Positions 1-64,000 of a stretch of DNA of 64,000 nt are shown here, piece by piece. The stretch's first letter is position 1. Every line of letters starts with the position of its first letter. The notes beneath the pieces were generated by a model. The model ran no database searches, was not told where the DNA came from, and saw only the letters and a list, made by a program, of their open reading frames with translations. Source of the DNA: Flavihumibacter profundi (lineage in GTDB: Bacteria > Bacteroidota > Bacteroidia > Chitinophagales > Chitinophagaceae); NCBI RefSeq assembly GCF_020076305.1, contig NZ_JAIQXE010000001.1, positions 1,364,001-1,428,000 of the forward strand, written 5' to 3'. A program made the position numbers and the translations under genes.

Positions 1-67
1 TCTCATACAGTGATCGGATTTTAAGTGTTAAATGTTCAAAAACAGTCAGTGTCAGTGACTATGTTAT

Positions 68-859
68 TCATACAGAAACTTTATTTAATTCGTTGACAAA
101 TTGCTGAAAAGCCAGTCCGGGATCAGGCGCTTTCATAAACAACTCACCAATCAAAAATCCCCTGAACCCATGGTCTTTAAAAATCCGGACATTTTCAACT
201 TTATCGATACCACTTTCAGCGACTTTAATGGTTTGTGGCGGTAATTGTGCAGCCATGGCCAGGCTCCTGTTTATATCGACTGTAAAAGTCTTTAAATTCC
301 GGTTATTGATACCAACTACCGGCGTAAAAGCATTCACATGACCCAATTCCTCTTCGCCATGCAATTCCAGCAAAACGCCCAATCCCAGCGCCCTGGCTGT
401 TTTTGCAAGCCGCTCCACTTCCAACGGAGATAAGCACGAAGCAATGAGCAGGATCACATCTGCGCCCATGGATCTTGATTCAACCAACTGGTATTCATCA
501 ATAATAAAATCCTTCCTTAGAATAGGGATCTGATTTACCCGTGCAGCTTCGAGGTCAGCAGTACTTCCACCGAAAAACAGTTCATCAGTCAACACCGAAA
601 TTGCCGATGCCCCGTTAGCTGCATAGGCTGTTGTAACGGCTACCACATCAGCGGTGGCATTGATGATCCCTTTCGAAGGGGAGCGTCTCTTGAACTCGGC
701 AATGATGCCTGTGCGGGAAACATCCAGCAGGAATTTTTCAAAAGAAATAGTTTCGCGCTTGCAGCCGGATGTTTTCTCGAGAACTGTGATGGGCCGGTTC
801 GCTTTCCTTTCCGCTACTTCGATTCTTTTTTGGGCTATAATAGTGTCTAAAATATTCAT
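68..859 (-). CDS. trpC: indole-3-glycerol phosphate synthase
   Basis: Converts 1-(2-carboxyphenylamino)-1-deoxyribulose 5-phosphate to indole-3-glycerol phosphate in cytosolic tryptophan synthesis. The 263-residue length is normal for a single-domain TrpC. The substrate-binding/catalytic motif AEFKRRSPSKG lies at about residues 54-64, the conserved LRKDF lysine at about 116, and a late AESGI phosphate-binding segment is present. It is not fused to TrpF. It starts 11 nt after the trpD stop codon and is the last gene of the trp operon visible here; trpF, trpB and trpA would lie beyond the left edge. Very confident. Confidence 0.97.
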   Translation of the reverse strand: MNILDTIIAQKRIEVAERKANRPITVLEKTSGCKRETISFEKFLLDVSRTGIIAEFKRRSPSKGIINATADVVAVTTAYAANGASAISVLTDELFFGGSTADLEAARVNQIPILRKDFIIDEYQLVESRSMGADVILLIASCLSPLEVERLAKTARALGLGVLLELHGEEELGHVNAFTPVVGINNRNLKTFTVDINRSLAMAAQLPPQTIKVAESGIDKVENVRIFKDHGFRGFLIGELFMKAPDPGLAFQQFVNELNKVSV

Positions 860-870
860 ATCAACTGCTA

Positions 871-1863
871 CTATTGTAATTGGATTAAAATATCTAAACT
901 GGCCTTGGCTTTGCCGCTCTCAAGACTTTCTACCGCTGCAGAATAAGCGCTTTCATAGCTTGTGTACCTGCCTGTACTTTGCAGGGCCATGGCTGCATTG
1001 GCAATTACCACAGCATTCTGGGCCCAGCTTCCGTTCCCGTCCAGGATCTTCCGGAACAGTTTTGCAGATTCCTCCACGGTATTACCGCCATAAATGTCTG
1101 ACGGGTTCACCATCCTTTTACCAAGTTGCTCGGGAGTGAACAATTGTTCACCGAAATTGGTGATCACTTTTGTATCACTGGTCAGGGAAATTTCATCATA
1201 CCCATCAAGGCTATGGATGATGGTAAACTGCCGGCCGGTTTCTTGCAGAAGGTAATTGTAAATGCGCGCCATCTCAAGGTTGTATACGCCAACCAGCTGG
1301 TAGGCCGGGTCTACTGGATTCACCATGGGACCAAGCATATTAAAAAAAGTCCGCATGCCCAGGTTCTTACGGATAGGACCAACAACTTTTAGTGCAGGAT
1401 GAAATAAAGGTGCATGTAAAAAGCAAATACCGGCCTTATCGATTTCTTTCCTCAGGGCATCATTATTATTCTTGAATTTATAACCCAGTTGCTCCATGAC
1501 GTTGGATGCGCCACTGATAGAGGAAGCACCGTAGTTGCCATGTTTGGCGACTTTTTGCCCCGCACCGGCAACGATAAAACAGGCCAGCGTAGAAATATTA
1601 AAGGTATTCTTGCCGTCGCCCCCGGTTCCAACTATGTCCAGTACTTTATCCCCATCCAGGTTTACCGGCACGCATAATTCGAGCAAAGCATCACGAAAGC
1701 CGTGCAATTCTTCAATCGTTACACTACGCATGAGGTACACCGTCATAAAAGCTGTAATCTCATGTTCATTGTACATGGCCTTTCCGATATTTGTCAAAGC
1801 CTCCCTGGCCATAGCCCTTGACAATGTCTTGTGCTCAAATAAAAACTGCAAAATTTTTTTCAT
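871..1863 (-). CDS. trpD: anthranilate phosphoribosyltransferase
   Basis: Transfers phosphoribose from PRPP to anthranilate. The PRPP-binding motif GTGGDGKNTFN is at residues 79-89, followed by the glycine-rich KHGNYGASS anthranilate-site segment; the 330-residue length is typical. It is a stand-alone protein, not fused to TrpG. About 60 nt separate it from trpG, and that gap holds a short repeat-like spacer, so trpD is less tightly packed than its neighbours but still in the trp operon. Confidence 0.97.
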   Translation of the reverse strand: MKKILQFLFEHKTLSRAMAREALTNIGKAMYNEHEITAFMTVYLMRSVTIEELHGFRDALLELCVPVNLDGDKVLDIVGTGGDGKNTFNISTLACFIVAGAGQKVAKHGNYGASSISGASNVMEQLGYKFKNNNDALRKEIDKAGICFLHAPLFHPALKVVGPIRKNLGMRTFFNMLGPMVNPVDPAYQLVGVYNLEMARIYNYLLQETGRQFTIIHSLDGYDEISLTSDTKVITNFGEQLFTPEQLGKRMVNPSDIYGGNTVEESAKLFRKILDGNGSWAQNAVVIANAAMALQSTGRYTSYESAYSAAVESLESGKAKASLDILIQLQ

Positions 1864-1892
1864 CTTATTAACTCTGTTTCATCATTAGATGT

Positions 1893-1925
1893 TGTTCTCA
1901 CCGCTTACCGTTTACCTTTCGCTAC
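1893..1925. repeat. short GTAAACGGTAAGCGGT-type spacer repeat between trpG and trpD
   Basis: Read on the minus strand, this spacer contains repeated GTAAACGGTAAGCGGTGAG-like steps. It resembles the GTGAATCGTAAACCGTGAATCG stretch downstream of tamL (from about 19405). Such direct G-T-A/G-A-A-x-CGGT spacers look like a dispersed non-coding repeat; function unknown. Only two copies were noticed by eye. Confidence 0.4.
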
Positions 1926-2507
1926 TTAAGCCCCCAGCCAATTCCGCATCATCTTCTCGCCATCAGGGGTGAGCACGCTTTCCGGGTGAAACTGGACACC
2001 CTGCACATCATAACGGATATGCCTGAGGGCCATAATTTGACCACCTGCATCCCTTGCAGTAATCTCCAGTTCTTCAGGAAAATTTTCTTCACTTATTACC
2101 CAGGAATGATACCGGCCAACTTCAATGGTGGCAGGCAGTCCTTTAAATATATCGTTATCCCTTATTGTGCGATCCTGTTCCACCATTATCGGTGTAGCCA
2201 CACCGTGATATACTTCTGCCAGGTTAATCAGCGTGCCGCCAAAAGCCTGTCCGATAGCCTGGTGGCCCAGACACACACCCAGTATAGATTTGCCGGGTGC
2301 ATAAGCTTTGATAAGGGGCAACAACAAACCAGCTTCTTCGGGTATACCCGGTCCAGGTGATAAAATGATTTTATCAAACCTTGCAACTTCTTCAAGGGGT
2401 AACTGGTCATTGCGAAAAACTTCAACCTGCTCGCCAATGATTTTTTTTACTAGGTGTACGAGATTATATGTAAATGAGTCGTAATTATCGAAAACAAGGA
2501 TCTTCAT
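1926..2507 (-). CDS. trpG: anthranilate synthase component II (glutamine amidotransferase)
   Basis: Class I glutamine amidotransferase subunit that supplies ammonia to TrpE. The catalytic triad is visible: Cys79 in GVCLGHQ, and His174 and Glu176 in VQFHPESV. The oxyanion-loop motif SPGPG is at residues 50-54. Length (193) is standard. Because a dedicated trpE sits 18 nt upstream, trpG is the better name, although such subunits can also serve aminodeoxychorismate synthase (pabA). Confidence 0.95.
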   Translation of the reverse strand: MKILVFDNYDSFTYNLVHLVKKIIGEQVEVFRNDQLPLEEVARFDKIILSPGPGIPEEAGLLLPLIKAYAPGKSILGVCLGHQAIGQAFGGTLINLAEVYHGVATPIMVEQDRTIRDNDIFKGLPATIEVGRYHSWVISEENFPEELEITARDAGGQIMALRHIRYDVQGVQFHPESVLTPDGEKMMRNWLGA

Positions 2508-2525
2508 GATTGTTTAATAATTGGT

Positions 2526-3989
2526 TCAGATTACTTTGGCCAGTTCCAGCGCTTTTTTAAGGGCCCTCAGTTTATTATTTACTTCGGCCAGTTCACTTGC
2601 CGGATTACTTGCAGCTACCACACCGGCACCTGCCTGGTAGGTTAGTGTATTCTGCCTGCTCAGGAATGTCCTTATCATGATGGCATGGTTGCAGGTTCCG
2701 TCAAATCCGATGAACCCGATAGCCCCGCCATAATAGCTACGTGCCGTTGGTTCAAACTTGTCGATCAATTGCATAGCCCGAATTTTTGGTGCACCGCTAA
2801 GAGTTCCGGCAGGAAATGTTTTAGCCATCAATAAAAACGGGTTGGTGCCAGGTGTTACTTTTCCGGTAACCTCACTAACCAAGTGAATCACATGCGAAAA
2901 ATATTGTACCTGGCGGTAATGGGTCACTTCCACTTCATTGCACAAACGGCTTAGGTCGTTCCTGGCAAGGTCAACCAGCATCACATGCTCAGCATTTTCC
3001 TTAGCATCCAGGAGCAACCTTTGTGTTTCCTGCTGGTCAATCGTTTCATCTCCGCTCCGTTTATAAGTGCCTGCTATAGGATGCACAACGGCCTTACCAT
3101 TGTTTATTATAAGTTGCGCCTCCGGTGATGACCCCATCAGTTTATAATCGCCATAGTCGAAAAAGAACAGGTAAGGTGAAGGATTGATAGTACGCAAAGC
3201 CCGGTACACATTAAATTCATCACCATGAAAACCCTGACGGAACCGACGGCTGAGTACGATCTGGAAAACATCACCCCGCAGGCAGCTGGCGATACCTTTG
3301 CGCACCATGTCCATATAGGTTTCATCGGGCATATTAGTCTCTTCTTCCCCAACCAGCCGGAAAGGGAAAACAGGTACATCCCTGTTTCGAATCAGTGATT
3401 CTACCACGGGAAGTTCCGATTCAACACCCGAAATTTTGTTTTCGCAAAGATAGAGTTCGTCTTTAAAATGATTGATTGCAATCACATATTGGTATAAGCG
3501 ATATCGCATCAGGGGAATTGCACTGTCATTTCCAGTTCTCGCACTAGGGCTGAGTGGTATTACCAATGATTTCTCCGGAGCGAATTTAATGCTGTCGAAA
3601 AACTGAACGGCATCATATGTTGTGTAGCCATACAATCCCTGTGCAAACCGGGCGGCTTTATGGGCAGGGGGAATAAGCTCGAAGCGCTGCATAAATCCCC
3701 ATAACTGCGCCGGAACTTCAGCGAGGTCATTTATGGCGGCCTTTTCCGGGGCCTGGGCTGGAAATTTATACTCGATACTGTTGGTTGTGCTAATCTCCAT
3801 ACCGGCAATTGCATTAATGCCGATAAAAGAATAACTGTTATCTGCAGCATGATGATCGGTACTTTCGAGTAGTATTGTATCGCGGAATCGGTCGCGCAGG
3901 CGCAGGTAAATACCCACAGGTGTATGCACATCCGCCAACATTTGTTTTACTTCAGTTTCAATCCTGATCTTTTTCATTTTTTGTTCCAT
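2526..3989 (-). CDS. trpE: anthranilate synthase component I
   Basis: Chorismate-utilising subunit making anthranilate with TrpG. The C-terminal chorismate-binding domain shows HPIAGTYKRSGDE, a VMLVDLARNDLSR segment and AGTLSGAPKIRAMQLID; the N-terminal LLESTDHHAADNSYSFIG region corresponds to the feedback-inhibition site that in TrpE proteins carries an LLES motif. First gene of the operon. Starts at 3989 (MEQKMKK) or 3977 are both possible; there is no strong Shine-Dalgarno. It begins 22 nt beyond the U-tract of the attenuator terminator, so its expression should depend on read-through there. Confidence 0.97.
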   Translation of the reverse strand: MEQKMKKIRIETEVKQMLADVHTPVGIYLRLRDRFRDTILLESTDHHAADNSYSFIGINAIAGMEISTTNSIEYKFPAQAPEKAAINDLAEVPAQLWGFMQRFELIPPAHKAARFAQGLYGYTTYDAVQFFDSIKFAPEKSLVIPLSPSARTGNDSAIPLMRYRLYQYVIAINHFKDELYLCENKISGVESELPVVESLIRNRDVPVFPFRLVGEEETNMPDETYMDMVRKGIASCLRGDVFQIVLSRRFRQGFHGDEFNVYRALRTINPSPYLFFFDYGDYKLMGSSPEAQLIINNGKAVVHPIAGTYKRSGDETIDQQETQRLLLDAKENAEHVMLVDLARNDLSRLCNEVEVTHYRQVQYFSHVIHLVSEVTGKVTPGTNPFLLMAKTFPAGTLSGAPKIRAMQLIDKFEPTARSYYGGAIGFIGFDGTCNHAIMIRTFLSRQNTLTYQAGAGVVAASNPASELAEVNNKLRALKKALELAKVI

Positions 3990-4010
3990 TGTCCTTTCGC
4001 ATTCAACAAT

Positions 4011-4037
4011 AAAAAAGCCCCGATTGTCAATCGGGGC
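4011..4037 (-). terminator. trp attenuator terminator hairpin
   Basis: On the minus strand a perfect 9-bp stem (GCCCCGATT/AATCGGGGC, loop GAC) at 4017-4037 is followed directly by six U at 4011-4016, a textbook intrinsic terminator. It lies between the trp leader peptide stop (4072) and trpE. Its 5' arm can alternatively pair with the end of the leader ORF: bases 4084-4075 against 4032-4041 form nine of ten pairs (one U-G, one G x G mismatch), making an antiterminator. Confidence 0.93.
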
Positions 4038-4071
4038 CCTGAATTATGTGTAAATAAACACAGTAATAGCA

Positions 4072-4134
4072 TTACAGCACCCCGGAAGAGTTTGTATGCC
4101 ACCACCACTGCATATTTTGATTGTTTTTGTTCAT
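4072..4134 (-). CDS. trpL: trp operon leader peptide
   Basis: A 20-codon ORF, MNKNNQNMQWWWHTNSSGVL, with three consecutive TGG codons (4107-4099). Such tryptophan runs just upstream of a terminator/antiterminator pair and trpE are the hallmark of ribosome-mediated attenuation. A ribosome stalled on the Trp codons would leave 4085-4075 free to form the antiterminator; one reaching the TAA stop at 4074-4072 would cover it and allow termination. The ATG sits only 7 nt after the last base of a -7-like box, so the leader mRNA may be almost leaderless. Too short to be found by ordinary gene callers. Confidence 0.9.
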   Translation of the reverse strand: MNKNNQNMQWWWHTNSSGVL

Positions 4135-4141
4135 GAGGGCA

Positions 4142-4174
4142 CAAAGATGCAGCCCCAAATTGGAATGAACAAAA
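4142..4174 (-). promoter_or_regulatory. putative Bacteroidota-type promoter of the trp operon
   Basis: Minus strand: TTTTG at 4174-4170, 20 nt spacer, then CATCTTTG at 4149-4142, a 7/8 match to the TAnnTTTG -7 consensus. Transcription would start around 4136-4138, only a few bases before the leader ATG at 4134. Seen by eye; no start-site data. Confidence 0.6.
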
Positions 4175-4194
4175 TTTTTTTTAAATTACAGACT

Positions 4195-4223
4195 TCACCC
4201 GCCGGGTAATACCCGGCGGGTGA
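4195..4223. repeat. CCCGCCGGG palindromic repeat, copy 1
   Basis: Perfect inverted repeat with 13-nt arms TCACCCGCCGGGT and ACCCGGCGGGTGA around an AAT spacer. It is much more GC-rich than its surroundings. It sits between the trp promoter and the divergent SDR-like gene. Three related elements occur at about 11.2, 26.9 and 58.1 kb in this window. Confidence 0.85.
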
Positions 4224-4237
4224 ATAAAACCAAGGTT

Positions 4238-4867
4238 ATGGAAATCGTTATTTTTGGCGCGACCGGACAAGTGGGCAGGCACCTGGTGAGCCAGGCGTTG
4301 CTGAAAAAGTTCAAAGTAAGGGCTTATGGCCGCAATGTTCATGAACTTTCTGATACCAATAAAGACCTGAAGCTGGTGAAAGCCGGTGTATTTGACGACC
4401 TGGATGTGCTTAAAGCGATCAAAGGCTGCGATGCCGTTTTCAGTGTATTAGGCGGGGCTTTCGACGGCACTGATAAGACCAGGAGCCTTGGCATAAAAAC
4501 CATTACTGCCCAAATGAAAAAGGCAGGGGTTAACCGGATCATAGCTCTAGGCGGAAAAGGTATCCTGGATGCTCCTGAAGGCGGACTACTAATTGACCAG
4601 GAAGATTATCCCGCTGAATATATCCCGGTAGGACGCGAACACCAGAAAGCCTGGGAATTTTTACGGGACTCCAATCTGGACTGGACTTTTGTCTGTTCGC
4701 CTGATATTATTAACGCAGGCCCTTCCGGAAAATTTATCACCGAGGCCAATATGCCTCCTACACCAGATACCGGGCAGATTAATGCCGGGGACCTGGCTTT
4801 GTTTATGCTGAATGAACTCGACAGGCACGAATACAGCAAGCAACGTGTAGGTATAAGCGAAGTATAA
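4238..4867 (+). CDS. NAD(P)-binding atypical SDR (NmrA-like) protein
   Basis: Rossmann-fold protein with the dinucleotide motif FGATGQVG at its extreme N-terminus and a DAVFSVLGGAFDG segment typical of atypical short-chain dehydrogenases that bind NAD(P)H (NmrA/HSCARG-like). Substrate unknown. The ATG at 4238 (MEIVIFGATG) is preferred; an in-frame GTG at 4220 lies inside the palindromic repeat and would add six residues without family support. About 209 residues, single domain, no signal peptide. Convergent with hisB, ending 6 bp from its stop. Confidence 0.8.
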   Translation: MEIVIFGATGQVGRHLVSQALLKKFKVRAYGRNVHELSDTNKDLKLVKAGVFDDLDVLKAIKGCDAVFSVLGGAFDGTDKTRSLGIKTITAQMKKAGVNRIIALGGKGILDAPEGGLLIDQEDYPAEYIPVGREHQKAWEFLRDSNLDWTFVCSPDIINAGPSGKFITEANMPPTPDTGQINAGDLALFMLNELDRHEYSKQRVGISEV

Positions 4868-4873
4868 ACTATA

Positions 4874-6019
4874 TCACAATACACCTTTGGTTGAAGGTAA
4901 ATAATTGCTGATAGGATCCCTTTTAACTGCCATCCTGATTGCCTTGGCGAATGCCTTGAAAATAGCTTCAATCTTGTGGTGCTCGTTTTCACCCTTACAT
5001 TCAATATTCAGGTTACAACGTGCGGCATCACTGAAAGATTTGAAAAAATGGAAAAACATTTCAGTAGGCATCTCCCCTATTTTTTCGCGCTTGAATGAAG
5101 TATTCCAAACCAGCCAGTTCCTTCCACCAAAATCGATCAGCACTTTAGCATCGGCTTCATCCATCGGCAGGGCAAAACCATATCTTTCCATGCCACGTTT
5201 ATCCGCAAGGGCTTTAGCAAAAGCTTCGCCCAACGCAAGTGCAGTGTCTTCTATAGTATGGTGTTCGTCGATATGAAGATCGCCATGGGTTTCAATGGAA
5301 AGATCAATTTTCCCATGCCGGGCAATCTGGTCCAGCATATGGTCGAAGAAACCCAAGCCGGTGGATATGGAAGACTTGCCACTGCCATCCATATTCACTG
5401 CAACCTTAATTTTAGTTTCATTTGTATTGCGTTCATGCACCACCTGCCTCAGCCCAAGCTTTAAAAATGAATATATCTCAGCCCAGTCTGTGCTTTCTAA
5501 TGCAACTGTATCCTGTCGCAGCGCCTCGGCCTGATCTTTAATTTCCGCGCCACCCAGGCCTGGATCAAGGTTAAGCCAGATCGCTTTACAACCCATGTTC
5601 TTGGCCAGTTGAACATCAGTTATTCTATCGCCAATCACAAATGAATTAGCGACATCATAATCGGGGTTATCAAGGTATTGTGTGAGCATGCCAGTGCCGG
5701 GTTTACGGGTAGGCAATTGTTCATGCGGGTAACTCTTATCAATATGAACTGCATTAAAAAAAATCCCCTCTCCTTCCAGGCTCTTCATCACCAGGTTTTG
5801 CAGGGGCCAGAAAGTGTCTTCCGGAAAAGAAACTGTTCCCAAACCATCCTGGTTCGTAACCATCACCAGTTCATAATCCAACTCCCGGGCAATGCGGCCC
5901 ATGTATTCAAACATTTTCGGGTAAAAAGTAAGCTTATCAAATGAATCAAGCTGATAAGTCGGTGGTGCTTCGTAAATCAACGTTCCATCACGGTCAATAA
6001 ATAAAACTCGTTTTGCCAT
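4874..6019 (-). CDS. hisB: bifunctional histidinol-phosphatase / imidazoleglycerol-phosphate dehydratase
   Basis: Two-domain fusion of histidine synthesis. Residues 1-170 form a HAD-type histidinol-phosphatase (FIDRDGTL near residue 6, later VIGDRITDV); residues from about 200 form the dehydratase with the metal-binding [18 protein letters not shown] and [12 protein letters not shown] motifs. It lies 5 nt after the cytochrome c gene and is the last gene of the his operon, facing the SDR gene. hisH, hisA, hisF and hisI are not in the window. Confidence 0.96.
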
Positions 6020-6024
6020 TGCTG

Positions 6025-6483
6025 TTATTTCAATTTTTTTCTTTCTGCAGTTACCTGTGCAGGGGTAATTGCCTTTGCTTTGTTTTCAAAATTATTGCGA
6101 ACATATGTCAATACATCGGCAATTTCCTGGTCAGAAAGTTGCACCTGGGCCGGCATTGGATTACCATAATACTCTCCATTGACTTCAATTTCATCATTAA
6201 GCCCCTTAAGCAGAATATTAATAAGGTAAACCGGATCGCCAGTTACATAATCGCTTTTAATTAAAGGCGGATTTAATCTGGGCACCCCACTACCATCTGC
6301 CTGGTGGCAGGTTAAGCAAGTAGCCTCAAAAACTTTTTTACCCCTTTCCATAGAACCTTTAGGAAGTGGTTGTCCATTAACCGAAACCTTCTTACCGGCA
6401 ACTGCATTTATTCCCATTGGCAGCAATACAACAAGAATTAAAAGTAACGGCCAGATTATTCTGGCTGTAAATAATCGCAACAT
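6025..6483 (-). CDS. c-type cytochrome, membrane-anchored or exported
   Basis: N-terminal hydrophobic signal/anchor (residues about 7-28) followed by one haem site CLTCH and a likely distal methionine in the NPMPAQ segment; the C-terminal helix [11 protein letters not shown] is typical of class I cytochromes c. 152 residues. It would act in the periplasm as electron acceptor, most simply for the dehydrogenase encoded 3 nt upstream. Unexpectedly, the pair is embedded in the his operon between hisC and hisB. Confidence 0.88.
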
Positions 6484-6486
6484 TTC

Positions 6487-7734
6487 TTAATTATTGTAAG
6501 TTATCCTGTAAATGGTTCCTTTAACATCGTCGGCCACATAAATGGCCCCATCAGCACCCTGTGTCAATCCACATGGCCGGTGTTTTGCATCGCGGGGTGA
6601 TTTCACTTCGGCTACTCCAGCAAAACCATTAGCGAAAATTTCCCATTCCCCACTGGGCTGTCCGTTTGAAAATGGAACAAAAGCCACCAGGTAGCCTTCC
6701 TGTTTTAACGGGGCACGGTTCCAGGAGCCGTGAAATGCGATGAACGCTCCATTTTTATACCTGGCAGGAAACTTATCGCCTGTATAAAACAACAAGGCAT
6801 TTGGCGCCATATGTGCAGGGAAGGCAACAACAGGTTTCTGCATATTGGCACAGCGGTCTTCCTTTTTCCCGTCGCCACCATATTCAGGTGCCAATACTTT
6901 CTTTTTCTGCTGTCCGTCATAATAACAATAAGGCCATCCGCAATTGGAACCTTCCTTAATCATAAACATCTCTTCTGCAGGCAGTTCAGCACTTTGCTTA
7001 TCATTATATAAATCTGGATAAAGTTGTGCCAACTGATCACGGCCATGCTGCATCACAAATAATTCATTTATTGCACTGTTCCAGTCAAGTCCAACCACAT
7101 TGCGCAATCCGGTTGCATAGTGAGTTCCTTCGCTATAAGACTGGTTCAGTTTATTGGCCCTAAAACGCCAGATTCCACCGGCAGTTTCCAAAATGGGGCA
7201 GGGATCCTGCCCGGGTGACCCTTTCGTGCGGTCCGCCACCTGACAGGCATTTGAGGGGGCCCCAACATTTATATAAAGATTCCCGGCATTATCCAGTGTT
7301 ATACTTTTTGATTCATGCTGGTTCTTGTTCACCAATCCCGTCACAATCAACTCGGGCTTATCGGCGTCCAGCACCTCGAATTTATCGTTTAGGCGGTACC
7401 GGTAAACCTCGCTATTGGATGATGCATACAGGTATCCGTTTTTAACCGCAATACCTGTTCCGCCAAAATTTCCAAAACCGGTAATCGTTTCATAAATGCC
7501 ATCCTTATTATTGTCTTCAAGACGCAAAATGCCTTTCCCGTTTTTTAATCTTTCGAGCTTTATAAACAGTACCCCATTGGGGGCTGCTGCAATATGCCTG
7601 GCATTTCCCAAATCATCGGCAATGATGCTGGTTGAAAACCCTGCCGGTGTTTGTATTTTTGTGGTATCAGAAGCGCGGGTGGTATAAACGATACCAAACC
7701 ATAGCGAACTGGCCAATAAAAACCTGACTAGCAT
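6487..7734 (-). CDS. exported sorbosone dehydrogenase-like beta-propeller (sugar dehydrogenase family)
   Basis: Signal peptide (residues 1-22, ending near TRASD) followed by a six-bladed-propeller protein of the soluble glucose/sorbosone dehydrogenase family: the blades contain ATGLRNVVGLDWN, AFHGSWNRAP and PCGLTQGADGAIYVADD. These families commonly use PQQ, but PQQ binding here is an inference. Several cysteines (NACQ, DPCP, SNCGWPYC, DRCA) suggest disulphides. Spaced 4 nt from hisC and 3 nt from the cytochrome c gene, so it should share the his transcript. Substrate unknown. Confidence 0.82.
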   Translation of the reverse strand: MLVRFLLASSLWFGIVYTTRASDTTKIQTPAGFSTSIIADDLGNARHIAAAPNGVLFIKLERLKNGKGILRLEDNNKDGIYETITGFGNFGGTGIAVKNGYLYASSNSEVYRYRLNDKFEVLDADKPELIVTGLVNKNQHESKSITLDNAGNLYINVGAPSNACQVADRTKGSPGQDPCPILETAGGIWRFRANKLNQSYSEGTHYATGLRNVVGLDWNSAINELFVMQHGRDQLAQLYPDLYNDKQSAELPAEEMFMIKEGSNCGWPYCYYDGQQKKKVLAPEYGGDGKKEDRCANMQKPVVAFPAHMAPNALLFYTGDKFPARYKNGAFIAFHGSWNRAPLKQEGYLVAFVPFSNGQPSGEWEIFANGFAGVAEVKSPRDAKHRPCGLTQGADGAIYVADDVKGTIYRITYNN

Positions 7735-7738
7735 TTTA

Positions 7739-8797
7739 TTAATTTGAATTGTGAATGTAAAATTTTAATGCATTCAATAAAGCGACATTCTCATTTTCAG
7801 TACCAACAGTAATCCTGAGGCATCCTTCACAGAGTATTACATTACTTCGGTCACGCACCACAATGCCCTGGTCCAGCAGGTATTGGTAAATCTTTTTTGC
7901 TTCAGTGACCTTAACCAATAAAAAATTTGCATCTGAAGGGTAAACCGCCAAAACACAGTCGAGTTTAGGCAAAGTATCTTCCAGCTTCGTTCTTTCCTGT
8001 ACCAGTACCCTGATCATTTCATTCACCTGCTCTACTTCGTCCAGCGCTTTCAGCACAAGATCCTGCGAAGCCTGGTTGATATTATAGGGTGGTTTAATTT
8101 TATTCATGATATCAATAATAGGTTTTGAAGCAAAAGCCATTCCAACCCGCAAAGCCGCCAAACCCCATGCCTTGGATAATGTTTGTAAAACCACCAGGTT
8201 AGGGTAATCTTCCATTTCCAGCAAATAGGATTTCTGCCGAGAAAAATTTACATATGCTTCGTCCATTACAACAATCCCGAAATAATTGTTCAATAAAATC
8301 TCTACTTCTTCACGGTTCAGTGAATTGCCGGTGGGATTATTCGGTGAACATAAAAAGATCATCTTGGTATGGTCGTCAACAGCTTCTTCCAGCGCCTGAA
8401 GGTCTAGCTGGAAATCGGGCGTAAGTGGCACTTTTTTAATATCCACATTGTTGATGTTGGCGCTCACTTCATACATTCCATAAGTTGGCGGCACAATAAT
8501 AATATTATCCAATGCGGGCTCACAAAAAGCCCTGATGAGAATATCAATACATTCATCGCTGCCATTTCCCAGAAAGATATGCTGGGGAGGAACTCCTTTT
8601 ACAACAGATAACTTTTCCTTGATGGCCCATTGCATGGGATCTGGATAGCGATTATACCACTTAGTTAGTGGCGATCCTAATGAGTTTTCATTAGCGTCGA
8701 GAAAGATACTTGCTTCGCCCTTGAATTCATCGCGGGCCGAGGAATAGGGTACCAGGGCTTTGATATTGGGACGAATGAGGTTATCAAGATTAAACAT
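7739..8797 (-). CDS. hisC: histidinol-phosphate aminotransferase
   Basis: PLP-dependent class I/II aminotransferase converting imidazole acetol-phosphate to histidinol-phosphate. Visible are the FLGNGSDECID phosphate/PLP motif, CSPNNPTGN, VMDEAYVNF and the PLP lysine in LQTLSKAWGLAALRVG. 352 residues, normal. Follows hisD by 11 nt. Confidence 0.95.
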   Translation of the reverse strand: MFNLDNLIRPNIKALVPYSSARDEFKGEASIFLDANENSLGSPLTKWYNRYPDPMQWAIKEKLSVVKGVPPQHIFLGNGSDECIDILIRAFCEPALDNIIIVPPTYGMYEVSANINNVDIKKVPLTPDFQLDLQALEEAVDDHTKMIFLCSPNNPTGNSLNREEVEILLNNYFGIVVMDEAYVNFSRQKSYLLEMEDYPNLVVLQTLSKAWGLAALRVGMAFASKPIIDIMNKIKPPYNINQASQDLVLKALDEVEQVNEMIRVLVQERTKLEDTLPKLDCVLAVYPSDANFLLVKVTEAKKIYQYLLDQGIVVRDRSNVILCEGCLRITVGTENENVALLNALKFYIHNSN

Positions 8798-8808
8798 ATA
8801 GTTGGTTT

Positions 8809-10128
8809 TTACAACTTTCTGGAGAGGTCTTTCAATTGGATTGCAAACTCTTCGGATGAAGTTCTTATGGTTACTGCGCGTGCATGTGCTGACAATCCTT
8901 CAGCCTCGGCCATGGCGGTAATAGTGCCGGCGATATTTTGAAGTCCGGTCGCACTGAGCTGCTGGAACGTGATTTTTTTCACAAAGCTGTCGAGACTAAC
9001 CCCACTATACGCTGTTGCATAACCGTTAGTAGGTAATGTGTGGTTAGTACCACTTGCATAATCCCCAACACTTTCCGGTGAAAAATGCCCGATAAAAACA
9101 GATCCTGCATTAACAACCTTTTCCGACAGGGCCAAAGCATCATTGGTGCAAAGGATCAAGTGCTCAGCGGCATAGTCATTCAGCAAAGCCATTGCTGCGG
9201 TTGTATCATGAAGCAAAATCAATTTACTGTTCTCAAGGGCTTTAAGTGCAATTTCTTTCCGGGGCAAGCTGCTTAATTGCTGCTGGATAGCATTCAGCAC
9301 TTTTTCAACCATGTTTTCTTCAGTAGTAACCAGCAAAACCTGGCTATCCGGACCATGCTCGGCCTGGCTAAGCAGGTCTGCCGCGATAAAGCCAGCATTA
9401 GCACTGCCATCTGCAAACACAGCCACTTCACTTGGGCCGGCAGGCATATCAATAGCCAATCCATGCTGCTGCACTAGTAGTTTGGCAGCAGTTACATATT
9501 GGTTACCCGGACCAAATATTTTGTACACTTTGGGAACAGTTGCGGTACCAAAGGCCATCGCTGCAATAGCCTGTACCCCGCCTAATTTGAAAATCCTGTT
9601 GATGCCGACAACTGATGCTGCAAATAAAATTGCGGGATCGAGCTTTCCGGATTTGTTGGGTGGCGAGCAAAGCACTATTTCCCGGCAACCCGCAATCGAA
9701 GCCGGTATGCCAAGCATTAACAAAGTCGAGAATAATGGCGCCGAACCACCAGGTATATAGAGCCCAACTTTTTCAATGCCGGTAGATTGCCGCCAACACC
9801 GTATACCTGGCATGGTTTCAACAACCTCAGGTTGCTGCTTTTGCGCTTCATGGAATTTCCAGATATTGGATGCAGCCTGCAGGATAGCTGATTTCAGGTT
9901 TTGGGGAACCATTTCCACAGCAGCTTCAATTTCTTCCCTGGTAACTGTCAGGGCAGATAAATGAACACCATCAAACTGTCGGGTGTACCCAAATAGTGCG
10001 GAATCACCTTCCTGTTTTACGCGATGCAAAACATCTTTTACAGTAGCGGTTAATTGCTCACTGTCCAATGCAGGCCTTTTAGTGATACCAGCCCAATCCT
10101 CCGGATTTGGATATCTGAATACTTGCAT
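8809..10128 (-). CDS. hisD: histidinol dehydrogenase
   Basis: Zinc enzyme that oxidises histidinol to histidine in two NAD-dependent steps. Family motifs present include GLYIPGGSAPL, the FGPGNQYVTAAK segment, DMPAGPSEV, DLLSQAEHGPDSQ and GDYASGTNHTLPT near the C-terminus. Length 439 is standard. Second gene of the his operon, 15 nt after hisG. Confidence 0.97.
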   Translation of the reverse strand: MQVFRYPNPEDWAGITKRPALDSEQLTATVKDVLHRVKQEGDSALFGYTRQFDGVHLSALTVTREEIEAAVEMVPQNLKSAILQAASNIWKFHEAQKQQPEVVETMPGIRCWRQSTGIEKVGLYIPGGSAPLFSTLLMLGIPASIAGCREIVLCSPPNKSGKLDPAILFAASVVGINRIFKLGGVQAIAAMAFGTATVPKVYKIFGPGNQYVTAAKLLVQQHGLAIDMPAGPSEVAVFADGSANAGFIAADLLSQAEHGPDSQVLLVTTEENMVEKVLNAIQQQLSSLPRKEIALKALENSKLILLHDTTAAMALLNDYAAEHLILCTNDALALSEKVVNAGSVFIGHFSPESVGDYASGTNHTLPTNGYATAYSGVSLDSFVKKITFQQLSATGLQNIAGTITAMAEAEGLSAHARAVTIRTSSEEFAIQLKDLSRKL

Positions 10129-10143
10129 GATTAATCAATTATG

Positions 10144-11004
10144 CTATATGATCATTTTTTCAATAGGGATAACCAAAATGCCCTGCGCTCCAGCTGCCTT
10201 CAGTTGTTCGATAATATCCCAGAACTGGTTTTCACTCAATACGCTATGGACGCTGCTCCAGCCTGCTTCAGCGAGAGGTAGAACAGTAGGGCTTTTCATA
10301 CCTGGCAGCAAACTGATGATCTCTTTTAACTTGTCATTAGGCGCATTCAGCAAAACATATTTGTTATTTTTTGCCTTTTTAACCGCTCGAATTCGAAATA
10401 ACAATCGCTCCAGTATGATTAATTTTTCTTCACCCAATTGTTCATTGCGGATCAATACAGCCTGGCTTTTCAACACTGGTTCAACCTCTTTCAGTCCATT
10501 CATAAAAAGGGTGGACCCACTGCTCACCAGGTCAACAATAGCATCAGCAAGGCCAATTCCGGGGGCTATTTCCACTGAACCGCTGATTTCATGAATCTCC
10601 GCCAGGATGCCTTTCTGGTCAAGAAATTTCTGCACTAAAACAGGATAGGTGGTAGCGATCCGTTTACCCTGCAGGTACTCTACACCGGTATATTCATCTT
10701 TTCTTGCAACGGCAATACTTAACCGGCATTTACCAAATCCAAGTTCCTCAACAATCTGGACTTTCTTACTTTTTTCGTAAACTACGTTTTCCCCTACAAT
10801 CCCAATATCAGCCACAGCATCTTCCACATATTGCGGGATATCATCATCGCGCAAAAAGTAGATTTCAAGGGGGAAATTTTCAGCTTCAGTTTTCAGTTTA
10901 TTGATGCCATTTTTTACATCAATGCCGCAGTCTTTCAGCAGCTTAACAGAATCTTCGTACAATCGACCGCTTTTCTGAATAGCGATCCTGAGTTTTTGTT
11001 GCAT
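10144..11004 (-). CDS. hisG: ATP phosphoribosyltransferase, long form
   Basis: First and committed step of histidine synthesis (ATP plus PRPP). The 286-residue length and a C-terminal ACT-like regulatory domain (from about residue 210, ending GAQGILVIPIEKMI) mark the long HisG form, which works without HisZ and is feedback-inhibited by histidine. The PRPP-site segment DLVSSGSTLFMNGL is present. Lies 10 nt past the U-tract of the his attenuator, so it is controlled by it. Confidence 0.96.
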   Translation of the reverse strand: MQQKLRIAIQKSGRLYEDSVKLLKDCGIDVKNGINKLKTEAENFPLEIYFLRDDDIPQYVEDAVADIGIVGENVVYEKSKKVQIVEELGFGKCRLSIAVARKDEYTGVEYLQGKRIATTYPVLVQKFLDQKGILAEIHEISGSVEIAPGIGLADAIVDLVSSGSTLFMNGLKEVEPVLKSQAVLIRNEQLGEEKLIILERLLFRIRAVKKAKNNKYVLLNAPNDKLKEIISLLPGMKSPTVLPLAEAGWSSVHSVLSENQFWDIIEQLKAAGAQGILVIPIEKMII

Positions 11005-11014
11005 AAAAGTTATT

Positions 11015-11042
11015 AAAAAAAAAAGCTTACCAGTGGTAAGCC
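11015..11042 (-). terminator. his attenuator terminator hairpin
   Basis: Minus strand: 7-bp stem GCTTACC/GGTAAGC with loop ACT (11041-11025), followed by ten U at 11024-11015. The 5' arm can instead pair with GGTAGGC at 11083-11077, which overlaps the leader-peptide stop codon, giving seven pairs including one G-U: the antiterminator. An additional ATGTTTT...AAAACAT hairpin could form between the two. Confidence 0.92.
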
Positions 11043-11078
11043 TTCAAATGTTTTATGTTATACGCAAAACATCATCGC

Positions 11079-11129
11079 CTACCTGGATGGCAAGAAATGA
11101 TGGTAATGATTTTGCGCGATTTGTTTCAT
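11079..11129 (-). CDS. hisL: his operon leader peptide
   Basis: Sixteen codons, MKQIAQNHYHHFLPSR, with a His-Tyr-His-His cluster (codons at 11108-11097). Located between a well-matched promoter and the terminator/antiterminator pair ahead of hisG, as expected for ribosome-mediated attenuation of histidine synthesis. The TAG stop (11081-11079) lies inside the antiterminator half, so a ribosome terminating there would favour termination, while one stalled at the His codons would favour read-through. Its ATG is 8 nt after the last base of the -7 box. Confidence 0.88.
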   Translation of the reverse strand: MKQIAQNHYHHFLPSR

Positions 11130-11137
11130 AATGGTTG

Positions 11138-11170
11138 CAAAAATATAGCGAATGGCATCAAACCACCAAA
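11138..11170 (-). promoter_or_regulatory. putative promoter of the his operon
   Basis: Minus strand: TTTG at 11170-11167, 21 nt spacer, and TATTTTTG at 11145-11138, an exact match to the Bacteroidota TAnnTTTG -7 consensus. The implied start (about 11132-11135) leaves only a few untranslated bases before the leader-peptide ATG at 11129. Confidence 0.72.
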
Positions 11171-11177
11171 TTTTTTC

Positions 11178-11221
11178 TTTACCGCCGGGTAGTTCCCGGC
11201 GGGAACTACCCGGCGGGTAAA
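11178..11221. repeat. CCCGCCGGG palindromic repeat, copy 2
   Basis: Three-part element: TTTACCGCCGGGTAGTT, a central CCCGGCGGG, then AACTACCCGGCGGGTAAA. The outer arms are complementary except for one missing C. It separates the divergent promoters of the his operon and tsaC, just as copy 1 separates the trp operon from its divergent neighbour. Confidence 0.85.
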
Positions 11222-11229
11222 GGATATCC

Positions 11230-11237
11230 TATCTTTG
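11230..11237 (+). promoter_or_regulatory. -7 box of tsaC
   Basis: TATCTTTG, an exact TAnnTTTG match, ends only 4 nt before the tsaC ATG (11242). A start site 4-6 nt downstream would give a leaderless mRNA. No clear TTTG -33 box is seen because the GC-rich palindrome occupies that region. Confidence 0.6.
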
Positions 11238-11241
11238 CAGG

Positions 11242-12249
11242 ATGAAGGAGAATTTGGGAACCGACATATTGCTGGCGGCTGATTACCTGCGTGCAGGCGA
11301 ATTAGTAGCAATACCCACTGAAACTGTATATGGCCTGGCGGCAAATGCGCTGAATGAGGCTGCAGTGGTCAAGATTTATGCGGTAAAAAACCGGCCGCAG
11401 TTCAATCCCCTAATTTTACATGTGGCAGGGCTCGACCAGTTGAAGCCGCTGGACCTGGAATTACCACCGAAAGCACTGGAACTTGCCGCCAAATTCAGTC
11501 CGGGTCCGCTTACTTATGTAGTCCCGAGTTCTGTTAAAATCCCGGGTATTGTAACTGCCGGAACCCCGGCAGTAGCTATCAGGATTCCCGCCCATCCAAT
11601 GACATTGGAACTGCTGAACCAGCTCGATTTCCCTTTGGCCGCCCCCAGCGCCAACCCATCGGGGATGGTCAGCCCAACTACTGCCTTACATGTAGCACAG
11701 CAATTAGGCAACCAGGTCAGTTACATCCTGGATGGCGGAGCCTGCAAGGTGGGCCTTGAATCCACCATCATCTCCTTCCTGGGAAAAACGCCTCAGTTGC
11801 TTCGCTATGGTGGCATATCACTTGAAGCCATTGAAGCTGTTATAGGGCCGGTGGCCTTGCCGGCAGAAGGATTTGTGGATAATCCGGTTGCACCAGGAAT
11901 GCTTGCGCGCCACTATGCCACAATCCATCCGCTCCTGCTAGGTGATGCAAATGCAATAATTAAGCAGGCGCATGCCAGTAATCCTATCCCGCGAATTGCA
12001 AGTATTTCCCTGTACCAGCATTTTACTGCACTGCCCGATGCTTACCAGTTCCAATTGTCGCCATCCGGCGACCTGAATGAAGCTGCCCGCAAACTCTTTA
12101 GTGCCATGCGTATGGCCGATGAGATGGATATAGACCTGATAGTAGTAGAACGTTTTCCGGAAAAAGGCCTGGGAAGGGCCATCAATGACCGTCTGCGCAG
12201 GGCATCCAGCGCCCATGACATATTATTTAACACCACCTTAAATTCCTGA
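11242..12249 (+). CDS. tsaC: threonylcarbamoyl-AMP synthase (long, Sua5-type)
   Basis: Makes L-threonylcarbamoyl-adenylate for the t6A37 modification of ANN-decoding tRNAs. The YrdC domain (residues about 10-200) has IPTETVYGLAANAL, the KNRPQFNPLILHV substrate motif and LAAPSANPSG; a C-terminal Sua5 domain follows (to residue 335), linked by the VAPGMLARHYA motif. All key residues look intact, unlike the YrdC-like paralogue at 31.0-31.6 kb. The ATG lies 4 nt after a perfect -7 box. Confidence 0.93.
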   Translation: MKENLGTDILLAADYLRAGELVAIPTETVYGLAANALNEAAVVKIYAVKNRPQFNPLILHVAGLDQLKPLDLELPPKALELAAKFSPGPLTYVVPSSVKIPGIVTAGTPAVAIRIPAHPMTLELLNQLDFPLAAPSANPSGMVSPTTALHVAQQLGNQVSYILDGGACKVGLESTIISFLGKTPQLLRYGGISLEAIEAVIGPVALPAEGFVDNPVAPGMLARHYATIHPLLLGDANAIIKQAHASNPIPRIASISLYQHFTALPDAYQFQLSPSGDLNEAARKLFSAMRMADEMDIDLIVVERFPEKGLGRAINDRLRRASSAHDILFNTTLNS

Positions 12250-12269
12250 GAAATACCTTACGGTTGGCT

Positions 12270-12740
12270 ATGAAAAATATTTGCTACCCGGGAACAAAAA
12301 TTATCCTAATCCTGCTCTTGCTTTCAGGTGCCGGCCGGAATTGCCTGTTCGCGCAAAAAAAAACCGGGGAAACGCTACCAAAAAACGATCAAACAGTCGA
12401 CAGCATTGCCTTTCACCTGTATACCGACAGCCTTAAAAAAGAAGTGCAAAATTATATAAATGTTGATGGACACCTTGCGGGTGGCGGGTGGCTGCCCCTT
12501 ACCACTAAAGAGATCAGTTTTGCAACGGATGGCGGCAGGTTCTACGGCAATAACCTTGTAATTGACAAGAACTCCGACAAACAAAAAATTACAATAACGG
12601 CAACCTATATCCGAAACAAAAACCTCCGCTGTACAACTACCATATACCTGAAAACTGCGAATGAGGAGGAAAAACTTAAAACCAAAGAAGAAGCGCTAGG
12701 TAATGGAAAGAAAAAAGGCAACCCAAAGGCCGCCTTTTGA
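12270..12740 (+). CDS. small exported protein of unknown function
   Basis: About 156 residues with a signal peptide (hydrophobic IILILLLLSGAG, cleavage probably near LFAQ). The mature part is a soluble, probably all-beta stretch (ISFATDGGRFYGNNLVIDKNSDKQKITITATYIRN) ending in a lysine/glutamate-rich tail. No family recognised. ATG at 12270 (MKNIC) is chosen; ATG at 12264 is an alternative. It follows tsaC by about 20 nt and may be cotranscribed. Confidence 0.6.
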   Translation: MKNICYPGTKIILILLLLSGAGRNCLFAQKKTGETLPKNDQTVDSIAFHLYTDSLKKEVQNYINVDGHLAGGGWLPLTTKEISFATDGGRFYGNNLVIDKNSDKQKITITATYIRNKNLRCTTTIYLKTANEEEKLKTKEEALGNGKKKGNPKAAF

Positions 12741-12745
12741 TATGG

Positions 12746-13396
12746 TTACATTTTTTTTGCGTCTTCCAGGAACTTTGCCAGCCCGATATCGGTAAGCGGA
12801 TGCTTTAGCAAACCAAGAATGGAATCAAGAGGACAGGTACACACATCGGCACCCAGTTCCGCACACTTAATAATATGGTTGGGATTACGGATAGAAGCCG
12901 CCAGAATTTCTGTTTTGAAACCCTGGATGCTGTAAATATTAGAAATCTGTCCAATCAATTCAGTACCATCCCAGCCACTATCATCGATACGGCCAATAAA
13001 GGGTGAAACGTATGCGGCACCAGCTTTTGCCGCTAAAATTGCCTGACCTGCTGAAAACACCAGCGTGCAATTGGTTTTAATACCGTTATCAGTAAACCAT
13101 TTGATGGCTTTTACCCCGTCTTTGATCATAGGTACTTTCACAATAATATTCGGATGGATCGCAGCTAGTTTCTGCCCCTCTTCAATCATGGTTTTGAAAT
13201 CGGTAGACAAGACTTCAGCACTGATATCACCATCAACCATTTCGCAAATTGCTTTATAATGGTTGTTGATATTTTCTTCACCCTTTATGCCTTCTTTGGC
13301 CATCAATGAAGGGTTAGTAGTTACACCATCCAAAATACCCAACTCATTAGCTTCCTGGATCTGGGCCAGATTAGCTGTATCAATAAAAAATTTCAT
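12746..13396 (-). CDS. tal: transaldolase, small (FSA/TalC-like) type
   Basis: Class I aldolase-fold enzyme of the roughly 215-residue transaldolase/fructose-6-phosphate aldolase subfamily: MKFFIDTANLAQIQEANELG start, GVTTNPSLMAKEG, and the Schiff-base lysine in IIVKVPMIKDGVKAIK. ATG at 13396 matches the conserved family N-terminus; an upstream ATG at 13459 would add 21 residues with no homologous counterpart. Whether it acts as transaldolase in the pentose-phosphate pathway or as F6P aldolase cannot be settled by eye. Confidence 0.92.
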   Translation of the reverse strand: MKFFIDTANLAQIQEANELGILDGVTTNPSLMAKEGIKGEENINNHYKAICEMVDGDISAEVLSTDFKTMIEEGQKLAAIHPNIIVKVPMIKDGVKAIKWFTDNGIKTNCTLVFSAGQAILAAKAGAAYVSPFIGRIDDSGWDGTELIGQISNIYSIQGFKTEILAASIRNPNHIIKCAELGADVCTCPLDSILGLLKHPLTDIGLAKFLEDAKKM

Positions 13397-13481
13397 GTAT
13401 GCGTTTTTGTTGAACGGGAACGAAGATAGGAAAGAACAAGGAAAATGAAACAGGCGCAATACCTCAAAAGAAGAGAAAAAA

Positions 13482-13582
13482 ATGGCAGGCTGATTACATC
13501 GCGCCGCTACAACCGCTTACCCTTGCTGTCTTCCAACCCTGGGGGAGTTCAGCAGGAGCTGGCCGTGTAAGACCTGCCGCCG
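13482..13582 (-). ncRNA. ffs: signal recognition particle RNA (small bacterial type)
   Basis: The minus strand carries the SRP domain IV signature: CCCAGGGTTGGAAGACAGC followed by AAGGGTAAG, with the GGAA tetraloop at 13534-13531 and the asymmetric/symmetric internal loops bound by Ffh. Ends pair as GGCAGG (13578-13573) with CCTGCC (13489-13484), and a U-run (13482-13476) follows, so the RNA is about 95-100 nt. Exact termini are estimates. Confidence 0.92.
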
Positions 13583-13671
13583 CAAAGATAAGGGCAGGTG
13601 AGTTAAAGAACAAATCAAAATCAATTTAAAAAGATTATAAACTTTAAACTGGTAAATTTCCAACTGCGGAG

Positions 13672-14976
13672 TTAATACGGACCCTGGGGCCTGCCTGTAA
13701 GTGAATTTACTTTGGAAAGGGCAACCAGTTCATCGGATCGGCCACCCAATGAACGGTAATAAACGAGGACAGTATAACTATTTTCTGTTTCCCAATTATT
13801 CCCCTCAGTTTTCTCCAGTGAATAATAAGCAGCATCTCCCTCACCCTGCTTAATCGCATAACCGTAATCGTAAAAGCCCTGCTTCAGCCAGATATTTGTT
13901 TCATAAAGTTTTGTTTCCTTATTGAAAACCATTTTTGACGCTGCATCTTTTCCGTAATTGGTTAGCTCCCCAAACAGGTAAAGGTCCTTAGTGAAAGGGA
14001 TGCCTCCCGGAGGTTTGAATCTGAAATTCACGGTTGCATAATCGCCCTGCCAGTAGGGGTTCATACCATCAAGAGTTTCAAAATAGTACATCCCATTGGC
14101 ATCACGGTAAAATACGAAACGGAGTCCGTTCCGGTCCAGATCGGGCTTTACAAAAATGTTGGTATACGTGTTACCATACTGGGCACTGTCTACGCGATCA
14201 CTTTGCAACCTGAAGCTGCGCAGGTCGAGCCAGCGATATTCTCTTCCCCCTGGAAAAACAGATTCATCTTCGGTATTGTACTCCAATGTGTTTTGCCTTA
14301 TAAAAGTAGGTCGTTGTAACACCCTCCGGTTGTCCCACCGGTTATTCTGTAAAATACAGATTGTAACCTGCTGCATCGGGTTCGCCAGGTTCAGGTTCTT
14401 GGTGTTAACCGTAAATGCGATCTTTTGGTGGGTATTGAAAAATTGGTTATTAAAAGGTTGCTGAACCTGCACGGCAATTGCTGCTTTTTCTTCCACAACC
14501 AGCACACGACGGGTAAAGGCCAATTGGTTTGGATCGCCGTTCAGGAAAACTTTTAACAGGTAATTACCGGATCTTGAAGGCGCACTGCTGCGGTCTGGCA
14601 AAACCTGCATATAATGGGTATAGTGGGTTAAGGCAACAGACGAATTTCGATAAGTGATAATCCTTTGCTGTGTAAAGCCGCGTACATAATCCATAGGGCT
14701 TAGGTTTGCGGGCGACCAGTCGGCGTTACACAACTGCCAGGCATAAGAATATGCTTTGGTTCCCCCTTCCCTGTCATCAAAATGCAACTCCAGCTGGTCG
14801 CTACTATTAAGCCTTATAACCGGGTACCCCAGCTGGTTTCCAAGTATATTCAGTTTAACCGATTGGATATTACTGTAATAAACCTGGTCTGGTTCCTGTG
14901 CGTTGCCCCCGGTAGCAACAACTTCAAAAAGCAGGGTGAGTAAAATTGGTAATATTCCATAAAATTTCTTCACCAT
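13672..14976 (-). CDS. type IX secretion system plug-domain protein (DUF5103)
   Basis: Exported 434-residue protein (signal peptide ending near GNAQEP). It resembles the Bacteroidota DUF5103 family, now named for the T9SS plug: NQLGYPVIRLNSSDQLELHFDD early, YSYAWQLCNADWSPANLSPMDYVRGF, and a late PFTKDLYLFGELTNYGKD segment. The plug protein of that family closes the Sprofile translocon channel on the periplasmic/outer-membrane side; membership here rests on recalled family sequence. Monocistronic, downstream flank is the SRP RNA gene. Confidence 0.8.
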   Translation of the reverse strand: MVKKFYGILPILLTLLFEVVATGGNAQEPDQVYYSNIQSVKLNILGNQLGYPVIRLNSSDQLELHFDDREGGTKAYSYAWQLCNADWSPANLSPMDYVRGFTQQRIITYRNSSVALTHYTHYMQVLPDRSSAPSRSGNYLLKVFLNGDPNQLAFTRRVLVVEEKAAIAVQVQQPFNNQFFNTHQKIAFTVNTKNLNLANPMQQVTICILQNNRWDNRRVLQRPTFIRQNTLEYNTEDESVFPGGREYRWLDLRSFRLQSDRVDSAQYGNTYTNIFVKPDLDRNGLRFVFYRDANGMYYFETLDGMNPYWQGDYATVNFRFKPPGGIPFTKDLYLFGELTNYGKDAASKMVFNKETKLYETNIWLKQGFYDYGYAIKQGEGDAAYYSLEKTEGNNWETENSYTVLVYYRSLGGRSDELVALSKVNSLTGRPQGPY

Positions 14977-15083
14977 TAAACATGTTTTAATGTGTCTTTA
15001 TCCAATTCCTTCACAAGTGTACAAATTGCAGACGGTATATAGATGCTTTTCTCCATTATATTTGGCGACTAAAACAAAGCCGA

Positions 15084-16316
15084 TTGAATATAGCCGGATT
15101 CATAGCCAGGAGAGTTGCTTTTAATGCCCAGAAATCTTTTTCGCGGTTCATTATCCGGCTGGCTGTTGCAGCTACAATGATCAGCGTAACCGCCATGATT
15201 GTTGCCCTGGCCTTCACCAATGGCTTCCAGCATACCATCAGCCAGAAGATATTTAATTTCTGGGGACATATCCGGGTTCAGCATTATGAGCCGAGCAAGG
15301 TAATGATCGCGGAAGAATTTCCCATCGAAAAAAATGATACTGTTCAGAAACTGGCTAAAACTGTGCCGGGCATTGCTTCTGTCCAGGCTTTCGCCACCCG
15401 AAATGCCATCCTGAAAACTACAGAAAGCATTGAAGGTATACTCTTCAAAGGCGTTGAAGCGACTTATGATACGGAAAGGCTGGCTTCCTTCCTTAAACAG
15501 GGCCGATGGATGAATTTTTCCGACAGTGGGTATAGCAATGACATCATTTTGAGTGCTTATACTGCTAACCAGCTGAATTTGAAAGTGAATGATCCTGTAC
15601 TTATTTATTTCATCCAGAATGATGGAAGTCCGCCCAGGGCAAGGAAACTGAAAATTGCCGGCATTTATAAAACCGGCATAGAAGAATACGACAAACTTAT
15701 TGCCATTGGCGATATCAGGCTGGTACAACGCCTAAATAACTGGCCATCCAGCCAGATTGGGGGATATGAGATTTTTCTTAAAGACTACAGGAAGATGGAT
15801 ACGATTAATGAAAGTATTTATAACCAGCTGCCAATTTTGTGGAATAGCCGCACAATCCGGGATATTTACCCAAACATTTTCGACTGGCTTGGGTTACAGG
15901 ATAAAACTATCGCCATTGTAATAACTATTATGATCATTGTTGCAGTGCTGAACCTGATCACCTGCTTAATTATCCTGGTATTGGAAAGGACGCGCATGGT
16001 GGGTGTACTTAAGGCCCTGGGCGCTTATAATGGAACAATCCAGAAAATATTCCTTTACCATGGGGCTTATATAACAGGGGTTGGCATTATACTGGGCAAT
16101 GCCGTTGCATTCCTGCTTATTTTACTGCAAAAAAAATACAGTTTTATTAAGCTACCTGAAGAAATGTACTATATAGATAAAGCAGAAGTACAGGTCATCC
16201 CCTGGCAGGTTTTTGCTGTAAATGCGGGCACATTTCTAATTTGCATGCTGGTCTTGCTGATACCCACAGTAATCATACGCAAGATCCAGCCGGTAAGGGC
16301 TATTCAATTCAAATAA
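15084..16316 (+). CDS. FtsX-like ABC transporter permease (LolC/LolE or MacB type)
   Basis: 410-residue inner-membrane permease. One transmembrane helix near residues 22-45, a large periplasmic MacB-like domain, then three helices at about 273-400 with the FtsX signature [30 protein letters not shown]. Family members move lipoproteins or extrude substrates with an ATPase partner, which is not adjacent here. Divergent from the T9SS plug gene. Confidence 0.87.
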   Translation: [410 protein letters not shown]

Positions 16317-16322
16317 AACTAC

Positions 16323-17051
16323 TTATTCAACCAGGTGTGAAAGGATTATACCTGCAGCTACAGCAGCATTCAGTGATTCTGCAGATCCATGGCGGGGTAT
16401 TGTTACAGGGTGATTCAGTTCCTTCATTAATTCCGGTCTTATACCATGCGACTCGTTTCCGATTACTAATGCCGAGGGTCCATGCTGCCTTACGTCCTTT
16501 AATGGTATGCCATCAAGGACCGCAGCATAAAAATTCCGGTGTGCATGTGCTCGAACATAATCCACCAGGTTGGTATACACTATTTCCACCCTGCCAATGC
16601 TGGCCATGGTACTTTGTACTACTTTAGGATTAAATGCATCGGCGCAGTCTGCACTGCAAATCACCTGCTGTACGCCAAACCAGTCGGCAATCCTAATTAA
16701 TGTGCCCAGGTTACCGGGATCGCTAATACCATCCAATATAAGTTGCCAACCTCCGGGTACTACAGAAAGATCTGGTTTCCTGAATATACCCAATACCTGG
16801 TTGGGTGATTTGAGAAATGAAATTCTTTCAAGTTCGCTTTCACTGATCTCTTTTGCCCATTCTGCGGTACGACCAGCAGGTTCGTTGGCCCACCATTCTG
16901 GTGTTCCATAAATTTCAACCGCCTGCATATGCGGCATTGCCAAAAATTCAGCAATAATTTTTGGGCCTTCAGCTACAAATAAAGATTCCTCGTCCCTGAA
17001 TTTTTTGTGGCTCAAACTTTGGATATATTTGACCTGGTTTTTTGTAATCAT
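16323..17051 (-). CDS. TrmH/SpoU-family RNA 2'-O-methyltransferase
   Basis: SPOUT methyltransferase of about 242 residues. N-terminal substrate-binding part (KNQVKYIQSLSHKKFRDEESLFVAEGPK) and C-terminal knotted SAM domain with the three motifs LILDGISDPGNLGTLIRIADW, ALVIGNESHGI and VTIPRHGSAESLNAAVAAGIIL. Start at 17051 (MITKNQ) matches the family; an upstream ATG at 17105 would overlap tamL's start. It is divergent from tamL. Confidence 0.92.
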   Translation of the reverse strand: MITKNQVKYIQSLSHKKFRDEESLFVAEGPKIIAEFLAMPHMQAVEIYGTPEWWANEPAGRTAEWAKEISESELERISFLKSPNQVLGIFRKPDLSVVPGGWQLILDGISDPGNLGTLIRIADWFGVQQVICSADCADAFNPKVVQSTMASIGRVEIVYTNLVDYVRAHAHRNFYAAVLDGIPLKDVRQHGPSALVIGNESHGIRPELMKELNHPVTIPRHGSAESLNAAVAAGIILSHLVE

Positions 17052-17076
17052 CACCTGATATTTTCCTTTTTTATTT

Positions 17077-19404
17077 ATGGCAGTAAGTATAACCAAGACC
17101 CTCATCCGAAATTTTCACTGGCGGATGCTTTTCGGGTTAGGCCTGCTGCTATTAACAGGCTGTAAGGTTACTAAAAATTACCCCCCTAATAAGCCATTTG
17201 TCTATAAAACCAAATTCACACTTAATACAAAGCTACCACAAACCGAGCGGTCGGACCTGCTGGATAAAATGGAAAACCAGCTGGATGACAGTATTAAGGT
17301 GAAGTGGGTGACCAAACTGTTTGTTAAACAAATATTAAACAAACCCCCAGCGTTTGACACAGCAAACGCCATAAAATCTGTAAAATACATCCAGGACCTG
17401 CTACGGGCTTCAGGTTACCTCTATAGTTCAGTTGACTGGGACAGCAGTCTTTCTGTCAAAAATGATGAAAAAAGGGTAATCGTTTCTTTTAAAGTCGCTA
17501 CAGGCAAAGTACTCAGGTTTGATTCCATAAGCTATGCTTTCCGGGATTCCATCCTGCAAGGTATCGCTATAAAGAACCGCGACAAATCCATCCTTAAAAA
17601 GGGAGATACTTTTACCAAAGAAAAGATTTCCCGTGAAATTGACCGGATGCTGGGCATTTACCGTGATAATGGTTACCTTAAAATTAATCGCGAAGATATT
17701 TATGCTGAAGTGGATACTGTTGTATCAGCACTGATAGATCCGGGACTCGACCCTTTTGAACAGGTCCGGTTACTCCAGGAAGTACAGAAAAGGCGTGAAA
17801 ATCCACTTATTGATGTTGTTTTAAAGCAGAGAGGTACCAAAAACCCCGAACACCTGCAACAGTACACTATCCGAAATGTGCGTATTTATCCCGATCTACA
17901 GCTTGTCCAGGATACTGTGCCAATCGTTTTTGACACGATCAGAAAAAATGGGATATCTATTCTAGACTCCCGTCATTTGTTCAAACCTTCTTTCCTGGTA
18001 CGCAATAATTATTTAATTCCCGGTGCCTTGTTTAAACAAAAGGACCTGTACAGGACAAATAATGTATTTGGCCAAATGGGGGCATGGCAGCGGGTGGGCG
18101 TGGACGTTTTTCCGGTTGACAGCGTTGCAGCTGTGGATGTAAATATCAATATGTTTCCAGCAAAAAAACAGGGATTGAATGTTGCCCTTGAAGCCAGCAG
18201 CAACGCATCTGAATTAATCACCTCGAGTAACTTATTCGGCCTTGGTGTAAACTTTGGGCTCAGGGATAAAAATGTGAACAAACAATCTATTCAATCCAGT
18301 ACTAATCTGCGCTTTGGTATAGAACTCGGTAACAAGGCCCGGGTCATCCAAACTGTGCAAACAAGCCTGGCGCAAAGTTTCATTATTCCGAAATTCGTGA
18401 CCCCTTTCCCCATTAAAGCTGAAAAAGACCTGCTTTCCACTCATACAATCCTGAATGCAAATGGTTCGTATACTGACCGTCACGATTTCTATGCGGTACA
18501 GTCCCTCAATACTTCCATTGGTTATGATTGGACCAACAAGAAGAACAGGAACTGGTTATACAGCCCGTTGAACATTGAATTTGTAAGGGTGTTCTCCACC
18601 GATAGCCTCGATAAATTATTTGACAGTATTCCCAATTTGAGGAATTCATTCAATGATGGACTAATCATCAGCCAATACCTTCGGCGGAATAATACCTGGA
18701 CCGTACAGAATAAATTATTCAACCTCAGGTTACAAGGGGAAGAAAGCGGCGCTTTATTCGGACTGATTAAGAAATGGGATTTGCAGGGTCAATTATCACG
18801 GTATGTAAGAGCAGATGTTGATTTCCGCTACTATACTAATCATCCCAGGCATACCTGGGCATTCCGGGTTTTCGCAGGGATGGGAGTCCCTTATGGCAAC
18901 CAGATTGACTCGCTGGGTAATATCAGCAGGGAAACCAACCTACCTTTTTTCAAATCTTATTTCGCAGGCGGACCAAGCAGCATGCGGGCCTGGCAGGTTC
19001 GGCAGCTAGGTCCGGGATCCTCTAAAATATTCGCCAATACCAATGCTGACCGTTTTGCAGACATACAGTTTGAGTCGAATATTGAATACCGCTTTACCCT
19101 GGGCACAGTTTTTGGCATCAAGGTAAAAAGCGCTTTTTTTACAGATATCGGAAATATCTGGTATAGGAATAACCAGGGCAATCCTGAACTGGATGATACT
19201 GTATTTAAATTGAATAAATTATACAAAGACCTGGCAATGGCCGGGGGAACGAGCCTTCGGTTAGATTTCAATTATTTCATTATCCGGTTTGATTGGGCTT
19301 ACAAATTAAAAGATCCTTTTTATGCTGAAATTAACGACGGCTGGTTCTATAACCTGAATTTGACAAAAGGGCAGTTCCAGCTTGGGATAAACTATCCTTT
19401 TTAG
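17077..19404 (+). CDS. tamL: translocation and assembly module lipoprotein TamL (BamA/TamA family)
   Basis: 775-residue Omp85-family outer-membrane protein with a lipoprotein signal: hydrophobic stretch then LLLTGC, placing the acylated Cys at about residue 29. POTRA-like repeats follow (VIVSFKVATGKVLRFDSISY; DRMLGIYRDNGYLKINREDIYAE), and the C-terminal half is a beta-barrel with FFKSYFAGGPSSMRAWQVRQLGPGS, the conserved Omp85 surface-loop type motif, ending in ...QLGINYPF. Bacteroidota TamL differs from proteobacterial TamA by this lipid anchor. tamB is not adjacent. Confidence 0.88.
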   Translation: MAVSITKTLIRNFHWRMLFGLGLLLLTGCKVTKNYPPNKPFVYKTKFTLNTKLPQTERSDLLDKMENQLDDSIKVKWVTKLFVKQILNKPPAFDTANAIKSVKYIQDLLRASGYLYSSVDWDSSLSVKNDEKRVIVSFKVATGKVLRFDSISYAFRDSILQGIAIKNRDKSILKKGDTFTKEKISREIDRMLGIYRDNGYLKINREDIYAEVDTVVSALIDPGLDPFEQVRLLQEVQKRRENPLIDVVLKQRGTKNPEHLQQYTIRNVRIYPDLQLVQDTVPIVFDTIRKNGISILDSRHLFKPSFLVRNNYLIPGALFKQKDLYRTNNVFGQMGAWQRVGVDVFPVDSVAAVDVNINMFPAKKQGLNVALEASSNASELITSSNLFGLGVNFGLRDKNVNKQSIQSSTNLRFGIELGNKARVIQTVQTSLAQSFIIPKFVTPFPIKAEKDLLSTHTILNANGSYTDRHDFYAVQSLNTSIGYDWTNKKNRNWLYSPLNIEFVRVFSTDSLDKLFDSIPNLRNSFNDGLIISQYLRRNNTWTVQNKLFNLRLQGEESGALFGLIKKWDLQGQLSRYVRADVDFRYYTNHPRHTWAFRVFAGMGVPYGNQIDSLGNISRETNLPFFKSYFAGGPSSMRAWQVRQLGPGSSKIFANTNADRFADIQFESNIEYRFTLGTVFGIKVKSAFFTDIGNIWYRNNQGNPELDDTVFKLNKLYKDLAMAGGTSLRLDFNYFIIRFDWAYKLKDPFYAEINDGWFYNLNLTKGQFQLGINYPF

Positions 19405-19468
19405 GTGAATCGTAAACCGTGAATCGTGAATGGAAAGTACAGTGCACTGCTTAGGACTTTCCGTTCAC
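19405..19468. repeat. intergenic GTGAATCGT repeats and inverted repeat
   Basis: Between convergent tamL and truB the plus strand has repeated GTGAATCGTAAACC / GTGAATCGTGAATGG steps. The last, GTGAATGGAAAGT (19426-19438), is nearly complementary to ACTTTCCGTTCAC (19456-19468; 12 of 13 pairs), so a hairpin can form that reaches into the last codons of truB. No U-run follows on either side, so it is not a canonical terminator. Confidence 0.55.
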
Positions 19469-20194
19469 TGCTAACCTTTCCCTGACCTTCAGTTCCGCTT
19501 CTTCGATGTCCATCGCATCATTAACCGAAAACTCACCGATCCGGGTTCTCCTTAAACTGCTTAAATATCCGCCGCAGCCAAGTGCAGCACCAAAATCATT
19601 GGCCAAGCTGCGTATATACGTTCCAGTTGAACAAACAACCCTGAAGGATACCAGCGGCATCTCTATCTTTGTGATTTCAAAAACAGAAATTGTTACGGGC
19701 CTGGGCTCAAGTTGAACGTCATGCCCTTTCCGGGCCAGTTCATACACACGTTTCCCGTTTATCTTGATTGCAGAATGTATAGGGGGTATTTGCAATATTG
19801 GGCCGGTAAATTTTTGTGCAGCGGCTTCCAATTGAGTTTTAGAAATACCTGCAGGATCACTTTGCTTAATGGGCTCTGATTCCAGGTCGTAGGTGGGTGT
19901 AACTGCTCCCAGGGTAATGGTGCCGGTATATTCTTTTTCCCTCGCCATATACTCATTTATCTTCTTGGTAAACTTGCCGGTACAAATTATCAGCAAGCCT
20001 GTTGCCAGAGGGTCCAGCGTACCTGCATGACCCACTTTTTTGGTCCTGACCAAATTCCTGATTTTTCTTACCGCATCAAATGAAGTCCATCCAAGCGGTT
20101 TATCAATCAATAAAACCTGCCCTTCAGCATATGGGTTGATAATAATCTGGTCCACGAACAATTTTTTCAAAGGTAAGCCTGTAAAGTCTACCAC
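19451..20194 (-). CDS. truB: tRNA pseudouridine-55 synthase
   Basis: Forms Psi55 in the T-loop of tRNAs. The catalytic aspartate sits in HAGTLDPLATGLLIICTGK; LLIDKPLGWTSFDAVRKIR is the family N-terminus and STGTYIRSLANDFG the RNA-binding/active-site motif near the C-terminus. 247 residues; no PUA extension. Its start overlaps the M48 protease stop by 7 nt, so the two are cotranscribed. Confidence 0.95.
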   Translation of the reverse strand: MVDFTGLPLKKLFVDQIIINPYAEGQVLLIDKPLGWTSFDAVRKIRNLVRTKKVGHAGTLDPLATGLLIICTGKFTKKINEYMAREKEYTGTITLGAVTPTYDLESEPIKQSDPAGISKTQLEAAAQKFTGPILQIPPIHSAIKINGKRVYELARKGHDVQLEPRPVTISVFEITKIEMPLVSFRVVCSTGTYIRSLANDFGAALGCGGYLSSLRRTRIGEFSVNDAMDIEEAELKVRERLAVNGKS

Positions 20195-21276
20195 AGGCCG
20201 GAACTATCCAATGCTTTTTCAAGGGCATTCCAGTCACGATTAATATCTGCACGCTGCGCCATGTTCAGCGGATTCCTTACCACATACTGCCGGGCATACC
20301 TTTTCCTATCTGCAGTAAGAGGATGTGTACTCAAAAAACCAGGCAGTTCCAACCCTTTTTCAGACTCCATTAGCCGGTCCATGAGCAACACCATCCCATT
20401 TGGATTTACCTGGTTTCGTAACATCCTTTGCATGCCCAGTTCATCCGCCTCTTTTTCCAGTCCGCGGGAATATGACAGGCTCCTTAATGCATTGGCATTC
20501 CCAATTATGGCATCGCCAATAGACCCCAGGTCGCCAAATACCATTGTAATTACCATTGAACCGGTCATTTCCTGCAGAATGTTCTTTAAGCTATGCCTTT
20601 CATTTACATGTGATGATTCGTGGCAAAGGAGCGCCACCAGTTCTTCAGGCCTTTTTAAATTTTTCAGTATGCCTTTATATACTACAACTTGTCCACCAGG
20701 GATCGCAAAAGCATTCACCTCCTTTTCGTTTACTACTGAAATAACAATTTTATATTGTTCACTAAGTTGCAGTTTGGCTGCAAACTGATTGATCAGAACA
20801 GTTGCTGTTGTATCTATTTTTTCATTTTCAATTATAGAGGCATAGATCATCTTTCCCAATTCTGCTTCTTTCCTGGGAGAAATAAACTGCACCCCGAAAG
20901 CAGCAATGCCAGACACCAGTAAATAATATAATCCAACTACCGCCATCCCAACTAGCAACACCGACACAGGAACCTGTAATTTCCTGAGTCCTGTCAATGC
21001 CGGATGCTTTATAGCGCCAGTCTTTTTTAATAATTCAGGAAGGAAATAATGCGTATCAGGAATTTCCAGCAATTGTGAACCATCTGGCAGCAGTGCAAAA
21101 ATAAATTTTCCTGGCCCCTTACCTGACAGCTTCACTCCATTACAGGGGAAAGCCCTGATATAATCCTGGGTTGCTGCATCATAAAGCTGGATAGCCTGGT
21201 CAAACAAAAGTATTCGTACAGGGAAGGCAATTCCCTTAACTGTTGCATAATATTGTACGTTATTGGATTGATCCAT
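20188..21276 (-). CDS. M48-family membrane metalloprotease
   Basis: Zinc peptidase of the Ste24/HtpX/BepA group: HESSHVNERHS carries the HEXXH zinc motif, with the downstream glutamate in YSRGLEKEADELGMQRM. One transmembrane helix around residues 107-128 (VSVLLVGMAVVGLYYLLVSGI). The first ~90 residues are a cytosolic, probably nucleotide-free beta domain of unknown role. 362 residues. Overlaps truB downstream. Likely acts in membrane-protein quality control, substrate unknown. Confidence 0.88.
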   Translation of the reverse strand: MDQSNNVQYYATVKGIAFPVRILLFDQAIQLYDAATQDYIRAFPCNGVKLSGKGPGKFIFALLPDGSQLLEIPDTHYFLPELLKKTGAIKHPALTGLRKLQVPVSVLLVGMAVVGLYYLLVSGIAAFGVQFISPRKEAELGKMIYASIIENEKIDTTATVLINQFAAKLQLSEQYKIVISVVNEKEVNAFAIPGGQVVVYKGILKNLKRPEELVALLCHESSHVNERHSLKNILQEMTGSMVITMVFGDLGSIGDAIIGNANALRSLSYSRGLEKEADELGMQRMLRNQVNPNGMVLLMDRLMESEKGLELPGFLSTHPLTADRKRYARQYVVRNPLNMAQRADINRDWNALEKALDSSGLW

Positions 21277-21422
21277 ATTAAATAACCTGCCTTAACTTTA
21301 ACTAAAGTTAGTTATTAACAGTGTTTACAGTAACATGTTTAGGCGGGGTAAGAATCAATCTGCAGCCAGAATAGATCCGCTTTAACCTGCTCTATTAAAG
21401 AAGGTGTTTTGTTTAATTGAAG

Positions 21423-21459
21423 AAAAAAAACATGCACAACAATCAAGGTCATGCATGTT
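21423..21459 (-). terminator. rho-independent terminator of proS
   Basis: Minus strand: AACATGCA (21459-21452) pairs with TGCATGTT (21436-21429) and runs into an eight-U tract, starting 28 nt after the proS stop codon. Confidence 0.8.
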
Positions 21460-21487
21460 TATTATATTAAATATTTAATCTAACGGT

Positions 21488-22963
21488 TTAATAGGCCCTT
21501 GCAAACAATACCCTTTGAGTACTAGGTTTACCGGTAAGAATACATGCTCCTGCTGAAGTATTATTATTTAATGGAATACAACGAATAGTTGCCTTTGTTT
21601 TCTCTTTGATGAGCTCCTCGGTTTCGGCTGTGCCATCCCAGTGGGCAGACAAAAACCCACCTTTTTCATCAAGGCACCTTTCAAATTCGGTCCAGTTATT
21701 TACTTCAGTAATATGGCTGTCGCGGAATTCCCTTGCCTTATTAAACATGTTCAGCTGGATTTCTTCCAGCAGGTTTTTTAAATAAATAGCCAATCCTTCC
21801 AGGGGTACACTCTTTTTTTCCCTGGTATCCCTGCGGGCAATTTCGGCCACATTGTTTTCGAGGTCGCGGGCGCCAATGGCAATCCGAACCGGAACCCCTT
21901 TCATTTCATATTCTGCAAATTTCCAGCCGGGTCTTGAGTTGTCGCTGTCATCGAATTTAACCGATATACCCAATTCTTTCAGTTCTTTTACAATTTCACT
22001 GACTTTATTGGCAATCATGGCTTTTTGCTCATCGCCTTTGTAGATTGGTACGATTACAACCTGCAAGGGGGCAATTTTCGGTGGCAGGATCAATCCCTGG
22101 TCATCACTGTGCGCCATTACAAGGGCACCGATCAAACGGGTACTAACGCCCCAACTAGTAGCCCAAACAAATTCCAGTTTATTTTCCCTGGTCAGGAATT
22201 TTACATCGAAAGCCCGGGCAAAGTTTTGCCCCAGGAAATGGGATGTCCCTGCCTGAAGTGCCTTACCATCCTGCATCAGGGCTTCAATGCAATATGTATC
22301 TTCTGCTCCTGCAAAGCGCTCGCTTTCGGTTTTTATCCCCTTAATTACCGGTAATGCCATATACTCCTCAACAAATTCAGCGTAAACATCCAGCATTTTC
22401 CGGGTTTCTTCAATCGCTTCTTCCCTGGTGGCATGGGCGGTATGGCCTTCCTGCCAGAGAAATTCAGCTGTACGCAGGAACAGGCGGGTTCGCATTTCCC
22501 ACCGAACCACGTTAGCCCATTGGTTAACCAGGATGGGTAAATCGCGGTAACTCTGGATCCAGTCTTTGTATGTATTCCAGATAATGGTTTCTGAAGTAGG
22601 CCTAACAATCAGTTCTTCTTCCAGTTTAGCTTCCGGATCTACGATTATACCACCGCCATTAGGATCGTTTTTCAGGCGATAATGGGTAACTACCGCACAT
22701 TCTTTGGCAAAACCTTCAACATGGGCTGCTTCCTTGGAAAGGAAACTTTTAGGGATAAAAAGCGGAAAATAGGCATTTACATGCCCTGTTGCCTTAAACA
22801 TCTTGTCCAATTGGTCGCGCATATTCTCCCAAAGGGCAAATCCATGAGGTTTTATGACCATACAGCCGCGAACAGCCGAATAATCGGCCAATCCGCCCTT
22901 AATAACCAGGTCATTATACCACTGTGAATAATCTTCCTGCCGGCTTGTAATCTCTTTACTCAT
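21488..22963 (-). CDS. proS: prolyl-tRNA synthetase, archaeal/eukaryote type
   Basis: Class II aminoacyl-tRNA synthetase charging tRNA-Pro. The 491-residue length, absence of an inserted editing domain and the C-terminal extension ([12 protein letters not shown]...RVLFARAY) identify the shorter archaeal/eukaryote-like ProRS found in many Bacteroidota. Class II motifs: [17 protein letters not shown], the [14 protein letters not shown] motif 2 loop and [17 protein letters not shown] motif 3 region. A clear hairpin terminator follows. Confidence 0.95.
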
Positions 22964-22999
22964 TATAAGTTGTTGGGTTTTAACAATTAGCTTGCAACA

Positions 23000-23028
23000 T
23001 TTGATTGTGAAAGGCTGTCTTATATTTG
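23000..23028 (+). promoter_or_regulatory. putative promoter of the Tyr/Asn-rich lipoprotein gene
   Basis: TTTG at 23000-23003, 17 nt spacer, then TATATTTG at 23021-23028, an exact TAnnTTTG match; about 50 nt untranslated leader to the ATG at 23083. It lies in the divergent space with proS. Confidence 0.6.
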
Positions 23029-23082
23029 TACTTTTAACAGCGAACGCAAAAGTAAATTTTTCAACCCATTAATAGCTGTGCC

Positions 23083-23844
23083 ATGAACTTCAAATTTTCC
23101 GGACTGATTGCAGGTGCTGCCCTGGTAGCATTAAGCAGTTGCTCTTCGGTTTACAAATCCGGCCAAACCCCGGATGATGTTTATTATTCCCCTGGCAAAC
23201 CAGTGATGGCAGTAGCGCAGAGTGATAACAGTAACCGGCAAACCGATACGAGGAATTACGAACCTAGTTACCGGGATGACCAATACCTGAGACTAATGAT
23301 TAGTGCAGGGCATTATCCGATGTACTCGTCAATGTACTATTATAATGATTTTGCCATGGTGGATCCCTGGATGTACAATAACTGGCAGTGGAACAGTTAC
23401 ATGGTCTGGAGTTTCGGATTTTACAGTCCATGGAATCCAATGTTTTACTGGAATAGTTTTTATAATCCATATTACTACCCGCCAATGCCAATGTACCCCC
23501 CTTACCCGGGTCATGTACCAGGTTATGGACCACATTACAATATAAGTCGCCCGGCTTCAGCATTCAGCATGAGTAGCTACTTAAATATGAATGGCACCAA
23601 TAATAACAATGGTTATAAACCAGGAAAATATTATGGCGGCAATTACAATAATTCCAATTACTACAACAATACCAATACAAAGAGGTCTTTATTTGGAGGC
23701 AACAACAATAATTCATTATATGATCGCCCAACCAGGAGCTATTCGCCAACATCTAATTCAGGCGGTGGCAGTATCAGGAGTGGTTCTTCAGGAGGTAGCA
23801 GTGGTGGAGGGGTGAGTCGCCCAACCAGAACTGGTGGAAACTAA
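23083..23844 (+). CDS. Tyr/Asn/Gly-rich lipoprotein of unknown function
   Basis: 253 residues. Lipoprotein signal: MNFKFSGLIAGAALVALSSC with Cys20 as the likely acylation site. Residues about 70-150 are dense in Tyr, Trp, Pro and Met (PWMYNNWQWNSYMVW, YYPPMPMYPPYP), and the C-terminal third is low-complexity Asn/Tyr/Gly/Ser (NNNGYKPGKYYGGNYN). No catalytic motif. Composition suggests a disordered or structural envelope protein; function not assigned. Bracketed by its own promoter and terminator. Confidence 0.65.
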   Translation: MNFKFSGLIAGAALVALSSCSSVYKSGQTPDDVYYSPGKPVMAVAQSDNSNRQTDTRNYEPSYRDDQYLRLMISAGHYPMYSSMYYYNDFAMVDPWMYNNWQWNSYMVWSFGFYSPWNPMFYWNSFYNPYYYPPMPMYPPYPGHVPGYGPHYNISRPASAFSMSSYLNMNGTNNNNGYKPGKYYGGNYNNSNYYNNTNTKRSLFGGNNNNSLYDRPTRSYSPTSNSGGGSIRSGSSGGSSGGGVSRPTRTGGN

Positions 23845-23865
23845 TTAGGACGGTTTATATTTGAT

Positions 23866-23911
23866 GGAGGAAACAACCTGGCTTTAACTGCATTTGTTTC
23901 CTCCTTTTTTT
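23866..23911 (+). terminator. rho-independent terminator after the lipoprotein gene
   Basis: GGAGGAAAC (23866-23874) pairs perfectly with GTTTCCTCC (23896-23904), followed by a run of seven T. Starts 22 nt after the stop codon, upstream of the outer-membrane protein gene. Confidence 0.88.
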
Positions 23912-23944
23912 ATTAAGTACATAATGTAATTAAAGAGCACGCAC

Positions 23945-25495
23945 ATGCGAAAAGCACTTCTGGCAGTTTCAATAAGTTTCATTGCAACAGGATTAAATGC
24001 TCAGATTCCTGAGGATGCAATACGAATGTCCTGGGCTACACCAAGCGGAACCGCCAGAAACCAGGCAATCGGCGGTGTGAATGCTTCTTTAGGTGGAGAT
24101 ATCACTTCCAATTTCATCAATCCTGCAGGTATAGCGTTATATAGAACCAGTGAAGTCGTTTTTACACCGGGGTATAATTTCTATAATAATAAAGCAGATT
24201 ACCGGGGTACGAATTCAGGCATCTCCGGCAATAATTTCATGGTAGGTACAAGCGGTTTCGTTTTTGGCATTAATGACCAATACCGGGCGAACCGGAGTTC
24301 AGCTTTCAGTATCGCGGTAAACCGCTCTGTAAATTTTAATAATCATATCAGTTATACAGGCTCAAATAATTACAGTTCCTTTTCAGAGGGATATGCGGCA
24401 GAAATTGCTAATTCCGGACTATCTCTTGATGAGGCGCTGAACAGCAGCAACATTTCATTCCCGGCAAGGATGGCTATATATACTTACCTTGTTGACACTT
24501 TAAGCATGCCCGGTGGAATGGAAGTGGTAGGTACACCTCTCAGGTATGCATATAAAAATGATACAGCCTTTATACTGAACCAGGCTAACAATATTGAAAC
24601 AAAGGGAGGTGTCACAGAGATTGCCATCAGCTATGGTGGCAACCATAATGATAAGTTTTACTGGGGTGCAAGTCTTGGGATTCCAATACTAAATTATGAA
24701 CGTAATTCCACTTTGACAGAAACAGATGCCAGTTCAAACGACCGGAACTATTTTAAGTCCGGAACCTTACACGAATTCTCCACCACAAAAGGCGTGGGAA
24801 TGAACCTGAAACTCGGTATTATTTTTAAACCGGTTGATAATATCCGGGTGGGACTGGCCTTACATACTCCAACAATTTATGGCCTGCAGGAAACTTATGA
24901 TGCCACAATGGAAACGAAGCTTGAAAACTACAATGAACCAACTGCTGTTAATGTAAGCACGCTAAATAGTAATACTTTACCTGTATACAAATACGATTAC
25001 ACATCACCATGGAAATTCATGGTCAGTGGCTCTTATGTGTTCCATGAAGTAGCTGATGTAAAACAACAGAAAGGCTTTATCTCAGCTGATCTTGAGTATG
25101 TTACCTTCAGCAGCAACCGATTTCACAATGGCGAGGTAGATAATATTCCCATCCAGGATTATTATAATGCTGTCAATAACGTAGTAAAACAAATTTACAA
25201 AGGAGCTTTTAATGCAAAAATTGGCGGTGAGCTGAAATTCAATACTCTGATGGCAAGGGCTGGATTTGCATATTATGGTAATCCATATAAAGACCAGCAG
25301 ATTAAAGGGGACCGTTTGTATATCAGTGGGGGGCTAGGGTATAGGAATAAAGGCTATTTTGTTGATCTGACCTATGTATACCGGCTGACAAATGATGTTA
25401 GTTTTCCTTACCGCCTAACTGACAAAGCCAATACTTATGCCGATATAAACGGAGCCGGCGGCAATGTAGTTATGACCGTTGGCATGAAATTTTAA
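23945..25495 (+). CDS. outer-membrane beta-barrel protein, OmpP1/FadL/TodX-like
   Basis: 516 residues with a signal peptide (ending near GLNAQIP). The early segment SWATPSGTARNQAIGGVNASLGGDITSNFINPAGIALYRTSEVVFTPGYN (read in parts) matches the N-terminal pattern of FadL-like transporters, where GGxxxxxxxDxxxxxxNPAG is typical; many alternating aromatic beta-strands follow, ending GNVVMTVGMKF with a terminal Phe. Probably takes up hydrophobic compounds, substrate unknown. Its stop overlaps the convergent glucosidase gene by 4 bp. Confidence 0.8.
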   Translation: MRKALLAVSISFIATGLNAQIPEDAIRMSWATPSGTARNQAIGGVNASLGGDITSNFINPAGIALYRTSEVVFTPGYNFYNNKADYRGTNSGISGNNFMVGTSGFVFGINDQYRANRSSAFSIAVNRSVNFNNHISYTGSNNYSSFSEGYAAEIANSGLSLDEALNSSNISFPARMAIYTYLVDTLSMPGGMEVVGTPLRYAYKNDTAFILNQANNIETKGGVTEIAISYGGNHNDKFYWGASLGIPILNYERNSTLTETDASSNDRNYFKSGTLHEFSTTKGVGMNLKLGIIFKPVDNIRVGLALHTPTIYGLQETYDATMETKLENYNEPTAVNVSTLNSNTLPVYKYDYTSPWKFMVSGSYVFHEVADVKQQKGFISADLEYVTFSSNRFHNGEVDNIPIQDYYNAVNNVVKQIYKGAFNAKIGGELKFNTLMARAGFAYYGNPYKDQQIKGDRLYISGGLGYRNKGYFVDLTYVYRLTNDVSFPYRLTDKANTYADINGAGGNVVMTVGMKF

Positions 25496-26895
25496 GCATT
25501 TGCAGTCAGGAAATCTCGCCACCAATAACCCGAATTTTTTATCGTTCTGAGTTGCGTTTTAAAATCAACATGGATCAGGCCGAATCTTGCTTCAAAACCT
25601 TCTGACCATTCGAAATTATCCATAAGCGTCCAGGCGAAATATCCTTTAATTTTTACGCCTTCCTTCCTTGCTTGCAATAAAGCTGCGAGATGAGTTTGGA
25701 AATACGCAACCCTGTTTTCATCATGAATATGACCTTTTATTAGTTTGTCTTTAAATGCAGCGCCATTTTCTGTGATCATTAATTCCCGGATTGCACCATA
25801 TTTCCAAAACCGCTTAATGATATTATGAAAGCTGCCTGGATTTATTTCCCAATCCATTGCAGTATGTGGTACTTTTCTGGACGATGGTTTTACTACAGAA
25901 GCTTGCACCAGTGGTATAAAAGGATTATGTTTCACTACTACCGGAAAATAATTCTGAAGTCCAATAAAATCCATATCGAATTGCATCCGCTCAGTAAAGC
26001 GCCATGTTGAATTCTGGCGAGCCATTCTGTGCATCAATCCACGGTCGTCTTCAGGAAAGCCTTTACCCAAAAGTGGCTCTATGAACAACCGGTTCATTAA
26101 GAGATCAATTCTTTTAGCTGCAGCAACGTCATCGGGTTGCTGCGAAAAAGGAATTACCTCTGAACAGGAAAATGCGGTACCAATATGCGCATTTGAAACA
26201 TTTTGGCGAAGTACAATTCCGCCATCGGCCTGCGCAATTGCGGCATAATGAACCGTCTTCAAAAAATCATCAAGGCTTTTCTTACCAGGCGCATGCTTTC
26301 CAAGTATATATCCAAGTGACGTAAATCCTACGGGTTCATTAAGTACAATCCAGTGTTTAACACGGTCTCCAAAGGCCTTTGCACAAATTTTGGTAAAATG
26401 TTTAAACCAGTGATTAATTAACGGATTTACCCACCCGCCCTCCTTTTGCAAAACCTGCGGAAGGTCCCAGTGATACAATGTAACAAAAGGTGTCAATCCA
26501 AGGCGAAGGCATTCATCAATTACATCATTATAAAACCGTATACCGGCCTCATTCACCTTTCCTGTACCATTGGGTAAGACCCTTGACCAGGAAATTGAAA
26601 ACCTAAAACTGTTAAAGCCTAATGCTTTAGCGAGCAAAAGATCGTCCTTAAACCGGTGGTAAAAATCACAGGCCACAGAAGGTCTCGCGCCATTTTTAAT
26701 AACACCCTGCCGGCGGGCAAATACATCCCAGATGGAGGCAGACCTACCATCTTCCTGCCAGCCGCCTTCATTCTGTGCAGCAGATATTGCAACCCCAAAA
26801 TAGAAATCATCACCAAAAGATGAAGCCCTTATGGAGGAATATTCTGCAAATTGGTTCGGTAACAAGTTGCTAATCATAGCTAGTAAAGGTCGCAC
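25492..26895 (-). CDS. GH1 family beta-glucosidase
   Basis: Retaining glycoside hydrolase family 1. Acid/base Glu in IVLNEPVGF, nucleophile Glu in MITENGAAF, and family signatures FYFGVAISAAQNEGGWQEDG near the N-terminus and GYFAWTLMDNFEWSEGF near the C-terminus. No signal peptide, so presumably cytosolic cleavage of beta-glucosides. ATG at 26877 (MISNLL) is an alternative start. Separated from miaA by palindromic repeat copy 3. Confidence 0.94.
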   Translation of the reverse strand: MRPLLAMISNLLPNQFAEYSSIRASSFGDDFYFGVAISAAQNEGGWQEDGRSASIWDVFARRQGVIKNGARPSVACDFYHRFKDDLLLAKALGFNSFRFSISWSRVLPNGTGKVNEAGIRFYNDVIDECLRLGLTPFVTLYHWDLPQVLQKEGGWVNPLINHWFKHFTKICAKAFGDRVKHWIVLNEPVGFTSLGYILGKHAPGKKSLDDFLKTVHYAAIAQADGGIVLRQNVSNAHIGTAFSCSEVIPFSQQPDDVAAAKRIDLLMNRLFIEPLLGKGFPEDDRGLMHRMARQNSTWRFTERMQFDMDFIGLQNYFPVVVKHNPFIPLVQASVVKPSSRKVPHTAMDWEINPGSFHNIIKRFWKYGAIRELMITENGAAFKDKLIKGHIHDENRVAYFQTHLAALLQARKEGVKIKGYFAWTLMDNFEWSEGFEARFGLIHVDFKTQLRTIKNSGYWWRDFLTANA

Positions 26896-26938
26896 CTCCC
26901 CGATTCCGGAATATTATCATTTTGTAAAACTTCGATCT

Positions 26939-26964
26939 ACCCCGGCGTGTATTACCCGCCGGGA
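26939..26964. repeat. CCCGCCGGG palindromic repeat, copy 3
   Basis: CCCGGCGTGT, spacer ATT, ACCCGCCGGG: arms complementary at 9 of 10 positions. It overlaps the 3' end of miaA, providing its final Pro-Gly-Gly codons and TAA stop (26952-26954). Confidence 0.8.
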
Positions 26965-27911
26965 GGAAGCCATTGGATGGACCGGTCTTTCCGAAACCAG
27001 GTCAACTGTCGCTTGGCATAATTACGGGTATGTTGTTTGATTAGTTCAACTGCCTCTGCAAGCCCAAGGTTACCTTTGAAGTAATCAAAAAGTTCAGAAT
27101 AGCCAACAGTATTGAGTGCAGTTGGCCATGAGTTTTTCGGCAGGGAAAAAAGATTAAACCTGTTGAAGATGTCTTCAGCTTCCTGAAGCAATCCGGCATC
27201 CATCATTCTGTCTACGCGATAGTTGATCCTTTCATATAATTTCTCACGAGGAAGATCAAGTCCGACTTTAATTATGGAAAAAGGTCTTGAGGTAATCTTG
27301 CCCGATTGGAAACTACGTATACTCCTGCCCGTTGATTTCACTACTTCCAGGGCCCGCATCAGCCTCCGGGGATTTTGAATTTCACCTTCAGCATAAAATT
27401 CCGGATCAAACAGCCGCACCTGTTCCTGCAGCCAGGGCAGTCCAAGTTTTTCGTAATTATTAATAATTTCTCTGCGAACTGCAGGGTACACTTGCGGTAA
27501 AACATCGATACCTTCGCAAAGTGCCTTTATATAAAGGCCCGTTCCACCAACGACAACAGCTGTATCAGACAATTCAAAAATCCGTGAGAGTACATTTAAT
27601 GCATAGCTTTCAAAGACTGCTGCATTTACAACATCCAAAATTGAATGAGAAGCGATAAAATGGTGTTTTACCATCGCCAGTTCTTCCGGTGAAGGGCGGG
27701 CAACGCCTATATTCATTTCACGATAACATTGCCTTGAATCTGCTGAAATAATTTCCGTCCCCAACTCCAGGGCCAGTTTTATTGCATACGCCGTTTTACC
27801 AACAGCCGTTGGCCCTACAACCACAACAATTGATTTACCACCCGTTGGAACAGCTTTATTCACGATTCTGATTTTCAACCCCTCAAAATTCTTCTTCCCC
27901 TTCGGTTTCAT
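26952..27911 (-). CDS. miaA: tRNA dimethylallyltransferase
   Basis: Adds the isopentenyl group to A37 of tRNAs reading UNN codons. P-loop VVVVGPTAVGKTAYAIKL, the substrate motif SADSRQCYREMNIGVARPS and GGTGLYIKALCEG are all present. The annotated ATG overlaps the upstream gene by 29 nt; a GTG at about 27863 closer to the P-loop is an alternative. The C-terminus IQWLPPGG is partly encoded by a palindromic repeat, so the original stop may have been displaced. Confidence 0.94.
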   Translation of the reverse strand: MKPKGKKNFEGLKIRIVNKAVPTGGKSIVVVVGPTAVGKTAYAIKLALELGTEIISADSRQCYREMNIGVARPSPEELAMVKHHFIASHSILDVVNAAVFESYALNVLSRIFELSDTAVVVGGTGLYIKALCEGIDVLPQVYPAVRREIINNYEKLGLPWLQEQVRLFDPEFYAEGEIQNPRRLMRALEVVKSTGRSIRSFQSGKITSRPFSIIKVGLDLPREKLYERINYRVDRMMDAGLLQEAEDIFNRFNLFSLPKNSWPTALNTVGYSELFDYFKGNLGLAEAVELIKQHTRNYAKRQLTWFRKDRSIQWLPPGG

Positions 27912-28452
27912 TACCTGTTAAATCATCAGTTTCATCCGCTTCAGCTTCCTCTCCTTCAGTTCCAAAACCTTCCGCACCGGATTGGAGGTCGTATTTCTCT
28001 TCCATTTCGGCAAGTTTGTCACCGACAAGTCCTTTTGTACCATATTGTGAAGGACCAATTCCTTCTACACGAACAGTAGCAGGATAATCGAGTTTGGGAT
28101 TTTCTTCTTTGGAAACATTGATCAATTCAACAAGGAATGTCCAGTTACGCACAAAATCATATACATAAACAAACTTCTGGTTGGGATCAAAAATCTCTGA
28201 ACCAATAGTGGTGGTTGCCATTATCAGGGGATCGGCCCGATAAACCTTATTATATTTCTCAAGGCTGATTTCCCGACCCCTGGCCCAGCTATCATTACTT
28301 CGATAAAAAGTTGCCGCATGCTTGTTATCAAACTCATACGCTTTAAGGATCGCCTGGTGCAGGTCCTGGAAACTTTGTTTGTGCCTTATAGCAATATCCC
28401 GGTAAACACTGTCGTCTTCCTCAAAATAGATCCTAAACTTCAGTATAGCCAT
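27883..28452 (-). CDS. PRiA4b ORF-3-like (IS1096 TnpR-like) protein
   Basis: 189 residues beginning MAILKFRIYFEEDDSVYRDIAIRHKQSFQDLHQAILKAYEF (read in parts), the pattern of the plasmid pRiA4b ORF-3 family, also annotated IS1096 passenger TnpR. The C-terminal 40 residues are strongly acidic (GTEGEEAEADETDDLTGNET). Despite the family name there is no transposase or inverted repeat here, and it is cotranscribed with miaA (29 nt overlap). Function unknown. Confidence 0.8.
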   Translation of the reverse strand: MAILKFRIYFEEDDSVYRDIAIRHKQSFQDLHQAILKAYEFDNKHAATFYRSNDSWARGREISLEKYNKVYRADPLIMATTTIGSEIFDPNQKFVYVYDFVRNWTFLVELINVSKEENPKLDYPATVRVEGIGPSQYGTKGLVGDKLAEMEEKYDLQSGAEGFGTEGEEAEADETDDLTGNETEGEEEF

Positions 28453-28490
28453 ATTTTTTTCTGCGATTTGTGCGTAAAATACAATTTCTT

Positions 28491-29909
28491 TTATTGAACG
28501 GGCTGAAGGTTATATTCTAATGCCTTTTTCACCATTAACCCGTAGGCCGCAGCATAATTATTTTCTATTTCGCCATCCAGGATAGCTTCACGGATAGCAT
28601 TTTTGATTTCCCCTACAATCCTGCCAGGAGGCAAACCGAATACTTCCATAATCATTTCACCAGTAATCGGCGGCTGCCAGTTCCGGATCCGGTCCTTTTC
28701 TTCCACTTCGCGAAGCCGGTCGCGTACCAGGTTAAAATTCCCGAGGTATCGCTTAACCTTAAACTTATTTTTCGAAGTTATGTCTGCAGAGCAAAGTGCC
28801 ATAAGGTCTTCAATATCATCTCCTGCATCAAAGAGTAATCTTCTGATAGCGCTGTCGGTAATGTTTTCTTTAGTTAAACTTATAGGCCGCAGATGCAACT
28901 CCACCAATTTGCGCACGTAGCGCATTTTTTCATTTTGCGGTAATTTCAACCTGGTAAAAATTTTCGGAACCATCCTGCCTCCTATTACCTCGTGACCATG
29001 AAAGGTCCAGCCATGGCCTGCTTCAAATTTTTTTGTTGCGGGCTTACCGATATCATGTAAAACTGCCGCCCAGCGCAACCACAGGTCATTTGTATGCTGC
29101 GAAATATTGTCCACTACCTGTAATGTATGATAAAAATTATCCTTATGTCCCTTGCCGTCAATATATTCAGCCCCTGCAAGGTCAACCATTTGCGGGAAAA
29201 TAATATGCAACAAACCCGAACGGTACAGTAGATCCAAACCAACAGAAGGTTTCGCACTGCCCAGAATTTTATTGAACTCTTCGGTTATTCGTTCCTGTGA
29301 AATTATCTTTATCCTGTCAATATGTGCACATATGCCTTCCCATGTTTTTTCTTCAATATGGAAGCCCAATTGCGAAGAAAACCTGATACCCCGCATCATC
29401 CGCAAGGGATCATCTGAAAATGTTTTTCCAGGTTCAAGCGGCGTGCGGATAATTTTATTTTCCAAATCAGTGATACCGTTAAAGGGATCAACCAACCGGC
29501 CGTAATCTGACTTATTCAAACTGATTGCCAGGGCATTGATGGTAAAATCACGCCTAAGCTGATCCTCCTCAAGGTTGCCGGGTGTGACTTCCGGATTCCG
29601 GCTATGATAGCGGTAGCTTTCTTTCCTGGCACCTACAAATTCAATTTCAAAATCATCGAGCCTGATCGAAGCCGTTCCAAAATTTTTGTAAAACGCCACC
29701 TGTGGCTTTGGTTGAAACCGCTCTGCAACCCGGTGTGCCAGTTCTATACCATCACCTACGCAAACAATATCTGCATCCTTACTTTCGCGTTGGAGAATTT
29801 TATCCCGCACGAATCCCCCGATCACATAACAGGGCATATTGAGTTCCTCCGCTGCATGTGCGATCTTATTAAATACAAACAATTCCTTTTCCGTGCAATT
29901 GATGTCCAT
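28491..29909 (-). CDS. cca: CCA tRNA nucleotidyltransferase with HD domain
   Basis: Class II polynucleotide-polymerase fold: GGFVRDKIL then [11 protein letters not shown] (the two metal-binding acids), [14 protein letters not shown] and the RNA-binding helices. Residues from about 245 form an HD phosphohydrolase domain ([16 protein letters not shown]). 472 residues. Could be CCA-adding or A-adding only; Bacteroidota usually have a single enzyme. Its own promoter and spacing place it as a separate unit from the PRiA4b gene 38 nt downstream, or loosely linked. Confidence 0.9.
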
Positions 29910-30015
29910 AGGGCTGCAAAGGTAAGCAACCTTTGTTTAGTTGGATATAGGCTGCTATTCCAGTTTGGACCGCGGGATATGAAACGGATTCCAAGCCTCA
30001 AAAAGCCGAACTAGT

Positions 30016-31011
30016 TCAATGGAGCTGCTCCAGTAATTGTTCTTCCCTGATCAGAAGGGCACACTTAAAATGGCCTTCGGGACAAGCTTTCAGTCCGTGT
30101 AATCCGCAGGGACGGCAGGGCAAAGGTTCAGCTATTTCTATTATTGCAGACCTTGTCGCCAATGGCCCGAAACCAAATGAGGGCAATGTACTGCAGTAAA
30201 TAGCTGCTGTTGGTGCATTCACAGCGGAAGCGAAATGCATAGGGGCAGAGTCGTTCACATAATTCATTACTGCTTTCTTCATCAGGGCAGCAGATTGAAG
30301 GAAGCTTAATTGTCCGCACAATGACTGCACCAGCTTATTTCCGGCAGCTGAAATTATTGACTGGGCAAGGGCTTCATCTGACGGTGCTCCAATTATGTAA
30401 ACCTGTAAATACTTTGGAATCCTTTTGAGGAACGCTACCCATTTTTCAGCGGGGTATTGTTTGGTAAACCAAACTGATGCAGGTGCTATTACTAAAAAAG
30501 GATACTTGGTAAATGAGGCGATTTTCTGTTCATCGGCTGCAGAAGGATACAAATGCGGTGGAAATGGTTCCTGGTCTGTAAAATGGGCTATGAGGTCATT
30601 ACATCTTTCTATTTCATGTTTAGGATGCGTGGCATTGCTTATTGTATGCGGCACCACTTTTGTAAAGAAACGACTGAACGGATTCTTATCGTACCCAATT
30701 GTTTCCTTAGCACCTGAAAATGCTGTAAGAAGGCCGGTCGCTCCAAATCGCTGTACATTGATTACTTTATCATACCGGGCTGACCGGATTTCATTCAGCA
30801 ATCGCATGAGATCTTTATATTTCCCGGCTTTTTTATCCCAAATCAACAAACGGTGGAGGTAAGGATGGCTTGCCAATAAACCCTCGTTTCCCTTTCGCAC
30901 CAAAAAATCGATAGCTGCATCAGGAAAGCGCTGGTGCAGTTTTTCAAGGATGCCGGTAGCCAGCACAACATCACCAATAAATGCGGTTTGAATAATCAGG
31001 AAACGCGGCAT
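30016..31011 (-). CDS. glycosyltransferase family 9 (heptosyltransferase-like)
   Basis: About 331 residues. N-terminal FLIIQTAFIGDVVLATGILEKL matches GT9/ADP-heptose:LPS heptosyltransferases, as do VIAPASVWFTKQYPAEKW and the C-terminal VNDSAPMHFASAVNAPTAAIY sugar-nucleotide motif. A late cysteine-rich stretch (PCRPCGLHGLKACPEGHFKCA) is typical of heptosyltransferases. Start at 31011 (MPRFLII) preferred over 31047. 19 nt after the YrdC-like gene; likely cotranscribed. Probably works on LPS core. Confidence 0.88.
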   Translation of the reverse strand: MPRFLIIQTAFIGDVVLATGILEKLHQRFPDAAIDFLVRKGNEGLLASHPYLHRLLIWDKKAGKYKDLMRLLNEIRSARYDKVINVQRFGATGLLTAFSGAKETIGYDKNPFSRFFTKVVPHTISNATHPKHEIERCNDLIAHFTDQEPFPPHLYPSAADEQKIASFTKYPFLVIAPASVWFTKQYPAEKWVAFLKRIPKYLQVYIIGAPSDEALAQSIISAAGNKLVQSLCGQLSFLQSAALMKKAVMNYVNDSAPMHFASAVNAPTAAIYCSTLPSFGFGPLATRSAIIEIAEPLPCRPCGLHGLKACPEGHFKCALLIREEQLLEQLH

Positions 31012-31030
31012 GGTTATTAATTGGGCGTGA

Positions 31031-31588
31031 TTATACGAATTTTTCAATTACGAATCCTTTTGCCGTGAAAAGCATATGTTTTCTGGCTACCAGGCTGGCT
31101 CTTTTTTCCAAAGCCTCAACTTCCAGGGGCGTTACCGCCAATGGTCGCCGGAATCTTTTAATCAGATCGTGTGCAAACCCTTCCTTAACCAATCCTATAG
31201 CTACTCCCCCATGGTCGTCCAGCAAATTTTCAGCAAGTCCAAGTACCCCTTCAAACCAAATTGCAACAGGATTAACCTGCTGGTCTAGCCAATCAAAAAC
31301 GGCAAGATCTAATGCGCTCACATATTGCAGGAGATCACGCTCATCGGCAATGAGTACCACCGGTACTTGCCTGCCCGATCCGGTTTCAATACCCTGTGGG
31401 GTACTATTCAGCAATGTTTCCATCGCCCTGTCGTTGGTGGCATCACCGGCAAGCATCCAGCCTGAGGCGGTAGGAATGCCTACCAAATGCCCGTGCTTCA
31501 TTGCTTCCAGGCATTTTTCCAGATCTTCATTAAAATCCATATCCGGCAAAATTAGGGTATACTGGACCTTAAAAGCCATCATTACCAT
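31031..31588 (-). CDS. degenerate Sua5/YrdC-like protein
   Basis: About 185 residues with a recognisable YrdC plan: HGHLVGIPTASGWMLAGDATND corresponds to the GGLVAFPTETVYGLGADATN segment, GRQVPVVLIADERDL to the KxRxxxKPLxVLV strand, GGVAIGLVKEGFAHDLIKRF to the following substrate region, and RPLAVTPLEVE to the usual PLAATSAN. The conserved threonine/tyrosine, basic motif and SxN residues are altered, so TC-AMP synthesis seems unlikely; the intact enzyme is at 11.2 kb. Start chosen at 31588; 31579-31582 also possible. Confidence 0.68.
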   Translation of the reverse strand: MVMMAFKVQYTLILPDMDFNEDLEKCLEAMKHGHLVGIPTASGWMLAGDATNDRAMETLLNSTPQGIETGSGRQVPVVLIADERDLLQYVSALDLAVFDWLDQQVNPVAIWFEGVLGLAENLLDDHGGVAIGLVKEGFAHDLIKRFRRPLAVTPLEVEALEKRASLVARKHMLFTAKGFVIEKFV

Positions 31589-31635
31589 TGAAATAACACT
31601 CGCTATCATGTGTTGAAACGCTATCCCATTTTCCT

Positions 31636-31643
31636 TATCTTCG
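31636..31643 (+). promoter_or_regulatory. possible -7 box of sucC
   Basis: TATCTTCG, 7/8 match to TAnnTTTG, 17 nt before the sucC ATG. No convincing -33 TTTG. Weak call. Confidence 0.35.
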
Positions 31644-31660
31644 CCCAAATTTTTTCCAAT

Positions 31661-32878
31661 ATGAACTTGCACGAATACCAAGCCAAGGAATTACTGAAGA
31701 AGTACAATGTGCCAGTACAGGAAGGCATTGCCTGTAGCACCCCGACTGAAGCCGAAGAAGCTTATCGCCAGATACACACACAATATAGCAGCCAGTTTGC
31801 TGTTGTAAAAGCCCAGATACATGCCGGAGGGCGCGGTAAGGGAAAAATACGCGGAACAGAGCAGCGTGGAGTTGCTGTTGGAAAAAATGCGGAAGCAGTT
31901 AAAGAAATTGCCGGAAAAATTTTAGGCGGCACCCTGGTGACCATTCAAACCGGCGAAGCGGGGAAACTCGTCAATAAAGTTTTGGTTGCACAGGATGTTT
32001 ATTATGAAGGCCCCAACCCGGTTAAAGAATTTTACCTATCAGTATTACTGGATCGTGCGAAAGGGCAGAATGTTGTCATGTATAGCACAGAAGGAGGAAT
32101 GGATATTGAAGAAGTAGCACACAACACACCTGACAAAATTTTTAAGGAGTGGGTTCATCCTGGATTTCCCCTTCAGCCTTTCCAGGCCAGGAAAATTGCG
32201 TTTAACCTCGGGCTAAGCGGAGAAGCTTTCAAGAATTGCGTGAAGTTTGTGACCAACCTTTACAATGCTTATGTTGGTCTCGATTGCGCTATGCTGGAAA
32301 TTAACCCGCTGTTTAAAACTTCTGATGAGAAGATCATCGCAGTTGACTGCAAAATGAATATCGATGACAGCGCATTAACTCGTCATTCAGAACTTGCTTC
32401 CCTTCGTGATATTTCTGAAGAGGATCCTACCGAAGTAGAGGCTGGAAAATACAACCTGAACTTTGTGAAACTGGACGGAAACGTGGGTTGTATGGTAAAT
32501 GGAGCAGGCCTTGCAATGGCAACCATGGATATCATTAAATTAAGTGGTGGCGAACCTGCAAACTTCCTTGATGTAGGCGGATCTGCAAATGCCCAAACTG
32601 TGGAAGCAGGATTCCGGATAATATTGAAAGACCCTAAAGTGAAAGCTATCCTGATTAATATTTTTGGCGGGATCGTGCGCTGCGACAGGGTAGCAGCAGG
32701 CGTTATCGAGGCCTACCAAAGTATGGGTAATATCCAGGTACCTATTATTGTGCGACTACAGGGTACCAATGCTGCTGAAGGCAAAAAACTTCTCGATGAA
32801 AGTGGCCTGAAGGTTCAAAGTGCTATTCTGCTTAGCGAAGCTGGCGAACTGGTGAACAAGGCAGTTGCTGCCGCTTAA
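31661..32878 (+). CDS. sucC: succinyl-CoA synthetase (ADP-forming) beta subunit
   Basis: TCA-cycle ligase subunit with an ATP-grasp domain. MNLHEYQAKELLKKYNVPV is the canonical start, giving 405 residues; an ATG at 31610 would add 17 unrelated residues. KAQIHAGGRGKGK, LEINPLF and the C-terminal GGIVRCDRVAAGVIEA phosphate/CoA segment are present. sucD is not adjacent, so the subunits are encoded apart. A strong bidirectional hairpin follows. Confidence 0.96.
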   Translation: MNLHEYQAKELLKKYNVPVQEGIACSTPTEAEEAYRQIHTQYSSQFAVVKAQIHAGGRGKGKIRGTEQRGVAVGKNAEAVKEIAGKILGGTLVTIQTGEAGKLVNKVLVAQDVYYEGPNPVKEFYLSVLLDRAKGQNVVMYSTEGGMDIEEVAHNTPDKIFKEWVHPGFPLQPFQARKIAFNLGLSGEAFKNCVKFVTNLYNAYVGLDCAMLEINPLFKTSDEKIIAVDCKMNIDDSALTRHSELASLRDISEEDPTEVEAGKYNLNFVKLDGNVGCMVNGAGLAMATMDIIKLSGGEPANFLDVGGSANAQTVEAGFRIILKDPKVKAILINIFGGIVRCDRVAAGVIEAYQSMGNIQVPIIVRLQGTNAAEGKKLLDESGLKVQSAILLSEAGELVNKAVAAA

Positions 32879-32895
32879 CCTATTAAATTTCATAT

Positions 32896-32940
32896 AAAAA
32901 AGGAAGACCCGTTACAATTGTAACGGGTCTTCCTTTTTTA
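32896..32940. terminator. bidirectional terminator between sucC and the epimerase gene
   Basis: A 17-bp perfect inverted repeat (arms AGGAAGACCCGTTACAA/TTGTAACGGGTCTTCCT) flanked by an A-run on the left and a T-run on the right, so it can terminate transcription from both convergent genes. Confidence 0.92.
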
Positions 32941-33858
32941 TTTATGAGAGTTGTATATCTTTTTAAATGCCGATGGAAAATCAGCTATCGCTAATTCCGG
33001 CTCTGCGATTTCAGGGTGCCATAACTTCTCCCATTCAAAACTATAAAAACCTTTATACCCCCCGTTGCGCAAAGCTGCGAAGGCTTCTGTTAACGGGGCA
33101 TCACCACGTCCCAGAAATACATAGTTTTCTTTACCATCTGTTTTTTTAGAATCCTTAATATGCGTATGCCTGATATAGGAATGAAGTTTCGCATAAACCT
33201 GTGCAGGAGGCTCATTGGTAACTGTCCACATATTATATATGTCCCAAACCAGGCCCACATGAGGCCCTTCTGAATGTTGCATTAAATACAGGACATCTTC
33301 CGTTTTCGACAGATCACCATGGGTTTCCATTAAAACAGTAACTGAACTGCCTTTGGCATAGTCGCCCAACTCTTTCAATCCTGATACTATCAGGTCAAGT
33401 GTAACTGCCCGGTCCCGGTCTTTCGGAAGTTCATTAGGGAAAACGCGTACAAACGGACAACCCAAATTGTAAGCCAGGTCAATGAACTGCTTTGCTTCAT
33501 CAATGTTTTTTTTTCGCTTTGCGGGATCTACATGATGCATTTCTGCTGAAGCACCAAGGTTAACAATTTTCAGGTTTTTATCTGCGAACATTTTCCTGGT
33601 AGATGCAATGCTTGCTGCACTACTGAACGCAGGCAATTTTGGTAGGTTAAGCTCCCCGAGGATACCCCTGATTTCTATGCCTTCATAACCATTTGCCGAG
33701 CCGAAACTGAGAATTTGTTCAATGCTCCATTTTGGACAGCCAAGCGTGGAAAACGAAAGCAGGGGTGCTTCTTTATTAACTGCAAAAGCTCCTGACCCAA
33801 TTAATAACCCACCAGCAAATAATGCCGATTGCCGGATAAATAATTTTCTGTTTATCAT
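32938..33858 (-). CDS. exported sugar phosphate isomerase/epimerase-like TIM-barrel protein
   Basis: 306 residues; signal sequence MINRKLFIRQSALFAGGLLIGSGAFA (not a strict twin arginine). The mature part is a xylose-isomerase-like TIM barrel: PFVRVFPNELPKDR, VLMETHGDLS, GLVWDIYNMW, RHTHIKDSK and YSFEWEKLWHP supply the metal-ligand acids and histidines. Three nt downstream of the GMC oxidoreductase gene, so the two work together on a sugar, probably in the periplasm. Confidence 0.85.
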   Translation of the reverse strand: MINRKLFIRQSALFAGGLLIGSGAFAVNKEAPLLSFSTLGCPKWSIEQILSFGSANGYEGIEIRGILGELNLPKLPAFSSAASIASTRKMFADKNLKIVNLGASAEMHHVDPAKRKKNIDEAKQFIDLAYNLGCPFVRVFPNELPKDRDRAVTLDLIVSGLKELGDYAKGSSVTVLMETHGDLSKTEDVLYLMQHSEGPHVGLVWDIYNMWTVTNEPPAQVYAKLHSYIRHTHIKDSKKTDGKENYVFLGRGDAPLTEAFAALRNGGYKGFYSFEWEKLWHPEIAEPELAIADFPSAFKKIYNSHK

Positions 33859-33861
33859 ACG

Positions 33862-35592
33862 CTATAAGTTTCCTTTTTTCAATTCCTGAACAGCAAAATC
33901 GCAGGCCCTGGCCGTTAATGCCATATAAGTAAGTGAAGGATTCTGACACCCCGCCGAGGCCATGCAGGAACCATCTGTGATAAATACATTTTTAACATCA
34001 TGCATCTGGTTATGACCATTCAACACAGATGACTTTGGGTTCCTTCCCATTCTTGCTACTCCCATATCGTGTATGCTAAAAATCCTTTCGCCGGGTTTGT
34101 TGGCATCATCATATGAATTTATTTCTTTACCCCCCAATTTTTCCAGTATCTCAACGGCAGAAGCAGCCATATCTTTCCGCATCTTTTTCTCATTCTCCTT
34201 CATTTCGAAATCAATCCCAACAAGTGGCAAGCCCCATTTGTCTTTTTTATCACGGTCCAGGTAAACCTTATTGTCGAAATAAGGGAGGGTTTCACCAAAT
34301 CCAGCAAGTTCAAAAGACCAGCTGCCGGGTTCAGTAAGTACATCTTTAAGTCCGGAACCTAATTCAGGTTGATCTGCCCGCCCTGACCACCCCGATCTTG
34401 CTGCGGAGGTTTGATAACCATAGCCACGAATAAAATCAGGATGCATTGTGTCTTTACTGATATTCCTGAACCTTGGGATATACGTTCCTGTTGGTTTCCG
34501 AACATGGTAATATCTGTCTTCAAACCCTTCAATTTTACCAGTCGCACCTACTGCCTTATGATGATCCATCAGGTTATGCCCAACATGGCCACTGCTATTA
34601 CCCAGGCCTTCGGGGAAGGCATCAGAAACTGAACGTAATAATAATGCGGCAGTATTTATGGTAGAAACATTCAGGAATATAACCCGGGCATAAAATTCTT
34701 CTGTCTTTAATGTTTCAGTATCTATAATTCTTACCCCTATGGCCTTTTTCTTTTCATTATCATATAACACTTCAGATACTATCGAAAAAGGCCTTAAAGT
34801 AAGTTTGCCGGTTTTCATAGCAGCAGGAAGTGTTGCTGAATTACTGCTAAAATATCCGCCAAATGGGCAACCCTGCTCGCATTTATTCCGGTACTGGCAG
34901 GGTCCGCGATCGCCAATTTTATGCGTATGATTAGCAGTACGGCCGATAATCAGTTGTCGCTCCTCATTATAAACCACCTGCATCCGTTTCGCTATTTCTT
35001 TTTCCATGCAATTCATTTCCATAGCAGGCATAAAACATCCATCCGGCAAATGAGCAATACCGTCCCGGTTGCCGCTTACCCCAACAAATTTTTCAACATA
35101 ATCATACCAGGGTGCAAGGTCTTTATAACGAATTGGCCAGTCAACACCAACGCCTTCTTTCAAATTCGCCTCAAAGTCGAGATCACTAAACCGAAGGCAC
35201 ATCCTACCCCACACCAGTGACCTTCCGCCAACCTGGTATCCGCGTATCCAGATATAAGGTTTCTTCTGTATATAAGGATGGTTTTGGTCATTAACTAAAA
35301 AATGTTTCGACACTTCGTTGTAGGCATAAACTTTTGTTTGGATAGGATTAATCCGGCGATCTTCCTGTGTTATACCTCCCCGATGGGGCAATTCCCAGAG
35401 GTTTTTAGAAGTATCAGTGTAGTCTTTTATATGAACAACATCCCTACCGCGTTCTAATACTAATGTTTTCAATCCTTTTTCACATAGTTCTTTGGCAGCC
35501 CAGCCACCACTTATACCGGATCCAACAACAATGGCATCGTAGGTATTCTTAATTGTTGCCCTGGTATTTATAAGAATGGAATCTCCTGGCAT
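33862..35592 (-). CDS. GMC-family oxidoreductase
   Basis: 576-residue FAD enzyme. N-terminal dinucleotide motif YDAIVVGSGISGGWAAKELCEKG with a downstream VLERG acid; GMC_oxred_C with the active-site segment near SIHDMGVARMG and the final DGSCMASAGCQNPSLTYMALTARA. A cysteine group CQYRNKCEQGCPFGGY is typical of bacterial glucose/gluconate or glycoside dehydrogenase-type members. No obvious signal peptide. Leads a two-gene operon with the epimerase-like gene; a role in oxidising a sugar hydroxyl to a keto sugar is inferred. Confidence 0.88.
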   Translation of the reverse strand: MPGDSILINTRATIKNTYDAIVVGSGISGGWAAKELCEKGLKTLVLERGRDVVHIKDYTDTSKNLWELPHRGGITQEDRRINPIQTKVYAYNEVSKHFLVNDQNHPYIQKKPYIWIRGYQVGGRSLVWGRMCLRFSDLDFEANLKEGVGVDWPIRYKDLAPWYDYVEKFVGVSGNRDGIAHLPDGCFMPAMEMNCMEKEIAKRMQVVYNEERQLIIGRTANHTHKIGDRGPCQYRNKCEQGCPFGGYFSSNSATLPAAMKTGKLTLRPFSIVSEVLYDNEKKKAIGVRIIDTETLKTEEFYARVIFLNVSTINTAALLLRSVSDAFPEGLGNSSGHVGHNLMDHHKAVGATGKIEGFEDRYYHVRKPTGTYIPRFRNISKDTMHPDFIRGYGYQTSAARSGWSGRADQPELGSGLKDVLTEPGSWSFELAGFGETLPYFDNKVYLDRDKKDKWGLPLVGIDFEMKENEKKMRKDMAASAVEILEKLGGKEINSYDDANKPGERIFSIHDMGVARMGRNPKSSVLNGHNQMHDVKNVFITDGSCMASAGCQNPSLTYMALTARACDFAVQELKKGNL

Positions 35593-35977
35593 AATTTCTT
35601 TATTCTAGCAAAATAATAAAAATGACGCATTCGCATATGTATGATTGAACATAATAGTGATTTAAAATCACCACAAACCGACCACTAAAAACAATATATT
35701 ATAATTCGATGGCCGGATTATTGTTTACATATATAAACAAATGTTATTGCTAACAAAACAAAGTATATACAAGCAAGGTTAATTAGTGAAGGTAACATCA
35801 AGCCAGGATTCACAGGAAGGCAACGGAACTGAATAAATCCGGGAAAAGCAATTTATAGGCCTGCATCTAAAGTCCGGAAATTCCTGAAATATAAAATTAT
35901 CGGAAATCCAAATTGATGAAATCCGTTCTATTAAACGCGACCGAAATGTACAAGCAAATCGAGTTTAGCTAACCAGG
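35593..35977. other. 385-bp intergenic region upstream of the GMC gene with a candidate operator
   Basis: AT-rich, no ORF of note, no RNA gene recognised. It holds an exact inverted repeat TTGTTTA-CATATA-TAAACAA at 35721-35740, about 130 bp before the GMC start codon. The repeat could be an operator for the GMC/epimerase pair. No exact TAnnTTTG box was found on the minus strand (TATACTTTG at about 35758-35766 has one extra base). Confidence 0.5.
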
Positions 35978-36205
35978 TCAGCTCGTTTTTTTCGGTGGTA
36001 AGGCAAAGGCTTTAGCCTCATGTTCAAAATGGCCTTTATGAGAACTATCGCAGAATGGCTTGTTTTGTGACAATCCGCAACGGCAAATACTTACAATTTC
36101 CCTTCCGCCAAGATCATAAACATTACCTTCTTTATCCCTTATTTCAAAATCACCCTCCACTCGCAGGGAGCCGTTGTTATTTACGGTAATAATTGTTGTA
36201 GCCAT
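35978..36205 (-). CDS. CDGSH-type iron-sulphur protein
   Basis: 75 residues from the preferred ATG at 36205 (MATTIITV). One zinc-finger-like CDGSH site: CRCGLSQNKPFCDSSHKGHF, giving the three Cys/one His set that binds a [2Fe-2S] cluster. The usual Gly of CDG is Ser here (CDSSH). The N-terminal 30 residues are a short beta segment. Role in redox or Fe-S handling unknown. Confidence 0.87.
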   Translation of the reverse strand: MATTIITVNNNGSLRVEGDFEIRDKEGNVYDLGGREIVSICRCGLSQNKPFCDSSHKGHFEHEAKAFALPPKKTS

Positions 36206-36231
36206 AGTGCAAAAATAAGGCAATAGTTTTA

Positions 36232-36915
36232 TTAAACAGCCGGCTTGTTTTCCGGATTCCTGATAGCCTGCACCATTTGCAGGAGGTTAGCAGTATCCAC
36301 TTCAATACGCGAATAATCGCGCTGCTGTAAAAGCGACTTACTGATTAACTGGCTACCCATACCTACAGCAAATACGCCTGATGAAAACCACTGCTGTAAA
36401 TTTTCTGCAACCGGAGTAACGCCACCCGTAGGCATAAAAGAAATATCTGGAAATAGTTCCCTGATAGCTTTAACAAATTCAGGGCCCAGTAAATTTCCCG
36501 GGAATAGCTTAATAACCCTTGCTCCTGATTGTTCTGCAGCTGCAATTTCAGACGGCGTCATACAACCCGGAATCCATAATTTCCCCAGGTACCCGGCGGT
36601 TTCTGCGATGGAAGGCAGGTAAGCCGGACTTACTAAAAAATCGGCATTGGCAGCACTGAAATCAATCGCCTGCTGTGCCGTTTTTATTGTTCCAATACCC
36701 AATAAAAGGCCCGCCCAGTGATGATCACGGTAATCAATAAGCGCTTTAAAATTATCCATGGCTGCCGGGCCCCTGTTAGTAAATTCTATAACCCTTATGC
36801 CTGCGCGGTATAATGCATCTGTAAGGGCTATGCAAACTGCCAACTCGCCGTGATAAAACAATGGCAGCACCCCTTGCGTCCCGATCTTGTCTGTAATTTG
36901 GAATGAATTATTCAT
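36232..36915 (-). CDS. eda: 2-dehydro-3-deoxy-phosphogluconate / 4-hydroxy-2-oxoglutarate aldolase
   Basis: Class I TIM-barrel aldolase splitting KDPG to pyruvate and glyceraldehyde-3-phosphate. Visible: the catalytic glutamate in VIEFTNRGPAA, Schiff-base lysine in RVIKLFPGNLLGPEF and phosphate-site FMPTGGVTP. 227 residues. Translationally coupled to the sugar kinase: its ATG lies within the kinase's final codons (8-nt overlap). Confidence 0.93.
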   Translation of the reverse strand: MNNSFQITDKIGTQGVLPLFYHGELAVCIALTDALYRAGIRVIEFTNRGPAAMDNFKALIDYRDHHWAGLLLGIGTIKTAQQAIDFSAANADFLVSPAYLPSIAETAGYLGKLWIPGCMTPSEIAAAEQSGARVIKLFPGNLLGPEFVKAIRELFPDISFMPTGGVTPVAENLQQWFSSGVFAVGMGSQLISKSLLQQRDYSRIEVDTANLLQMVQAIRNPENKPAV

Positions 36916-37924
36916 AAGCTTTTAAAAGAGATTCCACCTCTGAGGCAGATTGCTGTGTTGCATCACCATATTCCAGCAATTTACCAAAAGCCGCAGCAGC
37001 AGCGAATGAAATAATATGCTGGGGTAAATGCTCATTATAAATTCCATAAATCAATCCACCCATAAAACAATCGCCGCTACCCACACGGTCAAGGATCTGT
37101 TTGGTTGTAAATAACGGGGAGCAATAATTGCCACCCGCAAGGTGGAGGGTACCAAAATAGTCAATACCATTTCCCTTTTCAAACCGGTATGTAAGTGCAA
37201 CAGAATTGCAGGCAGAATATTTCTCTTTTATAGCCAGTGCTGTTTTAGCGGCATGATCAAGGTAAGTATCCCGGGTAGCACCTGGGTGAATATTCTCATC
37301 CACTGGAATTCCGGCAAGTGAATTGGCCGACCAGATATTGCCCATAATCAGCTGGCAGTGTGGTAAAAGCCGGTCCATGATCTCCACTGGCTTTTTTCCG
37401 TATTGCCAAAGTTTTGCCCGGTAGTTCAGGTCCACCGAAATCCTGATACCTTTTTTAGTAGCTACCAGTAATGCTTCTTCACAAATTTTGGCCAGGTTTT
37501 CATTTAATGCCGGGCAAATTGCGCTGAAATGAAACCATTCCACACCATCAAAGAGGATTTCCCATTCAATTTGGCCTGGCATTAAACTGGCAAAGGAGGA
37601 ATTCGCCCTGTCATAAATCACACCAGAATTTTTCAGGTCGGTACCTGGTGGTAAATAATAAGTGCCGATTCTTTCACCCGAATACCTGATAGCACTGGTA
37701 TCAATGCCCTGCTGGAGCAGGTAATCCGAAATATCGTGGCTCAGGTAATGGTCGGGCAATGCAGTAAAGTACCTAACCGGCATTCCCCAGCGGCTCAGTG
37801 CTGTCGCTACATTTAGTTCAGCCCCACCGGCATATACAGGCACAACATGTTTCCTTAGCCATTCACCATTAGGTGCAGGTGAAAGCCGTAACAATAATTC
37901 ACCAAAACAAAATACTTTTCTCAT
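36908..37924 (-). CDS. kdgK: PfkB-family sugar kinase, probably 2-keto-3-deoxygluconate kinase
   Basis: About 338 residues from the MRKVFCFGELLLRLSP start (37924; an ATG at 37981 adds 19 unlike residues). Motifs: GGAELNVATALSRWG near the N-terminus and the catalytic DRVGSGDCFMGGLIYG, with Asp as base. Pairing with eda (8-nt overlap) points to KDG as substrate, yielding KDPG for the aldolase, as in uronate or Entner-Doudoroff-type catabolism. Substrate is inferred from context. Confidence 0.87.
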   Translation of the reverse strand: MRKVFCFGELLLRLSPAPNGEWLRKHVVPVYAGGAELNVATALSRWGMPVRYFTALPDHYLSHDISDYLLQQGIDTSAIRYSGERIGTYYLPPGTDLKNSGVIYDRANSSFASLMPGQIEWEILFDGVEWFHFSAICPALNENLAKICEEALLVATKKGIRISVDLNYRAKLWQYGKKPVEIMDRLLPHCQLIMGNIWSANSLAGIPVDENIHPGATRDTYLDHAAKTALAIKEKYSACNSVALTYRFEKGNGIDYFGTLHLAGGNYCSPLFTTKQILDRVGSGDCFMGGLIYGIYNEHLPQHIISFAAAAAFGKLLEYGDATQQSASEVESLLKAYE

Positions 37925-38085
37925 CTGGAATAAGCTGAATTCAGAAGTGCAAAAAGATACGACAGAATTATTCAAAACCACAAAATTAAGCTTGAACCAA
38001 ACATCATAATTATATAACTATCCCCTTAAAAGGCAAAATAAGCCTGTTGAAATGGGCTTAAGGGAAAGGATTCCTAACTTGCTGT

Positions 38086-38634
38086 ATGATTTCCACTGAA
38101 AATGTCATCAACCAAACCCGTAAATGGATCACTGACGTAGTAGTAGGCTGTAATTTATGTCCTTTTGCTGCCAGGGAAATGAGCCGGGAAACTGTTCGTT
38201 ACAAGGTGGTTGAAGAAATTGCAGAAGATTTGTGCCTGCAGGCATTCCTGGATGAATGCCTGTACCTGGATGGGCACCCGGAAACCGAAACCTGCTTACT
38301 GATTTTTTCAAGGGCCTTTCCCGGTTTTATGGATTACCTGGATATCGTTTCACTGGCGGAAGAACTAATTGAAACAGAAGGCTATGAAGGTATTTACCAG
38401 GTGGCCAGTTTTCACCCCGACTATCTTTTTGAGGGAGCACCCGCAAACGATGCTGCAAATTATACTAACCGTTCGCCTTACCCCATGCTTCACCTGCTTC
38501 GGGAAAAAAGCATTGAAATAGCACTGGAATATTATTCCGGGGATCCAGAAGATATTCCCATACGCAATATGCAATTTGCCAGGGAAAAGGGGCTGATCTA
38601 TATGAAAATGTTGCGAGATAACTGCCTGAAATAA
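38086..38634 (+). CDS. DUF1415 family protein
   Basis: 182-residue soluble protein starting MISTENVINQTRKWITDVVVGCNLCPFAAREM (in parts), the diagnostic CNLCPFA motif of DUF1415, followed by an acidic helix-rich middle and the conserved SFHPDYLFEGAPANDAANYTNRSPYPMLHLLRE (in parts) segment. Function of the family is not known to me. Monocistronic. Confidence 0.85.
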   Translation: MISTENVINQTRKWITDVVVGCNLCPFAAREMSRETVRYKVVEEIAEDLCLQAFLDECLYLDGHPETETCLLIFSRAFPGFMDYLDIVSLAEELIETEGYEGIYQVASFHPDYLFEGAPANDAANYTNRSPYPMLHLLREKSIEIALEYYSGDPEDIPIRNMQFAREKGLIYMKMLRDNCLK

Positions 38635-38761
38635 GTTTGGTTGTGGTAACGGCTTTACCAACAACTAAAAAATTTATAGTAAGATTTTTTATTGAAGACA
38701 GCGAATAAAAGCAGTAAAACTCCGAACTTTAAACCGAGTCCGAAAAAATTCCGGCTACACA

Positions 38762-39835
38762 ATGAAAAGATCAATTATTTCCGGTACCGGAAAATATATC
38801 CCGCAACAGATCAGGAAGAATGATGCTTTTTTAAAAAACGTTTTTTTTTCTGAGAAGAAACAACATATTGATACCCCTAATGCTGTTATTGCAGAAAAAT
38901 TCCGGCAGATTACCGGAATTGAAGAACGCAGGTATGCAGATCCGGAAATAACAGCTTCCTGCATGGGTTTGGAAGCTGCCCGTAAAGCCATTGAAGATAG
39001 TGGTATTGACCCTGAAACGCTGGATTATATTATTGTGGCCCATAACTATGGCGATATTAAAGCTGGCGAAATTCAGAGTGATACGGTACCGTCACTGGCT
39101 TCCCGTATTAAACACCGGCTGGGTATACGCAATCCTTCCTGCGTTGCATATGATATTTTATTTGGATGCCCGGGTTGGTTGCAGGGCGTTATCCAATGCG
39201 ATCTTTTTTCTAAAGCCGGTGCATGTACAAAAAGCCTGGTCATTGGAACAGAAACACTTTCCAGGGTTATTGATGAACACGACCGGGATAGTATGATTTT
39301 TGCAGACGGCGCCGGAGCGGCAGTTCTTGAATGGCAGGAAACCACAGCAGACGGGCCTGGTATACTTGGAACTGCTGTAAGATCAGACACTGGCTCAGAA
39401 CTTGGGTTTATTGACTTCGGCTGTTCGTACTTACCAGGATCGGATACCCGGCAACGGTATATTAAGATGAAGGGACGTAAGGTATATGAATATGCCATAT
39501 CACAGGTGCCGGCAGCAATGAAAGACTGCCTGGAAAAAAGCGGTGTTAAAATTGAAGACCTGAAAAAAATTTTTATACATCAGGCTAATGAAAAAATGGA
39601 TGAGGTGATCATTAAAAATTTCTATGGATTATATGGCCATTCGACGGTTCCTGAAAACATTATGCCTATGAGCATTAAATGGCTGGGGAACAGTTCTGTC
39701 GCTACTATTCCCACCTTGTATGACCTGGTTCTTCGTAATGAGCTGGAACCACACCAACTTCATAAAGGGGATATCATACTTTTTGCTTCAGTTGGAGCAG
39801 GCATGAATATCAATGCCGTTTGTTACCGCTATTAA
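38762..39835 (+). CDS. 3-oxoacyl-ACP synthase III-like ketosynthase
   Basis: 357-residue thiolase-fold enzyme of the FabH type. Catalytic triad: Cys in DILFGCPGWLQGV, His in IFIHQANEKMDE, Asn in WLGNSSVATIPTL. The motif context differs from housekeeping FabH (FGCPGWLQG instead of AACSGF) and the chain is about 30 residues longer, suggesting a specialised substrate. Immediately followed by the YpdA gene (5-nt gap), a likely two-gene operon. Confidence 0.85.
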   Translation: MKRSIISGTGKYIPQQIRKNDAFLKNVFFSEKKQHIDTPNAVIAEKFRQITGIEERRYADPEITASCMGLEAARKAIEDSGIDPETLDYIIVAHNYGDIKAGEIQSDTVPSLASRIKHRLGIRNPSCVAYDILFGCPGWLQGVIQCDLFSKAGACTKSLVIGTETLSRVIDEHDRDSMIFADGAGAAVLEWQETTADGPGILGTAVRSDTGSELGFIDFGCSYLPGSDTRQRYIKMKGRKVYEYAISQVPAAMKDCLEKSGVKIEDLKKIFIHQANEKMDEVIIKNFYGLYGHSTVPENIMPMSIKWLGNSSVATIPTLYDLVLRNELEPHQLHKGDIILFASVGAGMNINAVCYRY

Positions 39836-39840
39836 AAAAA

Positions 39841-40824
39841 ATGCCTACAAAAAAGATACCACACCACGACTTAGTGATTATAGGCGGTGGCCCCATTGGG
39901 CTGGCCTGTGCCCTGGAGGCCAGGAAAGCAAGGATTGACTACATTGTATTGGAAAAAGGATGCCTGGTCAATTCTTTGTACCACTACCCTACCAATATGA
40001 CTTTTTTCTCCACTTCCGAGCGATTGGAGATTGGCAAGGTCCCATTTGTATCTATTAATCCAAAGCCAACAAGGGCCGAGGCACTGGAATATTACCGGCG
40101 CGTTGCAGTAAGCCACGATATCCAAATTAAGTTATTTGAAGAAGTTACTGCCATTAACAGCAAAGGAAAAAGGTTTATAGTTACTACGTCAAGGGCTGTT
40201 TATACAGCGAATTATATAATCATCGCAACCGGATTTTATGATATCCCCTTCACGCTTAATATTCCTGGTGAAGACCTGCCTAAGCTAACCCATTATTATA
40301 AAGACCCTCATTTTTATGCCATGCAAAAAGTGGTAGTAATCGGGGCGCAGAATTCAGCAGTTGATGCAGCACTCGAAACCTGGCGCAAGGGTGCTGAAGT
40401 AACTATGGTTGTAAGGCAGACGGAAATTGGCCAGCGGGTGAAATACTGGGTAAGGCCTGATATTATTAACCGCATTAAGGAAGGTTCTATCAAGGCTTAT
40501 TACTCCAGTACAGTTTCGGCTATACGCGAACATGAAATTGATATCTTAACGCCCAATGGCATGGTTACCATTGAAAATGACTGGGTAATTGCGATGACAG
40601 GTTATGAACCTAACCTGGACTTCCTGGAAAAGACCGGCATCCGGTTATCGAAAGAAACGGCACGTAAACCTGAATATGATGAGAAGACCCACCAAACAAA
40701 TATACCCAATATATACCTGGCTGGAGTAATATGCGGGGGAATGGACACCCACAGTTTATTTATTGAAAATTCAAGAATACATGCGAAAAGGATCATTTCT
40801 GACGTTAAAGAAAAAATGAAGTAA
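39841..40824 (+). CDS. ypdA: YpdA-family bacillithiol disulfide reductase-like flavoprotein
   Basis: Flavin disulphide-reductase-like protein with FAD site VIIGGGPIGLACALEARKA near the N-terminus, a second NAD(P)H-type motif VVVIGAQNSAVDAALE, and the TGYEPNLDFL and YLAGVICGG segments. About 327 residues from ATG at 39841 (MPTKKI). There is no redox-active CxxC, as in the YpdA family, which reduces bacillithiol disulphide. Function by family resemblance. Confidence 0.85.
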   Translation: MPTKKIPHHDLVIIGGGPIGLACALEARKARIDYIVLEKGCLVNSLYHYPTNMTFFSTSERLEIGKVPFVSINPKPTRAEALEYYRRVAVSHDIQIKLFEEVTAINSKGKRFIVTTSRAVYTANYIIIATGFYDIPFTLNIPGEDLPKLTHYYKDPHFYAMQKVVVIGAQNSAVDAALETWRKGAEVTMVVRQTEIGQRVKYWVRPDIINRIKEGSIKAYYSSTVSAIREHEIDILTPNGMVTIENDWVIAMTGYEPNLDFLEKTGIRLSKETARKPEYDEKTHQTNIPNIYLAGVICGGMDTHSLFIENSRIHAKRIISDVKEKMK

Positions 40825-40856
40825 TTTCTTAATATATCTCAAACCTGTTCCTGTTT

Positions 40857-41765
40857 ATGAAACCCTTATCAGCCCTTGTGAGCATGGCAACTGCCTGCCT
40901 GATGCTGGCCGCTTGTACAAAAACCGATGTAAAACCCGAAAATAGCCTTGTTTTTCCTGCGGGCACACTGTATACTGCGATGCCGAAAGCCGCATTCAGC
41001 AAACACAAAGCCGGACTTTTAAAAGCAGAATACCTCACTTGCAACAAATCTAAATCGGAAGGCAAAACCATCATTTACAACGATAAAAAAACCTTTCCGG
41101 ATGCTGAATTTGTTTCCCTCGACCCACGCCGGGGCTCAACAAGGATGTTAACTTTTGCCATTGGAGACCAGCTCACACATGATTTTGGAATATCTCAAAA
41201 TGCAGTTCATGCAGCAATTGAACGCGCAATGAATACCTGGAGTAAAGCAAGTTGTACCCGATTGCAGATGCAGCAGGTTTTTACCACAGAAAACCTGGGT
41301 TATGTTTCCAGCCAACTAGGTTTTGGTGGTTATGCAAATAACATAGCTGACATCCAGCATGCGGGTTTTCTTCCCGGGGAATTCTTTAACCAGTTGACAC
41401 CGGGAGGTGGCGATTTTATATTAGCGGTTACTTTTACCTTTATTTATTTTGATGAAAACGGCGCACCTACAGACATTGACGGAAATGGTATTAATGATGT
41501 GGCATTCCGCGAAACTTATTATAATGACAATTTTCAGTGGCGCATCAGTAAAAATACAGATTACGATATTGAATCCGTTGCCCTGCATGAAACTGGTCAC
41601 GCCCTGGGTCTTTCTCATTTTGGTAAGGGTATTTTGTGTAAAGACGGAAAAATCCGTTTCACACCAAGGGCTGTTATGAATGCAGTATATGTTGACGCCC
41701 TCAGACAACCCAAAGAAGAGGACAAATCGTTTGAATGTGCAATTTGGAAAAACTGGAATAATTAA
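40857..41765 (+). CDS. matrixin-like zinc metalloprotease lipoprotein
   Basis: 302 residues. Lipoprotein signal with CLMLAAC, then a mature part containing IDGNGINDVAFRE-like matrixin landmarks and the metzincin zinc motif HETGHALGLSHF (His244, His248, His254), with the Met-turn in AVMNAVY. Similar to M10/M12 peptidases; presumably surface- or periplasm-exposed. Substrate unknown. Confidence 0.88.
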   Translation: MKPLSALVSMATACLMLAACTKTDVKPENSLVFPAGTLYTAMPKAAFSKHKAGLLKAEYLTCNKSKSEGKTIIYNDKKTFPDAEFVSLDPRRGSTRMLTFAIGDQLTHDFGISQNAVHAAIERAMNTWSKASCTRLQMQQVFTTENLGYVSSQLGFGGYANNIADIQHAGFLPGEFFNQLTPGGGDFILAVTFTFIYFDENGAPTDIDGNGINDVAFRETYYNDNFQWRISKNTDYDIESVALHETGHALGLSHFGKGILCKDGKIRFTPRAVMNAVYVDALRQPKEEDKSFECAIWKNWNN

Positions 41766-41767
41766 CC

Positions 41768-43072
41768 TTATACAAAAGCCGAAAACAAAAGCACAAACAG
41801 GAGTCCGGTTACAGAAACAATTGATTCCATAATAGTCCAGGACATCAATGTTTCTTTCACAGAAATACCAAAGTATTCCTTGAACATCCAGAAGCCGGTA
41901 TCATTCACATGAGAACAAAATACACTGCCTGCACCAACGGATAAAACCATTAGTTCAGGTGATACTCCTGAAGATTGCACAAGCGGTGCCAATATGCCGG
42001 CAGCAGTTAGTCCCGCAACTGTTGCCGAACCGATCATCACCCTTATTGCTGCTGCTACCAGCCATCCTGCTAAAAGGGGAGGAAATGAATTTTTTGAAAT
42101 TACTGCTGCAACTTCATTAGCAACTCCGCTAACCATTAATACTTCTTTAAAAGCGCCACCAGCAGCAATTACCATCATGATCATTGCCACACTTTCTATA
42201 GCTTTCGTATAATGCTCCATTAATTCACTTATAGGCATACCCCGCCCTATGCCCAGGAAATAACCCGCAGCAGTTGCTGTAATCAGCATGGCCATAACAG
42301 GGTCGCCGATTGCAGATAAGATGCTGTTGAGTGAAGGACCAGGATTAAACAAACTTATTACCGCTGCAGGGAGGGCGATCATTATTATAGGCAAAAGAGC
42401 AATAAAAATACTCTGGAAGGCAGACGGCAGCTGTCGGTTTTCGGAAGGTAAAACAGCTCCCTTGCTGGTAATGTAAGAAGATCGGAATCGCTTCCCAAAA
42501 AGAATTCCGGCCATCCAGACTACAGGTAATGTTACCAGCAATCCAAATAACATGGTTTTGCCTACTGAAGCTTTAAAAATCGAGGCCAGTCCAACTGGGC
42601 CGGGATGTGGTGGTAAAAATCCATGAGTAGCCGATAAAGAGGCCGCCATAGGCATTGCAACATAAAGTATAGGTACACCTGCGCTTGCTGCAATTGTAAA
42701 TACAAAGGGAACCAAAATCACAAAACCGGCATTATAAAACAAGGGAATACCCACCAGGAAACCCATCAGCAAAACGGCCCATTGGAGATGTGTTTTGCCG
42801 AATTTTTTCATTAGGAACTGGCTGATTACCAGTGCAACTCCTGTTTTTTCCAATAATCGACCCTGCATTGCACCCAGGCATAATATCAATGCCATACTTC
42901 CCAAAATATTCCCTACCCCATTCTGAATGGATTTCATCAAAACAGGAAAGGAAAGGCCATATGCCAGTCCAACACCCAGGGCAACAAGCAGGAGGGCTAT
43001 AAAAGGACTGACCTTATTCAGGGTAAGGAAAAACAACAAACCAATTGCTGCAATAAGAATTAATACTGACAT
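41768..43072 (-). CDS. gntP: gluconate:H+ symporter (GntP family)
   Basis: About 434 residues, some 12 hydrophobic helices. Family motifs: FIALLLVALGVGLAYGL near the N-terminus, HGFLPPHPGPVGLA after the fifth helix and FCSHVNDTGFWMFKEYF near the C-terminus, all diagnostic of GntP transporters. Overlaps the kinase gene end by about 13 nt and is the second gene of a gluconate operon. Confidence 0.93.
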   Translation of the reverse strand: MSVLILIAAIGLLFFLTLNKVSPFIALLLVALGVGLAYGLSFPVLMKSIQNGVGNILGSMALILCLGAMQGRLLEKTGVALVISQFLMKKFGKTHLQWAVLLMGFLVGIPLFYNAGFVILVPFVFTIAASAGVPILYVAMPMAASLSATHGFLPPHPGPVGLASIFKASVGKTMLFGLLVTLPVVWMAGILFGKRFRSSYITSKGAVLPSENRQLPSAFQSIFIALLPIIMIALPAAVISLFNPGPSLNSILSAIGDPVMAMLITATAAGYFLGIGRGMPISELMEHYTKAIESVAMIMMVIAAGGAFKEVLMVSGVANEVAAVISKNSFPPLLAGWLVAAAIRVMIGSATVAGLTAAGILAPLVQSSGVSPELMVLSVGAGSVFCSHVNDTGFWMFKEYFGISVKETLMSWTIMESIVSVTGLLFVLLFSAFV

Positions 43073-44484
43073 AGCCTGCAAAAAAGTTGGTAATTGAAAT
43101 CGTAAACCTCTCTCGCATGGTGATCAGGAGTATAGGTTTTCTGCCGGATAGGCCTGATTCCAGCAAATTCGTTCAAGTTTTGAATTATTCCTTCCGCTTT
43201 CATGCCAATAGCAATCGCCCCCATAGCAGAGGCATCCACTTCTTCTTCAGGAACAAGTATAGGCTTCCGAAGGATATCCGCCATTAATTTCACCCACAAG
43301 GGATTATGCGTAAAGCCGCCACTAGCGTATATTTTTTGAATTGGTCCGCCAGCCTGCTCCAGTTTCTGTAATAACATAAGAAACGAGAACCCTATGCCTT
43401 CCAGGATAGCACGTTTAAATTCAGGTTGCCCATGCCGGTTATGTATACCAACAAACTGCCCTCGTGCTGCCGCATTCCAGACAGGGGCCCTTTCTCCCCC
43501 GAAATAAGGCAGGCAAACTAATCCATCACAACCAGGCTCTGCTGAGGATGCTTCCGATACAAAGTCCCCTGCCAGGTCATTTACATCACCCGATTTTCCC
43601 ATTACCTGCTGCTGCCACCATTGCAAAACAATGCCGCCATTATTAGTAGCACCCCCACAAACAAAATTTTCTTGGTCCAGCAGGTAGGTAAAGAGTTCTT
43701 TCCTTTCATCTACCCATAACCGTGGTAATAAAATACGGATCGCCCCGCTGGTTCCGATAGTCAAAGCTGCTGCTCCACTGGTCATAGCACCGCTCCCCAA
43801 TTGTGCCAGGCAACCATCACTTCCACCAATCACCCAATGAATATTTCCTTTATCAATTTTTCGGGTAACAGGAACAGGTAGTGACAACTTACCCGTGGTA
43901 AGTCCTGCAATTAGCAGTGCTTCCGGATTCCAATCAAGGGTATGCAATGAAAAAAAGCCTGTAGCTGAAGCCAGGCTATGGTCAATTTCCCAGCATTGGG
44001 TAAAATGATACCAGACCAGCTCTTTAATACCAATACACTTAAAAGCTGAGGAAAGTAATTCAGGTGAATTTTGCCGCATCCAGGCCAGTTTGCAAAAAGG
44101 CGACATCGGATGCAAGGGAGTTCCTGTATCGAAAAATAAATTATTTACAGCTGTATTGCCCCTCCAGCTCTCAACCAACGGCAGGCTGCTGTTATCTGCC
44201 CAGGTATACATAGGGGTAATAGGCTCCGCTGATTCATTAACAAGCAAAATACTGTGCATTGCTGCACTTAATGAGATGGTAATCTGGTGGTGGGCTAAAG
44301 ACAACTCCTCGCTGGCCTGCAACAACAGTGAGTTTGCATGTTGCAGTATCTCATTTGCATCGAGCCTGTCTCCAAATCCTTTCTGGTAACCCAGTTTAGA
44401 CTGGAAAACCAGTTCCAGTGAAGAATTGCAAATGATCAGCTTGGTATGTGTAGTTCCAATATCAAGACCGGCATAATAATGCAT
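43060..44484 (-). CDS. gntK: FGGY-family gluconate kinase
   Basis: 474-residue carbohydrate kinase: phosphate-1 motif GLDIGTTHTKL at the N-terminus, TWADNSS and HPMSPFCKLAWM in the first domain, WVIGGSDGCLAQLGSG and GTSGAIR in the ATP half, and IYASGGFTHNPLWVKLMADIL near the C-terminus. The adjacent gntP makes gluconate the likely substrate over xylulose. The product is 6-phosphogluconate. Confidence 0.88.
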   Translation of the reverse strand: MHYYAGLDIGTTHTKLIICNSSLELVFQSKLGYQKGFGDRLDANEILQHANSLLLQASEELSLAHHQITISLSAAMHSILLVNESAEPITPMYTWADNSSLPLVESWRGNTAVNNLFFDTGTPLHPMSPFCKLAWMRQNSPELLSSAFKCIGIKELVWYHFTQCWEIDHSLASATGFFSLHTLDWNPEALLIAGLTTGKLSLPVPVTRKIDKGNIHWVIGGSDGCLAQLGSGAMTSGAAALTIGTSGAIRILLPRLWVDERKELFTYLLDQENFVCGGATNNGGIVLQWWQQQVMGKSGDVNDLAGDFVSEASSAEPGCDGLVCLPYFGGERAPVWNAAARGQFVGIHNRHGQPEFKRAILEGIGFSFLMLLQKLEQAGGPIQKIYASGGFTHNPLWVKLMADILRKPILVPEEEVDASAMGAIAIGMKAEGIIQNLNEFAGIRPIRQKTYTPDHHAREVYDFNYQLFCRLCQY

Positions 44485-44492
44485 AGGCAGTT

Positions 44493-45581
44493 TTACTGCA
44501 CCGAATATAATGATTCGCTATGAACATGAGGCCCCTGCAGGCTATATACATCCAATGGAAAATGCCTGGATTTTCTTTTATTCAGTGATAACTGCGATTT
44601 CAACCTGATAGCTCCTTCTTCCAGGCCTTTGCCATCACGGGCATCATAATCATTTAAAATAAGGCCTGTTGCCTCACGCACGCCATTATCAGGATCATCC
44701 AGGTAATAGTACAATTTCGCCAGCAGGTAATATGTGGCATACCGCAGTTTACGGTCACCCTTACTGTTGCTACTGTATTCTTTCCTTATCTTTTCGAAAT
44801 AAGCAATGGCAGGTTTCACTTCTTCTTTAATTCCGTCGAGCGGTTCACTTGGAGTCATGCGAAACAAGGCATTTTTAATTATTGCCCAATTTGCCCTGAA
44901 ATCATCATATTCCGGATGCTTTCGGTTGCCGATTAACCAAACAGATTCAGTATTCCTGCGTTCAATATAGCCATAGTTATCTGAAAGATCGCCCGACAAT
45001 TGATTGATTGTGCGGTAACAAACATCGCGACTAACCAAAGCCGTTATCGTGAACATATTCAGCAGGATATTCGCTGCAGCCAATTGGCTTCCTGACTCAA
45101 CTCCCTTGTACGTATACTGATCATTCCTGGTTACAGCCTGGTATTGCTGCAACTGCTTCCCGGTATAGTCTTTAACCGAAACTGTCGCGCCGTAGGTATA
45201 GGTAATCAGCGGCGCATACCATAACTTCCTGCTGGTAATATTCCCATTTTTATCTTTTTTCAGTTCCTCTCGCTGGTCAACGCTTGTTTTAACAATAATC
45301 AGGTCTTCCATCCTCAAATTCACAGAAATATGTGCGGAAGACGGAAGACGCCGCCAACCTTCAATTTCAAGACTCTCCTCAGGGTGGTCCTGTGCAATGG
45401 CTAGTTTCATTAAAGGCCCAGTTTCAAGTGTAAAATCAAAAGTATGAAAGGAAGAATCTATTTGCAATTTTGGCAAATCCCGGAACGCAGCCGTAAATTC
45501 ATATCGGTCCAGGTCCACTTTCTGTGCCTGGAGTAAACCTGCAGGCACTACCGCGGCAAGTATTAACCATAGTTTTTTCAT
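44493..45581 (-). CDS. exported protein of unknown function with TPR-like C-terminus
   Basis: 362 residues; signal peptide MKKLWLILAAVVPAGLLQAQK. Residues about 25-180 look beta-rich (TFDFTLETGPLMKLAIA, GATVSVKDYTGKQL); residues 225-330 contain helical repeats (LRYATYYLLAKLYYYLDDPDNGVREATGLI), reminiscent of TPRs. No enzyme motif. Ends 8 nt upstream of the gluconate kinase start, on the same strand, so it may share that transcript. Not recognised. Confidence 0.6.
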   Translation of the reverse strand: MKKLWLILAAVVPAGLLQAQKVDLDRYEFTAAFRDLPKLQIDSSFHTFDFTLETGPLMKLAIAQDHPEESLEIEGWRRLPSSAHISVNLRMEDLIIVKTSVDQREELKKDKNGNITSRKLWYAPLITYTYGATVSVKDYTGKQLQQYQAVTRNDQYTYKGVESGSQLAAANILLNMFTITALVSRDVCYRTINQLSGDLSDNYGYIERRNTESVWLIGNRKHPEYDDFRANWAIIKNALFRMTPSEPLDGIKEEVKPAIAYFEKIRKEYSSNSKGDRKLRYATYYLLAKLYYYLDDPDNGVREATGLILNDYDARDGKGLEEGAIRLKSQLSLNKRKSRHFPLDVYSLQGPHVHSESLYSVQ

Positions 45582-45692
45582 ACCAGATTGTATTGGATAA
45601 GCCTATAACGCCAGATTGGCCGATTTAGTCTGCTTACCATTGGCCCTGTATACTTTCAGAAAGACAAATTCAATACAAAGGATTTGAAATAG

Positions 45693-46181
45693 CTATTTAT
45701 TAGTCTTTAATGCCTGCTCCAGGTACTTTGACAATTCAGTCGGATTGGGATCAATTGAAATGATTATCCCGTTTTTATCCAATAAAAAAGAAGTTGGTAG
45801 AAGTTCAATTTTCCAGGCATTCGCTGTAGGGGTATCCCATCCCCCCTTTTCATTAAACTGCAACCATTCAATCCGGTCTGCCTTAACGGCTTTTTGCCAG
45901 TCCGCGGGGTCCTGGTCAAGACTGATGCCATATACTTCAAACCCCTTTTTCCTGTATTTGTCATACAATGGCAATATCGAATTATTGCTTTTACGGCACG
46001 GCATACACCAACTGGCCCAGAAATCGACCAATACAATTTTTCCCCGTAATGAGGTCAGGCTTATCGCCTTCCCATTTTTATCCTGTAAAATAATTTCAGG
46101 GGCAAGAGTACCAATTTTCGGCTGCGCATTTACCGAAGTAAACAAACAAACTGCAACCCAAACTGCCAATATTTTCTTCAT
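45693..46181 (-). CDS. TlpA-family thioredoxin-like protein
   Basis: About 162 residues, exported (MKKILAVWVAVCLFTSVNAQ). Thioredoxin fold with the WCMPCR active site in VLVDFWASWCMPCRKSN, the cis-Pro segment LLPTSFLLDKNG and redox role in the periplasm (disulphide reduction or thiol delivery for cytochrome maturation). ATG at 46181 preferred to 46199. Confidence 0.9.
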   Translation of the reverse strand: MKKILAVWVAVCLFTSVNAQPKIGTLAPEIILQDKNGKAISLTSLRGKIVLVDFWASWCMPCRKSNNSILPLYDKYRKKGFEVYGISLDQDPADWQKAVKADRIEWLQFNEKGGWDTPTANAWKIELLPTSFLLDKNGIIISIDPNPTELSKYLEQALKTNK

Positions 46182-46266
46182 ATGTAATTGAATGCCCACA
46201 CCTAAGGATGGGCTTTTTTAAATAGTTATTTTATAAACACGCTTTTCCGGTAGCCATAATTTGCTT

Positions 46267-46657
46267 TTAAAATTCCGCAGCATACAGTATTTCAGAATTG
46301 CTGCAGCCTTTATCTTTATAACAGGAGCAGTACATCTGCGGGTTGTCAATCGCCATCCGGTCGGCGGCAAATTTTTCAGTATTATAACCAGAAACGGCTA
46401 TAGCCTGCTGGATCTTATCTGAACCATTAACATTTTAAACATAGTTAAATACTTTTAATTTTATTTCAGTATTCTGGTTGCACTGAATGTGCCGGCAGAT
46501 TTTGAAGTTTTTTCAATTGTCATTTTACACATTTTACACATTTCAAAGTTGCCCCAAACTTTAATGGCTTCCTTGCTGGTTTCTTTCATAGCCTTGGCAA
46601 AAGAAAAAGAAGAGATAAGTATAAAGAGAAAATTTGAAAAAATGATATCGTTTTCAT
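46267..46657 (-). pseudogene. frameshifted heavy-metal-associated (HMA) domain protein
   Basis: A signal peptide starts at ATG 46657-46655 (MKTISFF), but a run of six T just after it has lost one base relative to the continuing frame; restoring it gives MKTISFFSNFLFILISSFSFA, then KEAIKVWGNFEMCKMCKMTIEKTSKSAG, recognisable as an exported HMA-type protein whose usual GNCGMCK site is altered. The frame stops at 46461, yet the C-terminal half survives in another frame: KIQQAIAVSGYNTEKFAADR to a TAA at 46267-46269. At least two frame breaks. No homologous intact copy in the window. Confidence 0.75.
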
Positions 46658-47198
46658 GAATGTAATTAAAATAAAAAAGAGGAGTCTGTTTCCCTGGATA
46701 ATTCCAGGAATGATCTTCAAACAAAATCCTGTCAAATTCTAAAAATCCAAAGTAAACTTTTCCGGGAAATATCTAAGACCAGCGGGGCATTTGACTGGTA
46801 AATGGTAATGTTTAGGGTAATTTAACTATATTATATTCCTGTTGCCAACCCGATAAAGAATACCAACTAAAGGCACTTACATATTATACCCCAGAAAAGC
46901 CGGTTTCAGGTCAACAGAAATCTAAACCTGCTTATATTCATGCTTGCAACAATGCCTTCTGAATTTATTCTTGTCTTTGGCGCAATGAGTGTATTTTGAA
47001 TTCTTCGAACCGGCCATAATAGTAAATCCAGCATCAGTAATCTGGCCCATATAATAATGATTCTCAACCAGCAACCCGCCGGATACAAAAAACAGGTCCA
47101 TGCAAGGGATATGGCCAGAATTTTCTTCAGGTTGATATAGCTAGTGCAGAAAATGTGATTATGCATTCTAATCCCTTTAAACTTTTTTAATCGGAAGA
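46658..47198. other. 541-bp region without a convincing gene
   Basis: Two short overlapping minus-strand reading frames occur near 46906-47166. One encodes 86 residues with a hydrophobic KKILAISLAWTCFLYPAGC stretch; the other encodes a Cys/His/Lys-rich tail (KYTHCAKDKNKFRRHCCKHE) ending with TAG near 46923. They might be two pieces of a broken small exported protein, but I recognise no family. An imperfect hairpin (TTCCCTGGA/TTCCAGGAA) lies at about 46690-46710. Otherwise nothing seen. Confidence 0.4.
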
Positions 47199-49205
47199 TC
47201 AGTTTACAAAACTCCAGAATATTCCCAGGCGAAGCAGGAATCCCGGGTAAGCATAGGCGGGAGCTGCCAGGTTATTGTTTGTCCAACCAAATGAGCCATC
47301 CTTAAACCTGGCCGTATTAAGATTTTCTGCCCTGACATAAGCAGTAAAGCCCCTTATCCTGAAATGCATATAAGCGGCTATATCAGGAAGTTTCATGCGA
47401 ATTGTTTCCTTATCCTGGTAAAAAAACTGGCTTTGCAAAGGGGAGTAATTATCGGCCTTGTAACCAGAATGGTAACGGGCTTCAACTCCAGCTGCAAATA
47501 CCAGGTTAGCATAGCCAAGTTTTCCTTCGTAGCCCAACCGTTGCTGTGTAAAAAACAAAGGCATATTTACTGGTCCATTACCAATCTTTTGGTTAAACTG
47601 CACCTTGGCCAGCCAGTTCCAGTGCCTGCTGACCCTAAAGATTTTTTGTCCGCTTACTTCCAGCACATTGAAAAAAGCAGAAGCCTGCGCAGCTTTGTAG
47701 TAATCAGTGAAATAGGTAAGATTATTAACCAGGAAGTAGCTTGCATTGACCTGCCATCTCCTGGCATCATTTTCAATAGACCCGAATATGCGGGTAATAT
47801 TTTCCTTATTGAATGTTGGTTGACCGCCAAGGCTGAAACTGCTTGCAGTTTCGTAAATAAAGGATGGTGTGCGGTTTACATTCTGCAAGCCGATTTGCGC
47901 ATACCCGATTCGCCTGCTGACGTATCGTTTAAGGCTTCCAAACAGATCGAAATCCGCATTATTATAACCGGCCAGGTAAAATTTACCATTGGCTTCGATA
48001 TCCCATTTTTTATTCCTCGTTTTATTCCGGTATTCACCGTGCAGGAAAATATTATAGTAGGTTCTTTTCCCATCGGTAAAATTACCAGTGAGGTTTTGGA
48101 TGGAAGCTCCTGCTTTAAGGAATTGCTGCGGATTTTTACCTACCGGGAAGGTATACAATGAAAAATCATTGACAATTTCTGACCAGCGTTCTTCAATAGT
48201 AAATTTGGCTGGCGGCGTTACCAGGAAATTATAGTGTTGAATATAAATTGGTGTATCCGGTTCTGAGTCGTAATACTTATATTGATAGTTATTATACTGA
48301 AAAGTATATTCCATTCTCAATTTCGGATAGAAAAGCGGTATAACCGTAGAATCTGTAACCAGCGAGTCCCGCTGCCCCAGGTCATACTGTTGCCGGATCA
48401 GTAAACCACCTTCCTTCTGCCGGTTGCCGGTATTTAATGTACTGTTCAGGAAACTTTGACCGATTGCAACATAATTGCCCAGCATTACGGGAATGGTACT
48501 CCTTTCCTTATAAGTAATAACATCATTCAGGTAATCTTTGTCTGTTTTCATACCCCCGTTTTCATTTGCCTGCATTGAATTACCAATCCAGATGAAATAA
48601 AGGCTATATCGTTTGTTTTTGGAATTGTAGAAGGAATTGATCACGTAGCTGTTGTGATTTGTATTCTGGTTTTTGAAAAAACCAGGTGAGTTGATCAGTT
48701 CGTATTTAAATGCAAAGTTCCAGTTCGGCCTTATATTTTGTGTATGCAAAAGATGAATGTTTTGCTCCCCCCTGCTTCCCAGCATATAGCCCAACTCCGA
48801 ATAGGGTCTTGTAGTCTGGAAAAAGCGAACCTTGTCGAGAGGGTTTTTATAAATATCAAAGGCATGAAACCCGGGGTCCCATCCACTGGTTAAGCGGGGT
48901 GAAAATGCATATGGTTTTGCTGCACTACCCAGGTTACTTAAATGGAGATAATCCATTGGAATTGGGAAACGGGCCCGAAAATCAATAATTGAAGAATCCA
49001 GCATCATTAACCGGGTGGTATCGAGGTAACGATAGCGGATGGTGATGGAGTCTTCCAGGTTGTCCCGGCGCTTCAGGCTGTCTTTAGTGCCAGAGGTCCC
49101 GCCCATCCTACCCATGCTTTGGTACCTGCCCATAGGATTCTGTGCCACTACCTGTGAAGATATTGCCATTAGGATTAACCCGAATATATAAACGATCTTT
49201 TTCAA
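47199..49205 (-). CDS. putative outer-membrane porin (PF14121-like)
   Basis: 668 residues; signal peptide ends near VVAQNP. Early DSITIRYRYLDTTRLMMLDSSIIDF followed by a long series of aromatic amphipathic strands and a C-terminal LLRLGIFWSFVN suggest an 18-plus-strand barrel of the Bacteroidota putative porin family. Substrate unknown. Two nt after punA, so cotranscribed with a nucleoside phosphorylase; a role in nucleoside passage is possible but speculative. Confidence 0.82.
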   Translation of the reverse strand: MKKIVYIFGLILMAISSQVVAQNPMGRYQSMGRMGGTSGTKDSLKRRDNLEDSITIRYRYLDTTRLMMLDSSIIDFRARFPIPMDYLHLSNLGSAAKPYAFSPRLTSGWDPGFHAFDIYKNPLDKVRFFQTTRPYSELGYMLGSRGEQNIHLLHTQNIRPNWNFAFKYELINSPGFFKNQNTNHNSYVINSFYNSKNKRYSLYFIWIGNSMQANENGGMKTDKDYLNDVITYKERSTIPVMLGNYVAIGQSFLNSTLNTGNRQKEGGLLIRQQYDLGQRDSLVTDSTVIPLFYPKLRMEYTFQYNNYQYKYYDSEPDTPIYIQHYNFLVTPPAKFTIEERWSEIVNDFSLYTFPVGKNPQQFLKAGASIQNLTGNFTDGKRTYYNIFLHGEYRNKTRNKKWDIEANGKFYLAGYNNADFDLFGSLKRYVSRRIGYAQIGLQNVNRTPSFIYETASSFSLGGQPTFNKENITRIFGSIENDARRWQVNASYFLVNNLTYFTDYYKAAQASAFFNVLEVSGQKIFRVSRHWNWLAKVQFNQKIGNGPVNMPLFFTQQRLGYEGKLGYANLVFAAGVEARYHSGYKADNYSPLQSQFFYQDKETIRMKLPDIAAYMHFRIRGFTAYVRAENLNTARFKDGSFGWTNNNLAAPAYAYPGFLLRLGIFWSFVN

Positions 49206-49207
49206 TC

Positions 49208-50029
49208 TCAGATTACTTGCACGAGTTGCTTTAAAATGGCGGTTAGTTTAGGCTCTGCTTCACGGGCTGCCTGAAGTACTTCTTCGTGCGTAATAGTATT
49301 TTCTTCTTCCCTTATGCCCAGGTCGGTAATTACACTTATGGCAAATACGTTCACACCCATATGCCTTGCTACAATAACTTCCTGCACCGTACTCATACCT
49401 ACTGCATCGGCGCCAAGAATATGCAGCATTTTATATTCGGCACGGGATTCAAAGGTTGGTCCGGTTACACCCACATAAACCCCTTTGTGCAAATTAATAC
49501 CCAGTTCTTTGGCGATAGTCCTTGCTTTACTGATCAGGCCTTTATTAAAAGGTTCACTCATATCAGGAAACCTTGGCCCCAGTTCGTCTGCGTTTTTTCC
49601 GATTAACGGGTTTACGGTAAACAGGCTGATCTGGTCCTGGATAACCATCAGATCGCCTACTTCAAAATCGGGATTCATTCCACCCGCTGCATTTGATATG
49701 AGCAGCGTACCCACCCCCAACATTTTCATCACCCTAACAGGATAGGTTACTTCGCTGGCTGAATACCCTTCATAATAATGAAAGCGTCCGGCCATAACCA
49801 ATACCTTTTTCCCAGCCAGTTCCCCAAAGATTAATTTGCCACTATGTCCTTTCACTGTCGAAACCGGAAAATGTGGAATTTCAGTATATGGAATCTCCTG
49901 TTCAACTTTCATTTCTGCAACCAGGTTACCCAATCCGCTCCCCAAAACAATCCCAACTGTTGGGGTATTCGCATAACGGGATTGTATGAATTGAACCGTT
50001 TCTCCCAAACTATTCATCAAATCTGACAT
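49208..50029 (-). CDS. punA: purine-nucleoside phosphorylase, trimeric type
   Basis: 273 residues, NP-I trimeric PNP family: VGIVLGSGLGNLVAEM (phosphate site), the FPVSTVKGHSGKL histidine, MAGRFHYYEGYSASEVTYPVR and LLISNAAGGMNPDFEVGDLM, and the base-recognition GADAVGMSTVQEVI with Glu/Asn later. Converts purine nucleosides and phosphate to base and ribose-1-phosphate. Confidence 0.95.
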   Translation of the reverse strand: MSDLMNSLGETVQFIQSRYANTPTVGIVLGSGLGNLVAEMKVEQEIPYTEIPHFPVSTVKGHSGKLIFGELAGKKVLVMAGRFHYYEGYSASEVTYPVRVMKMLGVGTLLISNAAGGMNPDFEVGDLMVIQDQISLFTVNPLIGKNADELGPRFPDMSEPFNKGLISKARTIAKELGINLHKGVYVGVTGPTFESRAEYKMLHILGADAVGMSTVQEVIVARHMGVNVFAISVITDLGIREEENTITHEEVLQAAREAEPKLTAILKQLVQVI

Positions 50030-50245
50030 ATTCTCAAGTTAATAGTTTACCGCCGGGGCGGGGCGCAAATATAAGGATTGATGGCGCGCTGAAGCTTTCA
50101 ACTTGCTAACTATCTGTCATTTTTAACCTTTGTTCCCCGCCAATAATGGCGCAATACAGCCCATGGCATTATACTTGACCATACACCCTTTTCCGCTTTA
50201 AACAAGAAAAAAAGGAAAGGAAGTGTTATTTTGTCATAACAACAG
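50030..50245. other. 216-bp divergent promoter region of punA and lon
   Basis: No ORF. A GC-rich patch at about 50050-50066 (ACCGCCGGGGCGGGGCG) vaguely resembles the CCCGCCGGG repeat but has no proper second arm. Two TGTCAT words precede lon, at about 50115 and 50234; a role in heat-shock or stress control cannot be shown from sequence. Confidence 0.35.
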
Positions 50246-52654
50246 ATGATTATGAATCAATCGAATTTTTTTCTCAAACCAGAAGATGAAATGGATTTCA
50301 TTCCGATTATTCCGCTGAATGAACATGAATCAGACGATAGCCAGGACCTTGTCATTTCAAAAGACCTGCCCATATTACCCCTGCGGAACACCGTATTGTT
50401 CCCAGGAGTTGTATTGCCTATTACAGTTGGGCGGGATAAAAGCATAAAAGCAGTTAACGAAGCATACAAAAATGATAAGCTGGTGGGTGTCCTGGCCCAG
50501 AAGGATAGCAATATCGAAGACCCGGCTACAGGCGACCTGGAAGCTATTGGCACAGTGGCTAAAATTGTTAAACTGATTAAAATGCCGGATGGTGGCACAA
50601 CCATTATTATCCAGGGTAAACGCCGGTTCAAACTCCTGGAGTTTACGGCGGATGACCCATTCTTCCGTGCCAGGGTAGACCTCATTGAGGAAGACATTGC
50701 CCCTGCTGATGAGAATTTCGCAGCATATGTCGATAATATTAAAGACCTGGCCAACCAGATCATCCAGTTTTCGCCTAATATTCCTTCCGAAGCAGCGATT
50801 ATCCTGAAAAATATTGAGAACCCTTCTTTCCTAATCAATTTTGTGTCCAGCAACCTGAACACTGAATTGGGGGAAAAGCAGGAATTGTTGCAATCCAATG
50901 ATATCCGTGAAAGGGCCGACCTATTGCTGCAATTACTACAAAGGGAATTACAGTTCGCAGAGCTAAAAAACAAACTCACTAACAAAACTAAAACTGAGCT
51001 GGACAAGCAGCAGCGGGAATATTTCCTCCAGCAGCAAATGAAAAGCATTAAAGAGGAATTGGGTGGTGATAGCAATGAGCTGGAAATAAAGGAAATGAAG
51101 AAAAAGGCGGAGCAAAAAAAATGGCCCGCCGCAGCAAAGGAAATGTTCCAGAAGGGTATTGAAAAACTGGAAAGGATGCATCCATCCACTCCCGATTATT
51201 CGGTGGTGTATAACCACCTTGACTTGATGCTCGACCTTCCCTGGGGGGATTATACAGTTGACTCTTACGATCTTATCCATGCCAAGGAAGTGCTGGACCA
51301 CGACCATTATGGCATGGAAAAAATTAAGGAGAGGATCCTCGAATATATTGCTGTACTAAAGCTTAAAGGTGATATGAAAAGCCCGATCCTTTGCTTCGTT
51401 GGCCCCCCTGGTATTGGTAAAACATCCTTAGGGCGAAGTATAGCGAGTGCTATCGGCAGGAAATATGTACGGTTAAGTTTAGGCGGACTACATGACGAAA
51501 GTGAGATCCGAGGCCATCGTAAAACCTATATAGGGGCGATGCCCGGAAGAATCCTGCAATCGATCCGGAAAACTAAAACCTCAAACCCGGTAATGATCCT
51601 GGATGAAATCGATAAAGTTGGTGCCGACCAGCGCGGAGACCCTTCTTCTGCTCTTTTGGAAGTACTGGATCCCGAACAGAATAATTCCTTTTATGACAAT
51701 TACCTGGAACTTGAATACGACCTCAGTAAAGTATTGTTTATAGCTACTGCCAACAATGTCAGTAATATTCAACCAGCATTGCGTGACAGGCTGGAAATTA
51801 TTGATTTAAGTGGTTATGCAATTGAAGAAAAAGTAGAAATCGCCCGCAGGCACCTGCTGCCCAAACAAAAGGAAGCGCATGGGCTGGCAAAAATCAATTT
51901 CAGGATCTCCGATAAAGTCCTGGATAAATTGATTGAAGATTATACCCGTGAAAGTGGTGTGCGGGAACTGGACAGGCAACTGGCATCCATCATGCGGGCC
52001 CTGGCCAAAGAATATGCTATAACGGGAAAGGTAAAACATTCAGTGACGTCAGAAGATGTGGAAAGGATATTAGGCAAGCCCAGGTATAGTAATGAAATCT
52101 ACAAAACCGCCAATATGGCGGGTGTTGCAGTTGGTTTGGCCTGGACCTATGTTGGAGGGGATATTTTGTTTATCGAAACCACATTAAGCGAAGGAAAAGG
52201 GGAACTGCGGCTTACCGGCAACCTGGGTAATGTAATGAAGGAAAGTGCCACAACAGCCCTTACCTATATTCAGGCCAACGCACGAAAACTAGGCATTGAA
52301 CCTGATGTATTTTCCAAAAAAAATGTACATGTACACGTTCCGGAAGGCGCTGTACCTAAAGATGGGCCAAGCGCGGGGGTTACAATGCTAACAGCCCTTA
52401 CTTCAGCATTTACCGGCAGGAAAGTTAAGCCTTACCTGGCTATGACCGGTGAGATTACTTTACGCGGGCAGGTTTTACCTGTTGGAGGGATAAAAGAAAA
52501 AGTATTGGCTGCAAAACGGGCGGGATTAAAAGAAATCGTGCTTTGCTGGCAGAACGAAAAAGATGTAGCTGAAATAGATACCACTTTTATTAAGGGTGTC
52601 ACTTTTCATTATGTGAAAACTATGCAGCAGGTGTTGGACCTTTCACTGATTTAG
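50246..52654 (+). CDS. lon: ATP-dependent Lon protease
   Basis: 802-residue cytosolic protease. N-terminal substrate domain (LPILPLRNTVLFPGVVLPITVGR), AAA+ module with Walker A GPPGIGKTS at residue 386 and Walker B MILDEIDKVG, and a protease domain with Ser709 in KDGPSAGVTM and Lys752 in GGIKEKVLAAKRAG, spaced 43 residues apart as expected. First in-frame ATG 50246 or 50252. Terminator follows at 52756. Confidence 0.97.
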   Translation: MIMNQSNFFLKPEDEMDFIPIIPLNEHESDDSQDLVISKDLPILPLRNTVLFPGVVLPITVGRDKSIKAVNEAYKNDKLVGVLAQKDSNIEDPATGDLEAIGTVAKIVKLIKMPDGGTTIIIQGKRRFKLLEFTADDPFFRARVDLIEEDIAPADENFAAYVDNIKDLANQIIQFSPNIPSEAAIILKNIENPSFLINFVSSNLNTELGEKQELLQSNDIRERADLLLQLLQRELQFAELKNKLTNKTKTELDKQQREYFLQQQMKSIKEELGGDSNELEIKEMKKKAEQKKWPAAAKEMFQKGIEKLERMHPSTPDYSVVYNHLDLMLDLPWGDYTVDSYDLIHAKEVLDHDHYGMEKIKERILEYIAVLKLKGDMKSPILCFVGPPGIGKTSLGRSIASAIGRKYVRLSLGGLHDESEIRGHRKTYIGAMPGRILQSIRKTKTSNPVMILDEIDKVGADQRGDPSSALLEVLDPEQNNSFYDNYLELEYDLSKVLFIATANNVSNIQPALRDRLEIIDLSGYAIEEKVEIARRHLLPKQKEAHGLAKINFRISDKVLDKLIEDYTRESGVRELDRQLASIMRALAKEYAITGKVKHSVTSEDVERILGKPRYSNEIYKTANMAGVAVGLAWTYVGGDILFIETTLSEGKGELRLTGNLGNVMKESATTALTYIQANARKLGIEPDVFSKKNVHVHVPEGAVPKDGPSAGVTMLTALTSAFTGRKVKPYLAMTGEITLRGQVLPVGGIKEKVLAAKRAGLKEIVLCWQNEKDVAEIDTTFIKGVTFHYVKTMQQVLDLSLI

Positions 52655-52755
52655 CATAATAATAGATTTAACAAATAAATATTTAAACAAACCGGCAAAT
52701 TCATTGTAATAATTTTTTTGTATGAATTTCATGTTGGTTGTTTTAAGGTTTAATG

Positions 52756-52786
52756 ATCCCCCATCTCCATGGGGGATTTTTTATTA
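52756..52786 (+). terminator. rho-independent terminator of lon
   Basis: ATCCCCCAT/ATGGGGGAT 9-bp stem with loop CTCC, followed by a T-rich tail. Lies 101 nt after the lon stop. It also rules out the upstream ATG at 52753 as start of the next gene, because that would begin inside the hairpin. Confidence 0.85.
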
Positions 52787-52815
52787 TTTTACTGCCTCAA
52801 CCAGGTTTCCTTTAT

Positions 52816-53799
52816 ATGCGGCATTGGCTAGCGTTAATACTATTCATAACATTTTCATCTGCCAATGCCCAGGTAGCCGGGGGAGCTGATGTTTACAATT
52901 TTCTTCGCTTGCCAGTCAGTGCCCTGCATACCGCTTTGGGTGGCGAAAATATAAGCGTTTTAAGCAATGATGTTACAATGGGCTACCAGCAACCAGCCCT
53001 GCTAAGGCCTGAAATGCACCAGCAACTCGGATTCGTTTTTACATCCCTGCCTGCTGGCATAAAAAATATTCATTTTACCGGAAGCATGTATAGCGGGTCT
53101 TTGTCCACCTCTTTCGCAGCAAGTGTCCAGTATTTCAGTTATGGGAATATTGTTCAAACCGATGCAGCCGGCAACGAAGACGGAGAATTCAAACCAAAAG
53201 ATTTTGTCGCTCAGGTAAGTGCATCCCGGAGATACGCCCAACACTGGTTTTATGGCTCTGCCATAAAATTCATTCAATCAGATTATGGCATGTACAAGTC
53301 AAATGCAATGGCTATGGATATTGGTGTAAATTATGCAGATAGTGTTGGGCAATGGCAGGTTGGATTGCTTATGAAAAATATGGGGGTTCAGTTAACATCA
53401 TATTCTGGCGAAGGAAAAGAGAACCTGCCATTTGACCTGCAACTGGGCATTACAAAAAGACTGTTGAAAGCTCCTATCCAATTTTCATTAACAGCCAGGG
53501 AGCTACACAGGATGATCCTTTACAGCGCGGACAGTTCGGGCAGCTTTGATAAAATAATGCAGCATTTTGTTGTAGCTACGCAGTTTTTTATCGCTGATAA
53601 AATTGAATTGACTGCCGGGTACAATCATTTAAAACGAAGGGAATTAAGCATTGCTAATACTGCAAATGGTTTAACAGGATTTTCTCTTGGTGTTGGGGTA
53701 TTATTGCCCCGCCTGCAGCTCCGGTATGCAAGGGCATACCAGAGCAACAGTAAGGCATATAACCAGTTTGGGATGAATATTGATTTAGCGGGCAACTAA
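52816..53799 (+). CDS. porQ: type IX secretion system outer-membrane protein PorQ
   Basis: 327 residues from ATG 52816 (MRHWLALILF signal). The mature start GGADVYNFLRLPVSALHTALGGENISVLSNDVTMGYQQPALL (in parts) matches PorQ/FadL-like T9SS barrel proteins, as do GSMYSGSLSTSFAASVQYFSYG and a C-terminal ARAYQSNSKAYNQFGMNI. PorQ helps anchor the T9SS attachment complex at the outer membrane. Preferred start is downstream of the lon terminator. Confidence 0.87.
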   Translation: MRHWLALILFITFSSANAQVAGGADVYNFLRLPVSALHTALGGENISVLSNDVTMGYQQPALLRPEMHQQLGFVFTSLPAGIKNIHFTGSMYSGSLSTSFAASVQYFSYGNIVQTDAAGNEDGEFKPKDFVAQVSASRRYAQHWFYGSAIKFIQSDYGMYKSNAMAMDIGVNYADSVGQWQVGLLMKNMGVQLTSYSGEGKENLPFDLQLGITKRLLKAPIQFSLTARELHRMILYSADSSGSFDKIMQHFVVATQFFIADKIELTAGYNHLKRRELSIANTANGLTGFSLGVGVLLPRLQLRYARAYQSNSKAYNQFGMNIDLAGN

Positions 53800-53803
53800 A
53801 GGT

Positions 53804-54787
53804 TTAGCTAACTTCAACTCTTTCTTCTTTAAAAGCTTCTCTTGGTTTTAGTCCAAGTAACCCAAACATCATATTATCTGTATCAAAAGATGGGTTGGGG
53901 GTTGTGAGTAGTTTTTCACCGGCGAAAATGGAATTGGCGCCGGCCATAAAACAAAGGGCCTGCTCGGCAATACTCATCTCATTTCTTCCTGCGCTCAGGC
54001 GAACCATTGTGCCCGGCATAAGTATACGGGCGGTAGCAATCATTCGTACCATATCCCAGATATCCACTTTTTTATTGTGCTGTAAAGGTGTGCCGGCCAC
54101 CGGAACCAGCGCATTGATTGGCACAGATTCAGGATGCTTCGGCAGTGTACTCAGGGTATGTAACATGCCAATGCGGTCTTCGTGTGTTTCCCCCAGGCCA
54201 ATAATACCTCCGCTGCAAACGCTGATACCCGCCTTTCGTACATTGCTGAGGGTTTTAAGACGGTCATCATAGGTTCTTGTGGTAATGATATCACCATAAT
54301 GCTCTTCGGAAGTATCCAGGTTGTGGTTGTATGCATGGAGTCCGGCAGCCTGAAGTTTCCTCGCCTGATCTTCAGAAAGCATCCCCATCGTACAACACAC
54401 TTCCATGCCTAGTTCATTTACCCCTTTCACCATATCGATTACACGGTCAAAGTCGCGGTTATCCCTTACTTCCCGCCATGCTGCTCCCATGCAAAAACGG
54501 GTAGAACCGGCTTCTTTCGCCTTCTTCGCATAATCGAGCACATCTTCCGTTTTCATCAGCGCCTGCACATCAATGCCGGTATTGTAGCGTGCAGCCTGCG
54601 GGCAATAGGCACAATCTTCAGAACACCCGCCTGTTTTTATTGAAAGCAGCGTGCACACCTGCACTTCCGCTATATCCTGGTACTCGCGGTGTAGCGTAGC
54701 TGCTTTGTATATAAGCTCGAGTAAAGGTGTATTGTATATTTCTGAAATCTCTGCTTTTGTCCAGTTGTTTCTCAGCATTTCGGGCAA
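53804..54787 (-). CDS. bioB: biotin synthase
   Basis: Radical-SAM enzyme inserting sulphur into dethiobiotin. The [4Fe-4S] motif CSEDCAYC (Cx3Cx2C) sits near residue 53-60, followed by [33 protein letters not shown] and the [2Fe-2S] ligand Arg in [11 protein letters not shown]. 327 residues. One nt from the M42 peptidase stop upstream; no other bio gene in the window. Confidence 0.96.
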
Positions 54788-54788
54788 T

Positions 54789-55904
54789 TTACAGGTAATT
54801 TAGGTTCGTTTTGGGTGACAGCGTAAGCAATGTTTCATACATCAGCTGAATGGTTTGTTCAATATCATTTTTATGCAGCATTTCAACTGTGGTATGCATA
54901 TACCTGAGTGGAATGGAAATCAGTACAGAAGGGCAACCATCGTTTGCATAGGCAAAGGAATCTGTATCAGTTCCGGTGCTGCGGCTTACAGTGCGCATTT
55001 GTAAAGGGATATTTGCTTTTTCTGCAACTTCCTGTACAAGGTTGAGCAATTTCACATGAACTGCCGGGCCGTAGGTAGGTGAAGGGCCTTTCCCGCAAAC
55101 AACATCGCCTTCAATAATTTTGCTGATCATTGGCGTTGATGTGTCGTGGGTAACATCGGTAATAATTGCGATATTGGGTTTAATGCGGCGGGCAATCATT
55201 TCAGCACCACGGAGACCTATTTCTTCCTGCACAGCATTAACCACATATAGGCCGAATGGCAGTTTCTTTTTGTTTTCTTTCAGCAGCCTGGCTACTTCAG
55301 CGATCATGAATCCGCCAATCCGGTTATCAAAGGCGCGTGCAATATAATAATCATGCGCTAGTTCGTCGAACCCATCCTGGTAGGTGACCACATTACCAAC
55401 ATGTACACCAAGATCTTCAACTTCTTTTTTGCTACGGGCGCCACAATCCAGGAAAAGGTTATCGACCTTTGGTGATGGTTCTTTCTGGTCGGTGTTGGAC
55501 ATACGGGTATGTATTGCCGGCCAGCCGAAAACAGCTTTTACCATTCCTTTTTTCCCGTGTATGAATACCCTTTGTGCGGGTGCGATCTGGTGGTCCACAC
55601 CACCATTTCTTTTCAGGTAGATCAATCCTTCGGGAGTTATATAATTAACAAACCAACTGATCTCATCGGCATGGGCTTCAATCACTACCTTAAAGGGAGC
55701 GTCGGCATTCACCACACCAACAACGGTACCATAAGGATCCACAAAATGGCTATCCACATACGGTTTTAAATATTCCAGCCACACTTTTTGTCCACCACTT
55801 TCAAATCCAACCGGCGAAGGGGTATTGAGGTAGCTACGCAAAAACTGGTGAGATTTTTCCGTAAGTATACTTGTCTTTTTATTAACGGTTTTACTTTTGG
55901 CCAT
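54789..55904 (-). CDS. M42-family aminopeptidase (glutamyl/deblocking type)
   Basis: About 371 residues. Zinc ligands in [11 protein letters not shown] and [12 protein letters not shown], the general base in [12 protein letters not shown], and a late [10 protein letters not shown] histidine. Cytosolic, dodecamer-forming family of aminopeptidases. Starts at 55904 (MAKSK) or 55928. Preceded by the UbiA-like gene at 10-34 nt. Confidence 0.9.
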
Positions 55905-55937
55905 ATTTCCATACTGTTTAGCGATCAAAGATAAAGA

Positions 55938-56777
55938 CTAGATGGTTCCGACGGCCACTAACAATGCCTGCAATAGCATCATTCCATCAACGCCCAGTAG
56001 GTAAACATATTCATTATTCACTTTTTTTGTGATTTGTATCATCAATTTGGTGCAAATCGCCGACAAAAACATGGCATTAAAGAATACAATATTTCCGGTA
56101 TGGGTGAGTTGCCAGACAGAAAGGACCACGAAAATAATTAAGGCATAATCGGCATACCGATAGGCAATTGTTGCGCCGGTACGTACAGGCAGGGTGCGGA
56201 TTCCAGCGGCACGATCAGATTCTATATCACGGATATCAAATAACAGGCAAAGCACAAACATAAAAACAAACCGACGGATTAAAACCAACCAATAGCTGGT
56301 AGGATCAATGCCCGACTGGTCGGATGGAAACCATACAGTTACAAGGGTCCATTCCAGCGAAAGCAGAAAAATTTTAAATAACCCATATTCTTTGAGGCGT
56401 TTACGCCGGAAAGGTAAAAGTGGCAGGGAATAAAGGGATGCGAGTAAAGCCAGGATAGCCAGTACCACAAAATGCCTGGGCTGAAGCCACCATACCGTGG
56501 AAAGGATTAGGGTAAATCCTGCAATACCTAAAAACTTTTGCGTTTTCCTGTGGCTGGCACTCCAGGCATCCCTGGGAGTTGCAGCAGTAGTTCCGGGGCT
56601 GTTTTTAAAAAGGTAGTGCAGGTTGTACTGTACCAGGGTGGCGCCGAAAATAAATAGGTAAACTGATGGCGAATTTGGGGGAATGCCCAGCAACAGGTTT
56701 GTTTCATAACATAGCGCCACTGCACAACAGGCAATAAATACCGCTCCGAATATCAGGAAATCGGCCAGCTTTTTCAT
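55938..56777 (-). CDS. UbiA-superfamily-like integral membrane protein
   Basis: About 279 residues with seven to nine hydrophobic helices. The second prenyltransferase motif is clear (LLFDIRDIESDRAAGIRTLPVRTG), but the first Asp-rich motif usually found after helix 2-3 is weak (YNLHYLFKN... with only one acid). It may be a genuine UbiA with altered substrate site or a non-catalytic relative. Close upstream is a small lipoprotein gene (9-nt gap). Confidence 0.65.
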   Translation of the reverse strand: MKKLADFLIFGAVFIACCAVALCYETNLLLGIPPNSPSVYLFIFGATLVQYNLHYLFKNSPGTTAATPRDAWSASHRKTQKFLGIAGFTLILSTVWWLQPRHFVVLAILALLASLYSLPLLPFRRKRLKEYGLFKIFLLSLEWTLVTVWFPSDQSGIDPTSYWLVLIRRFVFMFVLCLLFDIRDIESDRAAGIRTLPVRTGATIAYRYADYALIIFVVLSVWQLTHTGNIVFFNAMFLSAICTKLMIQITKKVNNEYVYLLGVDGMMLLQALLVAVGTI

Positions 56778-56786
56778 GCACAACAT

Positions 56787-57266
56787 CTATTGGCCATATA
56801 GCACAATTGGATTCGAAGTGAGGGTATCACTCACATTTCCGGCACGGTCTTTAACTACAATTTTAATAACTATTGTGTCGTTTGCATCTTCCCCGGGGGC
56901 TGGATTTTTTATGGGACGGTAATAATTGGGCTGGGCAAACTGGACTTCAATTTCACCGGATGATTTGTCGGGGAATTTGGGTAATTGGGTATATACTACC
57001 GCATAGGAAGTATCATAAGCGCCGTAATCAATCTTTCTCTTATTTAAAGCCTTGGCCGTATATACAAGGGAAGAATCAGAGGCACCCGGAAGGTCACCCT
57101 CCTTATCTGTAAATTCGCAGGTCACAGAAAATATCGCATCTGTATTGAAAGGTACCTCACTGGTTTGGGACTTCAGTTTCAACTGGGGCTTGGTCTGATA
57201 GGAGTTTTTTTCACAGCCCGTTATTAAGGCTACAATTATCAAAGCGGGTATCAGTTTCCTAAGCAT
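56787..57266 (-). CDS. small lipoprotein of unknown function
   Basis: 159 residues with lipobox ALITGC (Cys18). The mature chain is beta-sandwich-like (FSVTCEFTDKEGDLPGASDSSLVYTAKAL) and ends TIVIKIVVKDRAGNVSDTLTSNPIVL, reminiscent of Ig-like/cadherin-type repeats in Bacteroidota lipoproteins. Divergent from the LuxE-like gene. Confidence 0.7.
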   Translation of the reverse strand: MLRKLIPALIIVALITGCEKNSYQTKPQLKLKSQTSEVPFNTDAIFSVTCEFTDKEGDLPGASDSSLVYTAKALNKRKIDYGAYDTSYAVVYTQLPKFPDKSSGEIEVQFAQPNYYRPIKNPAPGEDANDTIVIKIVVKDRAGNVSDTLTSNPIVLYGQ

Positions 57267-57318
57267 ATACGATCTATATTGTGAACGAATTTATCAACAA
57301 CCTGTTGATTAACCTAAC

Positions 57319-58335
57319 ATGCGAAGCGAATTGATTCATAAAATTTTCAGCGTTGGCAAATACCTTCCCGATTCCCTTGTATTGGAGGTCTTCAGGTATC
57401 AATATGATCAAAATCCACTTTACCGGCAGTTTTGCTCAGCCATCCACAGGCCGCCGGAGAAGGTTATAAATATTACCGATATACCTTTTCTGCCTATCCG
57501 TTTCTTTAAAACACATGCCGTTAAAACCGGTGATTTTGAACCAGAAACGTTTTTCGAAAGCAGTGGAACTACCGGTACAATTAATAGCAGGCACCTTGTC
57601 CGGTCACTCGATATTTACAGGGAAAGTTTTACCCGGGGATTCGAGATATTTTACGGAATGCCTCAGGATTTGTGCATTATTGGTCTCTTACCAGCATACC
57701 TGGAAAGGCAACATTCATCGCTGGTGTTTATGGTAGATGAACTGATCCGGCTATCGGGGCATCCGCAAAGCGGATTTTACCTTTATGACCACGATAAACT
57801 CAGCGAAACTTTGCTTAGCCTCGAAAAAAACGGCCAGCGGGCAATTTTGATTGGGGTAACTTTTGCCTTACTTGATTTTGCAGATAAGTTCCCGATTAAT
57901 TTGCACCATACTATTATAATGGAAACAGGTGGGATGAAGGGGCGTCGGAAGGAATTGACAAGGCCCGAATTGCACCAGAAACTATCCAATTCTTTTGGTG
58001 AGGCACAAATTCACTCAGAATACGGCATGACCGAACTCCTCTCCCAAGCTTACTCGGCCGATAACGGCATCTTTTATTCACCACCCTGGCTAAAAATCCT
58101 TTTCCGCGAAGAAGATGATCCCCTTGTGGTCGTATCACCCGGCGGGCATTACCCGCCGGGTGATACCCGCCGGGTGAAAAATGGAGCGATCAATGTAATT
58201 GACCTGGCCAATATCGATTCCTGTTGTTTTATTGCCACCGATGATATGGGCAGAATGCATCCGGATGGGGGATTTGAAGTTTTAGGAAGAATTGACAATT
58301 CTGATATCCGGGGTTGCAGCTTAATGACCATTTAA
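57319..58335 (+). CDS. LuxE/PaaK-like acyl-protein synthetase (adenylating)
   Basis: 338 residues. ATP/substrate motif ESSGTTGTINSRH resembles the ANL P-loop; EYGMTELLSQAY and the C-terminal LGRIDNSDIRGCSL fit the LuxE/acyl-protein synthetase family, which activates acyl groups. The partner is unknown. Codons for about residues 273-286 (SPGGHYPPGDTRRV) come from palindromic repeat copy 4, inserted in frame in the loop before NGAINVIDLANI. Confidence 0.8.
   Translation: MRSELIHKIFSVGKYLPDSLVLEVFRYQYDQNPLYRQFCSAIHRPPEKVINITDIPFLPIRFFKTHAVKTGDFEPETFFESSGTTGTINSRHLVRSLDIYRESFTRGFEIFYGMPQDLCIIGLLPAYLERQHSSLVFMVDELIRLSGHPQSGFYLYDHDKLSETLLSLEKNGQRAILIGVTFALLDFADKFPINLHHTIIMETGGMKGRRKELTRPELHQKLSNSFGEAQIHSEYGMTELLSQAYSADNGIFYSPPWLKILFREEDDPLVVVSPGGHYPPGDTRRVKNGAINVIDLANIDSCCFIATDDMGRMHPDGGFEVLGRIDNSDIRGCSLMTI
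58135..58177. repeat. CCCGCCGGG palindromic repeat, copy 4 (inside CDS)
   Basis: TCACCCGGCGGGC, ATT, ACCCGCCGGGTGA, then a third arm TACCCGCCGGGTGA. Arms one and two are complementary at 12 of 13 positions. The element keeps the reading frame of the LuxE-like gene and encodes SPGGHYPPGDTRRV. Confidence 0.9.
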
Positions 58336-58446
58336 TTTTTTTTAATCCGACGCAGCGTAATTATAGGAACTCAGGTCTAATACTACCAGATGGCAGAAAT
58401 GCCATGGAGTGACCAGATCTTACTGCTTTTTTGCTTACCAGCCACT

Positions 58447-58475
58447 GAACCGGGTACAGAAATGTTCCCGGTTTT
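58447..58475 (+). terminator. rho-independent terminator after the LuxE-like gene
   Basis: AACCGGG pairs with CCCGGTT across a 14-nt loop, then eight T. Located about 112 nt after the stop codon; the intervening sequence holds nothing recognisable. Confidence 0.75.
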
Positions 58476-58505
58476 TTTTCAGATACTTTCATTAAATCTT
58501 TAGAC

Positions 58506-59237
58506 TTATAATTTTCGCAGGTATATATTTTTAAAGTATACACGGTTACCATGGTCCTGCAAAAGTATCCGGCCTTCCTTTACCAACCCGAATCCGGTGA
58601 AATCTTTGTATTTGCTATTGGCAACCAATTGCCTGAATGTATCGCTACCTCGTTCGTAGGAAAACAATTTCACGCCATTTAACCAATGTTCTACATGGCT
58701 TCCTTTGGAAATTATCCTCGCAGTGTTCCATTGGCCAACAGGATGAACTGGTTTATTGGCAGGCGCCGCAATCAGGTCATATAAAGAGCCGAGGGTCCTG
58801 TTTCCTGCAATACCCAGTTTCGCGTCCGGATGATTGTCATCGTCCAAAACCTGGAATTCAAGTCCCAATGCTGAACGCGGGTTTGCTGGTACCGGCTGAG
58901 CAGGATCTACAAAATATTTTATACCGCTATTCGCCCCTTCAGTTAACTTAAAATCAACCATTAATTCAAAATCGCTGTACAGATCATTTGTAACAATATC
59001 ACCCCCATTTACAGATTCTTTTCCCTCTGAGGGTTCAACTATAAACTGTCCATCAGCCACCTGCCAACCTTTTTCAGGAAAACTATTCAGGAAAGCGCCT
59101 TTCCAGCCTTTAGTAGTTTTGCCATCAAATAAAAGTATCCAACCATCAGCTTTTTGCCGTTTTGTCAATTTATTGTCTTGAGCTAATGCCGGGCTTGCAA
59201 TTATAACCAACAGGAGCAAAAAAATCGGATATCGTTT
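58506..59237 (-). CDS. DUF1080 family (3-keto-disaccharide hydrolase-like) exported protein
   Basis: About 243 residues; Sec signal ending ASPALAQD. The mature protein matches the DUF1080 concanavalin-like fold: DGWILLFDGKTTKGWKG, DIVTNDLYSDFELMVDFKL, NSGIKYFVDP and FGLVKEGRILLQDHGNRVYFKNIYLR. Family members have been assigned 3-keto-glycoside hydrolase activity; here by resemblance. Last gene of the terminal operon, 13 nt after the cytochrome gene. Confidence 0.88.
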   Translation of the reverse strand, partial: KRYPIFLLLLVIIASPALAQDNKLTKRQKADGWILLFDGKTTKGWKGAFLNSFPEKGWQVADGQFIVEPSEGKESVNGGDIVTNDLYSDFELMVDFKLTEGANSGIKYFVDPAQPVPANPRSALGLEFQVLDDDNHPDAKLGIAGNRTLGSLYDLIAAPANKPVHPVGQWNTARIISKGSHVEHWLNGVKLFSYERGSDTFRQLVANSKYKDFTGFGLVKEGRILLQDHGNRVYFKNIYLRKL

Positions 59238-59250
59238 CATGCTTAATAAA

Positions 59251-61395
59251 TTATTGAATAAACACTTCATCAGCAAAAAACCAACCCTTTTCTCCTTTGC
59301 CATTATGCCATTTTGGAAGTGGATTAACTGACCGCACAACTAATCGCATTTGTGTAACAGTTGCTGGTTTGAATACACTTGGATAGGAAATCTGGTACCC
59401 GGCTGTATCTTTTACCGGTTGTTTTGGCTTAATTGTACTTAGTAAACGAAGCGGACTCCCCTGCACACCTCCCCATACCTGTATTTCAGCAGGAGGCATG
59501 AGATAACTCCCAATATCAACCAGGCCACTAATGTTTACCGAACTAACTTGCTTAGGTTCATTAAATTGGATAACCAGGTCCATAGGTTTATCCTTAAAAC
59601 CCAGCCATAATCCATTCCGGAAATTATTATCCCCTTTTATTGCATCAAATAAAGTCCGTGCGCCTTTGCCTTTATAAGCAGGGTCAGGATCATATTTCAA
59701 ATAAACTGAATCTGGTGCCAACCCAACTTTGAAAAATGACCGGGAGATTGTTTCACTGCTGAGCCAGCCATTTTTAAATGCTTTTGTCCTTAAGGTAACC
59801 GCTGAATTGATTTCTGTCTTTCCATCGTATTTGGGTGAATTAATACTATCGGGTTCCTGCCCATCGAGGGTATATCGAATGTCCACGCCATTTACAAAAT
59901 GCTTTAGGCGAAGTGCAGTAGCCCCGGTAAGTATCATTTCTTCATTTTCAATTATTGGCGGATTTAATCGAATCCTTACTGTATCACCGGAATAACCATA
60001 TTCAATATCAGTTTCAGGCATAATTTTCCGGAGGCCTGCGATTTCCGTTTCTGGCACTGTAGTACTCCAGCAATATAACTTTTTAAGCTTTTTAAGCGCC
60101 TGCAATTTTTTCAATCCGGCTGCAGTAATATGAGTACCTGAAAGTGACAAATGATTTAATGATTTCAAAGTCAGTAATGAATTCAAACCCGTATCAGTTA
60201 TATCGGTGAAAGAAAGGTTCAGTTCACGCAACTCAGGAAATTGCCCGATTATTTCCAGGTCTTTATCTGTAACTGGAATTTTATTAAGATGCATAGACAC
60301 CACCTGTTGCTTTACTGCAAGAAGTTCGTTCAGGTCACTGCTTTTATACTGGGATGCCCCGAAAAAGCTAACCTGCAAGGCTGGTGACTCAGCAGCAATT
60401 TGAGCTACCAGCCTGTAATGGTTATTCAAAGACTGAATTGTTTTTTCCGGGGCAGCAGGGAAGGTATATTCTTCTTCGGTACCCGTAGTAAAATATTGCG
60501 CTGCCAAAATCCTGATACTGTCAGAAGGATCCAAAGCCAGGTAACGATTGGCTGTATCTGCCCCCTTCTTTATCCAGAGTGCCAGAAGGGTAGCCTCTTC
60601 AGGGGTCAATTGCATTTTGCCTTTGGGCGGCATGTGTTTTTTATCATCCAGAGGAAGGTGAAGGCGCTGGAGCAACAAACCAAATTCATTAGCAGCAGAA
60701 TCCCATAATATGCCATTCTTTCCCCCTTTGTACAAACCGGCTGCCGTTTCCATGACAAGTTCCCCTTTTGCCTTTTTTGAATTATGGCAACCTAAACATT
60801 TGGATTCTAGTATAGGGTGAATAATATCAGCATATACTTTTGCCTCCTCAATATTAACCTTGAGTTTTACTTTGTCTTTCGTAACCGGGGCAAGAAGGAA
60901 ATTGTCACCATGTGTAATACTGGCTCCTTCATGCCCAGTTATTACAAGTGTTAAAAGGGTAACAATACCGGAACTCACTAAAAAACCATTATTTGCCCTG
61001 ATTGCACCCCGGAAACTATACCAGGCCATACAGCCAATTGAAAGGATTATTCCTCCCCATTTATGCCAGCTTATACTATCCTGCTCATATCCGGGTTCAC
61101 GCGACAATATCATACCCATAACCGCGGTAATCATTGTAAAACCTGCCGTTGAAATCATCAGCGCATCACCAATTTTTTCACCAGAAGGTTGCTGTAATTG
61201 CCGCATGAAAAATCCCTCCCAAAGCACTGACAAAATGATCAATACGAGGGGAAAATGAAGAATCAGCGGATGCATCCTGCCTGCAACCTGCAGCCAATGC
61301 GGAATCACTACAAATTCTTCTGCCACTAAAAGAAAAACAAGCAGGCAGTTACCGGCAAATATGCCGTTGATAAAAAATGTTTTCCAGGATCGCAT
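59251..61395 (-). CDS. multidomain membrane cytochrome c with LRR, beta-hexosaminidase-type and discoidin-like parts
   Basis: 714 residues from ATG 61395 (which overlaps the upstream stop as TAATG). Residues 1-170 are a four- to five-helix DUF2231-like membrane region ending THG; a planctomycete-type cytochrome domain has haem site CLGCH at 200-204 and HMPPKGK at 253-260; residues 365-465 are leucine-rich repeats (LRELNLSFTDITDTGL, LNHLSLSGTHITAAGL); 477-555 resembles the chitobiase/beta-hexosaminidase C-terminal or FN3-associated domain (RYTLDGQEPDSINSPKY); 575-714 resembles a discoidin/F5-8-like domain. Role unknown, probably at the cell envelope. Confidence 0.8.
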   Translation of the reverse strand: MRSWKTFFINGIFAGNCLLVFLLVAEEFVVIPHWLQVAGRMHPLILHFPLVLIILSVLWEGFFMRQLQQPSGEKIGDALMISTAGFTMITAVMGMILSREPGYEQDSISWHKWGGIILSIGCMAWYSFRGAIRANNGFLVSSGIVTLLTLVITGHEGASITHGDNFLLAPVTKDKVKLKVNIEEAKVYADIIHPILESKCLGCHNSKKAKGELVMETAAGLYKGGKNGILWDSAANEFGLLLQRLHLPLDDKKHMPPKGKMQLTPEEATLLALWIKKGADTANRYLALDPSDSIRILAAQYFTTGTEEEYTFPAAPEKTIQSLNNHYRLVAQIAAESPALQVSFFGASQYKSSDLNELLAVKQQVVSMHLNKIPVTDKDLEIIGQFPELRELNLSFTDITDTGLNSLLTLKSLNHLSLSGTHITAAGLKKLQALKKLKKLYCWSTTVPETEIAGLRKIMPETDIEYGYSGDTVRIRLNPPIIENEEMILTGATALRLKHFVNGVDIRYTLDGQEPDSINSPKYDGKTEINSAVTLRTKAFKNGWLSSETISRSFFKVGLAPDSVYLKYDPDPAYKGKGARTLFDAIKGDNNFRNGLWLGFKDKPMDLVIQFNEPKQVSSVNISGLVDIGSYLMPPAEIQVWGGVQGSPLRLLSTIKPKQPVKDTAGYQISYPSVFKPATVTQMRLVVRSVNPLPKWHNGKGEKGWFFADEVFIQ

Positions 61396-62420
61396 TACAC
61401 AACGGGAGATAATTTGTACGGATAAACCTTTCCTGAATTCCACTGAGCTATGTAAAGATTTTCTTCATCATCAACACAAACATCATGTGGGTATACAAAA
61501 CTTTTTGTGGCCTGGCCCATAGTCTGCAAAACACCATTTTCATATACAGGTTCATTGCCACCAGGGTTTGAAATAACTTTGTTATCCTTATCAAGGATCG
61601 TCACAAAACCTGATCCCTGTCCCTGGCGGTCATTGGTTTGCAAAACAGCAGCAAATAGGTTTTCACCTTTAATAACAGGTCTGCAAACCCAGGCACCGGG
61701 CATGGCCACTGTGCCCAGGAAATTACCATTAAAGTCAAATTTCTTAAAAGCATTTTCCTGGCGGGAAGTAACAATCAGGTGTGGATTAGCGGGATTACGC
61801 GCATCTACTGCGATGCCATGCGCATTCAACAAATTTGAAGCCGCCGTACCCCTTCCCCCAAAATATCCTTTATAGTTTCCCTTGGCATCATACCAAATGA
61901 TAAAATCCTTTCCATAACCATCTGCTACATAAATATCTCCGTTGGGTGCAATGGCTGTTTCAGTGGGAACATACTCCTCAGCCTTTGTATATTGCCCTGT
62001 TTCTTTCGGATAATCCAGCACCATCAGTTCACGGCCATCCAAAGTTGTTTTAATAACCTGGTGCCGGCTGTTATCACAGATAAATAATACTTCAGTACCA
62101 TTTTCATTAAATAGGGTGAGGCCGTGTGCTCCGGGGTAAGTTGTTCCCCACCAGCTCAGTAACTTGCCTTTTTTATTATATATCAGCACGTTGTTTTTGG
62201 TCTCGTTGGTCAGCAAAATAATCCTACCCTTGCTATCCTGCACCATCTCATGGCAATCATTGACAGGATTTTTGGATACATCGGCCCTACTCCATTGTGT
62301 ATCGACTTTATATCTTTTTTTCTGGTGACCAATAATTTCCCCATTATCAAAAGCCATCGGTCCGACCATCAGGCCAGCCATGGCAAGGGAACTATTCCGC
62401 ACAAATTTTCTTCTATCCAT
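61395..62420 (-). CDS. Tat-exported NHL/SMP30-like beta-propeller protein
   Basis: 341 residues with a twin-arginine signal (MDRRKFVRNSSLAMAGLMVG). NHL-type blades: HGLTLFNENGTEVLFICDN, ETAIAPNGDIYVADGYGKDFII, NLLNAHGIAVDARNPANPHLIV, FVYPHDVCVDDEENLYIAQWNSG. Six-bladed propeller, enzymatic or binding role unknown. Shares a TAATG junction with the cytochrome gene and follows DUF1501 by 9 nt. Confidence 0.87.
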   Translation of the reverse strand: MDRRKFVRNSSLAMAGLMVGPMAFDNGEIIGHQKKRYKVDTQWSRADVSKNPVNDCHEMVQDSKGRIILLTNETKNNVLIYNKKGKLLSWWGTTYPGAHGLTLFNENGTEVLFICDNSRHQVIKTTLDGRELMVLDYPKETGQYTKAEEYVPTETAIAPNGDIYVADGYGKDFIIWYDAKGNYKGYFGGRGTAASNLLNAHGIAVDARNPANPHLIVTSRQENAFKKFDFNGNFLGTVAMPGAWVCRPVIKGENLFAAVLQTNDRQGQGSGFVTILDKDNKVISNPGGNEPVYENGVLQTMGQATKSFVYPHDVCVDDEENLYIAQWNSGKVYPYKLSPVV

Positions 62421-62429
62421 TTTTTTCGG

Positions 62430-63887
62430 TTATGCTTTGATGATATCTTTTACTACTGTTCCTGCCACATCGGTCAGCCTGTACCTGCGGCCCAGGTGTT
62501 TAAATGTCAGCTCTTCATGATTCAAGCCCATCAGGTGAAGAACAGTTGCATGAAAATCATGCACATGAACCGGGTCTTTAATGATATTATACCCGAAATC
62601 GTCTGTTTCTCCATAAACGCCAGGCTTAACCCCACCACCAGCCATCCAGATTGTGAAGCAACGTGGATGGTGATCACGGCCATAATTTTCTTTGGTCAGC
62701 GTTCCCTGGCAATAATTGGTCCTGCCAAACTCACCACCCCATATAACCAGTGTTTCATCAAGCATCCCCCTTTGTTTCAGGTCGGTAATTAAGGCGGCTG
62801 ATGCCTGGTCAGTATCTATGCATTGACCCTTAATCTGGTTAGGGAGGTCACCATGACTATCCCAGCCCTGGTGATATAGTTGCACAAAACGAACTCCGTT
62901 CTCCGAAAGTTTGCGTGCCAGCAGGCAATTCGCTGCAAAAGTACCGGGCGTTAGGCAATCCGCACCATATAATTTAATGATTGATTCGGGTTCTTTGCTG
63001 AGATCTGTCACTTCCGGCACTGCTGTTTGCATCCGATACGCCATTTCATATTGCTGAATCTTGGTATGAATTTCCGGATCGCCGAAATCTTTATAATTCT
63101 CTTCGTTTAAGCCTTCCAGCTGGTCAAGCATTTTCCTGCGATCAGCTTTGTCAATAGACTCAGGATTATTCAGGTACAAAACCGGGTTTTCCCCGCTGCT
63201 GAACTGCACGCCCTGGTGGATGGAATCAAGAAATCCGTTAGTCCACAATTTTGAATAAACACCCTGGCCGTTTCCCTTTCCTTTTGATAGCAAAACACAA
63301 AAAGCAGGCAGGTTCTGATTCTCACTACCAAGTCCATAACTCAGCCAGGATCCCATACTTGGCCTGTTGCCAACCTGGGCACCGGTCTGGAAAAAAGTAA
63401 GTGCCGGATCATGGTTGATCGCCTCCGTATACATGCTTTTAATGATACAGAGATCATCAACAACCCCTGAAGTGTGCGGTAATAATTCACTGATCCAGGC
63501 CCTGGATTGCCCATATTGGGAAAAGTTGAATAATGAACCTGCCAGCGGAAATTTTTTCTGGTCGGCAGTCATCCCGGTTAAGCGTTGCCCCATGCGAATG
63601 GATGCAGGCAGGTCCTGCCCAAATTTCTCGCGCAACATTGGCTTATAGTCAAACAATTCCAATTGGGATGGAGCACCATTTTGGAAAAGGTAAATAATGC
63701 GCTTGGCCTTCGGTGCAAAATGCGGCAGATGTTGGAGCAAGGCTTCTTCCCGGTTACCACTACTGAAAAGGTCCGGAATAAGCAGTGAACCCAGGGCTGC
63801 ACTACCTATACCAATACCTAGTTTCGTAAGGAAACGCCGCCGGTTCATGTGCAGGTGATGTTGCAAAAATTGTTTTTCCATGCTCAT
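62430..63887 (-). CDS. DUF1501 protein, Tat-exported sulfatase-like
   Basis: 485 residues; twin-arginine signal RRRFLTKLGIGIGSAALGSLL. Hallmarks of DUF1501: KRIIYLFQNGAPSQLELFDYKP, GSWLSYGLGSENQNLPAFCVLL, LYHQGWDSH and the C-terminal GGEFGRTNYCQG, DHHPRCFTIWMAGGGVKPG, and GLNHEELTFKHLGRRYRLTDVAG. Distantly related to alkaline phosphatase/sulfatases. Its ATG overlaps the upstream TGA by 4 nt (ATGA). Confidence 0.93.
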   Translation of the reverse strand: MSMEKQFLQHHLHMNRRRFLTKLGIGIGSAALGSLLIPDLFSSGNREEALLQHLPHFAPKAKRIIYLFQNGAPSQLELFDYKPMLREKFGQDLPASIRMGQRLTGMTADQKKFPLAGSLFNFSQYGQSRAWISELLPHTSGVVDDLCIIKSMYTEAINHDPALTFFQTGAQVGNRPSMGSWLSYGLGSENQNLPAFCVLLSKGKGNGQGVYSKLWTNGFLDSIHQGVQFSSGENPVLYLNNPESIDKADRRKMLDQLEGLNEENYKDFGDPEIHTKIQQYEMAYRMQTAVPEVTDLSKEPESIIKLYGADCLTPGTFAANCLLARKLSENGVRFVQLYHQGWDSHGDLPNQIKGQCIDTDQASAALITDLKQRGMLDETLVIWGGEFGRTNYCQGTLTKENYGRDHHPRCFTIWMAGGGVKPGVYGETDDFGYNIIKDPVHVHDFHATVLHLMGLNHEELTFKHLGRRYRLTDVAGTVVKDIIKA

Positions 63888-64000
63888 GTTTTTACGATGG
63901 TTTCTTCCATGTTATATACCAGGTTGATGAGTTTCATCAGCGCGGCCAATTCATTTTTATCCAGTTTATTATTTTGCGGGTATTCACCTGCCTGTAGGGT
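63884..64000 (-). CDS. C-terminal fragment of a probable DUF1553/PSD1 protein
   Basis: Only the last 38 codons are in the window (from LQAGEYPQNNKLDKNELAAL to a TGA at 63886-63884). Such proteins are usually found immediately upstream of DUF1501 and carry planctomycete cytochrome and DUF1549/DUF1553 domains; identification here is from position and the conserved-looking tail ALMKLINLVYNMEET. Translationally coupled to the DUF1501 gene. Confidence 0.6.
   Translation of the reverse strand, partial: TLQAGEYPQNNKLDKNELAALMKLINLVYNMEETIVKT

Follow-up and report, generated by a model that had tools for sequence, protein, structure and literature searches.

The DNA upstream of trpE in the window (the whole 64,000-nt stretch of the Flavihumibacter profundi genome analyzed here) very probably encodes an attenuator that controls transcription of the trp operon through the translating ribosome and comprises the four classic segments. 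We infer that this switch very likely turns on the tryptophan-synthesis genes when tryptophan is low. Its design is close to textbook attenuation and is carried by many related bacteria. Two features are variations within ribosome-mediated trp attenuators: strand 2 lies inside the end of the leader open reading frame (ORF), and the transcript is predicted to be nearly leaderless. The distinguished elements and the genes that follow them are:

4170..4174, minus strand: -33-like element TTTTG, fitting the TTG/TAnnTTTG promoter type
4142..4149, minus strand: -7 box CATCTTTG (TAnnTTTG type), its 3′ end 7 nt from the leader ATG
4072..4134, minus strand: leader ORF of 20 codons, MNKNNQNMQWWWHTNSSGVL followed by the stop codon (assigned from the ORF and its conservation)
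4099..4107, minus strand: sensor, three tandem Trp codons (TGG TGG TGG)
4093..4106, minus strand: segment 1, the Trp codons and following codons (partner 4076-4062)
4071..4084, minus strand: segment 2, the antiterminator 5′ strand CGGGGTGCTGTAAT (leader ORF end and stop codon)
4062..4076, minus strand: arm closing the 1:2 hairpin with the Trp codons
4032..4044, minus strand: segment 3, the antiterminator 3′ strand, including the left arm of the terminator
4011..4040, minus strand: intrinsic terminator (3:4) of 12 pairs with a U tract
2526..3989, minus strand: trpE (best model TIGR00564, 383.4 bits, below the curated cut-off of 517.7)
1926..2507, minus strand: trpG (TIGR00566, 166.7 bits, above cut-off)
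871..1863, minus strand: trpD (TIGR01245, 303.2 bits, above cut-off)
68..859, minus strand: trpC (NF001377, 276.1 bits, above cut-off)

The gene order downstream of the attenuator is trpE-G-D-C. Since the trpE score lies below the TIGR00564 curated cut-off, this name rests on the model match together with the gene context.

An initial annotation had placed a promoter, a 20-codon leader ORF with three consecutive TGG codons, an antiterminator and a 9-bp U-tailed terminator in front of trpE, and all of these are present. The promoter, on the minus strand, fits the TAnnTTTG type rather than sigma-70: TTTTG (4174-4170) and CATCTTTG (4149-4142) are separated by 20 nt, and a scan found no sigma-70-like promoter. 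The ORF occupies 4134-4072, with the TGG run at 4107-4099. The core of the terminator has the nine pairs claimed (4037-4029/4025-4017) and is extended by two G-U pairs and one A-U pair, giving 12 pairs across 4040-4014 with a loop of 3, followed by T's; its end lies 21 nt before trpE. Read from the sequence, 4084-4075 forms nine of ten pairs with 4041-4032 (one of them G-U, with one G-G mismatch), and the 5′ strand of this antiterminator is indeed the very end of the leader ORF. In the folded nascent RNA the antiterminator consists of 4084-4079/4037-4032, 4077-4075/4041-4039 and 4073-4071/4044-4042. The lowest-energy fold of the full leader contains the Trp-codon (1:2) hairpin and the terminator side by side, and the fold z-score of the leader region is -3.3. 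One exact copy of the leader core is present in the genome, along with a second match with two mismatches. No Rfam family, T-box included, scored over its gathering threshold at 4011-4174, and no match to the Trp repressor TrpR (PF01371) was detected in the genome (control matches were obtained in 2 of 14 named genomes).

Strong trpE-like matches were collected from 196 relatives and from 198 genomes of the class, and the DNA upstream of them was compared. The relatives' set comprises 107 loci (L001-L107, a few of them partial), weaker, paralogue-like matches being left out; the class set includes 55 of 60 new places (G200, G230, G250, G318 and G384 were left out). Family, order and class are used here as the kinship labels of the genome search. 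To count as a Trp leader, an ORF could span no more than 40 codons and had to carry two Trp codons, either adjacent or one codon apart. The contig-edge loci L165 and L166 are outside the 162 loci counted below, but inside the 164 from which loci without a leader were listed and inside the 139 that were folded with and without a ribosome and searched for the promoter box. Locus L068, whose leader lies about 410 nt upstream and so, with the leader length included, beyond the 450-nt frame, was scored as a miss.

The proposed comparison of trpE leaders among relatives found the Trp codons kept: a Trp leader is present at 86/89 loci of the same family, 17/18 of other families of the order and 42/55 of other orders. 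Leader and terminator occur together at 82/89, 16/18 and 39/55 of these loci, respectively (137 of 162 in total), and a WWW run at 79/89, 12/18 and 23/55. Among 492 shuffled upstream regions there were 14 leaders, and among 164 reverse complements four, with no WWW and no combination of leader and terminator in either control. A leader within 450 nt was missing at 17 of the 164 loci. Outside the class but within the phylum, a Trp leader with a terminator was seen at three (L222, L225 and L227) of eight loci, an uncontrolled count. The co-occurrence of leader and terminator before trpE exceeds chance, and this conservation, ahead of the fold z-score, is the main sign that the element did not arise by chance. 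A subgroup of the family (L078, L081, L082 and also L069) has a different terminator, GGCTCGCTG..CAGCGGGCC (GGGCCCGCTG in L069), in which the stricter rule found no T-rich tail. Following the Trp codons (window 4098-4090), CATACAAAC represents nearly constant His-Thr-Asn codons in the trp leaders of the family.

The antiterminator (2:3) was tested within the family at 75 of the 82 leader-bearing loci, seven without a terminator by the stricter rule being left out. A GGGG or GAGG run is found at the leader end in 71 of the 75 (four have no G-run), and in 65 of these 71 it lies 4 or 5 nt before the stop codon. The run occurs in all three codon phases (26, 39 and 6 loci), an argument for conservation at the level of the RNA and not of the peptide. 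The left arm of the terminator contains CCCC in 57, CCTC in 13 and CTTC in one of the 71 loci; a GAGG leader is matched to CCTC at two of the 13 CCTC loci, and the other 11, as well as the CTTC locus, retain a GGGG leader, i.e. G-U pairs. As the G-run and the arm motifs were search terms, this core pairing is partly given by construction. Pairing of the leader end with the left side of the terminator beats at least 95% of its own shuffles at 61/75 loci. Where the spacer is 4 nt (n = 39), 72% of flanking cells are paired, compared with 19-45% after sliding; in the 5-nt spacer subgroup of the window (n = 26) the values are 47% and 22-50%, i.e. there is no excess (0.47 for the own position and 0.50 when slid by one base). 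Exchanging partners among family members fails to separate own from foreign partners (median rank 0.41), the antiterminator core being nearly invariant there.

A second set of 59 loci combined L001 and L104-L106 with the 55 loci outside the family that have both leader and terminator. Here the mean 2:3 energy is -13.85 kcal/mol, which none of 5000 permutations reached (-10.56 kcal/mol with permuted partners, sd 0.36); when each of the 24 families is represented by a single locus, z ranges from -3.4 to -5.5 over 20 draws. Taken singly the loci are weak, the own partner being among the best 5% for 19/59 and ranking at 0.6 or worse for L085, L100 and L105. As an example, GTGAACAGC or a near variant at the leader end faces GCTGTTC(AC) across the arm and loop of the terminator (L156, L158 and L162). 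The antiterminator pairing is maintained as the sequence changes, over the set though not at every locus. The stop codon is overlapped by strand 2 in 32 of the 59 loci; in 21 strand 2 lies wholly upstream of it and in six wholly downstream. An extension of the antiterminator across the stop codon to the CATATT flank is not supported (2479/3000 permutations reach it), though the window fold has three such pairs. RNAalifold, run on a family alignment of 67 of 75 rows (eight diverged rows were dropped, and the G-run stands in differing phases), returned the terminator and a 1:2-like hairpin; it gave only three antiterminator pairs, and these only with the upstream leader removed.

The claim that a two-structure switch would suffice was rejected: across the class, the Trp codons and the next codons pair with strand 2. 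Over the 59 loci the upstream leader pairs with strand 2 at -11.45, versus -8.75 permuted (sd 0.29; 0/3000), the pairing covers the Trp codons in 55/59 loci, and with one locus per family z is -4.8 to -7.1. Among loci of the window's family, the segment holding the Trp codons pairs with the stretch that begins at the stop codon at -13.43, versus -12.5 permuted (0/3000) and -7.1 with the partner stretch shuffled, 59 of 77 loci lying beyond 95% of shuffles. Pairing of the linker with strand 2 is weaker than permuted (2997/3000 permutations reach it); linker with terminator arm and leader with terminator arm are reached by 2667/3000 and 324/3000 permutations, respectively. Leader with linker is reached by 1/3000 (z -3.8), so some pairing extends into the linker too. 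Support for a 1:2 hairpin with the Trp codons in one arm identifies the element as an ordinary four-segment, ribosome-mediated attenuator; its parts, their conservation and the 1:2, 2:3 and 3:4 pairing amid sequence change are all observed. Two other hairpins were rejected. Four pairs between CTCT (Asn-Ser codons) and the G-run, considered as segment 1, are possible in 69/71 family loci, but also in 2701/3550 shuffles, whose mean fold is the stronger one (-2.77, against -2.25 for the loci). A linker hairpin (TGTGT/ACACA in the window) is weak, with 28/77 loci among the best 10% of shuffles.

Folding was modeled on RNA extending up to the terminator loop, with or without a ribosome masked in; masks extended to 12 nt counted from the first base of the A-site codon, the A site of the stalled ribosome being the last Trp codon but one (our choice). 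For the window, the expected number of antiterminator pairs is 3.0 with no ribosome, 8.8 with a ribosome on the Trp codons and 0.0 with a ribosome at the stop codon. The corresponding means are 3.7, 9.1 and 1.55 for 78 family loci, and 3.28, 11.08 and 1.85 for 61 others, which include four same-family loci (L084 and L104-L106). At least five antiterminator pairs are expected with a stalled ribosome in 78/78 family loci and 61/61 others, without a ribosome in 25/78 and 14/61, and with a ribosome at the stop codon in 6/78 and 4/61. The single lowest-energy fold of the truncated window RNA without a ribosome is the antiterminator form. When the whole terminator is present, it wins in every state at equilibrium (means 0.93, 0.88 and 0.93 for the family and 0.96, 0.92 and 0.96 for the others), so the switch must depend on co-transcriptional timing.

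As the transcript start would adjoin the leader AUG, a ribosome could engage the RNA immediately on its emergence. Under a shortage of charged tRNA-Trp it would stall on the WWW codons and cover segment 1, leaving segment 2 (CGGGGTGCTG, the ORF end) free to pair with segment 3, the left arm of the terminator; with 2:3 formed, RNA polymerase would continue into trpE. When tryptophan is plentiful, a ribosome at the stop codon would sit on segment 2 and the 3:4 terminator would form. With no ribosome loaded, 1:2 would compete with 2:3, favouring the terminator.

The reduced switch of the initial annotation, in which only antiterminator and terminator matter and the antiterminator forms without a ribosome, agrees with the lowest-energy fold of the ribosome-free truncated RNA, and a stopped ribosome alone would hide an antiterminator strand that lies inside the ORF. 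Against it stand the 1:2 pairing, which persists amid sequence change (0/3000) with the Trp codons in one arm (55/59), and the window ensemble, in which 3.0 antiterminator pairs with segment 1 free become 8.8 when it is covered; we consider this version very improbable. That the terminator is constitutive and stands outside any switch, behind a WWW ORF that arose by chance, is exceedingly improbable given the absence of leader plus terminator (0/492 and 0/164) and of WWW from both controls, and the support for 2:3 (0/5000) and 1:2 (0/3000) pairing.

It is also very improbable that the leader acts through its nascent or released peptide (by arrest or in trans) and not through codon-dependent stalling. 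In favour of a peptide role, most family loci keep HTN after WWW (H in 67, T in 61 and N in 60 of 78), no pairing identified accounts for the constancy of ACAAAC, and the peTrpL peptide of Sinorhizobium meliloti acts in trans (available text of PMC7298713). Departures from the consensus at the three HTN codons are, however, 8 synonymous and 11 non-synonymous, 6 and 17, and 2 and 18, respectively; being more often non-synonymous, they do not favour constraint at the peptide level, and outside the family the residues following WWW vary widely. The four-segment attenuator read by a ribosome is the preferred explanation.

The promoter box was searched as [TC]AnnTTTG within 45 nt of the leader AUG at 139 loci. 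It was found at 108 loci, the other 31 having no box within this distance, and at 86/139 its end lies 4-8 nt from the AUG, most often 7 nt (45 loci). The box occurred anywhere in 171 of 2780 shuffled regions. Of the 108 box-bearing loci, 90 also have a TTG 17-24 nt upstream of the -7 box. According to the available text of PMC9723704, the Flavobacterium TAnnTTTG promoter box is located at -12 to -5, and with the box 4-8 nt from the AUG this predicts a 5′ UTR of 0-4 nt; the leader transcript of the window is predicted to start about 3 nt before the ATG. Only 5.5% of the F. psychrophilum mRNAs with a mapped start are leaderless (same text). In the window, a box lies within 60 nt of 5/29 candidate first genes, at 4-8 nt from two of them, so closeness of the box is not unique to attenuators. 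The S. meliloti trpL transcript begins at the ATG (PMC7298713, available text).

A kindred leader was distinguished within the window:

11021..11145, minus strand: His leader MKQIAQNHYHHFLPSR followed by the stop codon (ORF 11129-11079), with a -7 box and a terminator, before hisG

At 29/30 loci hisG follows a His leader and its terminator, and reverse complements yielded none. The sequence at the leader end is GGTAAGC at 14 and GGTAGGC at seven of the 29, the window having GGTAGGC; paired by eye, the stop codon lies inside a word complementary to the terminator arm GCTTACC. In the same genome, a pheA-family gene (L230) is preceded by the Phe/Tyr-rich leader MIQPNSFGRFYFYFYFFTGRRPAMLCVGSTK and then by a terminator-like hairpin, an observation from this one genome. 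No leader passed the filter in the stretches examined for two ilvD-family genes, which may not be the first genes of operons. Tentatively, and just short of favouring the idea, we suggest that Bacteroidota may share one attenuator architecture for Trp, His and Phe operons, unlike the enterobacterial one: the AUG at a near-leaderless 5′ end and a decoy of the terminator right arm in the last leader codons and often in the stop codon itself, so that the last step of the ribosome would decide termination.

The palindromic repeat ACCCGCCGGGTANTNCCCGNCGGG occurs in the window at 4196-4222, 11195-11219, 26941-26963 and 58138-58174, two copies adjoining the trp and his promoters. With up to three mismatches it has 66 forward and 64 reverse matches genome-wide (most sites match on both strands) and none for the reversed control, and it resembles repeat families of the REP type. 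A Bacteroidales-type small SRP RNA (RF04183, 97.6 bits) lies at 13479-13586 on the minus strand.

In F. psychrophilum, leader-peptide attenuation upstream of amino-acid operons has been inferred, and structured 5′ regions precede hisG and pheA (PMC9723704, available text). This is the same kind of regulation, inferred in the same phylum, though this text gives neither a trpE example nor a structure, and makes no mention of trpE or tryptophan. Leader-like ORFs of B. thetaiotaomicron are in print (PMC7366714, available text). The literature matches listed, with most subscription journals outside their scope, include no description of a Bacteroidota trp attenuator, nor do the available parts of PMC2965389, PMC8632094 and PMC8305728; a comparative study of attenuation published by Lopatovskaya et al. 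in 2010 (cited in the available part of PMC4833913) may contain one. The remark in the initial annotation that such an element is less familiar in Bacteroidota is therefore fair only in degree, as attenuators of this kind are found through the class and leader-peptide attenuation of amino-acid operons had already been inferred in F. psychrophilum.

With the present analysis, the most familiar example of attenuation reaches a phylum for which the literature searched mentions such control only in passing, and the competing pairings gain comparative support. It also provides a candidate tryptophan sensor for a genome without a TrpR match. The near-leaderless start, if true, would offer a test of transcription-translation coupling in bacteria that do not rely on Shine-Dalgarno initiation.

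In S. meliloti, trpE and trpG are fused. The leader transcript of its trpLE(G) starts from the trpL ATG, which resembles the near-AUG start predicted here, and attenuation is the control of this trp operon during growth, transcription repression not being reported in the available text; S. meliloti belongs to another phylum, and there the sRNA and the peptide act in trans (PMC7298713). The actinobacterial trp attenuators (Corynebacterium, Streptomyces) likewise have double or triple UGG codons and one complementary triple serving antiterminator and terminator, with a gGCC-rGCy-GGCC core in the available text of PMC1262725, against CGGGG-CCCCG-CGGGG in the window and other sequences elsewhere in the class.

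The attenuator shares with Escherichia coli trpL-trpE the tandem Trp codons, the 1:2, 2:3 and 3:4 pairings and the terminator before trpE. In E. coli, strand 2 lies downstream of the leader stop codon, the leader has two Trp codons and it is preceded by a 5′ UTR with a Shine-Dalgarno sequence. In the window, by contrast, strand 2 falls within the final codons of the leader, reaching the stop codon; three Trp codons are present, and the AUG is located where the transcript is predicted to start.
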